Origin: Azoarcus sp. Aa7
Lineage (GTDB): Bacteria; Pseudomonadota; Gammaproteobacteria; Burkholderiales; Rhodocyclaceae
Length of the DNA: 64,000 bases
Assembly: GCF_014822185.1 (NCBI RefSeq)
Contig: NZ_QVLR01000009.1
Coordinates: 1-64,000, forward strand
Direction: 5' to 3'
Shown here: positions 1-64,000 of the stretch, piece by piece
Numbering within the stretch: the stretch's first letter is position 1
Layout of the letters: each line of letters starts with the position of its first letter
Translations under genes and position numbers: made by a program
Notes under the pieces: generated by a model
Database searches by the model: none
Seen by the model: only the letters and a program-made list of their open reading frames with translations
What the model was told of the DNA's origin: nothing

Positions 1-148
1 TTCGAGTGCAGGTCAATTCCGCTATATTTCATCTCGGCCTCCAGTGGTTAAAGCCAGTTCGCAAACTCACTTTAACCCCGCTGCCACTACGGCCGCGGGA
101 GGCCGGCTAGATGATTTTCAGACCACGATTTCCAGGGCAATCGCACCT

Positions 149-828
149 TCATGTCATAACTCCGAGCAACTCAGCGCGAAATTCATCGACGGTGGCAGCC
201 AGCATGCGCTTCGACTTGATGCTCGCCTTGCGGGTGGTATTGAGCCGCAACAGGTTCATCACGATGTGGCGAACGATGGCCAGGTTGTTGGCGGCATAAC
301 CGCTGCGTACACGTGACTGATCCTCATTGAATTGCACATCCAGACACCAGTGAAGGCGATTCTCCACCTCCCAGTGACTGCGTACGGCCCGAGCGATGCG
401 CTCGGCGTCGGCGGGCAGGCTGCTGATGTAGTAGGCGCGCTCGGTGCTGGTGCGATTGCCCACCGTGCGCACGCGCTCGACCACGGCAAAGCTGGCGATG
501 TCCTGCCAGTCCTCGGCCTTGTAGAGCCGCTCGGTTGCATCAAAGGCCCAGCATCGCCTGACTTCGCTACGACCGTGGCCTGGATTCTTGGTCTCGTGCG
601 TCGAACTCGGTGTCAGCGGTCCGTTCGGACCGATACCGGCAAACATGATCGAGTCGAGCAGCTTCGGATGGTTGTCCTTCACGCACAGCACGTAATGGGC
701 GCCACGCTCGCGGATCGTGCGCGCGATCTTCGTCTGCGTGCCCATCGCGTCGATCGTCACCACGCAGCCCTCGAGCGCCAACTTGGCGAGCAATTCCGGG
801 ATCGCCGTGATCTCGTTCGGGAAAATAG
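149..828 (-). pseudogene. ISAs1-family transposase, 3' part only
   Basis: This is the C-terminal portion (about 226 codons) of a DDE transposase of the ISAs1 family. The frame reads through from PNEITAIPELL (bases 785-818) into VTIDAMGTQTKIA, CVKDNHP and RSHWEVENRLHW, all typical of the catalytic half of the family, and ends in a normal-looking C-terminus at 149. Full-length members are about 370-380 residues, so the N-terminal third is missing. The break coincides with the start of a 94-bp palindromic element at 828. No intact start codon remains. Bases 1-148 are presumably the rest of the IS end and its flank, but I could not define a terminal inverted repeat there. Confidence 0.85.
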
Positions 829-921
829 GGTCAGACTCGATTTAGGCTCGATCCGCGCTCGACTCTTTCCCGCTCCGCACGCCGCCCCCTTCCGCACTTC
901 CGCAAAAATCGAGTCTGACCC
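828..921. repeat. 94-bp palindromic REP/MITE-like element
   Basis: The sequence GGGTCAGACTCGATTT at 828-843 returns as its exact reverse complement at 906-921, giving 16-bp perfect inverted termini around about 62 bp. It has no coding capacity. It sits exactly where the ISAs1 transposase frame is lost on the left and where a half attC site begins on the right. The terminal motif resembles GTCAGA-type palindromes that accompany REP-associated (RAYT) transposases; that link is from memory of similar sequences, not tested. Confidence 0.7.
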
Positions 922-929
922 CATTGGCA

Positions 930-963
930 CGTTTTGACGGTCCGCTGCGATGAATTGTTAGAT
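930..963 (-). repeat. Truncated integron attC-like site
   Basis: Read on the minus strand, ATCTAAC (957-963) fits the attC R'' core RYYYAAC, overlaps the TAA stop of the PLD-like gene, and is followed by AATTCATCGCAGCGG, a usual attC left-arm layout. The complementary right arm expected further on is absent because the palindromic element interrupts it. The core is the exact complement of GTTAGAT at the 5' edge of the same gene, as expected when both derive from the R''/R' pair of one circular cassette. Confidence 0.55.
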
Positions 964-1656
964 TGGAGTGCCGGCTGTCCAAATAGCCTCATAGAGCTTT
1001 CGCTTTTCTGCGGCAACATCAGGAGACACCGGCGCCAGATATGTTGGCTTCTTGAGCGCCGCATCCTTAATGGACGCGCCCAGAACCCAGCATTGATCGT
1101 TGTCGACGAAGATGACTCGGTCATGGATGGCATTGCTGCTACGCGCCTCAACGGCTGAACCGAACTGCGCTTGGTACTTCTCTGCCGCAACCTTTACGTT
1201 GCTTAGATATTTGGCAGTAAGGAGGCGCGCTGACACTCCAGGTTGAAGGGCCTGCATGTATCCATCGAAGATCTCCGCATCAAGGTACGGGTCTACTACC
1301 CAGAGTTGAACCTTCGCTGTTGAGACGAGGTCATTGAGGGCCCGGAAAAAATCGTAGGCAGCTCCGGGACCAAATGCCTGACCTGCTTCTTCTGGAAGGG
1401 AGTTCTCCACTCGAGCGATTACGTCATGGAAGAAGGCAATCACTGTTCCAAAGTTGCCCGGCCGATTGATGTTCTGCAGTAGGCAGCTCACGGCTGTCTT
1501 GAAAGGGAGGCTTTTGATTTCATCCCATTCGTGCATCAGAGCGTTAGCTTGGCCGAGCCAACTGTACTGCTCATTGCTGTACTGTCCGCGCCCCTCAAGT
1601 GGAGGAACTGACTGGAGCAATGCTCTTAGTTTCTCTAGCAGGACGTGTGGTGTCAT
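958..1656 (-). CDS. PLD-fold protein, probable cassette-borne defence gene
   Basis: A 232-residue protein whose C-terminal half looks like one phospholipase D-type domain. LWVVDPYLD (about 118-126) resembles the first strand of the fold, and IHDRVIFVD (177-185) followed by VLGASIKDA is a variant HKD motif with Arg in place of Lys (H178, R180, D185, then GAS). The N-terminal about 95 residues are helical and unrecognised. One variant motif suggests a nuclease-like dimer or a degenerate enzyme. It has no partner except the OLD-like gene upstream, and both lie between attC-like sites and are visibly less GC-rich than the flanks, so they look horizontally acquired. Function as a defence protein is inference. 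Confidence 0.6.
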   Translation of the reverse strand: MTPHVLLEKLRALLQSVPPLEGRGQYSNEQYSWLGQANALMHEWDEIKSLPFKTAVSCLLQNINRPGNFGTVIAFFHDVIARVENSLPEEAGQAFGPGAAYDFFRALNDLVSTAKVQLWVVDPYLDAEIFDGYMQALQPGVSARLLTAKYLSNVKVAAEKYQAQFGSAVEARSSNAIHDRVIFVDNDQCWVLGASIKDAALKKPTYLAPVSPDVAAEKRKLYEAIWTAGTPI

Positions 1657-1666
1657 GGGATAGCCA

Positions 1667-1736
1667 ATCTAACGTAGAAGTCACCGGCGCTGCGCGGCTT
1701 TATCGCGCAGCGTCCGTGTGCACTGCCGGGTTAGCA
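1667..1736 (-). repeat. Integron attC-like recombination site
   Basis: About 70 bp between the two cassette-like genes. On the minus strand it starts with GCTAAC and ends with GTTAGAT (fits GTTRRRY). Between them two imperfectly complementary arms (CCGGCAGTGCACACGGACG... and GCGCCGGTGACTTCTACG) flank the palindrome GCTGCGCG/CGCGCAGC. The OLD gene ends 9 bases before it and the PLD gene starts 10 bases after it, the tight packing usual in cassette arrays. A folding-based attC search would settle it. Confidence 0.6.
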
Positions 1737-1745
1737 CCTGCGATC

Positions 1746-3470
1746 TCATATGGCAGCAAGCGCTTGGACAAACTTTCGCGCAGCCTCAAGTTCTGGGTCC
1801 GTTGCAAGTTCGCGTGTGAGAACCGCGTTGACCCACTTCGGTCCGTGCCCACCCTCGGTCCGAACGTAACCTTCAAGCTCGCCGACCTCAACGACGTGCA
1901 GACCACCAGCCCGTAGGTTCGACAGAAGCCGTTCGCACGCCTTTGAAGGATCGCCAGACGGGACGAACGCTTTGCCAACAAGTTTCGCATGAGCCCAAGG
2001 GGATGTGCGTTTCAGGACTGTTTGAATGTCGGCTTTAGTCTTCGGAGGAAATATGGTTGTAGTAACAGCCGAGAGCAGTTCTCCAATTTCCTTTCTTACT
2101 TCATCTGTACTTAGATCGGGCTTCTTGCTGTCCACTGCGTTTTTGACTTGCCGCCAATCGGGCTGTATTTCCGCCCAGTCAATGCCGAGAGCTTCGGCGA
2201 TTGTCTTCAAGGGCTCTTCCTCGGATAAAACGTCAAAGTCGGCGACCGCTCGCACGGGCACATCGACTTCGCGAAGAGCACGAATCACGACTGGAAGTCG
2301 AGCTTTCCCTCCGCAATGTGTGAACATCAGATCCGGACGTTTTGCGTCGTCAGTGTTCCCTGCCATGGTTGCGTCAAGAATCGCTGAGTAAAAGCGGCAG
2401 TCGGCATCAGCCTCACACACCACGACACTCTCATGAAAAAGGCCATCAAGAATGTTGGAGTAGCGAAGCAACGGATCACCCCAAAGCTCCTTGATCCTTT
2501 CGTTGCTCAACAAGCGGACTGTGTTCGTTGATCCGCTTCGCCGAATCCGGATTACGCGTACGTCAGGACTTTCGGTGTCGAGGACGCCTCGCAGAATGTC
2601 CGTGCTGTGCGTCGCAATAAACAGTTGCCGTTCCTTGTTCCGGTCTTGAACTAGGGTAGTGCCCAACAAACGCGCCTGTGGCGGATGTAAGAACGCTTCA
2701 GGTTCATCTATCAACACGATGCTCTCGCGCCCGACCGAAGTTGCCAATAGGACGCCCGCGAAGCTGCGCATACCATCACCTTGGGTATGCAGCGTTGGAA
2801 GTTTCTCCAATCTTTCAATGTAACTAATGCTGACCCGATCTTCGTCGCCAGCTGGCGTTGGTCGCTCGCCAATATGCAAGGGAACTTGGCTCCCGGCATT
2901 ACGATGAACAACAAGATCAACGCCAAATGCTTTTCGAAACTTCGAACTCAATCGAGATTCGAGTTTGTCGTCTCGTAGCAAGAAGTGGATCGGGTGACTT
3001 GGGTTATCGCGCGCGAGCGCGATGTTTCCTGGTGGATTACAGATTTGAAGCCGCTCGTCGGCAGACAGTAAATGGCAAAACCAACGTGCCAATCCTCCTA
3101 GCACATTGTCTGCACGTTGCCACTCGCTGTGGGCTTGATTCCGATGAAGCGCATGCCCAAGCGCTTGGTAGATTGGGTTATCAGGAGGCGACTCCATTTG
3201 CCGGACAGTCCAACCCAAGAGCCAACTGCTGAATTCATCCACACTGCCGGTTCGTTGAATCTTTAGGCTCTGTAGGACTGGGCTTTTGTGAGCAGCGTTT
3301 TGTAACTTTTCTCTTATTGCACGTAGGCCGGCACTTTTCCCAGCGTTATTTGGCCCAACAACAAGCACGACATCATTGGGTGAGATTGGAACATCGGTGC
3401 CGTCACTGAACGTGAGACTACTGATTGCTACCCGAGGCGTCTGCGATTCAGCCATGTTGGATTGATCCAT
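1746..3470 (-). CDS. OLD-like ATPase with TOPRIM domain
   Basis: A 574-residue protein with an ABC-type ATPase head: Walker A GPNNAGKS (39-46), Walker B VLIDEPEAFLHP (252-263) and a switch histidine in FIATHST (284-290). It is followed by a TOPRIM-type nuclease region (E353 in VCEADAD; DFD at 411-413). This is the layout of overcoming-lysogenisation-defect (OLD) family nucleases, several of which act in phage defence. No UvrD-like helicase (GajB type) follows, so it resembles stand-alone class 1 OLD proteins. The gene starts 8 bases after a GTTAGCC core and ends 9 bases before an attC-like site, so it looks like a gene cassette. The ATG at 3470 is favoured; a second ATG five codons on (MAESQ) is possible. 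Confidence 0.75.
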   Translation of the reverse strand: MDQSNMAESQTPRVAISSLTFSDGTDVPISPNDVVLVVGPNNAGKSAGLRAIREKLQNAAHKSPVLQSLKIQRTGSVDEFSSWLLGWTVRQMESPPDNPIYQALGHALHRNQAHSEWQRADNVLGGLARWFCHLLSADERLQICNPPGNIALARDNPSHPIHFLLRDDKLESRLSSKFRKAFGVDLVVHRNAGSQVPLHIGERPTPAGDEDRVSISYIERLEKLPTLHTQGDGMRSFAGVLLATSVGRESIVLIDEPEAFLHPPQARLLGTTLVQDRNKERQLFIATHSTDILRGVLDTESPDVRVIRIRRSGSTNTVRLLSNERIKELWGDPLLRYSNILDGLFHESVVVCEADADCRFYSAILDATMAGNTDDAKRPDLMFTHCGGKARLPVVIRALREVDVPVRAVADFDVLSEEEPLKTIAEALGIDWAEIQPDWRQVKNAVDSKKPDLSTDEVRKEIGELLSAVTTTIFPPKTKADIQTVLKRTSPWAHAKLVGKAFVPSGDPSKACERLLSNLRAGGLHVVEVGELEGYVRTEGGHGPKWVNAVLTRELATDPELEAARKFVQALAAI

Positions 3471-3474
3471 AAGG

Positions 3475-3545
3475 GGCTAACAGTTGTAGTAGACCGAATC
3501 CGTCAATATCGAAATAGATGGAATCGGCCTATTGTGACGTGAGAC
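3475..3545 (-). repeat. Degenerate attC-like site upstream of the OLD cassette
   Basis: Read on the minus strand this stretch ends in GTTAGCC (3475-3481) just before the OLD gene and begins with GTCTCAC (3539-3545), one mismatch from RYYYAAC. The arms pair imperfectly, with the clearest match GCCGATTCC against GGATTCGG near the centre. It would mark the 5' border of the OLD cassette. No integrase gene is present in the window, so it is not shown to be attI. Confidence 0.4.
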
Positions 3546-3596
3546 ACCATGCCAGTGCTCTGTGCGCTTGCTTCTGGCGTTTCGGATTCATTGAAC

Positions 3597-3830
3597 TTAG
3601 CCGAGCGGTATGCCCTTGTCAAATGCGGACGACGTACCGTATCGAGCTTCGCACAACCGCATGATTTCTCGTAGGAAACCTCCGGCGTTGCAAGCTCCGG
3701 GCAGGGCGATGAAGTGTGTCTGTCGGCGGACGCAACAAGGGAAGCCCTGATGCTCGATCAGTGCCGCACGGCGCGGGAAATCGGCGACCGACTTGATGGC
3801 GAGCGGTAAGGGTGACGGGTCTCGGGCACG
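3597..3830 (-). pseudogene. Orphan reading frame, probable gene remnant
   Basis: An open frame of about 77 codons runs on the minus strand between two stops and has protein-like composition (for example RRAALIEHQGFPCCVRRQTH and GGFLREIMRLCEARYGTS), but it has no start codon near its beginning. It lies just outside the presumed cassette border and may be the end of a deleted gene. I do not recognise the family. The remainder of 3546-3966 holds no gene that I can support; 3926-3950 is a C/G-rich inverted repeat around CCCCTTTGAAGGGG, similar to one at 15302-15321. Confidence 0.25.
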
Positions 3831-3966
3831 TCAGCCTAACCCATCCCCGCCCCGTCCCGAGAGTCTCCGCTTCGCTCCGCCGCTGCGGCGGCGCAGAGCC
3901 GTGCTCTTCGAAACCCCGCCTCCGCCCCTTTGAAGGGGAGGAGGTGATTGTGCGGAGTTGGATCGG

Positions 3967-5664
3967 TCAGGCCGCGTGCGGCCGCTCCGTCGCCAGCGCC
4001 GCACCGCCGGCGCGGTTCAGCGCGCTCACCATCGCCTTGATCGACGCGGTGACGATGTTCTCGTCGATGCCGACGCCGTAACAGTCGCCGCCCGCACCGG
4101 GCTTCGCGACTTCGATCAGCGCGTAGGCGCGGGCGTCGCCGCACTGGGCGCTGCTGCCGAATGAGCGCTCCTCGTAGCTGCGCACCTGCAGCTCGATGCC
4201 GAGGCTGTGGAGCGCGCGCACCGCGGCGTCGATCGGGCCGTTGCCTTCGGCTACGAGGGTGTGTTCCTGACCATTGACGTCGAGCGTGAGGCGGATGCCC
4301 TGGGCGTCGCCGTGCTCGAAGAGGTGGTGCTCGACGTAGCGCACCGACGCGTCGTTGGCGAGGTAGGTTTCGGAGAACAGGCGCCAGATGTCGGCGGCCA
4401 TGACTTCGCCCTTGTGCGTGTCGGCGTGCTTCTGCACGACGGCCGCGAACTCGACCTGCAGGCGCCGCGGCAGGACCATGCCGTATTCGGTTTCGAGCAG
4501 GTAGGCGATCCCGCCCTTGCCGGACTGGCTGTTGACGCGGATCACGGAGTCGTAGCTGCGGCCGACGTCCGCCGGGTCGATGGGAAGGTAAGGCACGTTC
4601 CACTGCTGGTCCGCCTTGTGGGCGGCAAAGCCCTTCTTGATGGCGTCCTGGTGGGAGCCGGAGAAGGCAGTGAAGACGAGGTCCCCGACGTAGGGGTGGC
4701 GCGGGGAGATGGGGAGCTGGGTACAGTGCTCGACTGTTCTGGCGACGGCGTTGATGTCCGAGAAGTCGAGGCCCGGATTGACGCCTTGGGTGTAGAGGTT
4801 GAGCGCGAGCGTGACGATGTCGACGTTGCCGGTGCGCTCGCCGTTGCCGAAGAGGCAGCCTTCGACGCGGTCGGCGCCGGCCATGAGGGCGAGCTCGGCG
4901 GCGGCGACGGCGGTGCCGCGGTCGTTGTGCGGATGCACGCTGATGAGGACGCTGTCGCGGCGGGCGACGTTGCGGTGCATCCACTCGATCTGGTCGGCGT
5001 GGATGTTGGGCGTGGCGACCTCGACCGTCGCGGGGAGGTTGAGGATGACCTTGTTGTCGGGGGTCGCGCCCCAGGCTTCGGTGACGGCGTTGCAGACTTC
5101 GAGCGCGAAGTCGAGTTCGGTGGCGGTGAAGGTCTCGGGGCTGTACTGGAGGGTGATCTGGGTTTCGGGCTGCTCGGCGGCGAGCTGTTTGATGAGCTTC
5201 ACCGTCGAGACGGCCAAGTCGACGATCTGCGGCTTGCTCATGCCGAAGACCGTGTCGCGGAAGGTTTCCGACGTGGCGTTATAGACGTGCACGATGGCGC
5301 GCTTGGCGCCGCGGATCGATTCCATCGTGCGGCGGATGAGCTCTTCGCGGGCTTGGGTGAGGACCTCGATGGTGACGTCGTCCGGGATGTGATTGCCATC
5401 GATGAGTTCGCGCACGAAGTCGAACTCGATCTGCGAAGCCGACGGGAAAGCGACTTCGATTTCCTTGAAGCCGATGTCGCACAGCGTATGGAAGAGCTGC
5501 ATCTTCTTCGCGGCGTCCATCGGCTCGAAGATCGACTGGTTGCCGTCGCGCAGGTCCGTGCTCATCCAGATCGGATGCTTGTCGATGACGCGGCCGGGCC
5601 ACTGGCGGTCCGGGAGGTTTACCGGCGGGAAGGAGCGGTACTTGCGGGACGGGTCGGTCAACAT
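3967..5664 (-). CDS. leuA: 2-isopropylmalate synthase
   Basis: LeuA condenses acetyl-CoA with 2-oxoisovalerate, the first committed step of leucine synthesis. The 565-residue length matches the long form of the enzyme. The HMGL-like TIM barrel shows [10 protein letters not shown] (about 35-44) with the catalytic Arg-Asp, the metal ligands in HPHNDRGTA (about 243-251), and [13 protein letters not shown]. The C-terminal about 150 residues form the regulatory LeuA dimer domain ([13 protein letters not shown]... AYALIEV), which normally binds leucine for feedback inhibition. It stands alone, not in a leuACDB operon, and is divergent from an Lrp-type regulator 169 bp away that may respond to leucine. 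Confidence 0.95.
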
Positions 5665-5833
5665 GTCGGGGTCCGGGGCTGAATGTCGTTGTCGATGGGA
5701 AGCATGTTACGCAAAAGGCGTTGGCAGAGGCTTGCGTTCTTGCAGTGCATCAAGGATTTTATTGGCAGATTATTGCGCCGTTGTCGACTTTTCGGATATA
5801 TATACGCACACCCGACAATAATCCGGCAATCCC

Positions 5834-6304
5834 ATGGAACTCGACCGCTACGACCGAGAAATCCTGCGCGTGCTGCAGCAGGACGGACGCATCAGCAATC
5901 AGGATCTGGCCGACCGCATCGGCCTGTCGCCTTCGCCCTGCCTGCGGCGCGTGCGTGCGCTGGAGGAATCGGGACTGATCGCCGGCTACCGCGCGCACGT
6001 GGATGCGAAGGCGCTGGGCCTGACGCTGATGGCGCTGATCCAGATTTCGATGGACCGGCACACGCAGGAGCGCTTCAAGGACTTCGAGGCGGCGGTGCTG
6101 GAGATCCCGGAGGTGCTGGAATGCCTGCTGATCACCGGGCAGGCGTCGGACTACCAGCTGAAGGTGGTGGTGCGCGACATGGACGCTTATCAGGAGCTGC
6201 TGCTCAACCGCATCACGCGCATTCCGGGCGTGACGGGCGTGCATTCGAGCTTCGTGCTGCGGCGGGTGGTGGACCGGCAGGCGCTGCCGGTGGGCGGTGC
6301 GTAG
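5834..6304 (+). CDS. Lrp/AsnC family transcriptional regulator
   Basis: A 156-residue feast/famine regulator. The N-terminal HTH begins LDRYDREILRVLQQDGRISNQ and continues into DLADRIGLSPSPCLRRVRALE. The C-terminal RAM domain (about 70-150) contains LECLLITGQASDYQL and GVHSSFVLRRVV. These proteins form octameric discs that respond to amino acids. Divergence from leuA makes control of leucine synthesis likely but unproven. The TAG stop codon lies inside the first GTAGGGCGGG repeat, so the 3' end of the gene may have been set by the repeat. Confidence 0.9.
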   Translation: MELDRYDREILRVLQQDGRISNQDLADRIGLSPSPCLRRVRALEESGLIAGYRAHVDAKALGLTLMALIQISMDRHTQERFKDFEAAVLEIPEVLECLLITGQASDYQLKVVVRDMDAYQELLLNRITRIPGVTGVHSSFVLRRVVDRQALPVGGA

Positions 6305-6396
6305 GGCGGGAGGAGCCGAAGGCCGAATGTATCGGCGGGGCCGGAGCGGCCCCGTGCGTTGGATTGGCGGGATACGCTCCGCTCCTCCCGCCCTAC
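6301..6396. repeat. Dispersed palindrome, class A (GTAGGGCGGG)
   Basis: Begins GTAGGGCGGGAGGAGCC and ends with CTCCTCCCGCCCTAC, its inverted copy, about 96 bp in all with an internal GGCGGGGCCGGAGCGGCCCC stretch. The same family recurs at 14137, 16709 and 17247. It overlaps the lrp stop codon. Confidence 0.8.
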
Positions 6397-6484
6397 GGGT
6401 GCGGGCGCTGGACGACTTGCCGGGCACGAACCGAAACGGCGCTTCGGCGGACTAATTCGGCAGGTGCCATTTCGGGGACGCTGC

Positions 6485-7120
6485 ATGTTGCGAATCGCCA
6501 TTGTCGATGACCATCAGATCGTGCGCGCGGGGTTTCGCGAGATGCTCGCGGACGAGCTGGACCTGGAGGTCGCTTTCGAGGCGGCCTCGGGCGAGGACGC
6601 GCTCGACACGCTGCGCGAGACGGGGTGCGACGTCGTGCTGCTGGACCTCGCCCTGCCCGGCCAGAGCGGTGTCGACGTGTTGCGCGCGATCCGCCAGCGC
6701 TTCGAGGGCGTGCGCGTGCTGGTGCTGTCGGGCTTCCCCGAGGAGCGCTATGCGATGGCGATGATCCGCAACGGCGCCGACGGCTACCTGTGCAAGGACT
6801 GCGAGCGCGACGAGCTGATCCGCGCGATACGCACCGTAGCGGACGGCCGGCGCTACGTGTCGGCGCGCACGGCGGAGCTGCTCGCGGAGGAGCTGGCGGG
6901 CGGCGGGACGGCGCCGCCGCACGAGTCGCTGTCCGACCGCGAGCTGCAGGTATTCCTGCGGCTGGCGCGCGGCGAGTCGGTGACGGACATCGCGGATTCG
7001 CTCGCGTTGAGCGTGAAGACCGTGAGCACCTATCGTTCGCGCCTGCTGGAGAAGCTGGAGGTCGCGAGCAACGCGGAGCTCGCGGCCTACGCGATCCGGC
7101 ACGGGCTGCTGGTGGAGTGA
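6485..7120 (+). CDS. NarL/FixJ-type response regulator
   Basis: A 211-residue two-component regulator. The receiver has DDH at 8-10, the phosphoacceptor Asp in VVLLDLALPG, VLSG for the conserved Thr/Ser position and LCKDC for the Lys. A LuxR-type HTH follows (LSDRELQVFLRLARGESVTD... VKTVSTYRSRLLEKL). The ATG at 6485 is chosen because the receiver begins directly with LRIAIVDDH. It is followed 13 bp later by a receiver-only protein and faces a CHASE3 histidine kinase, the likely phosphodonor. Confidence 0.92.
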   Translation: MLRIAIVDDHQIVRAGFREMLADELDLEVAFEAASGEDALDTLRETGCDVVLLDLALPGQSGVDVLRAIRQRFEGVRVLVLSGFPEERYAMAMIRNGADGYLCKDCERDELIRAIRTVADGRRYVSARTAELLAEELAGGGTAPPHESLSDRELQVFLRLARGESVTDIADSLALSVKTVSTYRSRLLEKLEVASNAELAAYAIRHGLLVE

Positions 7121-7133
7121 GGGCGGCAGGACG

Positions 7134-7544
7134 ATGACGCCACACGCCCGCCCTCCGCTGAAAATCCTGCTGATCGAGGATTCGCCGCTCCTCGGCAACC
7201 TGCTGGGCGCGATGCTGGAGGAGCTGGAGGGCGTCGCGGTCGTCGCCGTCGCGGCCGACGAGGCCGAGGCGCTAACGGCGCTGGAGGAGCGGCGCCCGGA
7301 TCTGGCGATCGTCGATCTCAACCTGCGCGAAGGCAGCGGGCTCGGGGTGCTGCGCGCGCTGCGGGCGAAACCCGAGCGCTACGGCCGGCCGGCGACGGCG
7401 GTATTCACGAACCACGCCCACGCGCACCTGCGCGAACGCTGCCGCGCGCTGGGGGTGGATCGCTTCTTCGACAAGGCGCTGGAGATGGACGCCCTGCTCG
7501 ATTACGTCGAATTCCTGCGCCGAGCGACCACCAAGACTCACTGA
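7134..7544 (+). CDS. Stand-alone receiver domain protein
   Basis: A 136-residue single-domain response regulator (CheY-like). ILLIEDSP supplies the acidic pocket, AIVDLNLREGSG the phosphoacceptor Asp, AVFTNHA the Thr, and FFDKAL the Lys. It has no output domain. It follows the NarL-type regulator and overlaps the 3' end of the convergent kinase gene by 7 bp. It may act as a phosphate sink or allosteric partner competing with the DNA-binding regulator for the same kinase; that is inference. Confidence 0.85.
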   Translation: MTPHARPPLKILLIEDSPLLGNLLGAMLEELEGVAVVAVAADEAEALTALEERRPDLAIVDLNLREGSGLGVLRALRAKPERYGRPATAVFTNHAHAHLRERCRALGVDRFFDKALEMDALLDYVEFLRRATTKTH

Positions 7545-8950
7545 GCGGCGTCGGCGGCCGGTTCTGCCTGTGTGACGCGCTCATAGGGCAGGCTCGCGCG
7601 GATGCGCGTGCCCTCTCCCGGGCGGCTGTCGATGGAGAGCTCGCCGGCGAACATCTGTACGCGGTGGCGCATCCCCGCGAGCCCGTGGCGCCCGTGTGCC
7701 GAGTCCGCGTCGAAACCCGCGCCGTCGTCGGCCACCGCGAGCTGCAGGCGCTCGGGATCGACCCGTAGCGACAGGTCGACATGGCGTGCATGCGCATGGC
7801 GGCGCACGTTGGTGAGCGCTTCCTGTGCGATGCGGAAGAGCGCGAGCGAGGTTTCGGGCGGCAGGAGCAGGTCGCCGTCGGGCAGGTCGAGCGCGACGTG
7901 GATGCCGGTGTTCTTGGCGAATTCCTCGCCCAGCGTGCGCAGCGCGGCGACAAGGCCCAGCTCCTGCAGCAGCGGCGGGCGCAGGTCGTCGATGATGCGG
8001 CGCTTGAGCGCGATGCCGCTGTCGAGCGTGCCCAACAGGCGGTCGAAGCGTTCGCGGTGCGGCGCGAGGGCGGCCGGGTCGAGCTTGCGGGCGATCCACG
8101 CAACGTCCATGCGCACCGCGGTGAGCAAGGCGCCCAGCTCGTCGTGCAGTTCGCGCGCGAGCCGCGCCTTTTCGGCCTCGCGCGTGTTGGTGAGGTAGCT
8201 GGCGAGGTCGGAGAGTTCGGCCGTGCGGGCGCGCACCTGCCGTTCGAGGCGGACGTTTTCCTGTGCGAGCAGCCGCGTGATCTGTTCGCGCAGGCGCACC
8301 TGTGCACGCAACACGAGGAACAGGACCACCAGCAGCGCGAGCGCACCGGCCGCCAGCGTCGCGACGACCCAGCGCGTGCGGTCGACGTGGGCGATCGACT
8401 CGTCGAAGGACTGCTGGCCCTGCACGCGGGTGCGGCGCTTGATCTCGCCCAGCGTCTTGCGGATCTCGTCCATGTAGCGCCGGCCATCGGCGGAGGCGGA
8501 GCGGTCGACGAGCTGGCCGCGCTCGACTTCGTCGGAGAGGATGCGCATGCGCAGCGTGATGAGCCCGGTGAGCTGGGCGAGGATCTGCTCGTTCTCCGGC
8601 CCCTTGCCGAGGTCGAGGTGGATGTCGTCCAGCGTGTAGGTGACCGTCGCGAGGCTGTTGAGATAGGGCTCCAGGTAGGCGCGGTTGCGCGTGAGCAGGT
8701 AGCCGCGCACGCCGTTCTCCGCTTCGACGAGCTGGATCATCAGGCTGTCGACGCGCCCGGTGCGCTCGGCATGCAGTTGCAGGTCCCCGAGCGCCCGCAG
8801 GCTGGTGCCGGCCTGCCAGAAGCTCGAGCCGAAGAGCGACAGCACCAGCACGCAGCCCAGGGCCAGCAGGCCGTGGCGGCCGAAGCGCGCGATGCGCTCG
8901 GCGCGCATGTACGCGCGAAGGGACACACCTAAGGGCGTGATCAGTTTCAT
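7538..8950 (-). CDS. CHASE3-domain sensor histidine kinase (HisKA_3)
   Basis: A 470-residue membrane kinase. TM1 (about 29-47) and TM2 (about 194-215, VVATLAAGALALLVVLFLVL) enclose a CHASE3 extracytoplasmic domain marked by ENGVRGYLLTRNRAYLEPY. A short coiled coil precedes the HisKA_3 phosphoacceptor (ARLARELHDELGALLTAVR) and an HATPase_c domain with QEALTNVRRHA, VADDGAGFD and GRHGLAGMRHRV. HisKA_3 kinases normally pair with NarL-type regulators, which fits the convergent neighbour. CHASE3 ligands are mostly unknown. Confidence 0.92.
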   Translation of the reverse strand: MKLITPLGVSLRAYMRAERIARFGRHGLLALGCVLVLSLFGSSFWQAGTSLRALGDLQLHAERTGRVDSLMIQLVEAENGVRGYLLTRNRAYLEPYLNSLATVTYTLDDIHLDLGKGPENEQILAQLTGLITLRMRILSDEVERGQLVDRSASADGRRYMDEIRKTLGEIKRRTRVQGQQSFDESIAHVDRTRWVVATLAAGALALLVVLFLVLRAQVRLREQITRLLAQENVRLERQVRARTAELSDLASYLTNTREAEKARLARELHDELGALLTAVRMDVAWIARKLDPAALAPHRERFDRLLGTLDSGIALKRRIIDDLRPPLLQELGLVAALRTLGEEFAKNTGIHVALDLPDGDLLLPPETSLALFRIAQEALTNVRRHAHARHVDLSLRVDPERLQLAVADDGAGFDADSAHGRHGLAGMRHRVQMFAGELSIDSRPGEGTRIRASLPYERVTQAEPAADAAQ

Positions 8951-9152
8951 GGCGAATCTCCACGACGGGCCGCGTGCGCCCCGTGTCTTGCAGGAATCGT
9001 CCTACACGCGATTCCGCCTCGTCCGACAGACCCTCTCCTGCGCGATCCCTAACATGGGTCTTGCTCGCAGCGAGCCCCGCACATGGCGCGAAGCAGCACC
9101 GCCCGGCGAGGCCGCGAACGAACGATAGCCCCACAACTGCAGGAGAAGAGCG

Positions 9153-9572
9153 ATGAAAAACATTCTTACCGTGCTCGCACTGGCAGTCGCCGGCTCGATG
9201 CCCGTTGCGGTGACGGCGGCAGATCCGGCCCAACCCGCGACACCAGCCCAGCGTGCAACGCCGGCACAGCCCGCGACGCCGACACAGTCCGTGACCCCGG
9301 CCGTGCCTGCGACCCCGGCCCAGCCCGCGACTCCGGCAGGCGCCGCGAAGACCCCGCCCCAGGGCGTGGCGCCCGAGGCCGGCCGCACCGAGCTGCCGCC
9401 GATGTTCAAGGAACTGGACCAGGACAAGGACGGGCAGATCTCGAAGGATGAGAGCAAGCGCTCGGCCGAAACCCAGTCGAGCTTCGATTCGATGGACACC
9501 GACCGTAACGGAAAGATCTCGCTGGTCGAGTGGAGCGCGGCCGACAAGGCGAAACAGCGCTCGAAACAGTAA
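9153..9572 (+). CDS. Exported EF-hand protein
   Basis: A 139-residue secreted protein. The signal peptide [20 protein letters not shown] with a cleavage site near TAA is followed by a low-complexity linker of TPAQPATP-type repeats (about 24-65) and two EF-hand loops, [12 protein letters not shown] and [12 protein letters not shown], with the usual Asp/Asn calcium ligands. Likely periplasmic calcium binding. First of five consecutive plus-strand envelope genes that end in a terminator near 11240. A Shine-Dalgarno AGGAGAAGAGCG precedes the ATG. Confidence 0.85.
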
Positions 9573-9626
9573 GCGCGGCCGGGCGAATCACCCGCACGAC
9601 CGCCGTCCACTGCAAGGAGACCTTCC

Positions 9627-10265
9627 ATGATCCGACAACTGAGAACCTGCCTCGTCTGCCTGCCGCTGATGCTGGCGCCCGTGGCGCTCCACGCGCAGGA
9701 AACCAGCCCCGATGTGCTCGTGAAGGGCGTGACCGAGGACGTGCTGACCGTGCTGCGCGAGGACAAGGCGCTGCAGGGCGGCGACCAGCGCAAGGCGATG
9801 ACACTGATCGAGGAGAAGATCGGCCCCCATTTCGACTTCCCGCGCATGACCAGCCTGGCAGTCGGCCAGGGATGGCGCCAGGCGGCGCCCGAGCAGCGCG
9901 AGGCGCTGACCCGCGAGTTCCGCACGCTGCTGGTACGCACCTACGCGAACGCGCTGACCTCGTACAAGAACCAGACCGTGAGCTACAAGCCGGCGGCCCC
10001 GGCGCGCGAGGACGGTGCGGCGATGGTGCGCACGCAGATCAACCAGCCGGGCGGCCAGCCGATCGCGGTGGATTACCGGCTCGCGAAGAACTCCGGTGCG
10101 TGGAAGGTGTTCGACGTCAGCATCGACAACGTGAGCCTGGTGACGAACTACCGCGGCAGCTTCGCGACCGAGCTGTCCAAGGGCGGCCCGGATGGGCTGA
10201 TCCGCACGCTGCAGGAGAAGAACCGCGGCGCGGCGTCGCAGCCCGGCAAGGGCGGCAATGCCTGA
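9627..10265 (+). CDS. MlaC/Ttg2D-type periplasmic phospholipid-binding protein
   Basis: A 212-residue protein with a signal peptide ending at ALHAQ and an MlaC-family body (RTLLVRTYANALTSYKNQ, VDYRLAKNSGAWKVFDVSIDNVSLV, NYRGSF). MlaC proteins shuttle phospholipid between the outer-membrane MlaA complex and the inner-membrane MlaFEDB transporter. No mlaFEDB genes are nearby, so this is an orphan copy that may work with a transporter elsewhere or carry another hydrophobic ligand. It lies 55 bp after the EF-hand gene and 26 bp before the BON lipoprotein. Confidence 0.85.
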   Translation: MIRQLRTCLVCLPLMLAPVALHAQETSPDVLVKGVTEDVLTVLREDKALQGGDQRKAMTLIEEKIGPHFDFPRMTSLAVGQGWRQAAPEQREALTREFRTLLVRTYANALTSYKNQTVSYKPAAPAREDGAAMVRTQINQPGGQPIAVDYRLAKNSGAWKVFDVSIDNVSLVTNYRGSFATELSKGGPDGLIRTLQEKNRGAASQPGKGGNA

Positions 10266-10290
10266 TCGCCGATGACAAGGAGGACTCATC

Positions 10291-10599
10291 ATGCAACGCA
10301 TCATCGCCAGAACGACCCTGCTCGTCGCACTGCTGACCGCGCTGACGGCCTGCGGCGGCACGCCGACACGCGAAAGCACCGGCGAATACATCGACGACAG
10401 CGTGATCACGACCAAGGTCAAGGCGGCCTTCGTCGAAGACAAGGCGGTCAACGCCCTGGACATCAAGGTGGTGACCTTCAAGGGCGCCGTGCAGCTCTCG
10501 GGCTTCGCGAACAACCCGCAGGAGATCGACCGGGCCGTGCAGCTCGCCCGCACCGTGAAGGGCGTGACGTCGGTGAAGAACGACATCCGCCTGAAGTAA
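10291..10599 (+). CDS. BON-domain lipoprotein
   Basis: A 102-residue lipoprotein with the lipobox LTAC (about 18-21) and a single BON domain (DDSVITTKVKAAFVED... VVTFKGAVQLSGFANNPQE... VKGVTSVKNDIRLK), like half of OsmY. BON domains bind phospholipid surfaces and are common in osmotic and envelope stress proteins. Its place between an MlaC-type protein and other lipoproteins supports an envelope-maintenance role. Confidence 0.85.
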   Translation: MQRIIARTTLLVALLTALTACGGTPTRESTGEYIDDSVITTKVKAAFVEDKAVNALDIKVVTFKGAVQLSGFANNPQEIDRAVQLARTVKGVTSVKNDIRLK

Positions 10600-10622
10600 A
10601 ACCCGCCACACAGGAGAACATC

Positions 10623-10895
10623 ATGAGCGACCGGAAAACCTCCCGCAATCTTGCCCGGCCCCTGCTGATCGCGGCCCTGATGGCGCCGTTGCTGCTCGCG
10701 GCCTGCGGCAAGAAGGAAGCGGATTCGTCGATGCCGTCCGGTTCGGCGGCGCAGCCGACTTCGCCGCCGATGAGCTCGCCGCCGCCTGCAACGCCGAGCG
10801 AACCGACGCCACCGGCCACGTCCGCACCGCCGGCAGGCGAATCGACATCGACGCCGCCGGCCGCCCCCGCGACCGGCAGCGAACCGGCGAAGTAA
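10623..10895 (+). CDS. Small Pro/Ser/Thr-rich lipoprotein
   Basis: A 90-residue protein. An N-terminal segment LLIAALMAPLLLAAC is a lipoprotein signal with Cys at about 27, followed by GKKEADSS and then about 55 residues of almost pure Pro/Ser/Ala/Thr. No folded domain is evident. The body looks like a wall- or periplasm-spanning spacer. The ATG at 10623 is preceded by CACAGGAGAACATC. Function unknown. Confidence 0.7.
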   Translation: MSDRKTSRNLARPLLIAALMAPLLLAACGKKEADSSMPSGSAAQPTSPPMSSPPPATPSEPTPPATSAPPAGESTSTPPAAPATGSEPAK

Positions 10896-10956
10896 GCGCG
10901 GCAACTCCGGCCCCGCCGGTCGAACCAGCGGGCCGGCCTTCCGCAAGGAGCACATC

Positions 10957-11154
10957 ATGAAAAGCCAAAGCCTGAAATCGATTCTCGTCGTCGTGGTCAC
11001 CGCCTTCAGCCTGTCGGCCTGCACGCACACCGGCGGCACCGTTCTCGGCGCCGCGGTCGGCGCAGGGGTGGGCCACGCCGTGACCGGTTCGACTGCCGGC
11101 GCAGTGGGCGGTGCAGCGGTCGGCGGCATCATCGGCCACGAGATCACCCATTGA
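10957..11154 (+). CDS. Glycine-zipper lipoprotein
   Basis: A 65-residue protein. The lipobox is FSLSAC (about 17-22), followed by repeated small-residue blocks (GGTVLGAAVGAGVGHAV, TAGAVGGAAVGGIIGHEI) that form a glycine zipper of the OmpA-like/YMGG type. Such proteins insert into or associate with the outer membrane. Last gene of the envelope group, directly before an intrinsic terminator. Confidence 0.75.
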   Translation: MKSQSLKSILVVVVTAFSLSACTHTGGTVLGAAVGAGVGHAVTGSTAGAVGGAAVGGIIGHEITH

Positions 11155-11218
11155 TCCCGACCACCACGACGCAACGCCGCACGCCGCCCGACAGGCGACC
11201 ACGGCATACGACAGCCCC

Positions 11219-11247
11219 GAGCCCCCGGCGCCCCGCCGGGGGCTTTT
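11219..11247 (+). terminator. Intrinsic terminator after the envelope-gene group
   Basis: AGCCCCCGGC and GCCGGGGGCT form a strong stem around a short C-rich loop, followed by TTTTCATTT. It separates the envelope genes from gcl. Confidence 0.8.
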
Positions 11248-11402
11248 CATTTCCGGCGCGCCCTTGTCGGCAGGCATCCGATACTTGAAGTATCGACAGA
11301 AAGGACCCCCGCTCCAATTCATTCTGCCTGCGTTCCTCCCTATCCTGCATCCAACGTCAATCAGCGGCATCAAGCCGAAATCAGGAACAGGAGGAGACAA
11401 CC

Positions 11403-13178
<1,776 letters not shown>

Positions 13179-13233
13179 GCCACCGTTGTGGCGGGAAGAC
13201 CCCGCCCGGCACATGCCAACGTCCCTTTCTGGC

Positions 13234-13320
13234 GTAGGTTGGGCTGAGCCCCGCGAAGCCCAACGTTCGGCGCCACGGGAACCCACAGTTGTTGTGGCTT
13301 CCTGCGTCAGCCCAACCTAC
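13234..13320. repeat. Dispersed palindrome, class B (GTAGGTTGGG)
   Basis: GTAGGTTGGGCTGAGC at 13234 and CCCAACCTAC at 13311-13320 are inverted ends of an 87-bp element filling the gcl-hyi gap. An internal GCCCAACGTTCGGCGCCAC is shared with the copy at 27621. Confidence 0.8.
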
Positions 13321-13349
13321 GTCGCCACGAAACACCGGGAGTAAATGAA

Positions 13350-14129
13350 ATGCCAAAATTCGCTGCCAACCTGACGATGCTCTTCAACGAGCACGCCTTC
13401 CTCGACCGCTTCGAGGCCGCCGCCGATGCCGGCTTCAAGGGTGTCGAGTACCTCTTCCCCTATGCCTTCCGCAAGGATGAACTCGCCGAGAAGCTCGACC
13501 GCTACGGCCTCACCCAGGTGCTGCACAACCTGCCGGCCGGCAACTGGGAAGCCGGCGAGCGCGGCATCGCCTGCGATCCGGCGCGTGTCGGCGAGTTCCA
13601 GGACGGCGTCGGCCGCGCGATCGAGTACGCGCAGGCGCTCGGCTGCACGCAGGTGAACTGCCTCGCCGGCAAGACGCCCGCCGGCGTCGACGCGGGGCGC
13701 GTGCGCGAGACCTTCATCGAGAACCTGCGTTTCGCCGCGAGCGAGCTGAAGGACGCGGGCATCCGCCTGCTGGTCGAGCCGATCAACACCTGGGACATCC
13801 CCGGCTTCTATCTGAACCGCACCGCGCAGGCGGCGGAGATCCTGGAAGCGGTGGGCTCGGACAACCTCTTCATCCAGTACGACATCTACCACGCACAGCG
13901 CATGGAAGGCGAACTGGCGAACACGATCAAGCGCTACCTGCCGCAGATCGCCCACATCCAGCTCGCCGACAACCCGGGCCGCAACGAGCCGGGCACCGGC
14001 GAGATCAACTGGCGATTCCTGTTCGACTTCATCGACCGTAGCGGCTACGAGGGCTGGATCGGCTGCGAGTACAAGCCGGCCGCGACGACGCGCGAAGGAT
14101 TGGGCTGGATCGAGACGCTGACGCGCTGA
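13350..14129 (+). CDS. hyi: Hydroxypyruvate isomerase
   Basis: A 259-residue xylose-isomerase-like TIM barrel. MPKFAANLTMLFNEHAFLDRF is the family N-terminus. Metal and catalytic acidic residues are visible in LLVEPINTWDIPGF (Glu), IQYDIYHAQRMEG (Asp, His), HIQLADNPGRNEPGTGEI (His, Asp) and WIGCEYKP (Glu). It interconverts hydroxypyruvate and tartronate semialdehyde, linking glyoxylate carboligation to hydroxypyruvate use. It stands between gcl and glxR as in classic gcl operons. Confidence 0.95.
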   Translation: MPKFAANLTMLFNEHAFLDRFEAAADAGFKGVEYLFPYAFRKDELAEKLDRYGLTQVLHNLPAGNWEAGERGIACDPARVGEFQDGVGRAIEYAQALGCTQVNCLAGKTPAGVDAGRVRETFIENLRFAASELKDAGIRLLVEPINTWDIPGFYLNRTAQAAEILEAVGSDNLFIQYDIYHAQRMEGELANTIKRYLPQIAHIQLADNPGRNEPGTGEINWRFLFDFIDRSGYEGWIGCEYKPAATTREGLGWIETLTR

Positions 14130-14136
14130 TGACCTC

Positions 14137-14229
14137 GTAGGGCGGGAAAGCCGAAGGCGCATCCCGCCAAACCGGTACCTCGAGCGGGCACCGCCGCATG
14201 GCGGGATGCGCTGCGCTTTCCCGCCCTAC
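14137..14229. repeat. Dispersed palindrome, class A
   Basis: Inverted ends GTAGGGCGGGAAAGCC (14137) and GCTTTCCCGCCCTAC (ends 14229), with an inner pair GGCGCATCCCGCC / GGCGGGATGCG. It fills most of the hyi-glxR gap. Confidence 0.8.
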
Positions 14230-14285
14230 GAAAGCCCCCGACCACGACAGAGACCACATCACATACAAGGAAAGGAGAAATCATC

Positions 14286-15170
14286 ATGGCAAACATCGGA
14301 TTCATCGGACTCGGCATCATGGGCACCCCGATGGCCCAGCACCTCATCGACGGCGGTCACACGCTGTTCGTGAATACCCACGGCAAGATGCCGCGCCAGA
14401 TCGTCGATGCCGGCGCTACCGCCTGCGAGACCGCGCGCGAAGTCGCACAGAAGTCCGAGTTCATCATCCTGATGGTGCCCGACACCCCCAACGTCGAAGA
14501 GGCGCTGTTCGCCGCGAACGGCGTCGCCGAAGGTCTGTCGGCGGGCAAGATCGTCATCGACATGAGCTCGATCAGCCCGGTCGCGACCAAGCAGTTCGCG
14601 CAGCGCATCAACGACCTGGGCTGCGAATACCTCGACGCGCCGGTCTCGGGCGGCCAGGTCGGGGCGAAGGCCGGCACGCTGTCGATCATGGTCGGCGGCA
14701 AGCACTCGACCTTCGAGAAGGCGCTGCCGCTGTTCCAGCTGATGGGCAAGAACATCACGCTGGTGGGCAAGAACGGCGATGGCCAGACCTGCAAGGTCGC
14801 CAACCAGATCATCGTCGCGCTCAACATCGAGGCGGTCGCCGAGGCGCTGCTGTTCGCGGCGAAGAACGGCGCCGACCCGGCCCGCGTGCGCGAGGCGCTG
14901 ATGGGCGGCTTCGCGTCGTCGCGCATCCTCGAAGTGCACGGCGAGCGCATGATCAAGCGCACCTTCGACCCGGGCTTCCGCATCGAGCTGCACCAGAAGG
15001 ACCTGAACCTCGCGCTGACCGTCGCGCGCCAGATCGGCATGTCGCTGCCCAACACCGCAACCGCGCAGGAACTGTTCAACGCCTGCGCTGCGCACGGTGG
15101 CGCCGGCCGCGACCACTCGGCAATGGTGCAGGCGCTGGAGAAGATGGCGAACTTCGAGATTGGTCAATAA
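14286..15170 (+). CDS. glxR: Tartronate semialdehyde reductase (2-hydroxy-3-oxopropionate reductase)
   Basis: A 294-residue beta-hydroxyacid dehydrogenase. The N-terminal Rossmann motif is GFIGLGIMGTPMAQHL, the substrate-binding signature is DAPVSGGQVGAKAGTLSIMVGG, and the catalytic Lys lies in GQTCKVANQI. It reduces tartronate semialdehyde to D-glycerate with NAD(P)H. It sits after hyi, preceded by AAGGAGAAATCATC. glxR and garR orthologues are hard to separate by sequence; the gcl context favours glxR. Confidence 0.93.
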   Translation: MANIGFIGLGIMGTPMAQHLIDGGHTLFVNTHGKMPRQIVDAGATACETAREVAQKSEFIILMVPDTPNVEEALFAANGVAEGLSAGKIVIDMSSISPVATKQFAQRINDLGCEYLDAPVSGGQVGAKAGTLSIMVGGKHSTFEKALPLFQLMGKNITLVGKNGDGQTCKVANQIIVALNIEAVAEALLFAAKNGADPARVREALMGGFASSRILEVHGERMIKRTFDPGFRIELHQKDLNLALTVARQIGMSLPNTATAQELFNACAAHGGAGRDHSAMVQALEKMANFEIGQ

Positions 15171-15200
15171 GCGGCAAGCCGCTAGGCAATGCGCGTAATC

Positions 15201-15239
15201 CCGGATGTTCGCCGGACCGCCTCGTGGGCGAACATCCGG
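15201..15239 (+). terminator. 13-bp stem-loop after glxR
   Basis: CCGGATGTTCGCC at 15201-15213 pairs perfectly with GGCGAACATCCGG at 15227-15239. No T-run follows, so it may be a partial terminator or mRNA 3' stabiliser. The remaining gap to 15426 contains the inverted repeat CTCCCCTTCAAGGGGGAG, also seen near 3930, and no gene. Confidence 0.45.
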
Positions 15240-15426
15240 CCTGCGCTAATTAGCCCGGCAAGCGATTACGTGATCTCAGGTTGAGTGCTGCCCGGCCGCT
15301 CCCTCCCCTTCAAGGGGGAGGATCAACGTGCCCGAGCAGACGTCATATCTTTGGTTCCCAAGTTAATAGCGGTACCGATGAGCTCAGCCGCCCATCCAGC
15401 CCTTCTACCCCGATACGGATCCCGCC

Positions 15427-16695
15427 ATGAGCACTGAACCCGACATCCGCGCCCTGCTGCGAGAGATGTTCACCGCGGCCGTGCAGGCCGCCCAGCCCGA
15501 GCGCTGCATCCCGCGCCACCTGCCTGCGCCGCCGAAGGGCCGCACCGTCGTCATCGGCGCCGGCAAGGCCTCGGCCGCGATGGCGCAGGCGCTGGAGCGC
15601 AGCTGGCCGGGGCCGCTCTCCGGCCTCGTCGTCACCCGCTACGGCTACGCCGTGCCGTGCGAGCGCATCACCATCGTCGAGGCCGCCCACCCCGTGCCCG
15701 ACGCCGCGGGGCTCGCTGCCGCGCGCGGCATGCTGGAAACCGTGCAAGGCCTCACCGAAGACGACCTCGTGATCTGCCTGATCTCGGGCGGCGGCTCGGC
15801 GCTGATGCCGCTCCCGGCCGAAGGCATCACGCTGGAGGACAAGCAGGCGATCAACCGCGCGCTGCTGAAATCCGGCGCGACGATCTCCGAGATGAACTGC
15901 GTGCGCCGCCACCTCTCCGCGATCAAGGGCGGGCGGCTCGCGGCGGCCTGCCATCCGGCGCGGGTCGTGAACCTGCTGATCTCGGACGTACCCGGCGACA
16001 ACCCGATCGACATTGCCTCCGGCCCCACGGTCGGCGACCCGACGAGTTGCGCCGACGCGCTGGAGATCGTCGCGCGCTACGGCATCGAGCTGCCGGCGGC
16101 CGCGCGCGCGCAGCTCGAGAGCGGCGCGGGCGAATCGATCAAGCCGGGTGACCCGCGCCTCGCGCGCGTGACGACCACCCTCATCGCCACGCCGCAGATG
16201 GCGCTCGAAGCGGCCGCGAAAGTCGCCGCCTGCGCGGGCTACACGCCGGTGCTGCTCGGCGACAGCATCGAGGGCGAAGCGCGCGACGTCGGCAAGGTGA
16301 TGGCCGGCATCGCACTGCAGGCGCGCCGCCACCGCCAGCCGGTCGCCGCCCCCTGCGTGCTATTGTCCGGCGGCGAGACAACCGTGACCGTGCGCGGCCA
16401 GGGGCGCGGCGGACGCAACGTCGAGTTTCTGCTCTCGCTCGCGGTCGCCCTCGATGGCGAACCGGGCGTCCATGCGGTCGCGGGCGACACCGACGGCGTG
16501 GACGGCCTCGAAGAGATCGCCGGCGCCTTCATCGCCCCCGACACCCTGGCACGCGCTTGGGCACAGGGCATCCGCCCGCGCGATGCCCTCGCGAACAACG
16601 ACGGCCACGGCTTCTTCGAGGCGCTGGGCGACTCGCTGGTGACCGGCCCGACGCTCACCAACGTCAATGACTTCCGCGCCATCCTGGTGCTCTAA
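15427..16695 (+). CDS. ttuD: Glycerate 2-kinase / hydroxypyruvate reductase (MOFRL family)
   Basis: A 422-residue protein of the GckA/TtuD family. The N-terminal DUF4147 domain shows VVIGAGKASAAMAQAL (about 40-55) and LISGGGSALMPLP (about 118-130). The C-terminal MOFRL domain shows LLSGGETTVTVRGQGRGGRN and GDTDGVDG. Older annotations call the family hydroxypyruvate reductase, but characterised members phosphorylate D-glycerate to 2-phosphoglycerate. The downstream pyruvate kinase fits the kinase role, since 2-PG needs only enolase to reach PEP. Confidence 0.9.
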   Translation: MSTEPDIRALLREMFTAAVQAAQPERCIPRHLPAPPKGRTVVIGAGKASAAMAQALERSWPGPLSGLVVTRYGYAVPCERITIVEAAHPVPDAAGLAAARGMLETVQGLTEDDLVICLISGGGSALMPLPAEGITLEDKQAINRALLKSGATISEMNCVRRHLSAIKGGRLAAACHPARVVNLLISDVPGDNPIDIASGPTVGDPTSCADALEIVARYGIELPAAARAQLESGAGESIKPGDPRLARVTTTLIATPQMALEAAAKVAACAGYTPVLLGDSIEGEARDVGKVMAGIALQARRHRQPVAAPCVLLSGGETTVTVRGQGRGGRNVEFLLSLAVALDGEPGVHAVAGDTDGVDGLEEIAGAFIAPDTLARAWAQGIRPRDALANNDGHGFFEALGDSLVTGPTLTNVNDFRAILVL

Positions 16696-16708
16696 CCGAA
16701 GGCAACTC

Positions 16709-16796
16709 GTAGGGCGGGGAAGCGCAGCGCACCCCGCCAAGCAGCGATCGAACCTGCACCGATGATGGCGGGAGGCGCTGCGCTTTCCCGCCCTAC
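16709..16796. repeat. Dispersed palindrome, class A
   Basis: GTAGGGCGGGGAAGCGCAGCG (first 20 bases match the family) inverted as GCTGCGCTTTCCCGCCCTAC, with inner CCCCGCC / GGCGGG. It fills the ttuD-glcG gap. Confidence 0.8.
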
Positions 16797-16834
16797 GTCC
16801 GAATCCAACATACCCCCAAGAACAGGAGAAATTC

Positions 16835-17236
16835 ATGAAAACCATCCAGACCCTCACCCTAGACGACGTCAAGCGCATCGCCGCCGCGGCCGAAGCCGAA
16901 GCGCTGCGCAACGGCTGGGCCGTCACGATCGCCGTATGCGACGCCGGCGGCCACGCGCTGTGGCTGCAGCGCCTGGACGGCGCGCCGCTGTCGAGCTCGC
17001 TGATCGCGCCGGAAAAAGCGCGCACCAGCGTGATGGCGGGCAAGCCCAGCAAGGCGCTGGAGGACATGATCAACGGTGGCCGCTTCGCGGCGCTGGCGAT
17101 GCCGGTCGTGCCGCTGGAAGGCGGCGAGCCCATCGTCGTCGACGGCACCGTGATCGGCGCGGTCGGCGTGTCGGGCGTCAAGGCAAGCGACGACGCACAG
17201 ATCGCGCGCGCAGGCATCGCCGCCCTCGCGCAGTAA
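16835..17236 (+). CDS. GlcG/HbpS-family protein
   Basis: A 133-residue single-domain protein of the GlcG/HbpS family (PF03928). Family blocks are AEAEALRNGWAVTIAVCDA, GHALWLQRLDGAP, LIAPEKARTSVM, GGRFAALAMPVVPLEGGEP and IGAVGVSGVKASDDAQIARAG. Such genes lie in glycolate/glyoxylate operons; some relatives bind haem or cobalamin, but the role in glyoxylate metabolism is unknown. AACAGGAGAAATTC precedes the ATG. No signal peptide. Confidence 0.88.
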   Translation: MKTIQTLTLDDVKRIAAAAEAEALRNGWAVTIAVCDAGGHALWLQRLDGAPLSSSLIAPEKARTSVMAGKPSKALEDMINGGRFAALAMPVVPLEGGEPIVVDGTVIGAVGVSGVKASDDAQIARAGIAALAQ

Positions 17237-17246
17237 CAATGGAAAC

Positions 17247-17354
17247 GTAGGGCGGGAAAGCGAAGCGCCTCCCGCCACGCGGCGGTCGAAGCACTTCCGG
17301 CCATTGGATTGGCGGCGCAGTTGCCACATTCGGCCTGCGGCTTTCCCGCCCTAC
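17247..17354. repeat. Dispersed palindrome, class A
   Basis: GTAGGGCGGGAAAGCGAAGCG-type left end (17247) and CTTTCCCGCCCTAC right end (17354). At 108 bp it is the longest copy and fills most of the glcG-pyk gap. Confidence 0.8.
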
Positions 17355-17423
17355 TCATCGCCTCCGCCCGAAGCCGTCAGTAAAGACGACCGGAAGCCAC
17401 CCAAAAACAATGAGGAGACACCC

Positions 17424-18842
17424 ATGAGACGCCATCGCCAGTCGCGCATCCTCGCGACGCTCGGCCCGTCGAGTTCCAGCCCCGAGCGCATCCGCGCGCT
17501 GGTCGAGGCCGGCGCCGACGTGTTCCGCCTGAACTTCAGCCACGGCACCCACGCCGACCACGCCGAGCGGCTGCGCCAGATCCGCGACATCGAGCGCGAG
17601 GTCGGCCGCCCGATCGGCATCCTGATGGACCTGCAGGGGCCGAAGCTGCGCATCGGCAAGCTCGCCGACGGCAAGGTCATGCTCGCTGCCGGCAGCCGCT
17701 TCCGTCTCGACCTCGACGCGACGGAGGGCGACGCCAAGCGCGCCAACCTGCCCCATCCCGAGATCTTCGCCGCGCTCGAAACCGGCACGGAACTGCTGCT
17801 CGACGACGGCAAGCTGCGCCTGCGCGTGGAGGCCTTCGGCCCCGACTTCGCCGACACCACGGTGCTCGTCGGCGGCCCGCTGTCCGACCGCAAGGGCGTC
17901 AATGTGCCCGGCGTCGTGCTGCCGATCTCGCCGCTCACGCCCAAGGATCTCGCCGACCTCGACTACGGCCTGTCGCTGGGCGTCGACTGGGTCGCGCTGT
18001 CCTTCGTGCAGCGCCCCGAGGACGTCCGCGAGGCGCGCGAAATCATCGGCGACCGCGCCTGGATCATGGCCAAGCTGGAAAAGCCGGCCGCGATCGAGCG
18101 CCTCGACGAGATCGTCGCGCTCGCCGACGGCATCATGGTCGCGCGCGGCGACCTCGGCGTGGAGCTACCGCCGCAGCAGGTGCCCATCCTGCAGAAGCGC
18201 ATCGTCCGCGCTGCCCGCGCCGCCGGCAAACCGGTCGTCGTCGCGACGCAGATGCTCGAATCGATGATCAGCGCACCGGTGCCCACACGCGCCGAAGCCT
18301 CCGACGTCGCCACCGCGATCTACGACGGCGCCGACGCGGTGATGCTGTCGGCGGAATCCGCGTCCGGCCAGTATCCGGTCGAGGCGGTCACGATCATGGA
18401 CCGCATCATCACCGAGGTCGAGCAGGACCCCGACTGGCGCACCGGCCTCGAAGCGAGCCACACGCCGGCAGCGGCCAACACCCCCGAAGCGATCTGCTGC
18501 GCACTACGCCGCGTAACCGCGCTGCTGAACCCCGCCGCGACCGTCGCCTACAGCGCGAGCGGCTTCAGCTGCCTGCGCGCGAGCCGCGAACGCCCGAGCA
18601 CGCCGATCCTGGGCCTCACGCCGCAACTCGCGACCGCCCGTCGTCTCGCGCTCGTGTGGGGCGTGCATCCGGTACCGTTCGAGGACGTGCATGACGTCGC
18701 GGAGATGGTCGAGCACGCGAGCGCCGCGGTCGTCACGCATGGCTTCGCGCAGCCCGGCGACGACGTCGTGATCATCGCGGGGCTGCCCTTCGGGCGCAGC
18801 GGCAGCACCAACCTGCTGCACGTCGTGAAGATCCCGAAGTAA
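17424..18842 (+). CDS. pyk: Pyruvate kinase
   Basis: A 472-residue enzyme making pyruvate and ATP from PEP and ADP. The N-terminal RILATLGPSSSSPERI and VFRLNFSHGTHADH (substrate/K+ site), MDLQGPKLRIGKL, the signature IMAKLEKPAAIERLDEI with catalytic Lys, and VARGDLGVELPPQQVP are all present. The start at 17424 (after ATGAGGAGACACCC) gives the usual N-terminus; a longer upstream frame lacks family sequence. Placement in the gcl cluster suggests a pathway-dedicated isozyme, completing glyoxylate to pyruvate. Confidence 0.95.
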   Translation: MRRHRQSRILATLGPSSSSPERIRALVEAGADVFRLNFSHGTHADHAERLRQIRDIEREVGRPIGILMDLQGPKLRIGKLADGKVMLAAGSRFRLDLDATEGDAKRANLPHPEIFAALETGTELLLDDGKLRLRVEAFGPDFADTTVLVGGPLSDRKGVNVPGVVLPISPLTPKDLADLDYGLSLGVDWVALSFVQRPEDVREAREIIGDRAWIMAKLEKPAAIERLDEIVALADGIMVARGDLGVELPPQQVPILQKRIVRAARAAGKPVVVATQMLESMISAPVPTRAEASDVATAIYDGADAVMLSAESASGQYPVEAVTIMDRIITEVEQDPDWRTGLEASHTPAAANTPEAICCALRRVTALLNPAATVAYSASGFSCLRASRERPSTPILGLTPQLATARRLALVWGVHPVPFEDVHDVAEMVEHASAAVVTHGFAQPGDDVVIIAGLPFGRSGSTNLLHVVKIPK

Positions 18843-18955
18843 TCCCTGCCGGCAGTGCCCCGCAGGCCGTTCCAGACCGGGACGGCCTGCAAATGCGTCG
18901 TATTTCGACTACATCGATAGAAGGGCGACACGCCCGATCCTGAAAGGAGAAGTCG

Positions 18956-19345
18956 ATGAAAGACGCAACCGTGCTCGTCGCACGCATTCTTCTCGCGTTC
19001 ATGTTCATCATCGCCGGCTGGGGCAAACTCGGCGCCGGCTACGCGGGCACCCAGCAGTACATGGCTTCGATGGGCGTCAGCGGCGCATTGCTTCCGCTGG
19101 TGATCTTCGCCGAGCTCGGCGGCGGTCTGGGCGTACTCTTCGGCGCCCTCACCCGGCTTGCAGCCGCGGGACTCGCCGCGTTCTGCATCCTCACCGCGCT
19201 GATCTTCCATACCGACTTCGCGAACCAGATGCAGTCCATCATGTTCATGAAGAACCTCGCGATCGCGGGCGGCATGCTGATGCTGGCCGCGCATGGCGCG
19301 GGCGCGTGGAGCCTCGACGCATGGTGGCAGGCACGCAGCAAATGA
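18956..19345 (+). CDS. DoxX family membrane protein
   Basis: A 129-residue protein with four predicted TM helices (VLVARILLAFMFIIAGWGKL first), DoxX-family layout, and GYAGTQQYMASMGV after TM1. Relatives include the thiosulfate:quinone oxidoreductase subunit DoxD/A and uncharacterised redox-linked membrane proteins. It precedes an FMN reductase gene by 72 bp on the same strand. Substrate unknown. Confidence 0.85.
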   Translation: MKDATVLVARILLAFMFIIAGWGKLGAGYAGTQQYMASMGVSGALLPLVIFAELGGGLGVLFGALTRLAAAGLAAFCILTALIFHTDFANQMQSIMFMKNLAIAGGMLMLAAHGAGAWSLDAWWQARSK

Positions 19346-19417
19346 ACTGCCGGGACGTTCCCCGATCGTAGGTGCATATTCGACCAACCCAATGCCACTA
19401 CCTCAGGAGACGCCCCG

Positions 19418-20008
19418 ATGCCCCCCGTCCGACTCCTCGCCATGCCCGGCAGCGCCCGCCGGGATTCGTGGAACCGCCGCCTGCTCGCCGTGCTCGTGCG
19501 CGGCGCCGAGCAGGCCGGCGCGGAGGCCACGCTGTACGAGCCGCGTGACCACGCGATGCCGCTCTACGACGGCGACCTCGAAGCAGCCGAAGGCATCCCG
19601 CCCGCCGCCGCGCGCCTGCAGGCGCTGTTCGCCGAACACCACGGCCTGCTGCTCGCGACACCGGAATACAACGGCTTCTTTCCGCCCTTGGTGAAGAACA
19701 CTTTCGACTGGCTCTCGCGCCCGCTGCCGGACGGCTCGGGCAAACCCGGCACGGTGCATGTACGCGGCAAGCCCGCCGGCATCGTCGCCGCCTCGCCCGG
19801 CGCGCTCGGGGGCATCCGCTCGCTGCAGCACACGCGGCAATACCTCTCCAACCTCGGCTTCCTCGTCGTGCCCGATCAGGTCGGCGTGCCCAAGGCGGAC
19901 ACCGCCTTCGACACGGAAGGCGAACTGCACGATGCGCGCGTGCGGACCTCGGTCGAGGCCGTCGGCGCCGCGGTCGCGCGGCTCGCGCTGAAGATCGCCG
20001 CCGGCTGA
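19418..20008 (+). CDS. NADPH-dependent FMN reductase family protein
   Basis: A 196-residue flavodoxin-fold protein: VRLLAMPGSARRDSWNRRLL is the phosphate-binding loop, LLLATPEYNGFFPPLVKNTFDWLSR is the strongly conserved flavin-binding motif, and ASPGALGGIRSLQHTRQYL is the family C-terminal signature. It reduces FMN or quinone-like substrates with NAD(P)H. The DoxX neighbour suggests a small redox operon. Confidence 0.88.
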   Translation: MPPVRLLAMPGSARRDSWNRRLLAVLVRGAEQAGAEATLYEPRDHAMPLYDGDLEAAEGIPPAAARLQALFAEHHGLLLATPEYNGFFPPLVKNTFDWLSRPLPDGSGKPGTVHVRGKPAGIVAASPGALGGIRSLQHTRQYLSNLGFLVVPDQVGVPKADTAFDTEGELHDARVRTSVEAVGAAVARLALKIAAG

Positions 20009-20010
20009 TC

Positions 20011-20045
20011 GGTCGCGGCCGGGGCACTGCTTCCCGGCCGCGACC
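20011..20045. terminator. Bidirectional stem-loop between convergent genes
   Basis: GGTCGCGGCCGGG at 20011-20023 pairs perfectly with CCCGGCCGCGACC at 20033-20045, filling the 37-bp gap between the stop codons of the FMN reductase and hyfI-like genes. It has no T-runs but the symmetry suits termination from both sides. Confidence 0.55.
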
Positions 20046-20600
20046 TCAGTTGAATCCGGGCGCGAAGTCCGCCTGAGCGGCCTCGCCCTCCCCGCGCGCC
20101 CGAACCGCCGTCAGGATCCCCGCGAGGAGCTCCGCCGGCGGAGGCGGACAGCCCGGCACGGCCACGTCGACCGGGATCACGTTCGCCACGCCGCCGCAAC
20201 TCGCGTAGCTCTCGCCGAAGATGCCGCCGTTGCAACCGCAGTCCCCCACCGCGACGACCAGCTTGGGCGCGGGTGTCGCGTCGTAGGTGCGCCGCAACGC
20301 GACCTCCATGTGGCGCGACACGGGCCCGGTCACGAGCAGCATATCGGCATGGCGGGGACTGGCGACGAATCGGATGCCCAGGCCCTCGATGTTGTAATAG
20401 GGGTTGTTCAGCGCATTGATCTCGAGCTCGCAGCCGTTGCACGAGCCGGCATCGACGTGCCGGATCGCCAGCGCGCGGCCGAGGATGGCGAGGAGCTCGT
20501 CATGGATCAGGTGCGCGGGGCGGCGCGCGCCCGCCAGCGGTTCGGGCGGCGGCTCGGTGACACGGCCGCGGCGCGCGACGTATTTCAGGATGTGCCACAT
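20046..20600 (-). CDS. hyfI: Hyf/NuoB-like small Fe-S subunit
   Basis: A 184-residue homologue of HycG/HyfI and NuoB. The four ligands of the N2-type [4Fe-4S] cluster are present: GSCNGCE, GDCGCNGG and VPGCPP. The N-terminal about 40 residues are a short membrane-proximal extension. Its ATG overlaps the stop of the large-subunit gene (TAATG). It is the last gene of a minus-strand six-gene operon. No ferredoxin-type HyfH subunit is encoded nearby. Confidence 0.9.
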   Translation of the reverse strand: MWHILKYVARRGRVTEPPPEPLAGARRPAHLIHDELLAILGRALAIRHVDAGSCNGCELEINALNNPYYNIEGLGIRFVASPRHADMLLVTGPVSRHMEVALRRTYDATPAPKLVVAVGDCGCNGGIFGESYASCGGVANVIPVDVAVPGCPPPPAELLAGILTAVRARGEGEAAQADFAPGFN

Positions 20601-22144
20601 TACAGGTCCTGCCCCGAATAGCTGAGATTGAAGGACTTGTTGATCAGCGGGAAGTCCGGAACGATGTTGCCGATGATCGCGTGCTCCAGCACCGGCCAGT
20701 TCTGCCACGAAGGATCGTGGCAGTGGCAGCGCGCGATACGCCCCTGCGCGTTGGTCTCCAGCGCGACGAACACTTCGCCGCGCCAGCCTTCGACCCAGCC
20801 GGCGCCGACGCCGTCCCGCGTCGCGAGGACCGGCTCGTGGACCGCGCCGCCTGGCAGCCCGACGATCAGCGCCTCGATCAGCCGCAGCGATGCGAAGCAC
20901 TCGTCGAAACGCATCGCGACGCGCGCCGCGACGTCGCCGTTGCGATGCGTGCAGGCCTTCACCGCGAGGCCGTCATAGGGCGGCCACGGGAAGTCTGCGC
21001 GCAGGTCGGCCGCCTGACCGCTCGCCCGTCCGGCAAGCCCCGTCAGCCCCAGGCGCGCGGCGAGTTCCGGGGTGACGCGGCCGGTCGTCACGAGACGGTC
21101 CTGCAGCCCGGCGTGCTCCTCGTAGATGTCCCTCAGCTCGGCAACTTCGCGCGCGATGTCCGCGACCTGGCGGCGCAACTTAGCGCCGCCGTCCGCGTCG
21201 AGATCGCGCGCGACGCCGCCGGGACGGACGCAGTCCATCATCAGGCGGTGGCCGAAGCACTCGCGATTCAGGCGCAGCCAGTCTTCGCGCAGGCGCGAGA
21301 ACTGCGCGAGGGCGAAGCCGAACGCGGCATCGTTGCCGAGCGCGCCGAGGTCGCCGAGGTGATTCGCGACACGCTCGCGCTCCAGGAACAGCGCCCGCAG
21401 CCACACCGCGCGCTCGGGCGCCTTCGCTCCGACCAGCGATTCCGCCGCCATCGCGTAGGCCCACGCGTACGCGACGGTGCTGTCGCCCGACACCCGCCCG
21501 GCGAGGCGCGCACCCTCGTCGGTGTCCATGCCCATGAAACGGCGCTCGATGCCCTTGTGCTTGTAACCCAGCCGCTCCTCCAACCGCAGCACCTTCTCGC
21601 CGACCACCGAGAAGCGGAAATGCCCCGGCTCGATCGTGCCGGCATGCACCGGCCCGACCGGAATCTCGTGCACGCCGTCGCCTTCGACGAGGACGAAGGG
21701 GTAGGCATCGGCGTGCGCCTCGAAGCGCTCCTGGCCGGTGTTGTCGAGGCGCAGCGGAAAATAGTCCGCCGGCCACGCGCCGTGACGCAGCCACGGGCGG
21801 CCGTCGCCCGCATCTTCGGCCTCGACGCCGACCAGGTCGCGCGCGGCGCGCTGCATGCGGATCGCGGCGGGGAAGAAGCGCGAGATGTCCGGGTAGACCG
21901 GCTTTGCCGCATCCAGGCCCAGCTTCGCCCACAGCAGCCCGTCCGCGCTCGCGTACGCCGCCGACACCGCGAAGCCGTCGCCCGCGGCGCGCTCGTCGCT
22001 GCCCCACAGGCTCACGAGCCGCCCCTTCGCCTCCGCCACGGCCAGCGCCAGCGCGCTCCACTGCGCGGCGTGCACCCGCGCGCCGAAGATCGGCACGGGC
22101 GCGTCGAGCCGTTCGAAGTGGCAATCGAGTCCGAAGAACTCCAC
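20600..22144 (-). CDS. hyfG: Hyf/NuoCD-like large subunit lacking Ni ligands (Ehr type)
   Basis: A 514-residue fusion of a NuoC/30-kDa-like N-terminus and a NuoD/hydrogenase-large-like C-terminus (LEERLGYKHKGIERRF... ERERVANHLGDLGALGND... FGHRLMMDCVRPGGV). At the two places where nickel hydrogenases carry CxxC, this protein has RVSGDS (about 225) and DPSWQN near the C-terminus, so all four Ni-binding cysteines are gone and it cannot bind NiFe in the usual way. A GTG start at 22144 with GGAGG seven bases upstream is chosen; a longer frame continues upstream in another gene. It fits energy-converting hydrogenase-related (Ehr) complexes. Confidence 0.88.
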   Translation of the reverse strand: MEFFGLDCHFERLDAPVPIFGARVHAAQWSALALAVAEAKGRLVSLWGSDERAAGDGFAVSAAYASADGLLWAKLGLDAAKPVYPDISRFFPAAIRMQRAARDLVGVEAEDAGDGRPWLRHGAWPADYFPLRLDNTGQERFEAHADAYPFVLVEGDGVHEIPVGPVHAGTIEPGHFRFSVVGEKVLRLEERLGYKHKGIERRFMGMDTDEGARLAGRVSGDSTVAYAWAYAMAAESLVGAKAPERAVWLRALFLERERVANHLGDLGALGNDAAFGFALAQFSRLREDWLRLNRECFGHRLMMDCVRPGGVARDLDADGGAKLRRQVADIAREVAELRDIYEEHAGLQDRLVTTGRVTPELAARLGLTGLAGRASGQAADLRADFPWPPYDGLAVKACTHRNGDVAARVAMRFDECFASLRLIEALIVGLPGGAVHEPVLATRDGVGAGWVEGWRGEVFVALETNAQGRIARCHCHDPSWQNWPVLEHAIIGNIVPDFPLINKSFNLSYSGQDL

Positions 22145-22146
22145 GT

Positions 22147-23601
22147 TCAGCCTCCGATCATCAGGGCCGCCTGCCGGTACCAGCCGTCGAGGTAGGGCGG
22201 GATGTAAAGCCCCAACATCAGCGCGAGCCCGAGATGGACGAACACCGGCAGCAGCGCCGGCGGGTGGGCGAGCGGGCGCAGCGAGGTCTCGCCGAACACC
22301 ATCGGCTGCACGCGCCCGAAGATCGCCGCGAACGCGACGCCCAGCGCGACCAGCAGGAAGGGCGTGGCCCACGGCGCCTCGCGCATCGCCGTCGTCAGGA
22401 TCAGGAACTCGCTCGCGAACACGCCGAAGGGCGGCATGCCGAGGATCGCCAGCGAGCCCAGCATCAGGCCCCAGCCGACCGTCGGACTCACCTTCAGCAG
22501 GCCGCGGATGTCCTCCATCGCCTGCGAACCGGCCTTCTGCGCCGCATGCCCGACCGCAAAGAAGATCGCCGACTTCACCAGCGCATGCACGGTCATGTGC
22601 AGCAGTCCGGCGAAGTTCGCGATCGGACCGCCCAGGCCGAACGCGAAGGTCATCAGGCCCATGTGTTCGATCGACGAATACGCGAACATGCGCTTGACGT
22701 CGCGCTGGCGCAACAGGAAGAAGGCCGCGACGACGACGGTGACGAGGCCGAAGCCGATCATCATGCGCCCCGGCAGTCCGTTCGCGAGCGCCCCGTCGGC
22801 GAGAACCTTGCAGCGCAGCACCGCGTACAGCGCGACGTTCAGCAGCAGGCCCGACAGCACCGCCGATATCGGCGTCGGACCTTCCGCATGCGCGTCGGGC
22901 AGCCAGTTGTGCACCGGCACCAGGCCCACTTTCGTGCCGTAGCCGAGGAGCAGGAAGACGAAGGCCAGCGACAGGATCTCCGGGTCGAGCAGATGCTTGG
23001 ACTGCGCCAGGTGCGTCCACAGCAGCGCCCCGTCGCCGCCGCCGATCGCACGCTCGGCCGCGAGGTAGAGCAGGATCGTGCCGAACAGCGCCTGCGCGAT
23101 GCCCACGCCGCACAGGATGAAGTACTTCCACGCCGCCTCCAGGCTCGCCGGCGTGCGATACACCGACACCAGCAGCACCGTCGTCAGCGTCGCCGCCTCC
23201 ATCGCCACCCACAGGATGCCGAGGTTGTTGGTCGTCAGCGCAACCAGCATCATGCCGTTGAAAAGCTGGTACATGCTGTGGAAGAGCCGCATCCGCCCGG
23301 GCGTCATCTTGCCGTGGTCGCGCTCGATGCGCATGTAGGGGCGCGAGAACAGCGAGGTCGTGAAGCCGACGAAGGCGGTCAGGGTGACGAGGAAGACGTT
23401 CAGCGGATCGACGAAGAACCACTCGCCCCACACCGTGAGCGGCCCGTCGCGCACGACGATCGCCGTGAGCCAGACGGATGCCGCGAGGGTGAGCAGGCTC
23501 ATCGCGGCGTTCAGGTCGCCGGCCCGCTCCCGGTCGCCCCACAAGGCGAGCAGCACGCCGCCCAGCAACGGAAACGCGAGGACGAGGAGGAGCGGATCCA
23601 T
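22147..23601 (-). CDS. hyfF: Hyf-like antiporter-type membrane subunit
   Basis: A 484-residue NuoN/MrpD-like ion-pumping subunit with about 14 TM helices. Proton-channel signatures include the Glu in WVAMEAATLTTVLLVSVYRT, LGYGTKVGLVPVHNWLPDAHAEGPTP with its Lys and His, and YSSIEHMGLMTFAFGLGG. Its ATG overlaps the hyfE stop (TGATG) and the next start follows after 2 bp, so translation is coupled. Confidence 0.9.
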   Translation of the reverse strand: MDPLLLVLAFPLLGGVLLALWGDRERAGDLNAAMSLLTLAASVWLTAIVVRDGPLTVWGEWFFVDPLNVFLVTLTAFVGFTTSLFSRPYMRIERDHGKMTPGRMRLFHSMYQLFNGMMLVALTTNNLGILWVAMEAATLTTVLLVSVYRTPASLEAAWKYFILCGVGIAQALFGTILLYLAAERAIGGGDGALLWTHLAQSKHLLDPEILSLAFVFLLLGYGTKVGLVPVHNWLPDAHAEGPTPISAVLSGLLLNVALYAVLRCKVLADGALANGLPGRMMIGFGLVTVVVAAFFLLRQRDVKRMFAYSSIEHMGLMTFAFGLGGPIANFAGLLHMTVHALVKSAIFFAVGHAAQKAGSQAMEDIRGLLKVSPTVGWGLMLGSLAILGMPPFGVFASEFLILTTAMREAPWATPFLLVALGVAFAAIFGRVQPMVFGETSLRPLAHPPALLPVFVHLGLALMLGLYIPPYLDGWYRQAALMIGG

Positions 23602-24260
23602 CAGTCTTCCTTCAGCTTTTCGAGATGGCGGATGTCCAGGCTGTCGAACTGCTCGCGGATCTGGAACATGAACACGCCGAGGATCAGGATGCCGACCAGC
23701 ACGTCGAACGCGATGCCCAGCTCGACGATCATCGGCATCCCGCTGGTCGCCGCGGTGGCCGCGAAGAACAGGCCGTTCTCCATCGACAGGAAGCCGATCA
23801 CCTGCGGCACCGCCTTCGCACGCACGATCATCATCAGGAAGGACAGCAGCACGCACGCGAGCGCGATGCCGAGCGTGCCGCGCGCGATCGAGGTCGACAG
23901 CCCCGCGATCGGCGCCGCGAGGTTGAAGGCGAAGATCACCAGCACGATGCCGATCAGCATCGTCGTCGGGATGTTGAACAGGGTCTCGACGTCCCAGCGC
24001 ACGTTGAGGCGCTGGATCACCCGGTGCAGCAGGATCGGGATCAGGATCACCTTGAGCACGAAGGTCAGCGCCGCGGAGAAGTACAGGTGGTGCTGGCCGG
24101 TGAGATAGCCGACGATCAGCGTCGCCACCGCCAGCGCCGCGCCCTGCAAGGTGAACAGGTGGATCAGCGTCAGGATGCGGCGCTGCGCGATCATCGCGAA
24201 CGCGAGCACGAGCAGCACCACCGCGAAGAGGTTGATCGACTGGGCGAGGAGCGTATTCAT
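23601..24260 (-). CDS. hyfE: Hyf-like membrane subunit E (NuoK-like)
   Basis: A 219-residue hydrophobic protein with about seven TM helices and the NuoK-like conserved Glu in GFLSMENGLFF and in MPMIVELGIAFDVLVG. It matches HyfE of hydrogenase-4 in length and motifs, and its position between HyfC and HyfF is the standard order. Confidence 0.88.
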   Translation of the reverse strand: MNTLLAQSINLFAVVLLVLAFAMIAQRRILTLIHLFTLQGAALAVATLIVGYLTGQHHLYFSAALTFVLKVILIPILLHRVIQRLNVRWDVETLFNIPTTMLIGIVLVIFAFNLAAPIAGLSTSIARGTLGIALACVLLSFLMMIVRAKAVPQVIGFLSMENGLFFAATAATSGMPMIVELGIAFDVLVGILILGVFMFQIREQFDSLDIRHLEKLKED

Positions 24261-24264
24261 GGCC

Positions 24265-25212
24265 TCATGCTCCGAGCAACACGTGCACCAGCAGCGCGAT
24301 CACCGCGAGCAGGAAGGCCGTCGCGAGGAACTCCGGCACGCGGAACAGGCGCATCTTCGCGTTGATCGTCTCGATCAGCGCGAGCAGCACGCCGCCGACC
24401 GCGAGCTTCACGACCAGCATCGGAATCGCGAACAGGATCGCGACCGGCGTCCCCGCCTCGGCCACGCCCCACGGCACGAACAGCGCGAGACCGATGCACG
24501 AATACGCGAACAGTTTCAGCGACGCCGCCCATTCGACCAGCGCCAGATGGCGCCCCGAGTATTCGAGGATCAGCGCCTCGTGGATCATCGTCAGCTCGAG
24601 GTGGGTGGTCGGGTTGTCGACCGGCACGCGCGCGTTCTCCGCCAGCGACACCATCGTGAAGGCGACGCCCGCCACCGCGAGGCTCGGATAGATCGCGAAG
24701 GGCTGGTGCGCGAGCGTTTCGACGATCATCGCGAGCGAAGTCGACCGCGTGATCAGCGAGGCCGAGAACAGCACCATCAGCAGCGCCGGCTCGGCGAGGA
24801 AGCCGATCAGCATCTCGCGCCGCGCGCCGAGCGTGCCGAAGGAGGTGCCGATGTCCATCGCCGCGAGCGAGATGAACACGCGCGCGAGCGCGAACAGGCC
24901 GACCAGCGCGATCGCGTCCGCCGCCGGCGCCAGCGGCAGGTCGGTCGACAGCGTCGGCGCGATGCCGCACGCGAGCGCCATGCAGCCGAACATGATGTAG
25001 GGGGCGACGCGGAAGATCGGCGTTGCGTGCTCGGCAACGACCGACTCCTTGTTGAACAGCTTGTGCAGCACGCGATAGGGCTGCAGCAGGCCCGGCGCGC
25101 GCCGCCCCTGCAGCCACGCGCGCCACTGGTTCACCCAGCCCGTCAGCAGGGGCGCCAGCGCCAGCGCGAGCAGGATGGCAAGCAACTGCGCGAACAGGCC
25201 GACGATGCTCAT
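24265..25212 (-). CDS. hyfC: Hyf-like membrane subunit C (NuoH-like)
   Basis: A 315-residue NuoH-type subunit with eight TM helices that anchors the soluble arm. Conserved loops: QPYRVLHKLFNKESVV, FGTLGARREMLIGFLAEP, and AENARVPVDNPTTHLELTMIHEA (first 20 residues are the family hallmark). The start ATG overlaps the HyfB stop codon (ATGA), supporting the start at 25212. Confidence 0.9.
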   Translation of the reverse strand: MSIVGLFAQLLAILLALALAPLLTGWVNQWRAWLQGRRAPGLLQPYRVLHKLFNKESVVAEHATPIFRVAPYIMFGCMALACGIAPTLSTDLPLAPAADAIALVGLFALARVFISLAAMDIGTSFGTLGARREMLIGFLAEPALLMVLFSASLITRSTSLAMIVETLAHQPFAIYPSLAVAGVAFTMVSLAENARVPVDNPTTHLELTMIHEALILEYSGRHLALVEWAASLKLFAYSCIGLALFVPWGVAEAGTPVAILFAIPMLVVKLAVGGVLLALIETINAKMRLFRVPEFLATAFLLAVIALLVHVLLGA

Positions 25213-27236
25213 GATTTCACCACCACCAGCAGGACCATCAGGGTCACGAAGCTGTACAGCAGGTAGATCGCGATGCGCCCCTGCTGCAGCCGCCCCACGC
25301 CGCGCGCGATGGCGGACGTGAGCCGCGCGACCGGCAGGTACAGCCAGTGCCAGAAATGGTCCTCGATCGTGACGCGGTAATGCGGTTTCGCGTCGAACGG
25401 CGACGGCAGCTCGCGCCGCATGCGGAAGAAGGGTTCGAAGATCTGGCGGATCGGCTGGCCGAAGCCCTCGGCCGTATCCTGCATGCGCGCGGTCTGCGCC
25501 GGATAGCCGCAGTCCCACGCCGGCGCGCGGCGCAGGCGCCCGTGATAGAGCTTGCGCACGAGCACCACCGCGAGCAGCACCGCCAGGCTGACGACGCCGA
25601 GAAACACGAGCGGACTGTAGCTCGCACGGTCGGGCGAACTCGGCGACAGCAGCAACCAGCCGTTCGCGCGCACCGTCTCGGCAATCCCCCCGCCAACCAG
25701 CAGGCGTGTGACGGGGTCGATCAGGCCGATCACCGCCACCGGAAAGAGGCCCAGCAGCACACAGCCCGCGCCGAGCCACACGAGGCCGGCACGCTCGAGC
25801 GGCGAGGCCGGATGCGCGTCGGCGAGCTTGGGCTCGCGCGGCTGGCCGAGGAAGATCACGCCGTAGAACTTCACCATCGTGTAACCGGCGAGCGCGGCGA
25901 CCAGCGCGATACCCGCGGCGAGCACCGGCACCAGCATGTTGAGGAAGGAGTCCGGCAGGCCCGTCGTGAACAGGAAGCTCTGCAGCAGCAGCCATTCGGA
26001 CACGAAGCCGGAGAACGGCGGCAGGCCCGAACTCGCGAGCACGCCGACGAGCGACAGCCACGCGACCCAGGGCATGCGCCGCATCAGGCCGCCCAGCTTG
26101 CCGAGACTGCGCTCGCCGGTCGCGTGCAGCACCGAACCGGTCGCGAGGAACAGCAGGCTCTTGAAGAAGGCATGGCCGACGACGTGGTACAGCGCCGCGG
26201 TCAGCGCCAGCGCCGACAGCGCCTTCATCCCGTAGGCGTTGAACAGCACGCCGAGGCCGATGCCGACGAAGAGCAGGCCGATGTTCTCGATCGACGAATA
26301 CGCGAGCAGGCGCTTCATGTCGGTCTGCACCGCGCTGAACACGACGCCGTACAGCGCCGTTGCGAGGCCGACCGCCAGCAGCAGCACGCCCCACCACCAC
26401 TGCTGCGCGCCGAGCAGGTCGAAGCTCACGCGCAGCAGGCCGTAGATCGCGGTCTTCAGCATCACGGCGCTCATCAGCGCGGACACCGGCGACGGCGCCG
26501 CCGGATGGGCCTCCGGCAGCCACACGTGCAGCGGCAGGATGCCCGCCTTCGCCCCGAAGCCCACGGTCGCGAGCAGGAACGCGGCCGAGGCCCACAGCGG
26601 CGACAGCGACTGCGCGCGCATGTTGGCGAAGGTGTAGTCGCCGGTGTTGGCCTGCAGCACGCCGAAGCACAGCAGGATTCCGATCGCGCCGATATGGGCG
26701 ATGAGCAGGTACAGGAAACCCGCCTCGCGGATCGCCGGCACGCGGTGGTTCGCGGTGACGAGGAAGAACGAGGACAGCGCCATCGTTTCCCACATCACCA
26801 TGAAGGCGTAGGCGTCGTCGGCCAGCACGACCAGCGCCATGCTGGCGAGGAAGAGGTGGTATTCGAGGCACATCAGCCCGGGCGGCGTGCCCTCGCCGTG
26901 ACGGAAGTAGCCCGCGGCGAAGATCGAGATGCCGAAGGAGATCGCGCCGATCACGAGCAGGAAGAAGGCCGACAAGCCGTCGAGCCGCAGGTGGAAAGGC
27001 AGGTCCGGCAGTCCGATGGCGAGCACCGCGGTTTCCGGGGTGCCGAGCAGCCCGGCGACGGCGAGGCCCGCGAGCGCCACCGCCAGCACGGCCCCGGCCG
27101 GGAACAGCACGCGGGCGACGAACGCGGTGTTGCGCAGTGCGCCGATCCCGGCGACCCCCAACGCGAGCCAGCCCGCGATGACGATCAGGATCCAGTCGAG
27201 AACCAGCACGCGCTCTCCCCCCGAGGAGTGTGTCAT
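25209..27236 (-). CDS. hyfB: Hyf-like antiporter-type membrane subunit B (NuoL-like)
   Basis: A 675-residue NuoL/MrpA-like subunit and first gene of the operon. Landmarks are VMWETMALSSFFLVTAN, FGAKAGILPLHVWLPEAHPAA, YSSIENIGLLFVGIGLG and KSLLFLATGSV, with the pumping Glu, Lys and His residues. The C-terminus carries the DCGYPAQTARMQDTAEGFGQ region typical of HyfB. The ATG at 27236 has a weak ribosome site; a GTG at about 27206 after GGGGGGAGAGC is an equally good start. The gene is divergent from a ribbon-helix-helix gene. Confidence 0.88.
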   Translation of the reverse strand: MTHSSGGERVLVLDWILIVIAGWLALGVAGIGALRNTAFVARVLFPAGAVLAVALAGLAVAGLLGTPETAVLAIGLPDLPFHLRLDGLSAFFLLVIGAISFGISIFAAGYFRHGEGTPPGLMCLEYHLFLASMALVVLADDAYAFMVMWETMALSSFFLVTANHRVPAIREAGFLYLLIAHIGAIGILLCFGVLQANTGDYTFANMRAQSLSPLWASAAFLLATVGFGAKAGILPLHVWLPEAHPAAPSPVSALMSAVMLKTAIYGLLRVSFDLLGAQQWWWGVLLLAVGLATALYGVVFSAVQTDMKRLLAYSSIENIGLLFVGIGLGVLFNAYGMKALSALALTAALYHVVGHAFFKSLLFLATGSVLHATGERSLGKLGGLMRRMPWVAWLSLVGVLASSGLPPFSGFVSEWLLLQSFLFTTGLPDSFLNMLVPVLAAGIALVAALAGYTMVKFYGVIFLGQPREPKLADAHPASPLERAGLVWLGAGCVLLGLFPVAVIGLIDPVTRLLVGGGIAETVRANGWLLLSPSSPDRASYSPLVFLGVVSLAVLLAVVLVRKLYHGRLRRAPAWDCGYPAQTARMQDTAEGFGQPIRQIFEPFFRMRRELPSPFDAKPHYRVTIEDHFWHWLYLPVARLTSAIARGVGRLQQGRIAIYLLYSFVTLMVLLVVVKS

Positions 27237-27259
27237 TGCGTTCGTATTTGTTGCACACT

Positions 27260-27302
27260 ACATTAATATCAATGCTGCTTTCAATGTTAATTTGATGTTA
27301 AT
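27260..27302. promoter_or_regulatory. Candidate RHH operator in the hyf divergent promoter
   Basis: ATGTTAAT occurs as two direct copies 11 bp apart (27284-27291 and 27295-27302), with its inverse partner ACATTAAT (27260-27267; 7 of 8 matched to the reverse complement ATTAACAT). Spacing of one helical turn in the only AT-rich gap here suits a small ribbon-helix-helix repressor, whose gene starts 18 bp downstream. Inference only. Confidence 0.4.
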
Positions 27303-27320
27303 CGCCGCAGTCGCCAACGC

Positions 27321-27509
27321 GTGATGAAAGAGAACCGAACCGCCCGCCTGACCTTGCTGATCGACCCGGAGAAGAAGAAGCTCTTCGAGGAAATCTGCGC
27401 CAGCAAGGACCTGACGCCCTCGCAGGTCGTGCGCCGCCTGATCCGCCAGTACGTGCAGGAGAACGCCGGCAACCGGACGCTGCCGGCGTGGCTGAAGGAC
27501 AACGACTGA
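27321..27509 (+). CDS. Small ribbon-helix-helix DNA-binding protein
   Basis: A 62-residue CopG/Arc-like protein. NRTARLTLLIDPEKKKLFEEICASKDLTPSQVVRRLIRQYV (start shown: a basic beta strand followed by two helices) gives the RHH fold with the conserved SQVVRRLI second helix. It has no toxin partner next to it. Divergent from the Hyf-like operon, it is a plausible local regulator. Confidence 0.75.
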   Translation: MMKENRTARLTLLIDPEKKKLFEEICASKDLTPSQVVRRLIRQYVQENAGNRTLPAWLKDND

Positions 27510-27620
27510 CGGGTGTCGGCAGGCGCCGTCGATCGGGGCGCCGTACGCGGCCGTAAACCGTGGTCGTGGATGAGGGTTCGCCCGATGCATGCGGAGGAAG
27601 GCGCTGCCTACGTGAAGCGT

Positions 27621-27708
27621 GTAGGTTGGGTTGAGCGCAGCGAAGCCCAACGTTCGGCGCCACAGGGAACCGCTGCTGTCGGGCTTCGCTGCGCTCAACC
27701 CGACCTAC
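27621..27708. repeat. Dispersed palindrome, class B
   Basis: GTAGGTTGGGTTGAGCGCAGC left end, returned as GCTGCGCTCAACCCGACCTAC at the right (positions 27688-27708; one mismatch). It shares AAGCCCAACGTTCGGCGCCA with the copy at 13234. Confidence 0.8.
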
Positions 27709-27756
27709 GCTTGCTGCGCTTTTCCACCCTGCGATTCGTTCCTGCGATTGCCTTGG

Positions 27757-28605
27757 TCAGGGCATGCGCCGGCGCACGTCGCCCGATGCGGACGGGTCCG
27801 CCATGCGGGCCGTCACCAGCCCCGGCAGGTCCGCCCGATCGAACACCGGCTGCGCCGCGGCGTAGGCTCGCGGCACGCCCCAGCGCACCACTTCCATGCG
27901 CCCGTCGAGGTGCTCGACGATCGCAGTGCAGCTATCCACCCAGTCGCCGCAGTTCAGGTAGCGCACGCCTTCGATCTCGGTGTCCGCCGCCCAGTGGATG
28001 TGGCCGCAGATCACCCCGTCCAGCCCCTTGCGCCGCGTCGCGTGGGCGATCGAGGACTCGAAGTCGAAGATGAAGCTCACCGCACGCTTCACCTTCTGCT
28101 TCGCATACCCCGCCAGCGACCAGTAGCCGGGGCGGCGCAACAGCCGGCGCACGCGCGACAGCCACAGGTTGATGCGCACCAGCGTGTTGTACGCAACGTC
28201 GCCCAACAGCGCGACCCAGCGGTGGTGGCGCGTGACCTGGTCGTACTCGTCGCCATGCACGACCCAGTAGCGCCGGCCGTCGGCGGCTTCATGCACCCAC
28301 TCGGATTCCACGCGGATGTCGCCGAACGCGATCCCCGCGTACTCGCGCAGCGCCTCGTCGTGGTTGCCGGGAACGAGGAACACCTTGCAGCCCTGGCGCG
28401 CGCGGCGCAGCACCTTCTGCACCACGGTGTTCTGCATCACGCTCCACTGGATGCCGCGGTTCATGGCCCAGAAATCGACGATGTCGCCGACCATGTAGAG
28501 GTAGTCCGACGGGTGCTCGCGCAGGAAGTCGAGCAGAGGCCCCGCCTGGCACGCGCGGGTGCCGAGATGGACGTCGGAGATGAAGACGGAACGTACCTGG
28601 GGCAT
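27757..28605 (-). CDS. UDP-2,3-diacylglucosamine pyrophosphatase-like metallophosphoesterase
   Basis: A 282-residue calcineurin-like phosphoesterase with all metal motifs: SVFISDVHLGTR, YMVGDIVDFW, LVPGNHDE, VVHGDEYDQ and GVICGHIHWA. It matches the long LpxH-like group (about 270 residues) often encoded with a glycosyltransferase, rather than the classical 240-residue LpxH. It may act on lipid A precursors or another sugar-lipid pyrophosphate. The ATG follows the upstream glycosyltransferase stop by 2 bp, so the two are translationally coupled. Confidence 0.82.
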   Translation of the reverse strand: MPQVRSVFISDVHLGTRACQAGPLLDFLREHPSDYLYMVGDIVDFWAMNRGIQWSVMQNTVVQKVLRRARQGCKVFLVPGNHDEALREYAGIAFGDIRVESEWVHEAADGRRYWVVHGDEYDQVTRHHRWVALLGDVAYNTLVRINLWLSRVRRLLRRPGYWSLAGYAKQKVKRAVSFIFDFESSIAHATRRKGLDGVICGHIHWAADTEIEGVRYLNCGDWVDSCTAIVEHLDGRMEVVRWGVPRAYAAAQPVFDRADLPGLVTARMADPSASGDVRRRMP

Positions 28606-28607
28606 CG

Positions 28608-29834
28608 CTAGCGCACCGTGGCCTTGAAGGGAAGAAAGTCGGGAAGCGCGGGCTGCGCGTCGTCCACCACGCGTTGCAGCGACAGCGCGAAGCGGTCGTT
28701 GATGCGCTCCCAGTCGAGCGACTCGCTGCGCCGGCGAGCGGCTTCGGCGAGCCGCGCGCGCAGGTCCCCGTCGGACGCGGCGACCACCGACTCGGCCACG
28801 AAGGCCGCCGCCGCGCCCGGCCGCACGAGCAGGCCGTCGCTGCCGTTCGAGATCACCTCGGTGGCTGCGGCGCAGTCGTAGGCGACCACGCACAGCCCGC
28901 TCGCCATCGCCTCCAGCGTGACGTTGCCCCAGGTTTCCGACAGGCTGGGGAACAGGAACAGGTCGCCCGACGCATAGTGCGCAGCCAGATCCTCGCCGCG
29001 GCGCGCGCCGGCGAACACCACGTCGGGGTTGCCCTCCTGCAGGGACTTGCGCAGCGGCCCGTCGCCCACGATCACCAGCCGCGCGTTCGGCGTCCGGCGG
29101 CGGATCGCGGCGAAGGCCTCCAGCACCAGCGGCAGGTTCTTCTCCGGCGCGACGCGCCCGACCCACACCACCGCCAGCTCGTCCGCAGCGACGCCCCAGG
29201 CCTCGCGCAAGGCCGCGCTGCGGCGCGCCGGGCTGAACAGCTCCGTATCCACGCCGCGCGCGACCACCTCCACGGAGCGATAGCCGCGGGCGAGCAGATC
29301 CTGCGCCATCGCGCGCGTCGGCACGAAGGTCACGGCCGTGCGGTTGTGCATGCGCTTGAGCCACGCGGCGACCGGACGCTCCAGCCAGGCGACGCCATAG
29401 TGCGCGCTGTAGCTGTCGAAGTTGGTGTGGAAGTCCGACGTCACCGGAATGCCGAGGCGGATCGATGCCGACACCGCCGACCAGCCCAGCGGCCCCTCGG
29501 TCGCCACATGCACCAGATCCGGCCGCTGGCGCGCCCACAGGCGGAAGAGGCGCGTGCGCGCAGGCAGCCCGAAGCGCAAGCCATCGTAGTTCGGGATCTT
29601 CATCCCGTGCGCCAGCACCTCCTCGAAACCCGGACCGTCCGCCGCCCGGTCCGACGGGGCCTGGCGCGGGCGCACCAGCTGCACCCGGTGCCCGCGCGCG
29701 ATCAGGCCATCGACCATGCGCCCCAGCGTCATCGCCACGCCGTTGATCTCCGGCGTCCAGGTCTCGGTGACCAGCGCGATGCGCAGGCTCAGCCGCAGAC
29801 AGCGTTCTTCGGTCACGAAATCGACGTCTTTCAT
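28608..29834 (-). CDS. GT4-family glycosyltransferase
   Basis: A 408-residue GT-B glycosyltransferase. The acceptor half begins RIALVTETWTPEINGVAMTLGR with TSDFHTNFDSYSAHYG. The donor half has VGRVAPEKNLPLVLEAF, LVIVGDGPLR and the nucleotide-sugar motif FPSLSETWGNVTLEAMASGLCVVAY (E-x7-E). It resembles plant SQD2/mannosyltransferase MgtA-like enzymes that glycosylate lipids. The LpxH-like partner supports a glycolipid role; the sugar is not predictable. Start at 29834 (MKDVDF) is a guess; an in-frame start at LRIALV is possible. Confidence 0.85.
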   Translation of the reverse strand: MKDVDFVTEERCLRLSLRIALVTETWTPEINGVAMTLGRMVDGLIARGHRVQLVRPRQAPSDRAADGPGFEEVLAHGMKIPNYDGLRFGLPARTRLFRLWARQRPDLVHVATEGPLGWSAVSASIRLGIPVTSDFHTNFDSYSAHYGVAWLERPVAAWLKRMHNRTAVTFVPTRAMAQDLLARGYRSVEVVARGVDTELFSPARRSAALREAWGVAADELAVVWVGRVAPEKNLPLVLEAFAAIRRRTPNARLVIVGDGPLRKSLQEGNPDVVFAGARRGEDLAAHYASGDLFLFPSLSETWGNVTLEAMASGLCVVAYDCAAATEVISNGSDGLLVRPGAAAAFVAESVVAASDGDLRARLAEAARRRSESLDWERINDRFALSLQRVVDDAQPALPDFLPFKATVR

Positions 29835-29929
29835 GAACCCGAACGCTAACGGCCGGAAACGAAAAACTCGTGACCGATGGATTAAGCTTCGGTTACATGC
29901 CCCCTTCCACAACCGGACACACGATCGAC

Positions 29930-30187
29930 ATGAAACGCACCGCACTCCTCGGCCTCGCCACCCTCGCCCTCCTGCTGGGGGCCTGCAGCAAGCTCACCGT
30001 GGAGAACTACGACAAGCTCAAGATGGGCATGACCTATAACGAGGTGAAGCAACTGCTCGGCGCGCCGGACAAGTGCAGCGACCTGCTCGCGGTGAAAAGC
30101 TGCACCTGGGGCAACGACGCCCGTTACGTACAGGTGAATTTCGTCTCCGACCAGGTCGTGCTGTTCAATTCCGCCAACCTCCGCTGA
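29930..30187 (+). CDS. Small SmpA/OmlA-like lipoprotein
   Basis: An 85-residue lipoprotein with lipobox LLLGAC, then a BamE/SmpA-like domain (YDKLKMGMTYNEVKQLLGAP, CTWGNDARYVQVNF). Relatives are DUF3862-type lipoproteins related to the BLIP/BamE fold. The ATG at 29930 is preferred over one 60 bases upstream because the signal peptide starts directly there. Confidence 0.78.
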   Translation: MKRTALLGLATLALLLGACSKLTVENYDKLKMGMTYNEVKQLLGAPDKCSDLLAVKSCTWGNDARYVQVNFVSDQVVLFNSANLR

Positions 30188-30247
30188 GATCGGCTCCACC
30201 CGGCCGGTCGCGGACGGACCCCGGGCGGGCGACGCAAACATTTACAT

Positions 30248-30277
30248 TTGCACAAATTCATCTTTCTAAAATAGTAT
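30248..30277 (+). promoter_or_regulatory. Candidate sigma-70 promoter for the antiporter operon
   Basis: TTGCAC at 30248-30253, an 18-base spacer and TAGTAT at 30272-30277 lie in an AT-rich island in otherwise GC-rich sequence, about 100 bp before the antiporter start. The -10 match is only moderate. Confidence 0.3.
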
Positions 30278-30376
30278 TGATTCTCTCGATGCCTCTCCAC
30301 CCTTCCGGATAAATCGCTCCCCCGCCACTGTCGGAGGGAGAAAGAACACCACACCGGCTTCGGAGGACTCCCCTCG

Positions 30377-31579
30377 ATGGACCTGCTGATCTGGCCGGAC
30401 TGGCCACTGGCGCCTGGCGCCCTTTTCCCCGTTGCGGTCGCCCTCGTGCTCACCGCCCTCGTCGGCGAAGCCGGCGGACGCTTCGGCCTGCCGCGCGTGA
30501 GCGGCTACGCCCTCGCCGGCCTCGTGCTCGGGCCGCTCGTGCTGGGCTGGTTCGACACCAACGACCTTGCGGGCCACCGCCTCGTGATCGACTTCACGAT
30601 CGCGCTGGTGCTGTTCGAGCTCGGCATCCGCCTCGACCTGCGCTGGCTGGCCGCGAACCGCTGGGTCGTCGCGAGCAGCGCAGGCGAAATCGCGCTGACC
30701 TTCGCCCTCACCTTCGGCGCGCTGTGGGCCGTCGGCACCGGCGCGGGCGTCGCCCTGGCCGTCGCCGCGATTGCGGTCGGCACCTCGCCGGTGATCCTCA
30801 TGCACGTCACCAACGAGTTGCGCGCCTCCGGCCAGACCACCGACCGCCTGCTCGCGCTATGCGCCATCAACGTCGCGGTGTCGGTGATCCTGCTCAAGCT
30901 CCTCGTCGGCGCCCTGCACGGCGTGCACTCGGGCTGGCAGCTCGCGCTGCTGCACCCCCTGTACCTGCTGCTCGGCTCGGCGCTCGCCGGTGCGGTCATC
31001 GCCGCGGCCTATCTCGGGCTGCGCAGACTGGTCGACCCGGCCACCGAACAGGGCCTTGTCGCGATGATCGCGCTGCTGCTCGCCGCCATCGCACTGCTCA
31101 GCGCGCTGCGCCTGCCTACCGCGCTCGCGCCGCTCTTTGCCGGCGCCCTCATCAAGTGGCGCGACCGGCGCCCCCATCTGTGGCCGCAGCAATTCGGCAG
31201 CTTCGGCGGCGTGCTGGTGATCGTCGCCTTCATGCTCGCGGGCGCGGCCGTCACCGCTGGCGAACTCTTCGCCGGCGCCGGAATCGGACTCCTCACAGTC
31301 CTCGCCCGCGCTGCGGGCAAGCTCGGCGGTGCGATGGCCTTCGGCCCGCCCAGCGGACTCGACCTGCGCAAGAGCCTCGCCCTCGGCGTCGGCCTGATGC
31401 CCCTGTCGGTGCTCGCACTGCTGCAGGCCGAGGATGTGCGCCTGCTGTATCCCGAATTCGGCGCCCGCCTGCTGCCCATCGTGATCGCAATGACGGTAGT
31501 GCTGGGGCTGCTCGGGCCGATCGCCACCCGGCGGGCGCTGATCCGCGTCCGCGAAACCCGCCGCGGAGAAACGTCATGA
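30377..31579 (+). CDS. CPA2-type cation/proton antiporter, membrane domain only
   Basis: A 400-residue membrane protein of about 12 TM helices from the KefB/CPA2 family ([69 protein letters not shown]). It lacks the C-terminal TrkA-N domain of KefB/C. Its TGA overlaps the ATG of the YbdK-like ligase (ATGA). Since KefB/C are gated by glutathione, the company of gamma-glutamyl enzymes is suggestive. Confidence 0.85.
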
Positions 31580-32703
31580 GTCTGGAAAACTTTGCCTCCT
31601 CGCGCGCCCTGTCGCTGGGCGTCGAGCTCGAACTGCAGCTCGTCAGCACGCACGACTACGACCTCGTCGCCTCCGCGGAGGACCTGCTGCGCGTGATGGC
31701 GCGCAAGGACGTGCCGGGCGAGGTCAAGCCCGAGATGACCTGCTCGATGATCGAGGTGTCCACCGGCATCTGCAACGACTACGCCAGCGTCGCCGCGGAG
31801 CTGGAATCCCTGCGCGCCGCGCTCACCGACGCCGCACGCAAGCTCAACATCGGCATCTGCGGCGGCGGCACCCACGCCTTCCAGGACTGGAGCGAGCGCC
31901 GCATCTTCGACAAGCCGCGCTTCCACTACCTCTCCGACCTGTACGGCTACCTCGCCAAGCAATTCACCGTGTTCGGCCAGCACGTGCACATCGGCTGCCC
32001 GGGCCCCGACGCCGCGCTCTACCTGCTGCACGGCATGTCGCGCTACATCCCCCACCTGATCGCGCTGTCGGCCTCGTCACCCTACGTACAGGGCAAGGAC
32101 ACCGGCTTCCAGTCCGCCCGCCTCAACTCGGTGTTCGCCTTCCCGCTCTCGGGTCGCGCACCCTTCGTCGAGACCTGGCAGGATTTCGAGGCCTACTTCC
32201 GCAAGATGAGCGACACCGGCGTCGTCCAGAGCATGAAGGACTTCTACTGGGACATCCGTCCCAAGCCCGAATACGGCACCATCGAAGTCCGCGTGATGGA
32301 CACCCCGCTCACCGTCGGCCGCGCCGCCGCGATCGCCGCCTACATCCAGTCGATCGCCCGCTACCTGATGATCGAGCGCCCCATCCGGCTCTCCGAGGAC
32401 GACTATCTCGTCTACACGTTCAACCGCTTCCAGGCCTGCCGCTTCGGCTTCGCCGGAACCTACGTGCATCCGGAAACGCACGAACACTGCACCATCGCCG
32501 AGGAGATCGAAGCCAGCTTCGCGCGCATCGAACAGCACGCCATCGAGCTCGGTTGCGACGGCGCGCTCGGCGAATTGCTGCGACAGGTGCACGAAGGGCG
32601 CAACGACGCGGCCTGGCTGCGCGAGCGCCACACCGGCGGCGAATCGCTGCCCGAACTCGTGATGGATCAGTGTGCGCGCTGGATGGGAGGAGAAGCGATG
32701 TGA
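31576..32703 (+). CDS. ybdK: YbdK-type carboxylate-amine ligase (GCS2 family)
   Basis: A 375-residue glutamate-cysteine ligase 2 family enzyme. Motifs are [12 protein letters not shown] (metal-binding Glu residues), [35 protein letters not shown] and [16 protein letters not shown]. coli YbdK has only weak glutamate-cysteine ligase activity, so the true acceptor may differ. It overlaps both neighbours by 4 bp, the middle of a tightly coupled three-gene operon. Confidence 0.9.
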
Positions 32704-33482
32704 GCAGGGCGCCGCTGCGCATCGGCCTTTCGGCCCGCCTGCTGCATGCACCGCCGGCGGAACTCGGCTTTCCGGGAAAGACGCTGCAGTACCTGGAACA
32801 GTCGATGGCCCACTGGATCATGTCGCACGGCGCGCTCGTCCTCATGGTGCCCACCATAGGCCAGCACCTCGGCCTGCGGCGGGCGCAGATCTCGGTGCAC
32901 GACTACGTCAGCGTGCTGGACGGGCTCGTGCTGCAGGGCGGCGCCGACGTCAGCCCCACCACCTACCGGCAGGAACCGCTGCGCCCCGAATGGACCGGCG
33001 ACCGCGTCCGCGATCTCTACGAGATCGAGCTGCTGTGGGAATTCGTCATCCAGGGCAAGCCGGTGCTGGGCGTATGCCGCGGCGCGCAGCTCATCAACGT
33101 CGCGTGCGGCGGCACGCTGTGGCAGGACATCTCGGAATACGTGCCCGGCGCCGCCGCGCACCGCGATGTCGACCTCTACGACAAGCACCACCACGAGATC
33201 GAGCTCGTCGCCGACAGCCACCTCGCCACGCTGTACGGCGGCACCGCCGGCGGCCTGGTGAACAGCATCCACCACCAGGCCGTGCGCGACCTCGGCTCCG
33301 ACCTGCGCATCGAGGCCTACTCGCGCGGCGACAACGTCGTCGAGGCGATCCGCTGGCAGGGCAAGGGCTACCTCTTCGGCTGCCAGTGGCACCCGGAATT
33401 CCACGGCGGCGCCGGCGGCCTGCTCGACGGCAGCCCCATCCTGCAGGACTTCCTCGACGCCGCCGAACGCGCCCGCGGCTAG
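32700..33482 (+). CDS. Class I glutamine amidotransferase-like gamma-glutamyl hydrolase (peptidase C26)
   Basis: A 260-residue PuuD-like hydrolase. The catalytic Cys is in [17 protein letters not shown] (about 123), and the His-Glu pair in GCQWHPEFH. The oxyanion-region motif [13 protein letters not shown] is present. The GTG start at 32700 overlaps the YbdK stop (ATGTGA). It would cleave gamma-glutamyl amides, so paired with YbdK it could reverse or recycle the ligase product. Confidence 0.87.
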
Positions 33483-34399
33483 CCGCCGGCTCCCGCGCCC
33501 GTGCGTGGCGGCAGCGCCTTGCGCCCGCGCATCGCGATCGCGCTGATCGTCAGCAGCGCCAGGACGATGCACACCATGCCCCAGGATTCGCTCGCGCTCG
33601 GCCGCTCGCCCAGTTCCACCCAGCCGCTCAGCACCCCCACCGCCGGCACGGCCAGCGACGACAATCCGGCCATCCCGGCGGGCAGGCGGTCGAGGATGAA
33701 CAGCCACATCAGCCACGCCAGCCCCGTCGCAAACAGCGCGTTATAGACCAGCGCCCCGATGAAATACGGTGTCACCTGCGGCGCCTCGGACGGCAGCAAC
33801 CACGCGACCAGGCACAGTACCAGCGAGCCCAACAGCATCTGCCACGCGGTCAGCGACAGCAGATCGAACTCCACGTTGGCGCGCAGGCGCTTCGCCCACA
33901 CGGCGCTGGCGGCCCACACCAGTCCGGCGAGCACCGCCAGCCCCGTGCTCTGCATGTCCCCGCGCAGCGTCCACGGCTCGAGGATCAGCAACAGCCCGCC
34001 CAGCGCCATCACCACCGCCATCCATTGCGAGCCGCGCACCCGCTCGCCGAGGAAGCCGTGCGCCATCAGCAGCAGCCAGAAGGGCATGGTGTAGACCAGC
34101 ACGGCCGTCTTGCCCGCGCCGCCGCTCACCAGCGCCCATTGAATCAGCGCCGTGAAGGCCGCCGTCTGCAGCAGGCCCAGCCACAAGGTGCCACCCAGCG
34201 CCACCGGCCGCAACGGGCGGCGGCGCAGCGCGAGCACCGCGAACAGCGCGAGCGCGCCGAAGAAAGTACGCATCGCGGAAAAATCGAAGGGATCGACATA
34301 GCGCATCACCTTCTTCATCACCACGTAGTTGTAGCCCCAGATGATGGACAGGACGAGCAGCGCGCCAGCCGCCACCAGCAGTTTCCGATCTCGATTCAT
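33479..34399 (-). CDS. EamA/DMT family transporter
   Basis: A 306-residue membrane protein with ten TM helices in two EamA repeats (SIIWGYNYVVMKKVM... FSAMRTFFGALAL; AGLVWAASAVWAKRLRAN). DMT permeases of this type export amino acids or other metabolites. The ATG at 34399 is preferred over one 30 bases upstream because hydrophobicity starts right after MNRDRK. Convergent with and overlapping the hydrolase gene by 4 bp. Confidence 0.85.
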   Translation of the reverse strand: MNRDRKLLVAAGALLVLSIIWGYNYVVMKKVMRYVDPFDFSAMRTFFGALALFAVLALRRRPLRPVALGGTLWLGLLQTAAFTALIQWALVSGGAGKTAVLVYTMPFWLLLMAHGFLGERVRGSQWMAVVMALGGLLLILEPWTLRGDMQSTGLAVLAGLVWAASAVWAKRLRANVEFDLLSLTAWQMLLGSLVLCLVAWLLPSEAPQVTPYFIGALVYNALFATGLAWLMWLFILDRLPAGMAGLSSLAVPAVGVLSGWVELGERPSASESWGMVCIVLALLTISAIAMRGRKALPPRTGAGAGG

Positions 34400-34549
34400 T
34401 GGCAATTCCAGGCGCCATGCGCCGTGCAAAGCGCCATTCTACTTTTTTGTATGCAATTCATCTCGATATTGTGAACTAAAGTCGAAATCCCCAGCGCCCC
34501 AACTTGCAGCACGGCCGCGCACCACCCCGAACCCGCGCACTGCAGTTGA

Positions 34550-34566
34550 TGCACCATTGTCGTGCA
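34550..34566. promoter_or_regulatory. NtrC-binding site upstream of amt
   Basis: TGCACCATTGTCGTGCA matches the NtrC enhancer consensus TGCACYA-N3-TRGTGCA in all but one position. It lies about 135 bp upstream of the predicted transcription start, a usual enhancer distance. Further TGCACCA half-sites occur at 34581 and 34603. Confidence 0.75.
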
Positions 34567-34657
34567 TCGATGCGTCGCGATGCACCACGAGCGGGACGTA
34601 CTTGCACCATCCAGCCGCAGCGCATTATCAAGCCATTGAATAAACGAATATATTTTT

Positions 34658-34673
34658 CCGGCACATGATTTGC
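34658..34673 (+). promoter_or_regulatory. Sigma-54 (-24/-12) promoter of amt
   Basis: CCGGCACATGATTTGC has the invariant GG (34660-34661) and GC (34672-34673) ten bases apart and a near-consensus GGCAC and TTGC. Start of transcription is expected near 34685, 24 bases before the amt ATG. With the NtrC site it predicts induction under nitrogen limitation. Confidence 0.8.
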
Positions 34674-34708
34674 TTTTCCGCACCAATCCCGCCATCCGGA
34701 GCACACCA

Positions 34709-35911
34709 ATGGAGCAGTTCAAGACATCCGCCGATGTCCTTTTCGTTCTTCTGGGCGCCATCATGGTGCTTGCGATGCACGCCGGCTTCGCCTTCCTCGA
34801 ACTCGGCACCGTGCGCAAGAAGAACCAGGTCAACGCCCTCGTGAAGATCCTCAGCGACTTCGCGATGTCGACGCTGGCCTACTTCGTGATCGGCTACTCG
34901 CTTGCCTACGGCAACGGCTTCTTCGTCAACGCCGAGCAGCTCGCCGCCAACTCCGGCTACGAGCTGGTGAAGTTCTTCTTCCTGCTCACCTTCGCCGCCG
35001 CGATTCCCGCAATCATCTCCGGCGGCATCGCCGAGCGGGCGCGCTTCGTGCCGCAGCTCATCGCCACCTTCCTGATCGTCGGCATCCTCTACCCCTTCTT
35101 CGAAGGCATCGTGTGGAACGGCAACCTCGGCCTGCAGGATTGGCTCGAAGGCGCGTTCGGCGCGAAGTTCCACGACTTCGCCGGCAGCGTCGTCGTGCAC
35201 GCCTTCGGCGGCTGGATCGCGCTCCCCGCCGTGCTGCTGCTCGGCGCCCGCCGCGGCCGCTACCACAAGAACGGCCAGATCTCGGCACACCCGCCGTCGA
35301 GCATCCCCTTCCTCGCGCTGGGCGCGTGGATCCTCGCCGTCGGCTGGTTCGGCTTCAACGTCATGAGCGCCCAGCGCCTCGACGCCATCAACGGCCTCGT
35401 CGCCCTGAACTCCCTCATGGCCATGATCGGCGGCACCCTCGCCGCCCTCGCGGCCGGCAAGAACGACCCCGGCTTCGTGCATAACGGCCCCCTCGCCGGC
35501 CTCGTCGCCGTGTGCGCCGGCTCCGACCTCATGCACCCGCTTGGTGCGCTCGTCGTCGGCTCGATCGCCGGCGTCCTCTTCGTGCACCTCTTCACCATCG
35601 CCCAGAACCGCTGGAAGATCGACGACGTCCTCGGCGTGTGGCCGCTGCACGGCCTGTGCGGCGCCTGGGGCGGCATCGCCGCCGGCATCTTCGGCACCAA
35701 GGCCCTCGGCGGCATCGGCGGCGTCAGCTTCGCCGCCCAGCTGGTCGGCACCCTCGGCGGCATCGCCATCGCGCTCGCCGGCGGCGTCGTGGTCTACGGC
35801 CTGATCCGCGCAACCGTGGGCTTGCGCCTCGACCCCGAAGAGGAATTCGCCGGTGCCGACCTCTCGATCCACAAGATCTCGGCGACCGCGGAGCACGAGA
35901 CCTCGTGGTGA
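34709..35911 (+). CDS. amt: Ammonium transporter (Amt)
   Basis: A 400-residue Amt/MEP/Rh channel with 11 TM helices. MEQFKTSADVLFVLLGAIMV starts the protein; AGFAFLELGTVRKKNQVN, the GGIAERARF loop, GSVVVHAFGGWIAL (first pore His), and GVWPLHGLCGAWGGIAAGIFG (second pore His) are conserved. No signal extension as in E. coli AmtB, and no glnK is adjacent. Sigma-54/NtrC control is visible upstream. Confidence 0.94.
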   Translation: MEQFKTSADVLFVLLGAIMVLAMHAGFAFLELGTVRKKNQVNALVKILSDFAMSTLAYFVIGYSLAYGNGFFVNAEQLAANSGYELVKFFFLLTFAAAIPAIISGGIAERARFVPQLIATFLIVGILYPFFEGIVWNGNLGLQDWLEGAFGAKFHDFAGSVVVHAFGGWIALPAVLLLGARRGRYHKNGQISAHPPSSIPFLALGAWILAVGWFGFNVMSAQRLDAINGLVALNSLMAMIGGTLAALAAGKNDPGFVHNGPLAGLVAVCAGSDLMHPLGALVVGSIAGVLFVHLFTIAQNRWKIDDVLGVWPLHGLCGAWGGIAAGIFGTKALGGIGGVSFAAQLVGTLGGIAIALAGGVVVYGLIRATVGLRLDPEEEFAGADLSIHKISATAEHETSW

Positions 35912-35974
35912 TGTGGAAAGAGAAGATCAGCTTGCCCGGAGCGGAATGACGCTTGTCGGGCCGGCCTAATGAAG

Positions 35975-36004
35975 ATGGCGCGACAAGGGTCGCGCCATTT
36001 TTTT
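35975..36004 (+). terminator. Intrinsic terminator after amt
   Basis: ATGGCGCGAC (35975-35984) pairs with GTCGCGCCAT (35989-35998) around AAGG, followed by seven T residues. Confidence 0.9.
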
Positions 36005-36182
36005 GCCCCTTGCGTGCGCGGCGCGATCGTCGCTGCACGCAAGATCGATGTCGTGACCGGGGAAATCAATCGAACTTTGCATCCCGTGCGGCAACAGGCC
36101 CTCGCTTTTCCGCCCTGCGGTTCTAAGGTAGGAACAGCGGCGACAACAGCCGCAGATCCACCCCCCGACGAAAGGAGAGATC

Positions 36183-36629
36183 ATGCCTGCCGGTACCGTC
36201 CGCCTGCACCGCGTGCTGCGCGCAACACCCGAGAAGATCTACCGTGCCTTCCTCGATGCGGAGGCCCTCGCCCGCTGGCTGCCGCCCAACGGCTTCACCT
36301 GCAAGGTCGACCACCTGGATGCCACGGTGGGCGGCACGTTCAGGATGGCGTTCAGGAATTTCAGCACGGGCAACGGCCAGTCCTTCGGCGGCAGCTATCT
36401 GGAACTCGTGCCGAACGAGCGCATCCGCTACACGGACAAATTCGACGACGCGAACCTGCCCGGCGAGATGCTGACGACGGTCTCGCTGCGCCCGGTGGCC
36501 TGCGGCGCGGAGCTGAACATCGTGCAGGAAGGCATTCCCGAGGCGGTTCCCGTGGAGTTCTGCTACCTCGGCTGGCAGGAGTCGCTCGAGCATCTGGCGC
36601 GGCTCGTCGAGCCTGAAATTCCGGATTGA
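36183..36629 (+). CDS. SRPBCC/AHSA1-domain protein
   Basis: A 148-residue START-like protein (VRLHRVLRATPEKIYRAFLD, LARWLPPNGFTCKVD, GGTFRMAFRNF, NERIRYTDKFDD, GWQESLEHLARLVEPEIPD). The fold binds hydrophobic ligands or acts as an Aha1-like chaperone domain; no specific substrate is suggested. Preceded by AAAGGAGAGATC. Confidence 0.85.
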   Translation: MPAGTVRLHRVLRATPEKIYRAFLDAEALARWLPPNGFTCKVDHLDATVGGTFRMAFRNFSTGNGQSFGGSYLELVPNERIRYTDKFDDANLPGEMLTTVSLRPVACGAELNIVQEGIPEAVPVEFCYLGWQESLEHLARLVEPEIPD

Positions 36630-36648
36630 AGCCCCTGCGCGTCATCGG

Positions 36649-36681
36649 ATCCGGAGCGCTGCGAGCGAAGTCGCTCCGGAT
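36649..36681. other. Inverted repeat between SRPBCC and yceI genes
   Basis: ATCCGGAGCG (36649-36658) pairs with CGCTCCGGAT (36672-36681). Not followed by a T-run; possibly a weak terminator for the SRPBCC gene. An AT-rich stretch that may hold the yceI promoter follows. Confidence 0.4.
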
Positions 36682-36823
36682 ATCGAATTGTTGCAATTCT
36701 AGCAATCAAATATTTGCGATTGTTGTCTTTTTGGCTGAGATCGACGCACGTAGAGTTCACCCAACGCCGCGAACAAGTGGCTGGACGAATCGCCTCGATC
36801 CCTTATCCAACTGGAGCCTTCAA

Positions 36824-37402
36824 ATGCACAACTTCGCCAAACTCTTCGCCGCCATCGCCCTCTCGACCGCCGCAGCCGCGCCCGCGCTGGCTGCGCCGGA
36901 AACCTACACGGTCGACGGCACGCATACCTTCCCGCGCTTCTCGTACAGCCACTTCGGCATGTCGACGCAGCTGAGCCGCTTCAACTCGACGACCGGCACC
37001 GTGGTGCTCGACAAGGCGGCGAAGACCGGCGCGGTCGACGTCGTGATCGACATGAAGTCGGTCGACACCGGCTACGCGACCTTCAACGGCCACATCCAGG
37101 GCGAGGACTTCCTCGACACCGCGAAGTATCCGACCGCGAGCTTCAAGTCGACGAAGGTGAATTTCCAGGGTGACAAGCCGGTGAGCGTCGACGGCAACCT
37201 GACGATCAAGGGCGTGACCAAGCCCGTGACGCTGAAGGTGACGAACTACATCAATATGCCGCACCCGATGCTGAAGGCGGACGCGATCGGCGCCGACGCG
37301 AGCGTCGTGATCAAGCGCTCCGAGTTCAACGCGGGCAAGTTCGCACCCCACGTCGGCGACGACGTGACGATCACGATCTCGCTCGAAGCGGTCAAGAGCT
37401 GA
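36824..37402 (+). CDS. yceI: Periplasmic YceI-like protein
   Basis: A 192-residue exported lipocalin-like protein. Signal peptide to about 22 (ALAAPETY), then the YceI fold: YTVDGTHTFPRFSYSHFGMS, GTVVLDKAAKTGAVDVVIDMKSVDTG, FLDTAKYPTASFKSTKVNF and the C-terminal VVIKRSEFNAGKFAPHVGDDV. YceI proteins bind polyisoprenoids or amphiphiles in the periplasm and are induced by alkaline or osmotic stress. Confidence 0.9.
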   Translation: MHNFAKLFAAIALSTAAAAPALAAPETYTVDGTHTFPRFSYSHFGMSTQLSRFNSTTGTVVLDKAAKTGAVDVVIDMKSVDTGYATFNGHIQGEDFLDTAKYPTASFKSTKVNFQGDKPVSVDGNLTIKGVTKPVTLKVTNYINMPHPMLKADAIGADASVVIKRSEFNAGKFAPHVGDDVTITISLEAVKS

Positions 37403-37490
37403 GCGAAACCTTCGCCGGCTGCGGGCGCCCTTCGCGGCGCCCGCAGCCCGTAGGCGGGGGACGACCGCCTTGCAGCGGCAGGGGAAATCG

Positions 37491-38243
37491 ATGAATGACG
37501 CATTCCGGCACCTCCCCGAGTTGCACGGCGGGATCATCGGCGCGGAAGAGTCCGGGCTGCGCATCTCGGACGACATGCTCGCCGCGTGGGATGTCCAGGC
37601 GCAGGCCCGCGGCCTCGGCGCGAATTGGCGGGTGTCGGACGAAGCGCTCGAAGCATCCCGCCGCGCCACGCTCTCGGGCATCGCGGAGTCGCAGGATCTG
37701 TGGATCTTCGCCTACGGATCGCTGATGTGGGATCCGGGCTTTCACTTCGCCGAGGTGCGTCGCGCCTCGCTGCCGGGCTACCAGCGCCGCTTCACGCACA
37801 AGACCACGATCGGACGCGGTTCTCCCGACCATCCCGGCCTGGTCCTGTCGCTGGAGCCGCGGGCGGGACGCTGCGATGGCCTGGCCTTCAGGATCGAACG
37901 CCCGATTCTCGAGCGGGAATCCCTCATCTTCTGGCGCAGGGAAATGATTCTGGGCGGGTATCAGCCCAGGATCCTGCCGGTTTCGACGCCCCAGGGCACC
38001 CTCGACGCCCTGGTGCTGGTGTCGGATCCCGCGGATGAAAACGGGGCATCGGAAATGCCGCTTGATGAAGTGGCGAACGTGATCATGCATGCCTGCGGCA
38101 ATCGCGGCACCAATCTCGATTACCTCCGCCAGGTGGTGGAGCAGCTCGATCGCCTGTGCGTGACGGACGACTATGTCAGGCGCCTTGCCTGCCTGGTCGG
38201 CATCGGCCCGCGCAGCGGATGCGCGGCGACGCCGGCTAGCTGA
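37491..38243 (+). CDS. chaC: ChaC-type gamma-glutamylcyclotransferase
   Basis: A 250-residue ChaC protein, which degrades glutathione to 5-oxoproline and Cys-Gly. FAYGSLMWDPGF binds the gamma-glutamyl group, GYQRRFTHKTTIGRG and LVLSLEPRAGRCDGLAFRI are family blocks, and the catalytic Glu is expected in LERESLIFWRREM. The ATG at 37491 with AGGGGAAATCG upstream is preferred over one 21 bases earlier. The gene end overlaps the convergent FUSC gene by 8 bp. Confidence 0.9.
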   Translation: MNDAFRHLPELHGGIIGAEESGLRISDDMLAAWDVQAQARGLGANWRVSDEALEASRRATLSGIAESQDLWIFAYGSLMWDPGFHFAEVRRASLPGYQRRFTHKTTIGRGSPDHPGLVLSLEPRAGRCDGLAFRIERPILERESLIFWRREMILGGYQPRILPVSTPQGTLDALVLVSDPADENGASEMPLDEVANVIMHACGNRGTNLDYLRQVVEQLDRLCVTDDYVRRLACLVGIGPRSGCAATPAS

Positions 38244-39330
38244 AGAGCCGCGCGGGAACCAACCGCCGCATCTGCGCACCGGCGACGGCCCGGAAACGCG
38301 GGCTGTGCAGGCAGATGCCGCCCGCGAACCCGACCACGCAACCGAGCAGGGTGTCGAAGAAACGCGCCTGGATCAGTTCGTTGGCCGAGCCGTGCCCCAG
38401 GGTCGCGGCCTCCGCGAGCAGGATGGTCAGTGGCGTGATGAAGATCGCCGCGAAGCCGTAGTGGCGCACCACGGCGGTTTCGACGACGAAGGCCAGCCCG
38501 ATCATCACCAGCGAGATGGACCACTTGTCCAGCGGCAGGCTCAGCAGCCCCCACGACACGAGCATGCCGATGACCGTGCCGAGCAGGCGGTGCACCTGCT
38601 TGTCCCACACCGCGCGCAGGTTCATGCCCTGCATCACCGCGAGGCAGCTCACCGGCACCCAGTAGGCCCGTTCCAGTTGCAGTAGCTGCGCGAGCGCGAG
38701 CGAAATGCCGACGCACAGGCCGATCACGACCGAGTCGAACACCACGAAATCGAAGGTCGGTGCGGGCAGCGGCTCCGCGGACTTGGGATCGCGCCGGCGC
38801 AGGATGTACACGCTGTAGAAGAACGCGATCAGGCTCGCCAGCAGGCAGCCCATCGCGAACAGACCGACCTTGAGCGGCACTTCCATGATGTCGCCGGGCG
38901 AATACGCGCCGATCGATGCCGCCATGATGAAGAAGAGGCTCCCCGGCGGTCCGACGCGGTAGAAGCGGCACACCATCGTGACGAGGATCGCGGTGAAGGT
39001 CAGCACCATCATCATGACCGGCGGCACGAGGTGGCTCATCACCCCCAGTGCGTAGCTGGCCGTCATCGCAAATGCGCTCGCCATCAGCGCGACCATGCGG
39101 TGATGCAGCGGCGTTTCCGGCAGATACAGGAAGACCAGCCCGCCCAGCGACGAGATCAGCCCGTAGTCCATGCGGTCGAACCAGGCCCCCACCAGCAGCG
39201 GCAGGCCCGAGGCCAGCGCCGCGGCGAACGGCATCTGCCAGGGGCGGTCGCTCGGCTTGATCGTCATGAGCTGGCGCAGTTCGTCACGGAGCAGCGCCGC
39301 GAGCCTGCTCCACCTGCCGGGGACTGTCAT
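38236..39330 (-). CDS. FUSC-family membrane protein
   Basis: A 364-residue membrane protein with two blocks of about five TM helices. The N-terminal block resembles aromatic acid exporter/YccS-type N-domains; the C-terminal block has the FUSC signature RAYWVPVSCLAVMQG... RLLGTVIGMLVSW. FUSC proteins export aromatic acids or drugs (AaeB-like). It lacks the long cytoplasmic C-domain of AaeB. No periplasmic adaptor is next to it. Confidence 0.82.
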   Translation of the reverse strand: MTVPGRWSRLAALLRDELRQLMTIKPSDRPWQMPFAAALASGLPLLVGAWFDRMDYGLISSLGGLVFLYLPETPLHHRMVALMASAFAMTASYALGVMSHLVPPVMMMVLTFTAILVTMVCRFYRVGPPGSLFFIMAASIGAYSPGDIMEVPLKVGLFAMGCLLASLIAFFYSVYILRRRDPKSAEPLPAPTFDFVVFDSVVIGLCVGISLALAQLLQLERAYWVPVSCLAVMQGMNLRAVWDKQVHRLLGTVIGMLVSWGLLSLPLDKWSISLVMIGLAFVVETAVVRHYGFAAIFITPLTILLAEAATLGHGSANELIQARFFDTLLGCVVGFAGGICLHSPRFRAVAGAQMRRLVPARLFS

Positions 39331-39518
39331 GGGTCGGGATCTTCGAATTCGGACGAGAGGAGCAAGAGTAGCGCACTTCCGCTGCGGCGCCGTGTCGGCA
39401 CCATTGGCCCGATCGGTGGCGCGTGTCGGGTCGATCGGTACGGCATGCGTCCGTGCCGCGAACCGATCGGGAAGGATTCCATCTAAATGTTTCCACCCAC
39501 CCCGGGAAGGAGGAATTC

Positions 39519-40199
39519 ATGCAAAACACGAAGAAGACGGTGAGGATTCTGGCGGGAGCCCTGCTCTTGTGGGGCACGTCGCTGCCTGCGACGGCGGTCG
39601 ACATGTCGTTCTTCGTCACCAGCGCGGGCCCCGGCAACGGTGCGAATCTCGGTGGTCTCGAAGGTGCCGACCGGCATTGCCAGACGCTCGCCGCAGCGGC
39701 CGGTACCGCGAAGCGCCCCTGGCGTGCCTATCTCAGCACGCAGGCAGCGGCGCTCAATGACACCAACGTCGTGCACGCGCGCGACCGCATCGGCACCGGC
39801 CCCTGGTTCAATGCCAAGGGCGTGCTGATCGCGCGCAATGTCGACGAACTGCACTCGCCGCATTCCAACCTGACCAAGGCCACCCTGGTGGACGAGAAAG
39901 GGCAGATGGTGAATGGCCGCACCGAGAAGCCCAACCGCCACGACATCCTCACCGGCTCGCGCCCCGACGGGACGGCCTTCCCGCCCAACCCGCCTTTCCA
40001 TGACATGACCTGCGGAAACTGGACCAAGGGCGGCGACGAGGGCATGGCGATGACCGGCCACCACGACCGCGCCGGCCCGACCGGAGACGCGTGGGCGACA
40101 TCGTGGAACTCGGCCCATCCGACGCGCGGCGGTTGCAGCCCGAAGGCGCTGCAAAGCACGGGCGGCGACGGGCTGTTCTACTGCTTCGCCGAGCGATAA
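39519..40199 (+). CDS. Secreted lectin-like protein
   Basis: A 226-residue exported protein; signal peptide to about 26 (LPATAVDMS). The body (FFVTSAGPGNGANLGGLEGAD, WRAYLST, NARDR-like HARDRIGTGPWFNAKGVLIA, HDILTGSRPDGTAF, CGNWTKGGD, GDGLFYCFAE) matches a group of bacterial proteins often labelled lectin, with a C-type-lectin/endostatin-like fold and conserved cysteines. Ligand unknown. GGAAGGAGGAATTC is an excellent ribosome site. Confidence 0.7.
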   Translation: MQNTKKTVRILAGALLLWGTSLPATAVDMSFFVTSAGPGNGANLGGLEGADRHCQTLAAAAGTAKRPWRAYLSTQAAALNDTNVVHARDRIGTGPWFNAKGVLIARNVDELHSPHSNLTKATLVDEKGQMVNGRTEKPNRHDILTGSRPDGTAFPPNPPFHDMTCGNWTKGGDEGMAMTGHHDRAGPTGDAWATSWNSAHPTRGGCSPKALQSTGGDGLFYCFAER

Positions 40200-40365
40200 G
40201 CGTCACAAGCGGAACCCGCCGTCCCCGGCGTGGCGGCAAAGGCAGTCGGGGACGACGTCCTCCTCGCAGGTACGCCACCCTGCCTGGATGTGTTGCGTTC
40301 GCGCCAGGCGAACCACTGAAGGCCGGGGACTCGGCCCCTCCCCTCTCGCGGCAGCCGGCCCCGAC

Positions 40366-40989
40366 CTAGCCGATTGCCGCCGCGCCCTCGCCGAGCAACA
40401 GGCTCCACGCCAGGGCGACCATCACGAGTGCAATCAGCGCATCCAGCACGCGCCACGCCGAGGGTCGGGCGAACACCGGCGCCAGCACGCGGGCGCCGTA
40501 GGCCAGCGCGAAGAACCAGACCAGGCTGGCAGTGGCCGAGCCCGCGCCGAAGAGCCAGCGCCCATGCTCGCCGTGCTGGTTGGCGAGGCCGCCCAGCAGG
40601 ATCACCGTATCGAGATAGACGTGCGGATTCAGGAAGGTGAAGCCGAGGCAGGTGGCGATCGCCGTGGCGAGCGGGACCGGCCCGTCCGCTTCGACGTTCA
40701 GGTGCTCGCCATGCCAGGCGCGCCGTGCGGCCCGCCAGCCGTAGAGGAGCAGGAAGGCCGCACCGCCGTATCGCACGACGGACAGCACGACGGGGCTGGA
40801 CTGGATCAGCGCCCCCAGACCGGCGATGCCGGCGCCGATCAAGAGCGCGTCGGACAGCGCACAGATGAGGGTGACGGGCAGCAGATGCTCGCGCCGGATG
40901 CCCTGCTGCAGCACGAAGGAATTCTGGGCGCCGATGGCGACGATGAGGGCCAGGCAGGCGAGGAATCCGGCAAGGAATTGGGCTTCCAT
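40366..40989 (-). CDS. argO: LysE/ArgO-family amino acid exporter
   Basis: A 207-residue LysE-superfamily exporter with six TM helices: FLACLALIVAIGAQNSFVLQQGIRREH is the family N-terminus (residues after MEAQFLAG), GFTFLNPHVYLDTVILLG is the central motif. It exports basic amino acids. The ATG at 40989 is chosen because the family N-terminus begins there. Divergent from argP, the usual arrangement for regulator and exporter. Confidence 0.92.
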   Translation of the reverse strand: MEAQFLAGFLACLALIVAIGAQNSFVLQQGIRREHLLPVTLICALSDALLIGAGIAGLGALIQSSPVVLSVVRYGGAAFLLLYGWRAARRAWHGEHLNVEADGPVPLATAIATCLGFTFLNPHVYLDTVILLGGLANQHGEHGRWLFGAGSATASLVWFFALAYGARVLAPVFARPSAWRVLDALIALVMVALAWSLLLGEGAAAIG

Positions 40990-41083
40990 GAAAGGCTCGA
41001 TCAAGGTTGTCGAGGCCACTCTAGCGAGCGACAATCACGAAGCAAAACTAAACGTTTTAACTTATGGTTAATTTTTTTAATTC

Positions 41084-41986
41084 ATGAAGATCGACAATGC
41101 CCAGCTCGCCGCCTTTTCCATGGTCATCCGGGAAGGATCCTTCGAGGCGGCCGCGCGAAAATTGCACGTCACGCCGTCGGCGGTGAGCCAGCGCATCAAG
41201 CAGCTGGAAGGGCGTCTGGGGCAGGTGCTGATCCAGCGCGCGAGCCCCTGTCGGGCCACGGACGCCGGGAAGACGCTGGTGCGGTACACGGAAGAGCTGG
41301 CCCTGCTCGAAGCGGAGATGCTCGGCGCGCTGGGCAGCGCCGACGGGGCGACACAGGCTTTCCTGCGGATGCCGATCGCGGTCAATGCCGACTCGCTCGA
41401 CAGCTGGTTTGTCGCCGTATTCGACGCGATGCCCGCCGAACCGCCGGTCGCCTTCGATCTCCGCGTGGAGGATCAGGACCACTCGGCGGCCCTGCTGCGC
41501 GAGGGAACGGTCATGGCGGCCGTGAGCGCCAGCGCAACGCCCATCCAGGGATGCACGGTCGAGGCCCTGGGGGTCATGCGTTACCTTGCCGTGACCTCGC
41601 CCATGCACGTCGCCCGCCATTTCGCCGCCGGCGTGGATGCCGCCAGCCTGAACGCTGCACCGATGTTGCGCTTCAACCTCAAGGACGGCCTGCAGCACCA
41701 GTTCATCGCCCGCTTCACAACCGATCCGGTGCAACCGCCGACCCACATGGTCCCCTCGGTGCATGGTTTCGTCGCCTTGGCCAAGCGCGGGCTGGGCTGG
41801 GGAATGGTGCCCGAGCATTTCGCGCTACCGGCCATCGCGGCCGGAGAACTGGTCGAGATCGCCCCCGGGCAGCATCTCGACGTGCCGCTCCACTGGCACC
41901 GCTGGCGCCTGGGGTCGCAGGCCTTGAACGCCCTGACGTCTGCGGTGCGGGCGGTCGCCCGGAATGCCTTGCGCCCGCAACCGTAA
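41084..41986 (+). CDS. argP: LysR-type regulator ArgP
   Basis: A 300-residue LTTR of the ArgP/IciA/LysG group. The HTH is QLAAFSMVIREGSFEAAARK followed by LHVTPSAVSQRIKQLEGRLG, with the group-typical VLIQRASPCRATDAGK. ArgP activates argO in response to arginine/lysine. The 94-bp divergent AT-rich gap (AACGTTTTAACTTATGGTTA near 41053) should hold the operator. Confidence 0.93.
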   Translation: MKIDNAQLAAFSMVIREGSFEAAARKLHVTPSAVSQRIKQLEGRLGQVLIQRASPCRATDAGKTLVRYTEELALLEAEMLGALGSADGATQAFLRMPIAVNADSLDSWFVAVFDAMPAEPPVAFDLRVEDQDHSAALLREGTVMAAVSASATPIQGCTVEALGVMRYLAVTSPMHVARHFAAGVDAASLNAAPMLRFNLKDGLQHQFIARFTTDPVQPPTHMVPSVHGFVALAKRGLGWGMVPEHFALPAIAAGELVEIAPGQHLDVPLHWHRWRLGSQALNALTSAVRAVARNALRPQP

Positions 41987-42027
41987 GAGTGGTTTTCTGC
42001 CGCCGCGGCCGGGTTAGCTGCGCCCTT

Positions 42028-42423
42028 TCATCTTGGCGCCGATACCGGGGGCAAGGGCGGCATCAACTCCGCGGCGAGGGGCGGCAGTTTCAGCATTCCG
42101 CCCATCTGCGCCTTGATGCCGTATTGCGCGGCGAGGTAGTCGAGAATCTCGCCCTCGAACGAACCGAGGTCGAACAGGCCCTGGGTCCGCTGCATCCAGC
42201 GGATCGATTCGACCCAGCCATCCCGCGTCTTGCCGGCTTGCGTCACCAGCTTTGCGGAATGGCACAGCGTGCAGTAGGCCTTGACCATCGGGTAGCCGGG
42301 AGCCATGACGAGCCCGGTTTCCGCATCGGTCGGCGGCGCGGACGCGCCCTGCGCGTGTGCTGCCGGGAAGGCCAGCACCAGCAGCAGTGCGCCCAGCGCG
42401 TTGCGGAGGAAATTCGGCTTCAT
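42028..42423 (-). CDS. sorB: Cytochrome c subunit of sulfite dehydrogenase (SorB-like)
   Basis: A 131-residue exported mono-haem cytochrome c: signal peptide to about 24 (AAHAQ), CTLCH haem motif, and a likely Met axial ligand in the C-terminal half (MGGMLKLPP). It starts 11 bp after sorA and would accept electrons from the molybdenum subunit. Last gene of the tau operon, so sulfite from taurine is oxidised at the end of the same mRNA. Confidence 0.87.
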   Translation of the reverse strand: MKPNFLRNALGALLLVLAFPAAHAQGASAPPTDAETGLVMAPGYPMVKAYCTLCHSAKLVTQAGKTRDGWVESIRWMQRTQGLFDLGSFEGEILDYLAAQYGIKAQMGGMLKLPPLAAELMPPLPPVSAPR

Positions 42424-42434
42424 CGCCCTCCTCC

Positions 42435-43742
42435 TCAGATGCTGCGCAAGGCGATGCGGTGGATCTGGTTGTTGCCGTAGCCACCGGTGTTCCAGCCCGG
42501 TGCGACGATCGGCTGCGTGAGCCCACTGTCATCCGTGGCCCGCGCCCAGATTTCATAGTAGCCCTTCTTCGGCAGTTTCAGCGCGATGCGGAAACGGGTG
42601 GGTGCGAAGCGGTTGCGCGGCCGGCCGAGCTTCGCCGGAAGCCAGCTCTGGCCGAAATCGTAGGACACTTCGACGCTGCGGACGCCGCTTTCGGCGGTCC
42701 ATGCCTGGCCCCGTACCTCGATCTCCGTGCCCAGCGGGTGCTGGCTGCCCGACTGTGGAAAGGTGATCAGCGACTTGACCGGCATCTTTTCCAGGATGCA
42801 ATAGTCGTCCGACTGCTCGCCCGGAGCGATCGGATTGCAGGCGACACGGTAGTCGTGACCGCCCATCTTGGTGCCGTCATGCACCTTGTCGCGCACCGCG
42901 ATGCGCTTCAGCCACTTGCCGGAGACGGAGCCCGGCACACCGCCGACCACCAGACGCAGCGGGAAGCCGTGCACCTGACGAAGTGGTTCGCCATTCATCG
43001 CCCAAGCCAGCAGGGTCTCGTCCTCCATCGCCTTGGCGATCGGGCAACCACGCGAGATCACGGGACGCTTGCTGTCGCCCGACAGGTGCCGGTCGTCGCC
43101 CTCGTAACCGATATAGACGGCCTTATCGGTGACGCCTACCTCGCGCAGCACGTCGGCGAGGCGCACGCCGGTCCACTCTGGAAAGCCGACGCCCCCGTAG
43201 GTCCATTGATTGCCCTTGGCCGGTGGTTGGAAGCCGGCCCGGCCATTTCCGCCACATTCGAGTCCGATCTGCAGCGTCACCGCCTTGAAGCGCGACTTGA
43301 GTTCCTTCAGCGTGAATTCGCGCGGCGCCGTGACCGCCTCGCCGTCGATGCGCAGCACCCAGCTGTCGGGGTCGGCGGCCGGCGCGGGGACGAGGCCGTT
43401 GTTGCGCACGAACAACTTGTCGACCGGCGTGACGTCGTCGTCGAGCAGATGCGCCGGGGTCTCGGCGACGAAGGGTCGGTCGCCCAGAACGATGAGGTCG
43501 GGGCGCTTGCCGAAGGACTCCAGCGAATCCTTGCCCGGCGCATCGCCTTCTGCCAATGCGACCGGAATGAGGCCGTCCGGCAGGAAGCGGCCAAACGGCA
43601 AGTGCGCACCGATCGCGGCCGACACCGCCAGCAGCGTTCCCTTGCGGATGAAACCGCGCCGCCCAGGCAAGGCCGGCGTGCCTGCGCCGACCGATTCCGG
43701 GTGGCTTGCAGGCAGGGCAAGGGGCTGATCGTCTGTCTTCAT
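42435..43742 (-). CDS. sorA: Sulfite dehydrogenase molybdenum subunit (SorA/SoxC-related)
   Basis: A 435-residue sulfite oxidase-family protein. A Tat signal (RRGFIRKGTLLAVSAA) directs export; the Mo-ligating Cys is in QIGLECGGNGR; GNQWTYGGVGFPEWTGVRL and GFPLRLVVGGVPG are substrate/MPT-site blocks; the C-terminal Mo-co dimerisation domain follows (WTAESGVRSVEVSYDFG). Sequence also resembles SoxC, but the partner is a small mono-haem cytochrome, not SoxD, and the context is sulfite from Xsc. AGGAGAAAAC precedes the ATG. Confidence 0.88.
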   Translation of the reverse strand: MKTDDQPLALPASHPESVGAGTPALPGRRGFIRKGTLLAVSAAIGAHLPFGRFLPDGLIPVALAEGDAPGKDSLESFGKRPDLIVLGDRPFVAETPAHLLDDDVTPVDKLFVRNNGLVPAPAADPDSWVLRIDGEAVTAPREFTLKELKSRFKAVTLQIGLECGGNGRAGFQPPAKGNQWTYGGVGFPEWTGVRLADVLREVGVTDKAVYIGYEGDDRHLSGDSKRPVISRGCPIAKAMEDETLLAWAMNGEPLRQVHGFPLRLVVGGVPGSVSGKWLKRIAVRDKVHDGTKMGGHDYRVACNPIAPGEQSDDYCILEKMPVKSLITFPQSGSQHPLGTEIEVRGQAWTAESGVRSVEVSYDFGQSWLPAKLGRPRNRFAPTRFRIALKLPKKGYYEIWARATDDSGLTQPIVAPGWNTGGYGNNQIHRIALRSI

Positions 43743-43799
43743 GTTTTCTCCTGTTGGGCGTGCCGAATTCGCACGCAACGACGCCGGCTCGCGCAATTC

Positions 43800-44678
43800 C
43801 TAGCGCTGGAAATAACCGACTCCAATCATTTTTCCGTCGACCGCGCGGAAGTAGCTGTGCTTCTTTTCGACCTTGCCGGTCGTCGGGTTCTGCCAGCTAT
43901 AGTCGAGTTCGCCGTCACCCTTCTTCGCCGCGAGCTTGACCATCTCGGTGACGATCGGCTTGCCGTTCGGGTCGCGCACCTCGAAGCCGTTGCTGCCGAC
44001 AAGGGTCGGCGTCGCGCCATGCGCAAGAAAACGGCCGTCCGCCATGTCGATGACGAAGACGTACAGGTCATCGTGGACGAAACGTCCGTCGAGCCGCTGG
44101 AACTGCGCCAGCGCGCCCTTCGCATCGGCCTTCATCGCCTTGACCGCATCCTTGAGCAAGGCCCTGGCCTGGACCGGCGTGGCACGGGGCGGGTAGAAGC
44201 CGACCGCGACGACAATCTCGCCGACCTTGCGGAACATCGTCACCTTCGGCTCGCCGCGGCTGTCGGCGGGATTGAACCAGCGGTACTCGACCTGTCCGCC
44301 GCCCTTCACTTTCGCCAGTTCGATCATCTCGCGGAAGAACGCCTTGCCTTCGACGTCCGTGTAGTCGAGCACGTTGTCGCCGATCAGCGCAGCGGACGAT
44401 CCGCCGCTTGCGAGGAAGCGGCCATCCATGCGCACGGCATAGGCATAGAGGTCACGATCGACGAAAGCCGCCTGGCGGCTGAAGTCGGCGGCACCTTTTT
44501 CGCCCGTTTGCTCGATGTGCCTGACCGCGCGTTCCAGCAGCGCGGTGGCGCGCTTGCCGAGCTCGCTGTCGAACAGGCGGATCGATTCGGCGTCGGCCGC
44601 ATGTGCCGGTGGCGGCAGAAAGCCCGTGCCCAGGGCGAGGCCCAGCGTGAGAACGAGTACGCGGACTGGAGCAGACAT
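43800..44678 (-). CDS. Exported tandem Cache-domain protein
   Basis: A 292-residue periplasmic protein. Signal peptide to about 27 (PPPAHAAD) is followed by two similar Cache_2 (single Cache) units, each with a DLYA/VF...DGRFLA(S/H)G core, a GKAFFREM or GKPIVTEM element and a terminal (V)GFY/GYF (units about 45-160 and 165-290). No other domain, so it is a free binding protein rather than a receptor. Lying between the TRAP genes and sorA in the taurine operon, it may bind taurine, sulfite or a derivative. Function unknown. Confidence 0.75.
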   Translation of the reverse strand: MSAPVRVLVLTLGLALGTGFLPPPAHAADAESIRLFDSELGKRATALLERAVRHIEQTGEKGAADFSRQAAFVDRDLYAYAVRMDGRFLASGGSSAALIGDNVLDYTDVEGKAFFREMIELAKVKGGGQVEYRWFNPADSRGEPKVTMFRKVGEIVVAVGFYPPRATPVQARALLKDAVKAMKADAKGALAQFQRLDGRFVHDDLYVFVIDMADGRFLAHGATPTLVGSNGFEVRDPNGKPIVTEMVKLAAKKGDGELDYSWQNPTTGKVEKKHSYFRAVDGKMIGVGYFQR

Positions 44679-44772
44679 CGTCGAACCTCTTGAAAATGCT
44701 GTTTCGGTGGTTGTGTTCGCCCGGCAATGCAGGAGGGCACGATGCACTCTTGCGTTGCCGGGCGCGTGTCGC

Positions 44773-46113
44773 TCAGTAGCCGAGCATCTGCGGCAGCCAC
44801 AGCGAGAGTTGCGGCACGAAGGCGATCAGGAAGATCGCGGCCGTCGAGGCGAGCACGAAGGGATGGATGCGCCCGACGATTTCCTCGACCGTCGAACCGC
44901 CGATTCCGGATGCGACGAACAGGTTCTCGCCCAGCGGCGGCGTCTGGAAGCCGACCGACAGCGTGCAGATCACGACGATGCCGACGTGGGTAGGGTCTGC
45001 GCCCATCATGTACATCACCGGCAGCAGCACCGGCACCAGGATCATGATCGCGGCGAGCGTTTCCATGAACATGCCGACGAAGAGCAGGAACACGATGATC
45101 AGTGTCCAGATCATGTAGACGTTGTCGGTGAGGCTCAGCAGCGACTCCGCGATCGTCGCCGGGATGCGCTGTTCGACCAGCAGACGCCCGAACACCACCG
45201 CCGCAAACAGGATCAACAGCACGCGGCCGGTAATCCACGTCGTGGTCTTCAGCGAGTTCAGGATCGCGGCAAACTTGAGCTCGCGGTGCAGCACGAGACC
45301 GACGAAGAGCGTGTAGAAGATCGCGACGATGGCCGACTCGGTCGGGGTAAACAGCCCGGTGTAGATGCCGCCGAGAATGATCACCGGCGCCAGCACGGAC
45401 CACGTGCCCCGGCGCAGCGCCTGGCCGATATCACCGTACGACCATTTCTCGGTCAGCCCGCGATAGCCGCGCTTGTTGGAGATCAGATAGTTCGTGATCA
45501 GCAGGGCGACGGCCATGATGATGCCGGGGATGACACCGGCAACGAACAGCTTGGGGATCGACAGCGACGCGAACTCGCCGTATTTCTCGATGGCGTCGGA
45601 CGGCGGGGCCATGCCGAGCGCCGAGATGCCGAAGATCACCATCGGGATCGACGGCGGGATGATGATGCCCAGACCGCCCGAGGCGGCGGTGACCGCCGAG
45701 GCGTAGCTGCGCTCGTACTTGCGGTTGACCATCGCCGGGATCATCAGCATGCCGACGGCGGCGGTCGTGGCCGGCCCCGAGCCCGAGATCGCGCCGAAGA
45801 ACAGGCAGGCGAGCACCGTCGCCGCACCGAGGCCGCCGGTGATCGGCCCGGCCAGGGATTCGGCGATGTCCACCAGGCGCTTCGAGATACCGGCGGCCTC
45901 CATCAGCGCACCGGCGAGAACGAAGGCCGGCAGCGCCATCAGGGGGAAACTGCCCACCGAGGTGAAGGCGATCTGCACGAAGGCGATGGGGTTCTTTCCC
46001 AGCACCAGGAAGGCGACCATCGCCGCACCGGCCAGCGATACCGTGATCGGGGCCCCCAGCAGCAACAGCGCGAAAAAGCCGCCGAACAGGATTTCTACGA
46101 CATAGGCTTCCAT
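44773..46113 (-). CDS. tauM: TRAP transporter large permease (taurine)
   Basis: A 446-residue DctM-family permease with about 12 TM helices (LPLMALPAFVLAGALMEAAGISKRLVD-type first block, SGSGPATTAAVGMLMIPAM, FTPTESAIVAIFYTLFVG, MFMETLAAIMILVPVLLPV, TPPLGENLFVASGI). Uses a Na+ gradient with TauL and TauK. Named by context: TauKLM carries taurine in Paracoccus-type clusters next to tauXY. Substrate specificity is inferred. Confidence 0.88.
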   Translation of the reverse strand: MEAYVVEILFGGFFALLLLGAPITVSLAGAAMVAFLVLGKNPIAFVQIAFTSVGSFPLMALPAFVLAGALMEAAGISKRLVDIAESLAGPITGGLGAATVLACLFFGAISGSGPATTAAVGMLMIPAMVNRKYERSYASAVTAASGGLGIIIPPSIPMVIFGISALGMAPPSDAIEKYGEFASLSIPKLFVAGVIPGIIMAVALLITNYLISNKRGYRGLTEKWSYGDIGQALRRGTWSVLAPVIILGGIYTGLFTPTESAIVAIFYTLFVGLVLHRELKFAAILNSLKTTTWITGRVLLILFAAVVFGRLLVEQRIPATIAESLLSLTDNVYMIWTLIIVFLLFVGMFMETLAAIMILVPVLLPVMYMMGADPTHVGIVVICTLSVGFQTPPLGENLFVASGIGGSTVEEIVGRIHPFVLASTAAIFLIAFVPQLSLWLPQMLGY

Positions 46114-46139
46114 TGTCTTCTCTCCGCGGAGTGTCCGTA

Positions 46140-46688
46140 TCAGGCGTTCGCCGCGGCGGCGGCGCGTTTCAGGTTCTCGATTTCTTCGGCTTCCGGATCG
46201 AGGATCTCGACGCCCTTGAACAGCGACAGGTAGTTGTTCCACAGGATGCGGATCGACATCAGCGTGAAGGCGATCGGCAGGATCATGTAGAAGTACTTCA
46301 TCGGCAGCCCGATGGTCTGCGACTTCCAGAACAGGTTCATGCGATTGAAGACGAAGTCGTAGCTCAGGAAGACGAAGTAGAGGTTGAAGCCGACCCACAG
46401 CAGGTCAGCGATCGCCTCACTGACCTTCTTCACGATCGGCGGGAAGAACTTGAAGTGGAAGGCCACGCGGTTGTGCGCCGACATCTTGGCGGCCACGCAG
46501 GCGCCGAGGTAGGCGAACCAGACGAAGAGATAGGTCGCGAGTTCTTCACCCCAGGGCAGCGAGTACTGGAAGAACTGGCGCAGCAGGATCTGGACGAAGA
46601 GCAGCAGAACGAAGAACGCGAGCAGCGCCTCGCACAGATACTCTTCGATGTTGGTGATGAATTTGAGGAAGATGCGCCCTACGGCCAT
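46140..46688 (-). CDS. tauL: TRAP transporter small permease (taurine)
   Basis: A 182-residue DctQ-family protein with four TM helices (EEYLCEALLAFFVLLLFVQILLRQFF, LPWGEELATYLFVWFAYLG with the family LPWGEE-type motif). Scaffolds the large permease. ATG at 46688 begins the hydrophobic region properly. It is separated from tauK by a 190-bp gap containing a stem-loop. Confidence 0.86.
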   Translation of the reverse strand: MAVGRIFLKFITNIEEYLCEALLAFFVLLLFVQILLRQFFQYSLPWGEELATYLFVWFAYLGACVAAKMSAHNRVAFHFKFFPPIVKKVSEAIADLLWVGFNLYFVFLSYDFVFNRMNLFWKSQTIGLPMKYFYMILPIAFTLMSIRILWNNYLSLFKGVEILDPEAEEIENLKRAAAAANA

Positions 46689-46813
46689 GACAAACTCCAG
46701 AAAATCCGGTGCGCTCGATTGCGCGGGGACGGCCCCTGCCGCAGGCAGGAGTCGTCCGGAATCGTAGCGGCGTGTTGTGCACAAGATCGGCGGTCGGCGC
46801 GGGTTCGCCTGCC

Positions 46814-46847
46814 GTGTGCGGTACGAACCGTGGCTCGCACCGCACAC
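46814..46847 (-). other. Stem-loop between tauK and tauL
   Basis: GTGTGCGGT (46814-46822) pairs with ACCGCACAC (46839-46847). It follows the binding-protein gene directly and has no T-run, the usual place for a structure that stabilises tauK mRNA so that more binding protein than permease is made. Confidence 0.45.
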
Positions 46848-46878
46848 CTTGCAGCCGGAAGCCGGCGCCGCCTGCCGT

Positions 46879-47877
46879 TCAGCGGCCGAGCACCTTCTGC
46901 GCGCGATCGAGCTTTTCCTTACCGCCGATGCTCTTGTAGAACTTCGGCCACACCGTGGTGGTCGCCTTCGCGATCCACGCCTTCTCGCCGTCGGCCGGGT
47001 CGGTGATCTGCATGCCGCGTGCAGCAAGATCCTTCTTGATCTTGTCTTCGGTTTCGAGCAGGTACTTGAAGCTGTGCTCGGTGGCTTCCTGGCCGGCTTC
47101 GAGGATCGCCTTCTGCACGTCGGGCTTCTGCGACTTGAAGACCGACTCGCTGACCACCAGCGGCTCGAGCGAGAAGATGTAGCGGATGTTGGTGATGTAC
47201 TTCTGGACCTCGTAGAACTTCATCGCCGAGACGGTGATGTAGGGGTTGTCCTGCCCGTCGACGACGCGTTGCTGCAGGCCGGTGAAGGTTTCCGACCACG
47301 ACATCGGGGTCGGGTTGATGCCCCACGCCTGATACGACGAAATCATGATCTCGTTCTTCGGTACGCGGATCACCAGGCCCTTGAGATCTTCCAGCGTCTT
47401 GACCGGACGCTTGGAATTGGTGAGCACGCGGAAGCCCGAATAGGCCCAACCTACGATGCGTACGCCGGCATCGCGGACCGTGTTGTCGGTCAGTTCCTTG
47501 CCGATTTCACCCTGGGTCAGTTTTTTCGCTTCATCGGCGCTCTGGATCAGGTAGGGCATCGTCAGCAGACCGACCGTCGGCGAGAACGGGGTGATGTTGT
47601 TCACCGCGAGGATCGAGAAATCCAGCGTCCCCATCGCGGCGTTGTTGATCGTGTCTTCCTCGCTGCCGAGTTGCCCGTTGGGGAACAGGTCTACCTTGTG
47701 CTTGCCGCCGGTCTTCTGCTGGAACAGCTTGGCGAAAGTCGTGCCGAGTTCCCACTGGGTACCGCCCGCAGCATCACCGACGGCCATCTTGAAAGTCTCG
47801 GCGAGTGCGACAGGCGCGGCCACCAACAGGCTGGCGGCAGTGACGAGCGGCATCAGTACGTTCTTGCTGAATTTCAT
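46879..47877 (-). CDS. tauK: TRAP transporter periplasmic binding protein (taurine)
   Basis: A 332-residue DctP-family protein. Signal peptide to about 26 (PVALAETF), then GDAAGGTQWELGTTFAKLFQ, VDLFPNGQLGSEEDTINNAAMGTLD and RVLTNSKRPVKTLEDLKGLVIRVP, the DctP carboxylate/sulfonate-binding region with its Arg residues. Together with tauL and tauM forms the uptake system of this operon. Confidence 0.88.
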   Translation of the reverse strand: MKFSKNVLMPLVTAASLLVAAPVALAETFKMAVGDAAGGTQWELGTTFAKLFQQKTGGKHKVDLFPNGQLGSEEDTINNAAMGTLDFSILAVNNITPFSPTVGLLTMPYLIQSADEAKKLTQGEIGKELTDNTVRDAGVRIVGWAYSGFRVLTNSKRPVKTLEDLKGLVIRVPKNEIMISSYQAWGINPTPMSWSETFTGLQQRVVDGQDNPYITVSAMKFYEVQKYITNIRYIFSLEPLVVSESVFKSQKPDVQKAILEAGQEATEHSFKYLLETEDKIKKDLAARGMQITDPADGEKAWIAKATTTVWPKFYKSIGGKEKLDRAQKVLGR

Positions 47878-47956
47878 TTCTGTCTCCTCGATCTCATTAT
47901 GATTTGGCAGGTCTTGCTGCCGGGGCTATCAAGGTGCTGCTTCTTACAACGGCTTG

Positions 47957-49393
47957 TTACAAGACTTCATCCTTCATGTGGTACCAGCGGTACAACCACC
48001 ACTGGCCGAAGCGGCGGAAGGGCGCGAACATTTCCGCTTCGACCATCTCGCGCACGTTCGGGAACGGCAGCTTCGAGCGGAAGATCGGCAGCTCCGGCGT
48101 ACGGATACCGGCGATGTTTTCGGCAAGGCGACGACCGGCCTGAGCCGAATACATCACGCCGTTCCCACCGTAGCCGAGCGCGTAATAGATCGTCTGCTTC
48201 GGGTCCGGCTGGTAGATGCGCGGCATCATGTCGTGGCTGACATCCACCCAGCCCCACCACGAGTAGTCGATCTGGATGCCTTCGAGCGCCGGGAACTTGC
48301 GGTGCAGGTCGCGGATCAGGAACTGCTTGTACTTGTCCTCGGGCGCATCACGGCCGGTGATCGCGCTGCGGCTGCCGATCTGCACACGACCGTCGGGCAT
48401 CAGGCGGTAGTAGTGGCGCAGGATGCGGGTGTCGGTGATGACCTGGGTCGTGCGGAAATTGCACGCTTCGATCTCGGCCTGGGTCAGGGGGCGCGTGACG
48501 ATCGAGTTCGACAGGATCGGCAGCAGGCGATTCTTGACTTCGCGATGCAGGCCGTTCGAGGTGTAGCCACCGGTGGCGATGCCGACCGCACGGGCGCGCA
48601 CGATGCCGCCGGGCGTCTTCAGGTAATGCACGCCGTTCTTCGTCTCCCAGCCCATCACGGGGCTCGCCGGATGCACTTTCACGCCCAGCGCGCGCGCCTT
48701 CTTCAGGTAGCCGAAGGCGAGCTTGCCGGCGTGGATGCCGATGCCTTCGGGCTCGTGCATCGCGCCTGCGGCTTCCTTGTCGTCGACGTATTCGCGCTTC
48801 ACGGTGTCGGCGTCGAGGATGCGCGCGTCGTACTTGAAGACCTCGCGCAGGATCTTCGCTTCCCTCTCCAGCACCGGCATGACTTTCGGGCGATGCGCGA
48901 TGTAGAGGTGGCCGCCGGGCTGCGGCTCGCAGTCGATGTCCTTGATGAGGTCCTTGAAGGTCTGCATCGCATCGCAGACTTCCTCGTGCAGGCGCAGCGC
49001 GGTGTCGAGGCCGTAGCGCTCGATCCACTGCGAGCGCTTGAGCCGCCCGGAGGCGCACTGGGCCTGGCCGCCGTTGCGCGTGCTGCAGCCCCAGGCCGTG
49101 CGGTTCGCTTCGAGCACGGTCGCCTTGATGCCGTGCTTTTCGGCGAGCGAAATCGCCGCGGTCAGGCCGGTGAAGCCGGAGCCGATGATCGCGACATCGA
49201 CGTCGATGTCGTGGGTGATCGGGCCGTCGTCGGCGGGCGGCGCGCCGGCAGTGCCGATCCAGTAGGTCGGCGCGTAGTCGCGCCCCTGCCCCGGCGTGGT
49301 CGATACCAGCGGATCGTAGGCCGGATCGTAGGGCTGCGACGGCGCGGTGGCGCGCTCGCTGGTTACGATCCGCTTTGCTGCAATGGCTTCCAT
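47957..49393 (-). CDS. tauY: Taurine dehydrogenase large subunit, FAD-dependent
   Basis: A 478-residue DAO-family oxidoreductase. The FAD dinucleotide motif is DVAIIGSGFTGLTAAISLAE (G71, G73, G76), followed by VLEANRTAWGCSTRNGGQAQ, and the C-terminal FAD contact YYALGYGGNGVMYSAQAGRR. TauY with TauX oxidatively deaminates taurine to sulfoacetaldehyde and ammonium, passing electrons to cytochrome c (known from Paracoccus). The pairing with tauX, xsc and TRAP genes identifies it among generic DAO proteins. Confidence 0.88.
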   Translation of the reverse strand: MEAIAAKRIVTSERATAPSQPYDPAYDPLVSTTPGQGRDYAPTYWIGTAGAPPADDGPITHDIDVDVAIIGSGFTGLTAAISLAEKHGIKATVLEANRTAWGCSTRNGGQAQCASGRLKRSQWIERYGLDTALRLHEEVCDAMQTFKDLIKDIDCEPQPGGHLYIAHRPKVMPVLEREAKILREVFKYDARILDADTVKREYVDDKEAAGAMHEPEGIGIHAGKLAFGYLKKARALGVKVHPASPVMGWETKNGVHYLKTPGGIVRARAVGIATGGYTSNGLHREVKNRLLPILSNSIVTRPLTQAEIEACNFRTTQVITDTRILRHYYRLMPDGRVQIGSRSAITGRDAPEDKYKQFLIRDLHRKFPALEGIQIDYSWWGWVDVSHDMMPRIYQPDPKQTIYYALGYGGNGVMYSAQAGRRLAENIAGIRTPELPIFRSKLPFPNVREMVEAEMFAPFRRFGQWWLYRWYHMKDEVL

Positions 49394-49436
49394 GTCCCGA
49401 CTCCTGATGTGTCCGGTATGTGGCTCAGTCGCCGGC

Positions 49437-49856
49437 TCAGTTGGCAACAGCGACGACCGGCGGGCGGTCCTTGCGGTAGGCGTTCTTGACCGCGATCTTG
49501 CCGTCGCGGAAGGTGAAGACATCGACCATGCGCGCCTCGATGCGCGTGCCGTCGGCCTTGGTGCCGCTGAAGGTCGATTCCGATACGCCGCGGTCGCCGC
49601 AGACGAAGTGGTCGCCGTCGAGCCAGGCGGCGTCGGGGAAGGTCTGCCACGCGAGCTGGAAGCCGGCGCGTACCGCTTCGCGGCCTTCGAAGCTCTTGCC
49701 GAGGAGGTCGGGGCCGGCGACCGCATGGAATACGCAGTCCTCGGCCATGAAGCTCATCAGGGCCTCGATGTCGTGACGGTTCCAGGCGTCGGCGAAAGCC
49801 TTCAGCGTCTCGACGGTGGCTTCGCTGCGGATCGGGGTGGCGGTGAGGCTGCTCAT
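49437..49856 (-). CDS. tauX: Taurine dehydrogenase small subunit (SnoaL/NTF2-like)
   Basis: A 139-residue SnoaL-like protein: FADAWNRHDIEALMSFMAEDCVFHAV, KSFEGREAVRAGFQLAWQTF, and EARMVDVFTFRDGKIAVKNAYRK. TauX is the small partner required by TauY; it has no cofactor motif of its own. First gene of an eight-gene operon to sorB, 37 bp downstream of the three-half-site operator. Confidence 0.85.
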   Translation of the reverse strand: MSSLTATPIRSEATVETLKAFADAWNRHDIEALMSFMAEDCVFHAVAGPDLLGKSFEGREAVRAGFQLAWQTFPDAAWLDGDHFVCGDRGVSESTFSGTKADGTRIEARMVDVFTFRDGKIAVKNAYRKDRPPVVAVAN

Positions 49857-49892
49857 GAAAGTCGGTCTCCGAAATCTGTTTTTTGGTTAATA

Positions 49893-49920
49893 CGAAACGT
49901 TTTGTACCGTTTTTTGAAAC
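49893..49920. promoter_or_regulatory. Three-half-site operator, tauX promoter
   Basis: CGAAAC (49893-49898), five bases, GTACCG (49904-49909), five bases, TGAAAC (49915-49920). The outer and middle half-sites form a palindrome and the third is a direct repeat at one helical turn. The identical spacing recurs before xsc, cobS-like, pta and iclR. Palindrome-plus-direct-repeat sites are known for IclR-family proteins such as PcaU and PobR. Confidence 0.75.
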
Positions 49921-49973
49921 TTGATTTACATTAGGCCGGTGGTTGACGCTTGTCAATCATAAATTTCGTTTTT

Positions 49974-50001
49974 CGGTACGTTATTTAATCTTTTTTGAAA
50001 T
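49974..50001. promoter_or_regulatory. Second, degenerate operator copy upstream of tauX
   Basis: CGGTAC (49974-49979) and TGAAAT (49996-50001) keep the spacing of the outer half-sites, but the middle element (TTAATC) is poor. It lies 81 bp from the strong copy, suggesting cooperative binding or looping. Confidence 0.4.
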
Positions 50002-50052
50002 TTGCACCAAAACAGGATTCAAAACGACGAATCCGCACCATGACGGTGAGCT

Positions 50053-50874
50053 TCAATCGATCCGTCCCGCCATCGGCGACGACGGCGAGGCGGCAAAGCG
50101 GCGCGGCATGCGTCCGGCGAGGAAGGCCTCGCGCCCGGCCTGCACCGCCAGGCGCATAGCCCGCGCCATGCGCACCGGCTCGCGCGCATGGGCGATCGCG
50201 GTGTTCATCAGCACGCCGTCACAACCCAGCTCCATCGCGATCGCCGCATCCGACGCGGTGCCGACGCCGGCATCGACGATCACGGGCACCCTCGCCTGCT
50301 CGATGATGAGCGACAGGTTCCACGGGTTCAGGATGCCCATACCCGAGCCGATCAGACTCGCCAGGGGCATCACCGCGACGCAGCCGATGTCCTCCAGGAT
50401 GCGCGCCTGGATGGGGTCGTCGCTGCAATACACCATCACGTCGAAGCCGTCCTTCACCAGCGCCTCGGCCGCTTTCAGCGTTTCGGGCATGTTCGGGAAC
50501 AGGGTCTTCTCGTCGCCCAGCACTTCGAGCTTGCACAGCTTGTGGCCGTCGAGCAGTTCGCGCGCGAGCTGCAAGGTGTAGACCGCGTCCTTCGCGTTGT
50601 AGCAGCCGCCGGTGTTCGGCAGGATCGTGAACCGGTCCGGCGGTAAGGCGTCGAGCAGGCTCGGTTCGTTGGCGTGCTGGCCGATGTTCACGCGCCGGAT
50701 CGTGACCGTGACGATCCCGGTGCCGCTCGCATCCACCGCGGCACGCGTTTCGTCGAAATCGCGATACTTGCCGGTGCCCACCAGCAGGCGCGACGCATAG
50801 GTCTTGCCGGCGATCGTGAGCCCCGCCTCGGGCGCGGCGTGCCGGCTTTCATCCGGGGTGTCGTTCAGCTTCAT
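50053..50874 (-). CDS. thiG: Thiazole synthase
   Basis: A 273-residue ThiG TIM barrel. [24 protein letters not shown] (first 20 residues conserved), the Schiff-base Lys in [15 protein letters not shown], and [30 protein letters not shown] are diagnostic. It makes the thiazole phosphate of thiamine from DXP, ThiS thiocarboxylate and dehydroglycine. Here it ends the xsc operon, an unusual place that fits extra ThDP demand by Xsc. Confidence 0.94.
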
Positions 50875-50901
50875 TCCGTTCGCTCCTCGTCTAATTGCGT
50901 T

Positions 50902-51111
50902 TTAGCCGCCGCCGATCGCGACGACGAGCTCGACGCGATCGTCCGGCTTCAGGATGTGGCCCGGCCAGCGCGGCGACGGGATCACCTCGCGGTTGATGGC
51001 GACCGCGATGCGCTTGCCCAGCAGGTCCAGGCTCGCGATGAGGTCGTGCAGCGTGCGGCCCGCACGCAGCACATGCGCGGCCCCGTTCAGTTCTATGGTT
51101 ACGCTTACCAC
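50902..51111 (-). CDS. thiS: Sulfur carrier protein ThiS
   Basis: A 69-residue ubiquitin-like protein ending in IGGG, so its penultimate/terminal Gly-Gly can be thiocarboxylated (one Gly more than the usual GG end). Core: VTIELNGAAHVLRAGRTLHD, KRIAVAINREVIPS, GHILKPDDRVELVVAI. It lies 27 bp before thiG and 13 bp after the yeiH-like gene. Confidence 0.9.
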   Translation of the reverse strand: MVSVTIELNGAAHVLRAGRTLHDLIASLDLLGKRIAVAINREVIPSPRWPGHILKPDDRVELVVAIGGG

Positions 51112-51124
51112 GGTCAGTCCTCCG

Positions 51125-52168
51125 TCATTGCGCCGCGATCAGGCGGGCGCCGAAGACCACCGCCAGCATGTAGCCGGCGACGAACAGCGCTTCGCCCGAC
51201 AGCAGCACGATCGGCTTCCAGCCCAGTTCGGCGAGTTTCTCGAGCGAGGTCTTCACGCCCAGCGCGGAGATCGAGATCACCAGGCACCAGCGCGACAGCG
51301 TCGAGCTCGCCTCGACCACCTCGTGCGACAGCAGGCCCAGGCTGTTGAGCGTCGCCAGCGCCGCGAAGGCGACGAGGAACAGCGGCAAGATCGGCGTCTT
51401 CTTGCCGGCGCCGCCGTTTTCCTTCTTGCGCTCGGCGTGGAAGACGAGCGCCAGCACCACGACCACCGGCATCAGCATCGCGACGCGGAACATCTTCGCG
51501 AGCGTTGCCGCGTCGCCGACCTCGGGCGAGATGATCAGGCCCGCGCCGACGACCTGCGCCACGTCGTGGATCGAGCCGCCGAGGAAGAGCCCGGCCTCGC
51601 TCACCGACAGCCCGGCGGACTTCACGACCAGCGGGTACAGCACCATCGCGACGGTCGAGAAGATCGCCACGCCGATCGCGGTGAGCAGCGTGTAGCGCTC
51701 GGTCTCTCGGGTGGCGGGCAGGGTCGAGGAGATCGCGAGCGTCGCGGAGATGCCGCAGATGCCGGTGCCACCGCCCGACAACAGCCCCAGCAGCGGCGGC
51801 AAACCGAGGATGCGGGCGAGCAGCAGGCCGAAGCTGATGGTCAGCACGACGGCACCGACCAGCGCACCGACGCCGATCAATCCCAGGTCGCTGACATCGC
51901 TCGCGACGATGCGCGCCCCGAGCAGCGCAACGCCGAAGCGCACGAGCTTCTTCGCGGAGACTTCGATGCCCGGGATGCACTTGTCGCTATCGGAAAGAAA
52001 ATGGAACGCGATGCCCAGCAGCAGCGCGTACAGGAATTGCGGTCCGCCGTAATGCTCGGACACGAAGGTCGCCGCGACGGCAATCACGGCGCACAGCATG
52101 AAGCCCGGCATCAGCACGCGCACCTCGCTGAACATCGCGTGCGGCGCAATTGTCGTTTGAGTGGTCAT
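51125..52168 (-). CDS. YeiH/SuyZ-like putative sulfate exporter
   Basis: A 347-residue membrane protein of the PSE/COG2855 family with about 10 TM helices: GPQFLYALLLGIAFHFL, FGVALLGARIVASDV, GGGTGICGISATLAISS, ETERYTLLTAIGVAIFSTVAMVLYP-type core, and GLFLGGSIHDVAQVVGAG. Relatives in sulfonate degraders are proposed to export sulfate formed from sulfite. Located between xsc and thiS; the 200-bp gap to xsc holds the small palindrome GCCGTACACGAGTACGGC (52310-52327 region). Confidence 0.82.
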   Translation of the reverse strand: MTTQTTIAPHAMFSEVRVLMPGFMLCAVIAVAATFVSEHYGGPQFLYALLLGIAFHFLSDSDKCIPGIEVSAKKLVRFGVALLGARIVASDVSDLGLIGVGALVGAVVLTISFGLLLARILGLPPLLGLLSGGGTGICGISATLAISSTLPATRETERYTLLTAIGVAIFSTVAMVLYPLVVKSAGLSVSEAGLFLGGSIHDVAQVVGAGLIISPEVGDAATLAKMFRVAMLMPVVVVLALVFHAERKKENGGAGKKTPILPLFLVAFAALATLNSLGLLSHEVVEASSTLSRWCLVISISALGVKTSLEKLAELGWKPIVLLSGEALFVAGYMLAVVFGARLIAAQ

Positions 52169-52368
52169 TGGATCGGGGTCCGGTGGGGATGTCGGGCAGC
52201 GGCGGGGCGACCTTGTGGGCCACCCCGCCTTGTTTAGAACGCGGGCAGAGGTTGCGAAGAAATCGTAGCGAGCGGCCCGAGTTCGGCCCGAGAAGCGCAG
52301 CCGTACACGAGTACGGCGAGCATCACAGGGGCGAAATCGGGTTGCGCAGTAGATTTATTCGCAAGCTC

Positions 52369-54180
52369 TCAGACGTAGTCCTTGTACTTGTCTAGATGGC
52401 GCACCGGCTTCGAGAGCGCATCGCGGCGGAACGGGTCGCCCAGTTCGCGCGTGCACATGATCTCGATGATGCAGGTCTTGCCGTGATTCATCTGCAAGTC
52501 GATGGCCTTCTTCAGCGCCGGGCCGACGTCCTCAAGCCGATCCACGGTGATGCCCTCGGCGCCCATCGCCCGCGCGATCTCGGCGAAGCTCTGGTTGTCG
52601 AGCTCGCCCGCGACGAAGCGGCGGTTGTAGAAGTCCACCTGGTTCTTCTTCTCCGCACCCCACTGGCGGTTGTGGAACACCACCGCCGTGACCGGGATGT
52701 TGTGCCGCACGCAGGTCATCGTCTCCATCAGGCTCATGCCCCAGGCGCCGTCGCCGGCATAGGACACCGCCGGGCGATGCGGTGCGGCGACCTTGGCGCC
52801 GATGATCGTCGGGAAGGCGTAGCCGCAGTTGCCGAAGCTCATCGCGGCGAAGAAGCTGCGCGGCTTCTCGAAGCGCAGGTAGCTGTTGGCGACCGAGTTG
52901 ATGTTGCCGATGTCGGTCGACACCATCACGTCTTCCGGCATCGCCTTCTCGAGTTCGCGCAGCACCTGGCGTGGATGCAGGAATTCGCCGCCGGAGAAGG
53001 GCTTTTCCTTCGCGTTCTCTTCGATCATGTCGAGGCTGAAGGGGTCGCGCTCGTGCGTCCATTCGTCGAGCTCGCGTTCCCACGCGGTCTTCTCGGCCTG
53101 CACCGTGGCAAAGCGCTGCTCGCGGGTGGCGTCGCACTCCAGCGTGCGGCCGGTCAGGCGCCACACCAGCGCCTTGGCCGCAGCCTTGGCGTCGCCGCAG
53201 ATGCCGACCGAGATCTTCTTCACCAGACCCAGCATCTTGTTGTCGGCGTCGATCTGGATGATCTTGGCGTTCTTCGGCCAGTAGTCCATGCCGTGCTGCG
53301 GCAGCGTGCCGAAGGGCCCGAGGCGCGAGCCGAGCGCGATCACCACGTCGGCTTGCGCCATCAGCTTCATCGCCGCCTTCGACCCCTGGTAGCCGAGCGG
53401 GCCGCACCACAGCGGGTGGCTCGCGGGGAAGGAGTCGTTGTGCAGGTAGCTATTCACGACCGGGGCGCCGAGGCGCTCGGCGAGCGCCTTGCACTCCTCG
53501 ATCGCGTCGGCCATCACGACGCCGCCGCCGGAGATGATCACGGGGAACTTGGCGGTCGCGAGCAACTCGGCCGCTTCGTTGAGGCTCGCCTCACCCCCCG
53601 CGCCGCGGTCGAGGCGGCTGGGCTTGGGGATCTCGCAGGTGATCTCGCCGTAGAAGTAGTCGCGCGGGATGTTGAGCTGGGTGGGCCCCATCTCGCTCAT
53701 CGCGCGGTCGAAGCAGCGGCCGGTGTATTCGGCCATGCGCGCCGGATGGGTGACGTGGCCCTGGTACTTGGTGAATTCCTGGAACATCGGCAGCTGGTTG
53801 CATTCCTGGAAACCGCCCAGGCCCATGCCCATGGTGCCGGTCTCCGGGGTCACGATCACCACCGGGCTGTGCGCCCAGTAGGCTGCGCCGATGGCGGTGA
53901 CGCAGTTGCTGATGCCGGGGCCGTTCTGGCCGATCACCACGCCGTGGCGGCCCGACACGCGCGAAAAGCCGTCGGCCATGTGGCCCGCGCCCTGCTCATG
54001 CACCACCGGGATCAGGCGGATGCCGGCCGGCGCGAAGATGTCCATCGCGTCCATGAAGGCCGAGCCCATGATCCCGAACATGTCGGTCACGCCGTTGGCG
54101 ACCATCGTCTCCACGAAGGCTTCCGACGGGGTCATCTTGTGCGGGCCGCTGACGACGGTGCGGTGGTCTTGTTCGCTCAT
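52369..54180 (-). CDS. xsc: Sulfoacetaldehyde acetyltransferase
   Basis: A 603-residue ThDP enzyme that converts sulfoacetaldehyde and phosphate to acetyl phosphate and sulfite. Catalytic Glu62 lies in VVHEQGAGHMADG; the ThDP/Mg motif is SYAGDGAWGMSL... VVFHNRQWGAEKKNQ, where the RQWGAEK stretch is an Xsc hallmark. Xsc-typical NIPRDYFYGEI and CNQLPMFQEFTKYQGHV are present. AAGGAGACAGCAGCA precedes the ATG at 54180. It heads an operon with the yeiH-like, thiS and thiG genes, with the shared operator 48 bp upstream. Confidence 0.96.
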   Translation of the reverse strand: MSEQDHRTVVSGPHKMTPSEAFVETMVANGVTDMFGIMGSAFMDAMDIFAPAGIRLIPVVHEQGAGHMADGFSRVSGRHGVVIGQNGPGISNCVTAIGAAYWAHSPVVIVTPETGTMGMGLGGFQECNQLPMFQEFTKYQGHVTHPARMAEYTGRCFDRAMSEMGPTQLNIPRDYFYGEITCEIPKPSRLDRGAGGEASLNEAAELLATAKFPVIISGGGVVMADAIEECKALAERLGAPVVNSYLHNDSFPASHPLWCGPLGYQGSKAAMKLMAQADVVIALGSRLGPFGTLPQHGMDYWPKNAKIIQIDADNKMLGLVKKISVGICGDAKAAAKALVWRLTGRTLECDATREQRFATVQAEKTAWERELDEWTHERDPFSLDMIEENAKEKPFSGGEFLHPRQVLRELEKAMPEDVMVSTDIGNINSVANSYLRFEKPRSFFAAMSFGNCGYAFPTIIGAKVAAPHRPAVSYAGDGAWGMSLMETMTCVRHNIPVTAVVFHNRQWGAEKKNQVDFYNRRFVAGELDNQSFAEIARAMGAEGITVDRLEDVGPALKKAIDLQMNHGKTCIIEIMCTRELGDPFRRDALSKPVRHLDKYKDYV

Positions 54181-54227
54181 TGCTGCTGTCTCCTTGTCGA
54201 GGAATCTTGAGGTCAAGATATCGTTTT

Positions 54228-54255
54228 CGGTACTTTTTGTTCCGATTTTCGATAC
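54228..54255. promoter_or_regulatory. Three-half-site operator, xsc promoter
   Basis: CGGTAC (54228-54233), five bases, GTTCCG (54239-54244), five bases, CGATAC (54250-54255). Same architecture as the other copies. The rest of the 337-bp xsc/cobS divergent region is AT-rich; a weak second copy with TGAATC and TGAAAT but spacing one base short lies near 54311-54337. Confidence 0.75.
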
Positions 54256-54448
54256 TTGAGTTCAATGTACGTCGACCTTTTGGAGACGTCAACACCAATT
54301 TCGTTTTTTTGAATCATTTGTCTCTTATTTTGAAATTAATTCAATCGCAGCCAAATCGGCAAGGCGTAGACAGCCTTATGCACCGCTTCGCTGTATTGAT
54401 CCGAATGTAGGATCAAGCCCCGACGGCGCCAAGCTATATTTCATTTTT

Positions 54449-54476
54449 CGGAACTTCTTGTATCTTTTATCGGAAC
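54449..54476. promoter_or_regulatory. Three-half-site operator, cobS-like promoter
   Basis: CGGAAC (54449-54454), TTCTT, GTATCT (54460-54465), TTTAT, CGGAAC (54471-54476), 42 bp before the chosen GTG start. This copy ties the CobS/CobT/Lin0512 operon to the taurine regulon. Confidence 0.7.
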
Positions 54477-54517
54477 ATGTCTATCATGGGATCGCACAGA
54501 ACCCCAAGGAGACTGCC

Positions 54518-55498
54518 GTGACGGAACTCGCGCTCGATACACCCGACCAGCTGGTTTCGGTCCGTTCGCTGTTCGGAATCGATTCCGACCTGAAGGTGCC
54601 GGCCTTCGGCGAACGCGAGGACCATGTGCCCGAGATCGACGAGGCCTACCGCTTCAACCCCGACGTGACGCTCGCGATCCTCGCCGGCTTCACGCGCGAC
54701 CGCCGCGTGATGGTCCAGGGCCTGCACGGCACAGGGAAGTCGACACACATCGAGCAGGTCGCCGCGCGCCTGAACTGGCCCTGCGTGCGCGTGAACCTCG
54801 ACGGCCACATCAGCCGGCTGGACCTCGTGGGCAAGGACGCGATCGTCGTGCGCGACGGCCGGCAGGTCACCGAATTCCAGGAAGGCATCGTGCCGTGGGC
54901 GCTGCAGCGCCCCGTGGCGCTGATCTTCGACGAGTACGACGCCGGCCGGCCCGACGTGATGTTCGTGATCCAGCGCATCCTCGAGCGCGACGGAAAGTTC
55001 ACGCTGCTCGACCAGAACCGCGTGATCCGCCCGCACCCCTTCTTCCGCCTGTTCGCGACATCGAACACGGTGGGCCTCGGCAACCTCTCGGGCATGTACC
55101 ACGGCACGCAGGTGCTCAACCACGCCCAGATCGACCGCTGGAACATCGTCGCGACGCTGAACTACCTGCCGCGCGAGGAGGAAGTCGCCATCGTGCTCGC
55201 GCGCGTGCCGGCGAAGAACGATGAGAAAGGTCGAAAACTCGTCGCGTCGATGGTCGCGGTCGCCGACCTCACCCGCAAGGGCTTCGCCGCCGGCGACCTG
55301 TCGACGCTGATGTCGCCGCGCACGGTGATCACCTGGGCGGAGAACTGCGAGATATTCCGCAATCCGGCGCTGGCGTTTCGCTTGTCCTTCCTCAACAAGT
55401 GCGACGAGGTCGAACGGCCCATCGTTGCCGAGTACTACCAGCGCTGCTTCGGCGCGGAGCTCGACGAATCGTGGATGCGCGAGGCGGCAGCGCAGTAA
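54518..55498 (+). CDS. CobS-like MoxR/AAA+ ATPase
   Basis: A 326-residue AAA+ ATPase of the CobS type: [18 protein letters not shown]-terminus, Walker [11 protein letters not shown] (67-76), [17 protein letters not shown], Walker [14 protein letters not shown] (D138, E139), sensor-1 [11 protein letters not shown]. In aerobic cobalamin synthesis CobS and CobT form the AAA+ motor for CobN, but no cobN or other cob gene is here. The GTG at 54518 with AAGGAG upstream is chosen since an earlier ATG (54458) would lie inside the operator. Its TAA overlaps the next ATG (TAATG). Confidence 0.85.
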
Positions 55499-57222
55499 TG
55501 CAAACGCCGCAGCAGAAAGCGAAACGGCAGCAGCGGGTCGAGGAGCTGTGCGCGGCGACGCTGCGCGCGCTCACCGGCGAGGCGACGCTGCATTACCGCG
55601 GGCGTCGCCTGTATGCGGGCGAGCGCGCCGTGCCCGTGCATGCGCCGCACCTGCGCGTCGATCCCGGTGAAGACGGCTTCGCCGACTGCCGCGCCGCTGC
55701 CGACGGGACCGCGCTGCGCCTGCTGCACTCCGATGCCGCACTGCACCGCCGCCTGTGTCCCGCCGACGCGGTCGAGCGCCTCGTCTTCGAACTCCTCGAA
55801 CAGCTGCGCGTGGAGACGCTCGCACCCGCCGACATGCCCGGCATGGCGACAAACCTGCACCGGCGCTTCGAGAACTGGTCGCGCGCGTTTTACCGCTCGG
55901 GCCTCACCGAAGGCAGCGTCGGCATCCTGCTGTATACGGTGGCGCAGATGTGCTGGTCGCGCCTCACCGCGCGGCAGGTGCTGGAGGAAACCGAGGACTA
56001 CATCGAGGGCACGCGCGTCACGCTGGTCGGCGCGCTCGGCGGATCGCTCGCCGGCATCCGGCGCCATCGCGGCGACCAGCAGGCCTTCGCCCGCCATGCG
56101 CTGGAGATCGCGCGCATCGTGGGCGAGCGCGTGCGCGCCGAACGCGCCGCCACGGACGAGGAATCCGACCAGGACGAAGAGGACGCGAAAGCCGGTTTCG
56201 CGCTGCTGCTGGACTTCGACGAGGGCGACGACACAGGCGACGGTATCGCCGCCGCAACGACCGGCGCGAGCAAGGTCTTCGCGGACGCTGCCCTCGCCTA
56301 TCGTGTCTACACGACGCGCTTCGATACCGAGGTGGCCGCCGGCACGCTGGTGCGCCGCGCGCTGCTGCGCGAGTACCGCGAACGCCTCGACCGGCGCATT
56401 GCCGAGCAGGGCCTGAACCTGCCCCGTCTCGCGCGCCAGCTCGCGGCCGTGCTCACGCGGCCCGCGCGCGACGGCTGGCGCTTCGGCGAGGAGGAAGGCC
56501 ACATCGACGGCCGCCGCCTCGCCCAGGTCATCAGCACGCCCGCCGAACGCCGTGTGTTCCGCCAGGAGCGCCATGTGCCGCAGGCCGATTGCGCGGTGAG
56601 CTTGCTGATCGACTGTTCGGGCTCGATGAAGACCCATATCGAGCCCGTCGCGGTCATGCTCGACGTGCTGATCCGCGCGCTGGACATGATCGGCGTCGCC
56701 ACCGAGCTGCTGGGCTTCACGACCGGCACGTGGAACGGCGGCCGCGCCTGGCGCGACTGGATGAACCGCGGCCGCCCGCAGCACCCGGGGCGTCTCAACG
56801 AGATCTGCCACATGGTGTTCAAGGACGCAGAGCGCAACTGGCGGCGCGCGCGCGGCGACATCGCCGCGCTCCTCAAGGCCGATCTGTTCCGCGAAGGCAT
56901 CGACGGAGAGGGTGTCGACTGGGCGTGCAACCGCCTGCTCGCACGCAGCGAGGCGCGCCGCATCCTGATCGTGATCTCCGACGGTTGCCCGTCCGACAGC
57001 GCGACCGGGCTCGCCAACGACCCCTTCTATCTGGACAATCACCTCAAGGACGTCGTCGCGCGGCGCGAACGCGAGGGCGCGGTGGAGATCCTCGGGCTGG
57101 GCGTGGGGCTGGACTTGAGCCCCTTCTACCGCCGCAGCCTCGCGACCGACATGACGCGGGGACTGGAGAACGACCTGTTCCCGAATATCGTTCAGCTCAT
57201 CGGCGGACGCCACCGCCGATGA
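55498..57222 (+). CDS. CobT-like VWA-domain protein
   Basis: A 574-residue protein of the CobT type. N-terminal helical region (1-210), an acidic segment (219-249, rich in Asp/Glu), a linker, and a C-terminal von Willebrand A domain with an intact MIDAS: IDCSGSMKTH (371-380), TTGTWNGG, and VISDGCPSDSA. CobT binds the AAA+ hexamer of CobS and positions the target by the MIDAS metal. Translationally coupled to the CobS-like gene. Without CobN the pair may act on another partner, like CbbQ/CbbO Rubisco activases. Target unknown. Confidence 0.85.
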   Translation: MQTPQQKAKRQQRVEELCAATLRALTGEATLHYRGRRLYAGERAVPVHAPHLRVDPGEDGFADCRAAADGTALRLLHSDAALHRRLCPADAVERLVFELLEQLRVETLAPADMPGMATNLHRRFENWSRAFYRSGLTEGSVGILLYTVAQMCWSRLTARQVLEETEDYIEGTRVTLVGALGGSLAGIRRHRGDQQAFARHALEIARIVGERVRAERAATDEESDQDEEDAKAGFALLLDFDEGDDTGDGIAAATTGASKVFADAALAYRVYTTRFDTEVAAGTLVRRALLREYRERLDRRIAEQGLNLPRLARQLAAVLTRPARDGWRFGEEEGHIDGRRLAQVISTPAERRVFRQERHVPQADCAVSLLIDCSGSMKTHIEPVAVMLDVLIRALDMIGVATELLGFTTGTWNGGRAWRDWMNRGRPQHPGRLNEICHMVFKDAERNWRRARGDIAALLKADLFREGIDGEGVDWACNRLLARSEARRILIVISDGCPSDSATGLANDPFYLDNHLKDVVARREREGAVEILGLGVGLDLSPFYRRSLATDMTRGLENDLFPNIVQLIGGRHRR

Positions 57223-57257
57223 AGATCCGCAACATTCGAACAGGAGGCAATTGAAGC

Positions 57258-57611
57258 ATGGCCAAGACCCGGATGGTCGTGCAGTTCGGCATGGGGACTT
57301 CGATCCGCAGCCAGGACTACACGCAGGCCGCCGCGCGCGCGATTCGCGACGCGCTGTGGCACAACTCGTTGAACGTCGCGAGCGCGTTCGACTTCCCGCG
57401 CGAAGAGATGCTGATCGACGTCGAGATCGGCGTGCAGAAGCCCGAAGCCGTCGACACCTCGGCGCTCGTCGCAGTCTTCCCCTACGGCCAGCCGACCTTC
57501 AAGGTCGTGCCGGGCGGGCTCGACGTCCCCAAGGCCGACGGCAGCGGCGTCACCGTGATCGCGAACGCCGCGGTCGTCGTTTCCTTCGACCTGGAGCGCA
57601 CCCATGCCTGA
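57258..57611 (+). CDS. Lin0512-family protein, copy A
   Basis: A 117-residue protein of the Lin0512 family, function unknown. Signature elements: VQFGMGTSIRSQDYTQAAARA, RDALWHNSLN, MLIDVEIGVQKPEAVDTSAL, FPYGQPTFKVVPGGLDVP and VIANAAVVV. No signal peptide or metal-site cysteine. It begins 35 bp after the CobT-like gene with AGGAGGCAATTGAAGC upstream and overlaps copy B by 8 bp. Confidence 0.8.
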   Translation: MAKTRMVVQFGMGTSIRSQDYTQAAARAIRDALWHNSLNVASAFDFPREEMLIDVEIGVQKPEAVDTSALVAVFPYGQPTFKVVPGGLDVPKADGSGVTVIANAAVVVSFDLERTHA

Positions 57612-57984
57612 AAAGCGCCTGATTCTGGAAATGGGCACCGGCAACGACCTCTTCGGCGGCGACTACACCAAGGCCGCCTGTCGCGCAGTGCAGGACGCGC
57701 TGCACCATTCCGTGCTGTCGCTGTTCCGCTCTCTCGGCTACGACACGCAGAACATGCGCGTGCAGGTCACGATCGGCGTGCAGCAGCCGGACAAGGTCGA
57801 CGCCGCGGTCGTGCGCGCCGAACTACCGCGCGGCAAACCGGAAGTCAGGGTGGTCTTCGGCGGCCTCGACGTGCATGACCCAGTGCAGGACACGACTCAC
57901 GTCATCGCCACCGCCGCGATCGAAGCCTTCCTGCCCATCGAATCCGACAGCTGGCGGCTCGCCGCCCCCGCGCCGCACGGCTGA
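57604..57984 (+). CDS. Lin0512-family protein, copy B
   Basis: A 126-residue paralogue of the preceding protein. It aligns through LEMGTGNDLFGGDYTKAACRA, VQDALHHSVLS, MRVQVTIGVQQPDKVDAAVV, LPRGKPEVRVVFGGLDVHD and VIATAAIEAF, with a 15-residue C-terminal extension. Conserved DYT-x-AA-x-RA and IGVQ-P suggest a shared ligand or a heteromer. Last gene of the operator-linked operon. Confidence 0.8.
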   Translation: MPEKRLILEMGTGNDLFGGDYTKAACRAVQDALHHSVLSLFRSLGYDTQNMRVQVTIGVQQPDKVDAAVVRAELPRGKPEVRVVFGGLDVHDPVQDTTHVIATAAIEAFLPIESDSWRLAAPAPHG

Positions 57985-58064
57985 CTCGCCCGGTCCGGCA
58001 GCAACTGCATGAAGATTGCATGGGGCGGGAGCAGCGCAACGCATCCCGCCAATACAGCCCGCGC

Positions 58065-58373
58065 TCAGCGGTAGTTCAGACGCGCGAGCGCGTCCCGGTC
58101 CTGCGCCGACAGCCTGAGCCCCAGCGGCGCGAGCCGGCGCAGCGTATCGTCGATCTCCCACGGCGCCGCGACCATGCGCCTGCGGCCGTTGCGGAATTCC
58201 ACGTGCAGCCAGTAGGCATCGACATCCGAAGCCCGCCTCAGATAGAGGCGTGCGACGTCCTGCGGGCGGCTCTCCAACCGCGCGAGCCCTTCCTGCTTGC
58301 GCGCGCGACCAAGCATGCAGGCCGCAGACACGAAGGTCAGAACGGCAGCGGCAACGACGACGAGTTCGGACAT
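58065..58373 (-). CDS. Small membrane-anchored hypothetical protein
   Basis: A 102-residue protein with one N-terminal TM helix (ELVVVAAAVLTFVSAACMLG) and a cytoplasmic part with YLRRASDVDAYWLHVEFRNGRRRMV and LAPLGLRLSAQDRDALARLNYR. I do not recognise the family. ATG at 58373 is preferred over one 30 bases upstream. Bases 58018-58052 downstream look like half of a class A palindrome. Confidence 0.6.
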   Translation of the reverse strand: MSELVVVAAAVLTFVSAACMLGRARKQEGLARLESRPQDVARLYLRRASDVDAYWLHVEFRNGRRRMVAAPWEIDDTLRRLAPLGLRLSAQDRDALARLNYR

Positions 58374-58561
58374 GCGGGCCTCCATCCACGAGCAGCGAAA
58401 CATCGAGAGGGAGGATACAACGCGACCGAGTTATTAGAGACCCATATCATTATTGCCATTCGCTATATAATATCCACCATCGTCTTCCGCCCCTGCTGCG
58501 TGGCTCGCCTGCACCTTGGCGGTTTCGGCAAAGCCCGTTGACGATCGATCTCCCTCAATCG

Positions 58562-60961
58562 TCAGACGATGGCTGCCGCCCGGGCCGTAGGGATCAGTTT
58601 CTCGAACTCATCGACGCCGAGCGGGCGATGGAACAGGTAGCCCTGGCCCATCTCGCAGTGCCGCTCCTTCAGGAACGCAAGCTGCCGCTCCGTCTCGATG
58701 CCTTCGGCGAGCACTTCGATGCCGAGCGCGTGGGCCATCTCGACGATCGCCACGATGATCGAGCGCTTGGCCGCCTCGCTCGCAATGCCCTGCACGAAGC
58801 TCTGGTCGACCTTGAGCTCATGCACCGGCAGGCGGCTGAGGTAGGACAGCGACGAGTAGCCGGTACCGAAATCGTCGATGCTTACCGCGATGCCGTGCCG
58901 GGCGAGCCGCTCGAACATCCGCGCCGTCCCTTCGATGTCCTCGAGCAGCGTCCCTTCGGTCAACTCGAGGCAGATCGCGCCGGCCGGCACGGCCCGCTCG
59001 TCGAGCCGGCCGCACAGCTGTTCGACGAAGCCCGGCTCGCGCAGCTGCTGCGCGGCGACGTTGATCGAAATGCGCGGCGGCGCCAACCCGCGCATCCGCC
59101 ACAGCGCGATCTGCGTCAACACCTTGGCCATGACGATGTCGTTGATCGACACGATCAGGCCGGCCTCCTCCGCCGCCGGAATGAAGCGCGACGGAGGGAC
59201 GTCGCCCAGCTCGGGATCGTGCCAGCGCACCAGCGCCTCGGCGCCGACAAGGCGGCCTGCGTCGAGGCGGTATTGCGGCTGATAGACGACGCGGAAGCGG
59301 TCGCCCTCGATCGCGGCCCGCAAGCCCGTGCCAATGCTCATGCGGGCACGCACCAGGTCCTGCATTCCGGCGGCGAAGAAACGGAAGCGACTGCAGCCGG
59401 GCGCCTTTGCCTCGTGCAGGGCGGTGTCCGCATTCTTCAGCAGCGCCGAGGTGGTATCGCCGTCGGTCGGGGAGATGGCGATACCGATCGAAGCCGCTGC
59501 GAACACGTCGTGCCCCTCGATGCAGAACGACGCCCCCAGATAATCCAGCGTGCGCGCGACCAAGGCGCGCAACGCCTCCACGCTGCGTCCCTTGACGATC
59601 ACGGCGAACTCGTCGCCGCCGATCCGGGCGAGCGTGTGCGCGTCGGCCAGGCAGCGTCGCAGACGGTCGGCCACCTGTTCGAGCAGCAGATCGCCGAAAT
59701 CGTGGCCGAGGGTGTCGTTGATGTCTTTGAAGTTGTCGAGGTTGATCAGCAACACTGCGACGTCCGCCGGCGGACAGCGGTCCTGCGCGAGCGCGTCGGC
59801 GAGCCGCTGGGTGAGCAGCTTGCGGTTCGCAAGGCCGGTGAGCCCGTCGTGCGTCATCAGGAAGGCGAGCCGGCGCTGCAAATCGCCCACCGCGTCGCGG
59901 TCGCCGGTCCCGCTCACGGGGGGAGCCGCGTCTGCCTCCGGTACGACGATCGTCGCCGACGGCGAAAGCGCCCGGACCGCGGCATCGACTTCGTCGACGA
60001 CCGGCGCACGCATCGCCGGCTCGGGCAGCGACACGACGTAGCCCAGCAGGCGCCGCCCGCGGAACACCGGCTCGACCCGGTCGGCGAGCAGCCGCGCCGG
60101 CAGGAAGCGATCGGCCTCGACGTCCGCTGCCGCACGCCCGGCGACCGGGATACGGGTTTCGGCGGTCAGGACGACACCCTCCGCGGCAAGCAGCGGCGCC
60201 GCGCGCTCGTTGGCCTTCACGAGCCGACCGCGCGCATCGAAGAGCGCCACACCGCGCGCCGCGGAGAGCGCCGCGACACCCGCCTCGAGCAGCTGGAAAC
60301 GCTCCTCCAGCTCCATCTGCGCAAGCCGGTTCTCGATGCTGTTCGCCGTCGTGACCACGAGCGGCAGCGAATGCGTCGAGTAATCCCCGCTCATCCCCGA
60401 GATGTCGAGCGCGCCGACGACCGAGCCGTCGACCGGATCGCGGATCACCGAAGCGGAACAGGTCCAGCGCTGTATGGGTTCGCAGAAATGCTCCGCACCG
60501 TGAACCTGTATCGGCTGCGCCAGGGTGAGCGCGGTGCCGATCGCGTTCGTGCCGATGCCGGATTCGCTCCAGTTATTCCCGGGCGTCATGCCGAATTCGC
60601 CGATCGCCTGGCGCAGCTGCGGGTCGCCCTCGACGTCGAGGACGACGCCCTGGGGGTCGGTGAGGACCATCACGGTGCCGGTCTGCGCGAGCTGGTCGCG
60701 CGACTGCATCAGGAAAGGCGCGCTCGCCGCGATCAGCCGCTCGTTCGCAGCGCGCAGCGTGTCGAGATCATCGTGTTCCACGCGCGCCGGCGCCTCGCCG
60801 CGCGCCGGATCGACCCGCCCCAGCAGGCAGCGCCGCCACGACTCGCCGATGACGTCCCGCAGCACCCCGTTGCCGGCATGATGCGATCCGACCAGCAAAT
60901 CATGCCAGGCGGTCTTCACCTGTGGATTGTTCTCCGGCCGGGATAACCCAGTCCCTCGCAC
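58562..60961 (-). CDS. GAF-GGDEF-EAL cyclic-di-GMP protein with AcoR-type sensor
   Basis: A 799-residue cytoplasmic protein. Its N-terminus matches the sensory part of AcoR-like sigma-54 activators: ESWRRCL, then a GAF domain with NNWSESGIGTNAIGTAL and HFCEPIQRWTCSASVI. A PAS-like segment (about 230-300) follows, then GGDEF with intact RIGGDEFAV and an EAL domain with GAEALVRW, ISINVAAQQL and DDFGTGYSSLSYL. It can in principle make and break c-di-GMP in response to a small molecule. It lies inside the taurine island but carries no copy of the operator. Confidence 0.9.
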   Translation of the reverse strand: MRGTGLSRPENNPQVKTAWHDLLVGSHHAGNGVLRDVIGESWRRCLLGRVDPARGEAPARVEHDDLDTLRAANERLIAASAPFLMQSRDQLAQTGTVMVLTDPQGVVLDVEGDPQLRQAIGEFGMTPGNNWSESGIGTNAIGTALTLAQPIQVHGAEHFCEPIQRWTCSASVIRDPVDGSVVGALDISGMSGDYSTHSLPLVVTTANSIENRLAQMELEERFQLLEAGVAALSAARGVALFDARGRLVKANERAAPLLAAEGVVLTAETRIPVAGRAAADVEADRFLPARLLADRVEPVFRGRRLLGYVVSLPEPAMRAPVVDEVDAAVRALSPSATIVVPEADAAPPVSGTGDRDAVGDLQRRLAFLMTHDGLTGLANRKLLTQRLADALAQDRCPPADVAVLLINLDNFKDINDTLGHDFGDLLLEQVADRLRRCLADAHTLARIGGDEFAVIVKGRSVEALRALVARTLDYLGASFCIEGHDVFAAASIGIAISPTDGDTTSALLKNADTALHEAKAPGCSRFRFFAAGMQDLVRARMSIGTGLRAAIEGDRFRVVYQPQYRLDAGRLVGAEALVRWHDPELGDVPPSRFIPAAEEAGLIVSINDIVMAKVLTQIALWRMRGLAPPRISINVAAQQLREPGFVEQLCGRLDERAVPAGAICLELTEGTLLEDIEGTARMFERLARHGIAVSIDDFGTGYSSLSYLSRLPVHELKVDQSFVQGIASEAAKRSIIVAIVEMAHALGIEVLAEGIETERQLAFLKERHCEMGQGYLFHRPLGVDEFEKLIPTARAAAIV

Positions 60962-61102
60962 GCCCGTCTCCCAGTGACTCGCGGACTCGACGGCCCGCTT
61001 CCCCCTCGCTCTCGGTTTAGCACCGGCCGTGCCGGCCCGAAACCCTGTTGCGATCCAGAAGCGCGTTGTCGCACGCGTGAACCGGGTGGCGGGTGCTCCG
61101 CG

Positions 61103-61867
61103 CTACGAGATCGGCACGATCGCCGGCAGGGCCGACATCACCAGATAGGCGCCGATCGCCATCAACAGCGCGAAGACGAAGCGGCGCATCGTGCGGGCGG
61201 CGAGCGGCGGCGGGTAGCGGCGCCCGACGACGGTCGCGAGCGCCACGACGGGCACCGCCACCGCAGAGAGCGTCCAGATCTCCGCATCGAGCCGCCCCTG
61301 CACGCCGAGGTAGAACGAACGTGCGGCCGAGGTGATCGTGAACAGCAGCAACAGGATGTTGCGCACGGCGACCGGGTCCATCGGCTGGCGATAGAACTGG
61401 AAGATCAGCGGCGGGCCGGCAACGCCGAAGAGTCCGCCGCTCAGTCCGGAAAAGAAGCCGCTCGCCGCGAAGCTGATGTCCGACGAACGCTCGTCGAGCT
61501 GCACCGGACGCAGCGCGAACCCCACGCTGCCCTGCACGATCACGATGCCGAGGATCAGCTGCAGCACCCCGGCCGCCGCACTGCTGAGGTATTCCAGCAG
61601 CAGCACGCCGCCGACGATGGCCGGCAGGCTGCCGAGCGTCGCGGCCCGCGCCGCGCGCCAGTCGATGCCGTGCATGCGCCCGGGCAGCGCGACGGCGCTG
61701 TTGGCGAGCGTCACGAGGCTCACGACCGCGGCGATGGTCGCCACCGGCAGGAGGTGCATGCCGCTGGTCGCGCCCATCACGATCATGCCCAGGCCGAAGC
61801 CCGTCACCGTCTGAAAATAGGTTGCCGCCGCCAGAACGACGATCAGCAGCAGAACCTCGGCGTTCAT
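61103..61867 (-). CDS. TauE/SafE-family (TSUP) sulfite exporter-like protein
   Basis: A 254-residue membrane protein with eight TM helices in two repeats: FQTVTGFGLGMIVMGATSG and SGFFSGLSGGLFGVAGPPLI are the family motifs. TSUP members next to taurine genes (TauE) are proposed sulfite or sulfoacetate exporters. It starts 1 bp after the pta stop, so it is cotranscribed with pta. Confidence 0.85.
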   Translation of the reverse strand: MNAEVLLLIVVLAAATYFQTVTGFGLGMIVMGATSGMHLLPVATIAAVVSLVTLANSAVALPGRMHGIDWRAARAATLGSLPAIVGGVLLLEYLSSAAAGVLQLILGIVIVQGSVGFALRPVQLDERSSDISFAASGFFSGLSGGLFGVAGPPLIFQFYRQPMDPVAVRNILLLLFTITSAARSFYLGVQGRLDAEIWTLSAVAVPVVALATVVGRRYPPPLAARTMRRFVFALLMAIGAYLVMSALPAIVPIS

Positions 61868-61868
61868 G

Positions 61869-62903
61869 TCACACCGACACCGCGGCCGCGGCCACGCGGG
61901 CCTCGGCGGCGGCCTGCGCCTGCACCACCGTCACCGCGATCACGTAGAAAATGTCGTCGGCGCTGCAGCCGCGCGACAGGTCGTTCGCCGGCTTGTCCAG
62001 CCCCTGCAGCAGCGGCCCGATCGCGACCGCGCCGCCGACGCGCTCGGCCAGCTTGTAGCCGATGTTGCCCGCCTCGAGGTTCGGGAAGACCAGCACGTTC
62101 GCCCGCCCCTTCACCTGGGACTCCGGCAGCTTGCGGTTCGCGATCTCGGCGACGATCGCCGCGTCGAGTTGCACGTCGCCGTCGATCGCGAGTCCGGGGC
62201 GCATCTCGCGCACGCGCTGTGCGGCGGTCACCACCTTATCCACGGCCGCATGCTTCGCGCTGCCGCTCGTCGAGAACGACAGCATCGCGACACGCGGCTC
62301 CTCCATCAGCAGGCTGCGCGCGCTGTCCGCGGCGGCCATCGCGATCTCGGACAGCTCCTCGGCATCCGGCTCGACCACCAGCCCGCAGTCGGAAAAGATC
62401 AGCCCCCCCTTGAGGCTGTGGAAGGGTTCGCACAGCATCATCAGGAAGAAGCTCGACACGAGCTTGCACGACGGGTTCAGTCCGATGATCTGGATCGCAT
62501 TGCGCACCACGTCGGCGGTCGTGCGCACCGCGCCCGACACCGATCCGTCGGCGTGGCCCAGGCGCACCATCAGGTTTGCGAAGCACAACGGGTCGAGCAC
62601 GTCGTGCTGTGCCTGTTCCAGCGTCATGCCCTTGTGCGCGCGCAGGCGCAGCAGCACCCGCACGAAACCCTCGGTGAGATGCGAGCGCGCCGGATCGACC
62701 AGCTCGATATCCGCCAGATCCAGCCCCTCACGGAAGGCACACGCCTCTATCGCGGCGCAGCTGCCGACGAGGACGATCTTCGCCGTGCCTTCGCGCGTCG
62801 CGCGCACCGCGGCCTGCAGCACGCGCGGATCGTCGCCCTCGCTGAGGACGATCCGCTTCGGTGCCGCACGCGCCGTTTCGATGATCCGGTTGATCGCTTT
62901 CAT
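61869..62903 (-). CDS. pta: Phosphate acetyltransferase
   Basis: A 344-residue PTA_PTB enzyme without the N-terminal DRTGG domain. RIVLSEGDDPRVLQAA, ANLMVRLGHADGSVSGAVRTTADV, VSSFFLMM, VVEPDAEELSEIA, GDVQLDAA and ANVLVFPNLEAGNIGYKLAER are diagnostic. It converts acetyl phosphate from Xsc to acetyl-CoA. The ATG at 62903 begins family sequence (MKAINRIIETARAAPKRIVL); a longer frame runs through the leader without family resemblance. The operator lies 224 bp upstream, leaving a long structured 5' leader. Confidence 0.95.
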   Translation of the reverse strand: MKAINRIIETARAAPKRIVLSEGDDPRVLQAAVRATREGTAKIVLVGSCAAIEACAFREGLDLADIELVDPARSHLTEGFVRVLLRLRAHKGMTLEQAQHDVLDPLCFANLMVRLGHADGSVSGAVRTTADVVRNAIQIIGLNPSCKLVSSFFLMMLCEPFHSLKGGLIFSDCGLVVEPDAEELSEIAMAAADSARSLLMEEPRVAMLSFSTSGSAKHAAVDKVVTAAQRVREMRPGLAIDGDVQLDAAIVAEIANRKLPESQVKGRANVLVFPNLEAGNIGYKLAERVGGAVAIGPLLQGLDKPANDLSRGCSADDIFYVIAVTVVQAQAAAEARVAAAAVSV

Positions 62904-62913
62904 TCTGCTCACC

Positions 62914-62994
62914 AAAAAAATGCCGGAACCGCAGGGGTTGGGAGACGACACGGTTCCGGCCAGGTAACGGCCCCGTCCGGGTATGCGGGGCCGT
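62914..62994 (-). promoter_or_regulatory. Structured pta leader with terminator-like hairpin
   Basis: In the transcript direction, ACGGCCCCG (62994-62986) pairs with CGGGGCCGT (62975-62967), then CCGGAACCG (62959-62951) pairs with CGGTTCCGG (62931-62923), followed by CA and seven T residues (62920-62914) ending 11 bases before the pta ATG. A hairpin plus U-run directly before a start codon is the pattern of transcription attenuators. No known riboswitch class was recognised. Confidence 0.55.
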
Positions 62995-63126
62995 GGAGGG
63001 AAATACCAAGGATGGAGCACCGCCGGAGGTGCGACGCAGGTCACGCGCCCGCCGACGTCGTCGCCCGCATGCCGGTCAGACACGGGGGCGGCAACACGCA
63101 TCAACAGCTTCAATTACAAACAATTT

Positions 63127-63154
63127 CGATACGATTAGTTCCGTTATTCGAAAC
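63127..63154. promoter_or_regulatory. Three-half-site operator, pta promoter
   Basis: CGATAC (63127-63132), GATTA, GTTCCG (63138-63143), TTATT, CGAAAC (63149-63154). It lies between pta and iclR, 55 bp from the copy that precedes iclR. Confidence 0.75.
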
Positions 63155-63208
63155 TTGATCGAACTTTAGATGTAAACCCAGGGGCGGTCAACTAACATTC
63201 TTATAAAC

Positions 63209-63236
63209 CGGTACGTGGTGTATTATTTATCGAAAC
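63209..63236. promoter_or_regulatory. Three-half-site operator, iclR promoter
   Basis: CGGTAC (63209-63214), GTGGT, GTATTA (63220-63225), TTTAT, CGAAAC (63231-63236), ending 20 bp before the iclR ATG. The middle half-site is the weakest of the five. Position over the promoter suggests autorepression. Confidence 0.65.
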
Positions 63237-63255
63237 TCATCTCATCGAGGTCACC

Positions 63256-64000
63256 ATGAAGATCACCCGCAGCTCCGGATCGGAGCCCGCCCGCATCGAC
63301 GGCGACACCCCGACCATGCGGCTTTTCAGCCTGCTGGAAGTCATCGCAGCCAAGGACCAGACCTTCTCGCTGCAGGGCCTCGTCGAGGAAACGGGATTGC
63401 CCAAACCCACGCTGCACCGCATGCTGCAGCAGCTCGAATCGGAGGGGCTGCTGCATCGCGAAGGCGATGGTCGGCACTACAGCACCGGCGTGCGCCTGCG
63501 CCGCCTCGCGGAGAACCTGCTGCTCAACAGCACCACCCACGGCGCGCGCCATGTCGTGCTGCGCCAGCTGGTCGAAGAGGTCGGCGAGAGCTGCAACATC
63601 ACGGCCTTCTCGGGCAGCGAAGTGATGTACCTCGACCGCCTCGAATCGACCGCGCCGCTGCGCTTCTACCTGCATCCGGGTTCGCGCGTGCCGGCCCACT
63701 GCTCCGCCACCGGCAAGCTGTTCCTCGCCCAGATGACGCCCGCCCAGCGCCGGCGCCTGCTCGCCTCCGCGCCGCTGGAAAAGTTCACGCCGAACACGAT
63801 CACCGATCCGGGCGCCCTCGAACGCGAGATCGAGGAGGTCAAGCGCAACGGCTACGCGCTCGACAACGAGGAATTCCTGCCCGGCCTGCTGTGCATCGGC
63901 GTCCTCGTTCCGACGCAGCGCAAGCAGTCCAACATGGGCCTCGCGATCCAGGCGCCGATCATGCGGCTCACGCGCGAAAAGGCCTTGCAGTTCCTGCCTG
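63256..64000 (+). CDS. IclR-family regulator, 3' end cut by window
   Basis: At least 248 residues; the reading frame is open at the window end. N-terminal winged HTH: TMRLFSLLEVIAAKDQTFSL, GLVEETGLPKPTLHRMLQQLESEGLL. The effector-binding domain follows from about 85 (HVVLRQLVEEVGESCNITAF, SRVPAHCSATGKLFLAQ, RNGYALDNEEFLPGLLCIGV). The usual length is about 260-270, so only the last residues are missing. Flanking pta and carrying its own operator copy, it is the best candidate regulator of the taurine regulon, in place of the MocR-type TauR known elsewhere. TCGAGGTCACC precedes the ATG. Confidence 0.9.
   Translation, partial: MKITRSSGSEPARIDGDTPTMRLFSLLEVIAAKDQTFSLQGLVEETGLPKPTLHRMLQQLESEGLLHREGDGRHYSTGVRLRRLAENLLLNSTTHGARHVVLRQLVEEVGESCNITAFSGSEVMYLDRLESTAPLRFYLHPGSRVPAHCSATGKLFLAQMTPAQRRRLLASAPLEKFTPNTITDPGALEREIEEVKRNGYALDNEEFLPGLLCIGVLVPTQRKQSNMGLAIQAPIMRLTREKALQFLP

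Follow-up and report, generated by a model that had tools for sequence, protein, structure and literature searches.

A CobS/CobT-like motor linked to sulfoacetaldehyde acetyltransferase probably keeps this enzyme working instead of making B12

What does a pair of proteins resembling the CobS and CobT subunits of cobaltochelatase do within a taurine regulon? We addressed this question for a window of 64 kb, the whole stretch of DNA analyzed, and propose that the pair is a motor that probably keeps the enzyme Xsc working instead of making B12. Coordinates and profile scores bear out the original prediction of four tightly packed genes, all on the + strand. The first (54518..55498, GTG start) encodes a CobS-like MoxR-type AAA+ ATPase of 326 aa, which matches CobS_N with 53 bits and AAA_5 with 43.9 bits and, at 550.6 bits, narrowly misses the TIGR01650 equivalog cut-off of 558.55. 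The cobT-like gene (55498..57222) shares one base of its ATG start codon with the cobS stop and encodes a VWA protein of 574 aa matching CobT_C (156.1 bits) and CobT (86.2 bits), with a TIGR01651 score of 300.4 bits against an equivalog cut-off of 759.05. Two genes overlapping by 8 bases follow, encoding Lin0512 proteins A (57258..57611, 117 aa) and B (57604..57984, 126 aa), both of which exceed the family cut-offs (PF09585, 117.5 and 115.8 bits; TIGR02058, 59.9 and 60.6 bits against 56.85). The genome has no further CobT match among the best 3 of 12 candidates scored, and its two Lin0512 matches are the A/B pair itself. The CobT-like protein has an intact MIDAS, whose residues (D372, S374, S376, T408, T409, and D495) were invariant in 86 of 86 aligned CobT sequences, while the Walker A (G-x-HGTGKS) and Walker B (FDEYD) residues were conserved in all 83 aligned CobS sequences. 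Thus, the adjoining AAA+ and VWA genes have the features expected of an enzyme-remodelling pair.

The surrounding genes belong to sulfonate metabolism. The gene xsc, encoding the thiamine diphosphate (ThDP) enzyme sulfoacetaldehyde acetyltransferase, which frees sulfite from products of taurine breakdown and is the proposed client of the motor, lies at 52369..54180 on the - strand (TIGR03457, 1081.8 bits; cut-off 676.4). Also on the - strand are a SnoaL/NTF2-like protein identified by profile match (49437..49856), which we take to be TauX from its pairing with an FAD oxidoreductase, and that oxidoreductase (47957..49393; best profile TIGR03329, below cut-off), presumably TauY, as well as pta for phosphate acetyltransferase (61869..62903; TIGR00651, 360.6 bits, cut-off 311.2) and a TauE/SafE-family sulfite exporter gene (61103..61867; PF01925, 70.5 bits). 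An operator common to cobS, tauX, xsc, and pta/iclR had been proposed, and a pattern scan with TTTTCGRWAC-N12-TTTTCGRWAC, allowing up to 3 mismatches, found four operator-like direct repeats in the 64 kb, on the + strand, upstream of tauX (49970..50001), xsc (54224..54255), and cobS (54445..54476) and between pta and iclR (63123..63154). None occurred in any of 20 shuffles of the 64-kb window, a contrast that exaggerates the significance because the pattern was derived from the very sites scored. Independent support came from other loci, as sites with up to 2 mismatches were present in 6 of the 20 scanned (five Aromatoleum and one Azoarcus) and lay directly 5' of cobS in three of these (L009, L010, and L011); the remaining 14 had no site. 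A candidate operator-binding protein is the IclR-type regulator at 63256..63999 (+), whose reading frame extends beyond the window end and whose family call combines an earlier label with similarity to the annotated IclR genes of L003.

Next, we surveyed other genomes for CobS/CobT-like genes accompanied by xsc. The outcome that would chiefly have counted against the original prediction, no genomic association of the motor with xsc, was not observed. Xsc was encoded within ~10 kb of CobT in 42 of the 43 loci, out of 85, that had at least 8.5 kb of sequence on both sides of CobT (hereafter fully flanked), which gives the motor the stable genomic tie to one enzyme that is typical of AAA+/VWA remodelling pairs. 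Among evenly drawn genome samples, xsc-type CobT was found in 5 of 369 genomes of the class, and all five were among the seven with type-I Xsc (Fisher p 3.8e-10); the phylum sample contained 27 Xsc genomes, and all seven of those from the window's class carried xsc-type CobT. The linkage recurs in many beta- and gammaproteobacterial genera, while the gene preceding cobS varies (divergent xsc, co-directional iclR, tauX, thiO, a permease, or a transporter) and a Chromatiales metagenome-assembled genome (MAG) has the order xsc-ackA-cobS-cobT-thiS-thiG, its ThiS being identified by eye. No CobT match was found in two type-I Xsc genomes (G042 and G183, drafts of one genus), in the type-Ib genomes G055, G108, G225, and G311, or in the type-II genomes G340, G244, and G361, and the remaining type-II genomes had canonical or orphan CobT only. 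G060, with a truncated Xsc under the cut-off (541 bits) and no CobT match, was excluded from the counts. Thus, Xsc as such can do without this motor. Of the predicted activase or metal-delivery system for the sulfonate pathway, a non-B12, xsc-linked AAA+/VWA motor of that pathway stands, and metal delivery is one possible function.

Phylogenetic analysis separated the xsc-type CobT clade from 19 canonical or orphan CobT proteins with support of 100/100. In the Xsc tree, a single change accounts for the CobST-linked sequences, on a branch with support of 86/77, which is not strong. An N-terminal tail of Xsc was present in the CobST-linked loci inspected; its co-occurrence with xsc-type CobT in the sampled genomes was not significant (7/1/3/5, p 0.12). 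The tail is absent from G143, where CobST adjoins, and G311 may have a tail without CobT. The tail may serve as a handle for the motor, which we regard as a lead only. Three Xsc columns were specific to the CobST-linked rows (34, 56, and 525), none of them acidic, so that no ligand for the MIDAS can be named. Among PDB sequences, no chain named Xsc matched at E 1e-40 or better.

An observation absent from the original prediction is that thiazole genes have been recruited repeatedly to xsc-CobST clusters. The window contains thiG for thiazole synthase (50053..50874, -; PF05690, 359.2 bits), the genome's second copy (the other full copy is at G000:C27), and thiS for the sulfur carrier of thiazole synthesis (50902..51111, -; TIGR01683, 62.8 bits, cut-off 37.45). 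ThiG or ThiO was encoded in a minority of the fully flanked loci (16 of 43), with ThiS-ThiG in the window, ThiO in Halomonas, and ThiS-ThiG again in the Chromatiales MAG. In 11 of the 13 genomes with a linked ThiG, this came on top of another copy, a ThiG fragment at L053 being left out of the counts, while in four of six Halomonas-type genomes the linked ThiO was the only one over the cut-off and may therefore be merely the ordinary thiO. That thiazole genes recur in these clusters directs attention to ThDP, the cofactor of Xsc. Sulfite cleavage of thiamine spares the thiazole half; thus, that chemistry alone leaves these genes unexplained, while a higher demand for ThDP would explain them.

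The two Lin0512 proteins had been proposed as adaptors or ligand-binding subunits; that they are a core part of the system was not supported, as the pair was present in 38 of 85 loci and in 13 of the 43 fully flanked ones. It is an accessory, optional partner. In all 38 loci with either protein, A and B occur together as a tandem downstream of CobT, unlike the solitary Azospirillum member of the family; among genomes, G143 has one copy and G258 has the pair without CobST. The model of protein B (pLDDT 87.9) has the fold of the Nostoc family member 3c8l (Z 15.1), the sole clear match, and resembles the C-terminal domain of FtsZ. The FtsZ and RidA-type chains scored Z ~5.6-7.2, from which no function follows. 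Proteins A and B could perhaps assemble into a heteromer that binds a ligand and acts as sensor or carrier of a small molecule.

Because Xsc is a ThDP enzyme that releases sulfite, we propose that CobS/CobT is a dedicated AAA+/VWA remodelling motor with Xsc as its client, most likely an Xsc activase, an interpretation to which we give slightly less than even confidence. A CobS hexamer would carry the CobT adaptor, whose MIDAS would grip an acidic residue on Xsc, and ATP hydrolysis by the CobS ring would open the Xsc active site. Blocked or damaged ThDP would then leave the enzyme and fresh ThDP-Mg would enter, the damage presumably arising from sulfite that Xsc makes beside its own ThDP. ThiS-ThiG in the window, or ThiO in Halomonas, would make more of the thiazole moiety available for ThDP synthesis. 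In a fuller version, which we consider possible yet doubtful, an AAA+/VWA activase of cobaltochelatase lineage would clear Xsc of ThDP that sulfite has damaged or that has reached a dead end, a branch of its own would provide thiazole, and a Lin0512 A/B heteromer would act as sensor or cofactor shuttle. To our knowledge, this would be the first activase for a ThDP enzyme.

The same linkage to Xsc would be expected if CobS/CobT acted as an assembly or loading factor, inserting ThDP-Mg or folding the oligomer, rather than in repair. NorQD-type pairs provide a precedent for metal-cofactor insertion by AAA+/VWA proteins (PMC13036017, PMC9976466), the thiazole genes would suit cofactor supply, and a G3E (COG0523) GTPase, of metallochaperone type, is encoded in 9 of 85 loci. 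Related Xsc enzymes without a CobST pair speak against a loading role. Moreover, no ThDP enzyme is known to depend on a motor for loading. We consider this explanation unlikely, though the best of the alternatives.

It is less probable still that the motor acts on a different pathway enzyme, such as TauXY, Pta/AckA, or a sulfite-handling enzyme, and that Xsc adjoins the motor as a pathway marker. TauY and Pta were encoded in 35 and 33 of the 43 fully flanked loci, respectively, tauX directly precedes cobS in four loci, G047 has the order pta-cobS-cobT with Xsc on a different contig, and L057 has kept CobST and TauXY with no Xsc within 10 kb. Against this, Pta was missing from 10 fully flanked loci (counted at 60% identity, which misses divergent copies) and TauY from eight, as compared to one for Xsc. 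Xsc and CobST were both kept in all eight loci lacking TauY, five of which (L044, L045, L047, L049, and L052) have apparent sulfoacetate genes. SorA, another proposed client, was found in none of the 85 loci at 50% identity, a weak test, as the window's own SorA lies ~11 kb from cobS and the flanks may hide others. Thus, among the three candidates originally named (Xsc, TauXY, and SorA), we favour Xsc as the best-supported client because CobST persists where TauXY is absent.

A motor with a general or unrelated role that benefits cells growing on sulfonates, and so hitchhikes in the regulon, would account for the Xsc genomes without CobST and for CobT of another clade in genomes with neither CobN nor Xsc over the cut-off (G017, G046, G120, G176, and G283); however, one Xsc clade is paired with one CobT clade and their adjacency has been kept across many rearrangements, which makes this explanation improbable.

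Last, we considered whether the pair still serves cobalamin synthesis and lies in the taurine regulon by chance. The earlier observation that no cobN accompanies the pair holds for the whole genome, as a search with PF02514 found no CobN in the window's own genome and a match in 5 of 14 control genomes; the CobN searches covered 50 further genomes. Consequently, the combination that would point to a B12 role, a cobN elsewhere in the genome with this pair as the only CobST copy, does not occur here. Among the ten sampled genomes with xsc-type CobT, seven, the window's own included, lacked CobN, and three (G143, G547, and G605) encode a CobN-family protein with no CobT match besides the xsc-type one. 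The CobN of G547 and G605 exceeds the cut-off and adjoins a ChlI- or ChlD-like gene (matches below the ChlI/ChlD cut-offs; for G605 this covers two of three matches, all but that on C103), and the protein of G143, at 494.9, falls short of the CobN cut-off of 822. Despite the near-cut-off CobS score and these three genomes, the missing CobN, the ChlI/ChlD-like neighbours, and the low score and separate clade of CobT make a cobalamin role for the pair very improbable and, for this genome, largely refute it. As a separate observation, two small gammaproteobacterial genomes provide CobN-less examples of CobS-CobT-AurF.

Xsc is the meeting point of the taurine, isethionate, and sulfoacetate pathways, and its reaction forms part of the carbon and sulfur cycles. 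If the activase proposal is true, a ThDP enzyme would join the few enzymes that have an AAA+ activase, and many genes annotated as cobalamin synthesis would do something else. By extension of the fuller, doubtful version, CobST pairs in CobN-less genomes would be motors of a widespread kind, each reactivating or metallating a particular enzyme. The proposal also raises the question of whether Xsc poisons its own thiamine with sulfite, and the uncharacterised Lin0512 family gains a testable setting. In a literature search that left most subscription journals outside its scope, we found nothing joining xsc with cobT, only genome annotation joining sulfoacetaldehyde acetyltransferase with CobS, only unrelated work on thiamine sulfitolysis, and nothing on Lin0512, its accessions, or 3C8L.

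Among known systems, cobaltochelatase CobNST provides the nearest named families, and solved CobT chains in the PDB match the CobT-like protein; the pair described here differs in having no CobN, in missing both equivalog cut-offs, in its separate CobT clade, and in its xsc neighbour. NorQD, which inserts iron into nitric oxide reductase, is likewise an AAA+/VWA pair with one enzyme client and a cofactor-related role (PMC13036017, PMC9976466), but it differs in sequence families and client. A precedent for the proposed activase is the Rubisco activase CbbQO, a MoxR AAA+ protein with a VWA client adaptor, whose paired genes lie beside that of a dedicated enzyme (PMC4660213). The likeness lies in the gene pairing, the intact MIDAS, and the adjoining enzyme gene. 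According to the same source, Rubiscos linked to cbbQO carry a C-terminal motif that other Rubiscos are without, which the N-terminal tail of Xsc may parallel. In contrast to CbbQO, the families here are CobS and CobT rather than CbbQ and CbbO, with the CbbQ_C domain scoring 14.7 bits on the CobS-like protein, below its cut-off of 20.6 and so short of CbbQ/NorQ membership, and the motor would act on a ThDP enzyme.

The CobS/CobT pair travels with the sulfoacetaldehyde acetyltransferase Xsc. We used an alignment of six CobT sequences to scan contigs of genomes and took the best 80 of 389 relatives; five plasmid loci brought the set to 85 loci, drawn from Rhodocyclales, Burkholderiales, Halomonadaceae, Aeromonadales, Chromobacteriaceae, a Chromatiales MAG, and others. 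Xsc was found in 64 of the 85 listed loci, many of which have short flanks. Where both flanks of CobT reach 8.5 kb or more (43 fully flanked loci), the matches listed include Xsc (at least 60% identity) in 42, TauY in 35, TauX in 34, Pta in 33, TauE in 23, ThiG in 10, a G3E GTPase in 9, ThiO in 6, and SorA in none. In four Halomonas loci (L028, L031, L034, and L039), two xsc copies flank the cobST-lin genes, one per side.

Because the 85 loci are mutually related and their selection rested on CobT similarity, we added evenly drawn genome samples. In the class sample (369 genomes), Xsc passed the cut-off in 21, and the CobT clade found with Xsc (xsc-type) occurred in five, all within the seven genomes with type-I Xsc, defined by at least 79% identity to the Xsc of the window (Fisher p 3.8e-10). 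In the phylum sample (398 genomes, CobT searched in Xsc genomes only), Xsc was present in 27, and all seven from the class of the window carry xsc-type CobT. The 20 from other classes, presumably Alphaproteobacteria, have canonical CobT only, with CobN in 20/20, and are uninformative on whether canonical CobST serves Xsc too. Both samples together place xsc-type CobT in 10 of 12 type-I Xsc genomes; none was found in the other two (G042 and G183). The two genes lie within about 5 kb in six genomes (G000, the own genome, and G224, G143, G547, G533, and G602), on one contig less than 30 kb apart in G605 and G677, and on separate contigs in G265 and G047. In an Xsc tree with three rows belonging to no group, one change suffices for the CobST-linked rows; the branch concerned has no more than moderate support (86/77). 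Of the association with xsc that the original prediction proposed to survey, the CobST part was found, in 42 of the 43 fully flanked loci and in all five class-sample genomes with xsc-type CobT, and this tie is real and firmer than could then be known.

Xsc is a thiamine diphosphate (ThDP) enzyme that releases sulfite, and thiamine is attacked by sulfite. We propose that CobS/CobT act as an Xsc activase: Xsc would lose active sites during use, and CobS/CobT would free them. The main rival gives the pair a loading role on Xsc. Our literature search found no paper on sulfite attack on thiamine, and the sulfite-damage idea has a weak point, as sulfite cleavage leaves the thiazole intact; for this reason the thiazole genes of these clusters agree better with a generally higher ThDP demand than with the cleavage reaction.

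Such genes, ThiG or ThiO, occur in 16 of the 43 fully flanked loci among the matches listed. In the window, thiS and thiG (50053-51111) lie between tauX and xsc; the own genome has a further full thiG outside the taurine cluster, and the operator of the taurine cluster was not found within a 3.7 kb stretch around it. ThiG is found with CobST in 12/85 loci among the matches listed (Aromatoleum, Azoarcus, Thauera, Janthinobacterium, and a Chromatiales MAG). This linked ThiG is an extra copy in 11 of 13 genomes checked; it is the sole ThiG seen in G759, and no ThiG passed in G754. Judging from sequence comparison, ThiG was probably recruited to CobST clusters more than once, since the Chromatiales protein has only 45% identity to that of the window and the linked Thauera copy clusters, in a poorly resolved tree, with copies from elsewhere. 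Six Halomonas-type loci (L034, L035, L041, L063, L070, and L075) carry a ThiO glycine oxidase gene between tauX and cobS, over the cut-off in all six (296-305 bits). A second ThiO passed in two of these genomes. The linked copy may be the ordinary thiO relocated, because it is the sole one in the other four and three Halomonas genomes without linked ThiO have it elsewhere.

As to another client, the near-constant neighbor of CobST is Xsc alone; the exception, L057, has TauXY, with Xsc absent from the stretch in view. The adjacency is kept across many gene orders, including pta-cobS-cobT in G047 and, on one strand of the Chromatiales MAG, xsc-ackA-cobS-cobT-thiS-thiG (ThiS recognized by eye, ThiG cut off by the contig end). 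Five loci (L044, L045, L047, L049, and L052) have Xsc and CobST, and TauY was not found in them. By their sequences they look like carriers of sulfoacetate genes (tripartite or TRAP transporter, aldehyde dehydrogenase), most also with a putative acyl ligase. A SorA/SorT/SoxC-related sulfite dehydrogenase is encoded at window:42435-43796, under all three equivalog cut-offs. Paraburkholderia-type clusters (L061, L062, L064-L067, L071, and L073) have a G3E (COG0523) GTPase gene at their tauXY end, and in L003 such a gene adjoins CobT.

The predicted four-gene set was borne out, all four families being verified by family searches. The cobS gene starts at 54518 (GTG); the first base of cobT is the last base of the cobS stop codon, and the Lin0512 A and B genes overlap by 8 bases. 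Among aligned frames covering 80% or more of the full length, the MIDAS residues were unchanged in 86/86 CobT and the Walker motifs in 83/83 CobS. A pattern scan also recovered the operator claimed to be common to cobS, tauX, xsc, and pta/iclR. Paired TTTTCGRWAC half-sites 22 bases apart occur at four sites in the window, three of them upstream of tauX, xsc, and cobS and the fourth between pta and iclR; 20 shuffles of the window gave none (the pattern was derived from the sites themselves). With up to two mismatches, 6 of 20 other loci scanned had sites, five from Aromatoleum and one from Azoarcus; the 14 that had none include every locus outside the Rhodocyclales group; thus, the operator is either lineage-local or altered elsewhere. 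A GAF-GGDEF-EAL protein is encoded at 58562-60961, between the Lin0512 genes and tauE-pta.

The Lin0512 pair is indeed present beside CobT; however, its tie is weaker than claimed, covering 13 of the 43 fully flanked loci among the matches listed. Across all 85, the matches listed place Lin0512 in 38, always as both A and B, directly 3' of CobT in 29 and 3' of a cupin gene in 8. This cupin gene lies between CobT and Lin0512 A (e.g., L042:11726-12091, Cupin_3). In the class sample, Lin0512 passed the cut-off in 3/369 genomes; it stands beside xsc-type CobT in the own genome (pair) and G143 (one copy), and G258 has an A+B pair (L156:10377-11107) with no CobST alongside. The Lin0512 B model (pLDDT 87.9) best matched the fold of 3c8l (Z 15.1); the C-terminal domain of FtsZ and RidA-type domains matched less clearly, at Z about 5.6-7.2. 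Our guess is that the pair forms a heteromer binding a small molecule.

The CobS/CobT pair of the window is no cobaltochelatase: CobN was not found in the own genome, as predicted, and is missing from 7 of the 10 sampled genomes with xsc-type CobT, the own one included (class sample, G000, G224, G265, G143, and G047; phylum sample, G547, G605, G677, G533, and G602), and in a CobT tree of 49 rows a 100/100 branch parts 30 xsc-type from 19 canonical or orphan rows. The own genome has one CobT match (best 3 of 12 candidates scored). In G547 and G605, a CobN gene adjoins a ChlI- or ChlD-like gene (TIGR02442 matches of 383 and 97 bits, both short of the cut-off), and the CobN-like protein of G143 scored under the CobN cut-off. 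G176 and G283, both small genomes from the class of the window, have a CobS-CobT pair, and no CobN was found in either. At L162:8815-12763 and L163:7864-11802, CobS-CobT is followed by a co-directional AurF-like diiron N-oxygenase homologue (PF11583, about 44 bits), possibly another CobST motor with an enzyme client.

The nearest worked-out case for CobS/CobT acting on Xsc is CbbQO, in which, according to the excerpted text of PMC4660213, the VWA protein uses its MIDAS to bind an acidic Rubisco residue and inhibitor release uses ATP hydrolysis. NorQD, as covered in excerpts of PMC9976466 and PMC13036017 (2026), offers a further comparison. We regard CobST with Xsc as a new form within the known AAA+/VWA enzyme-remodeling type.
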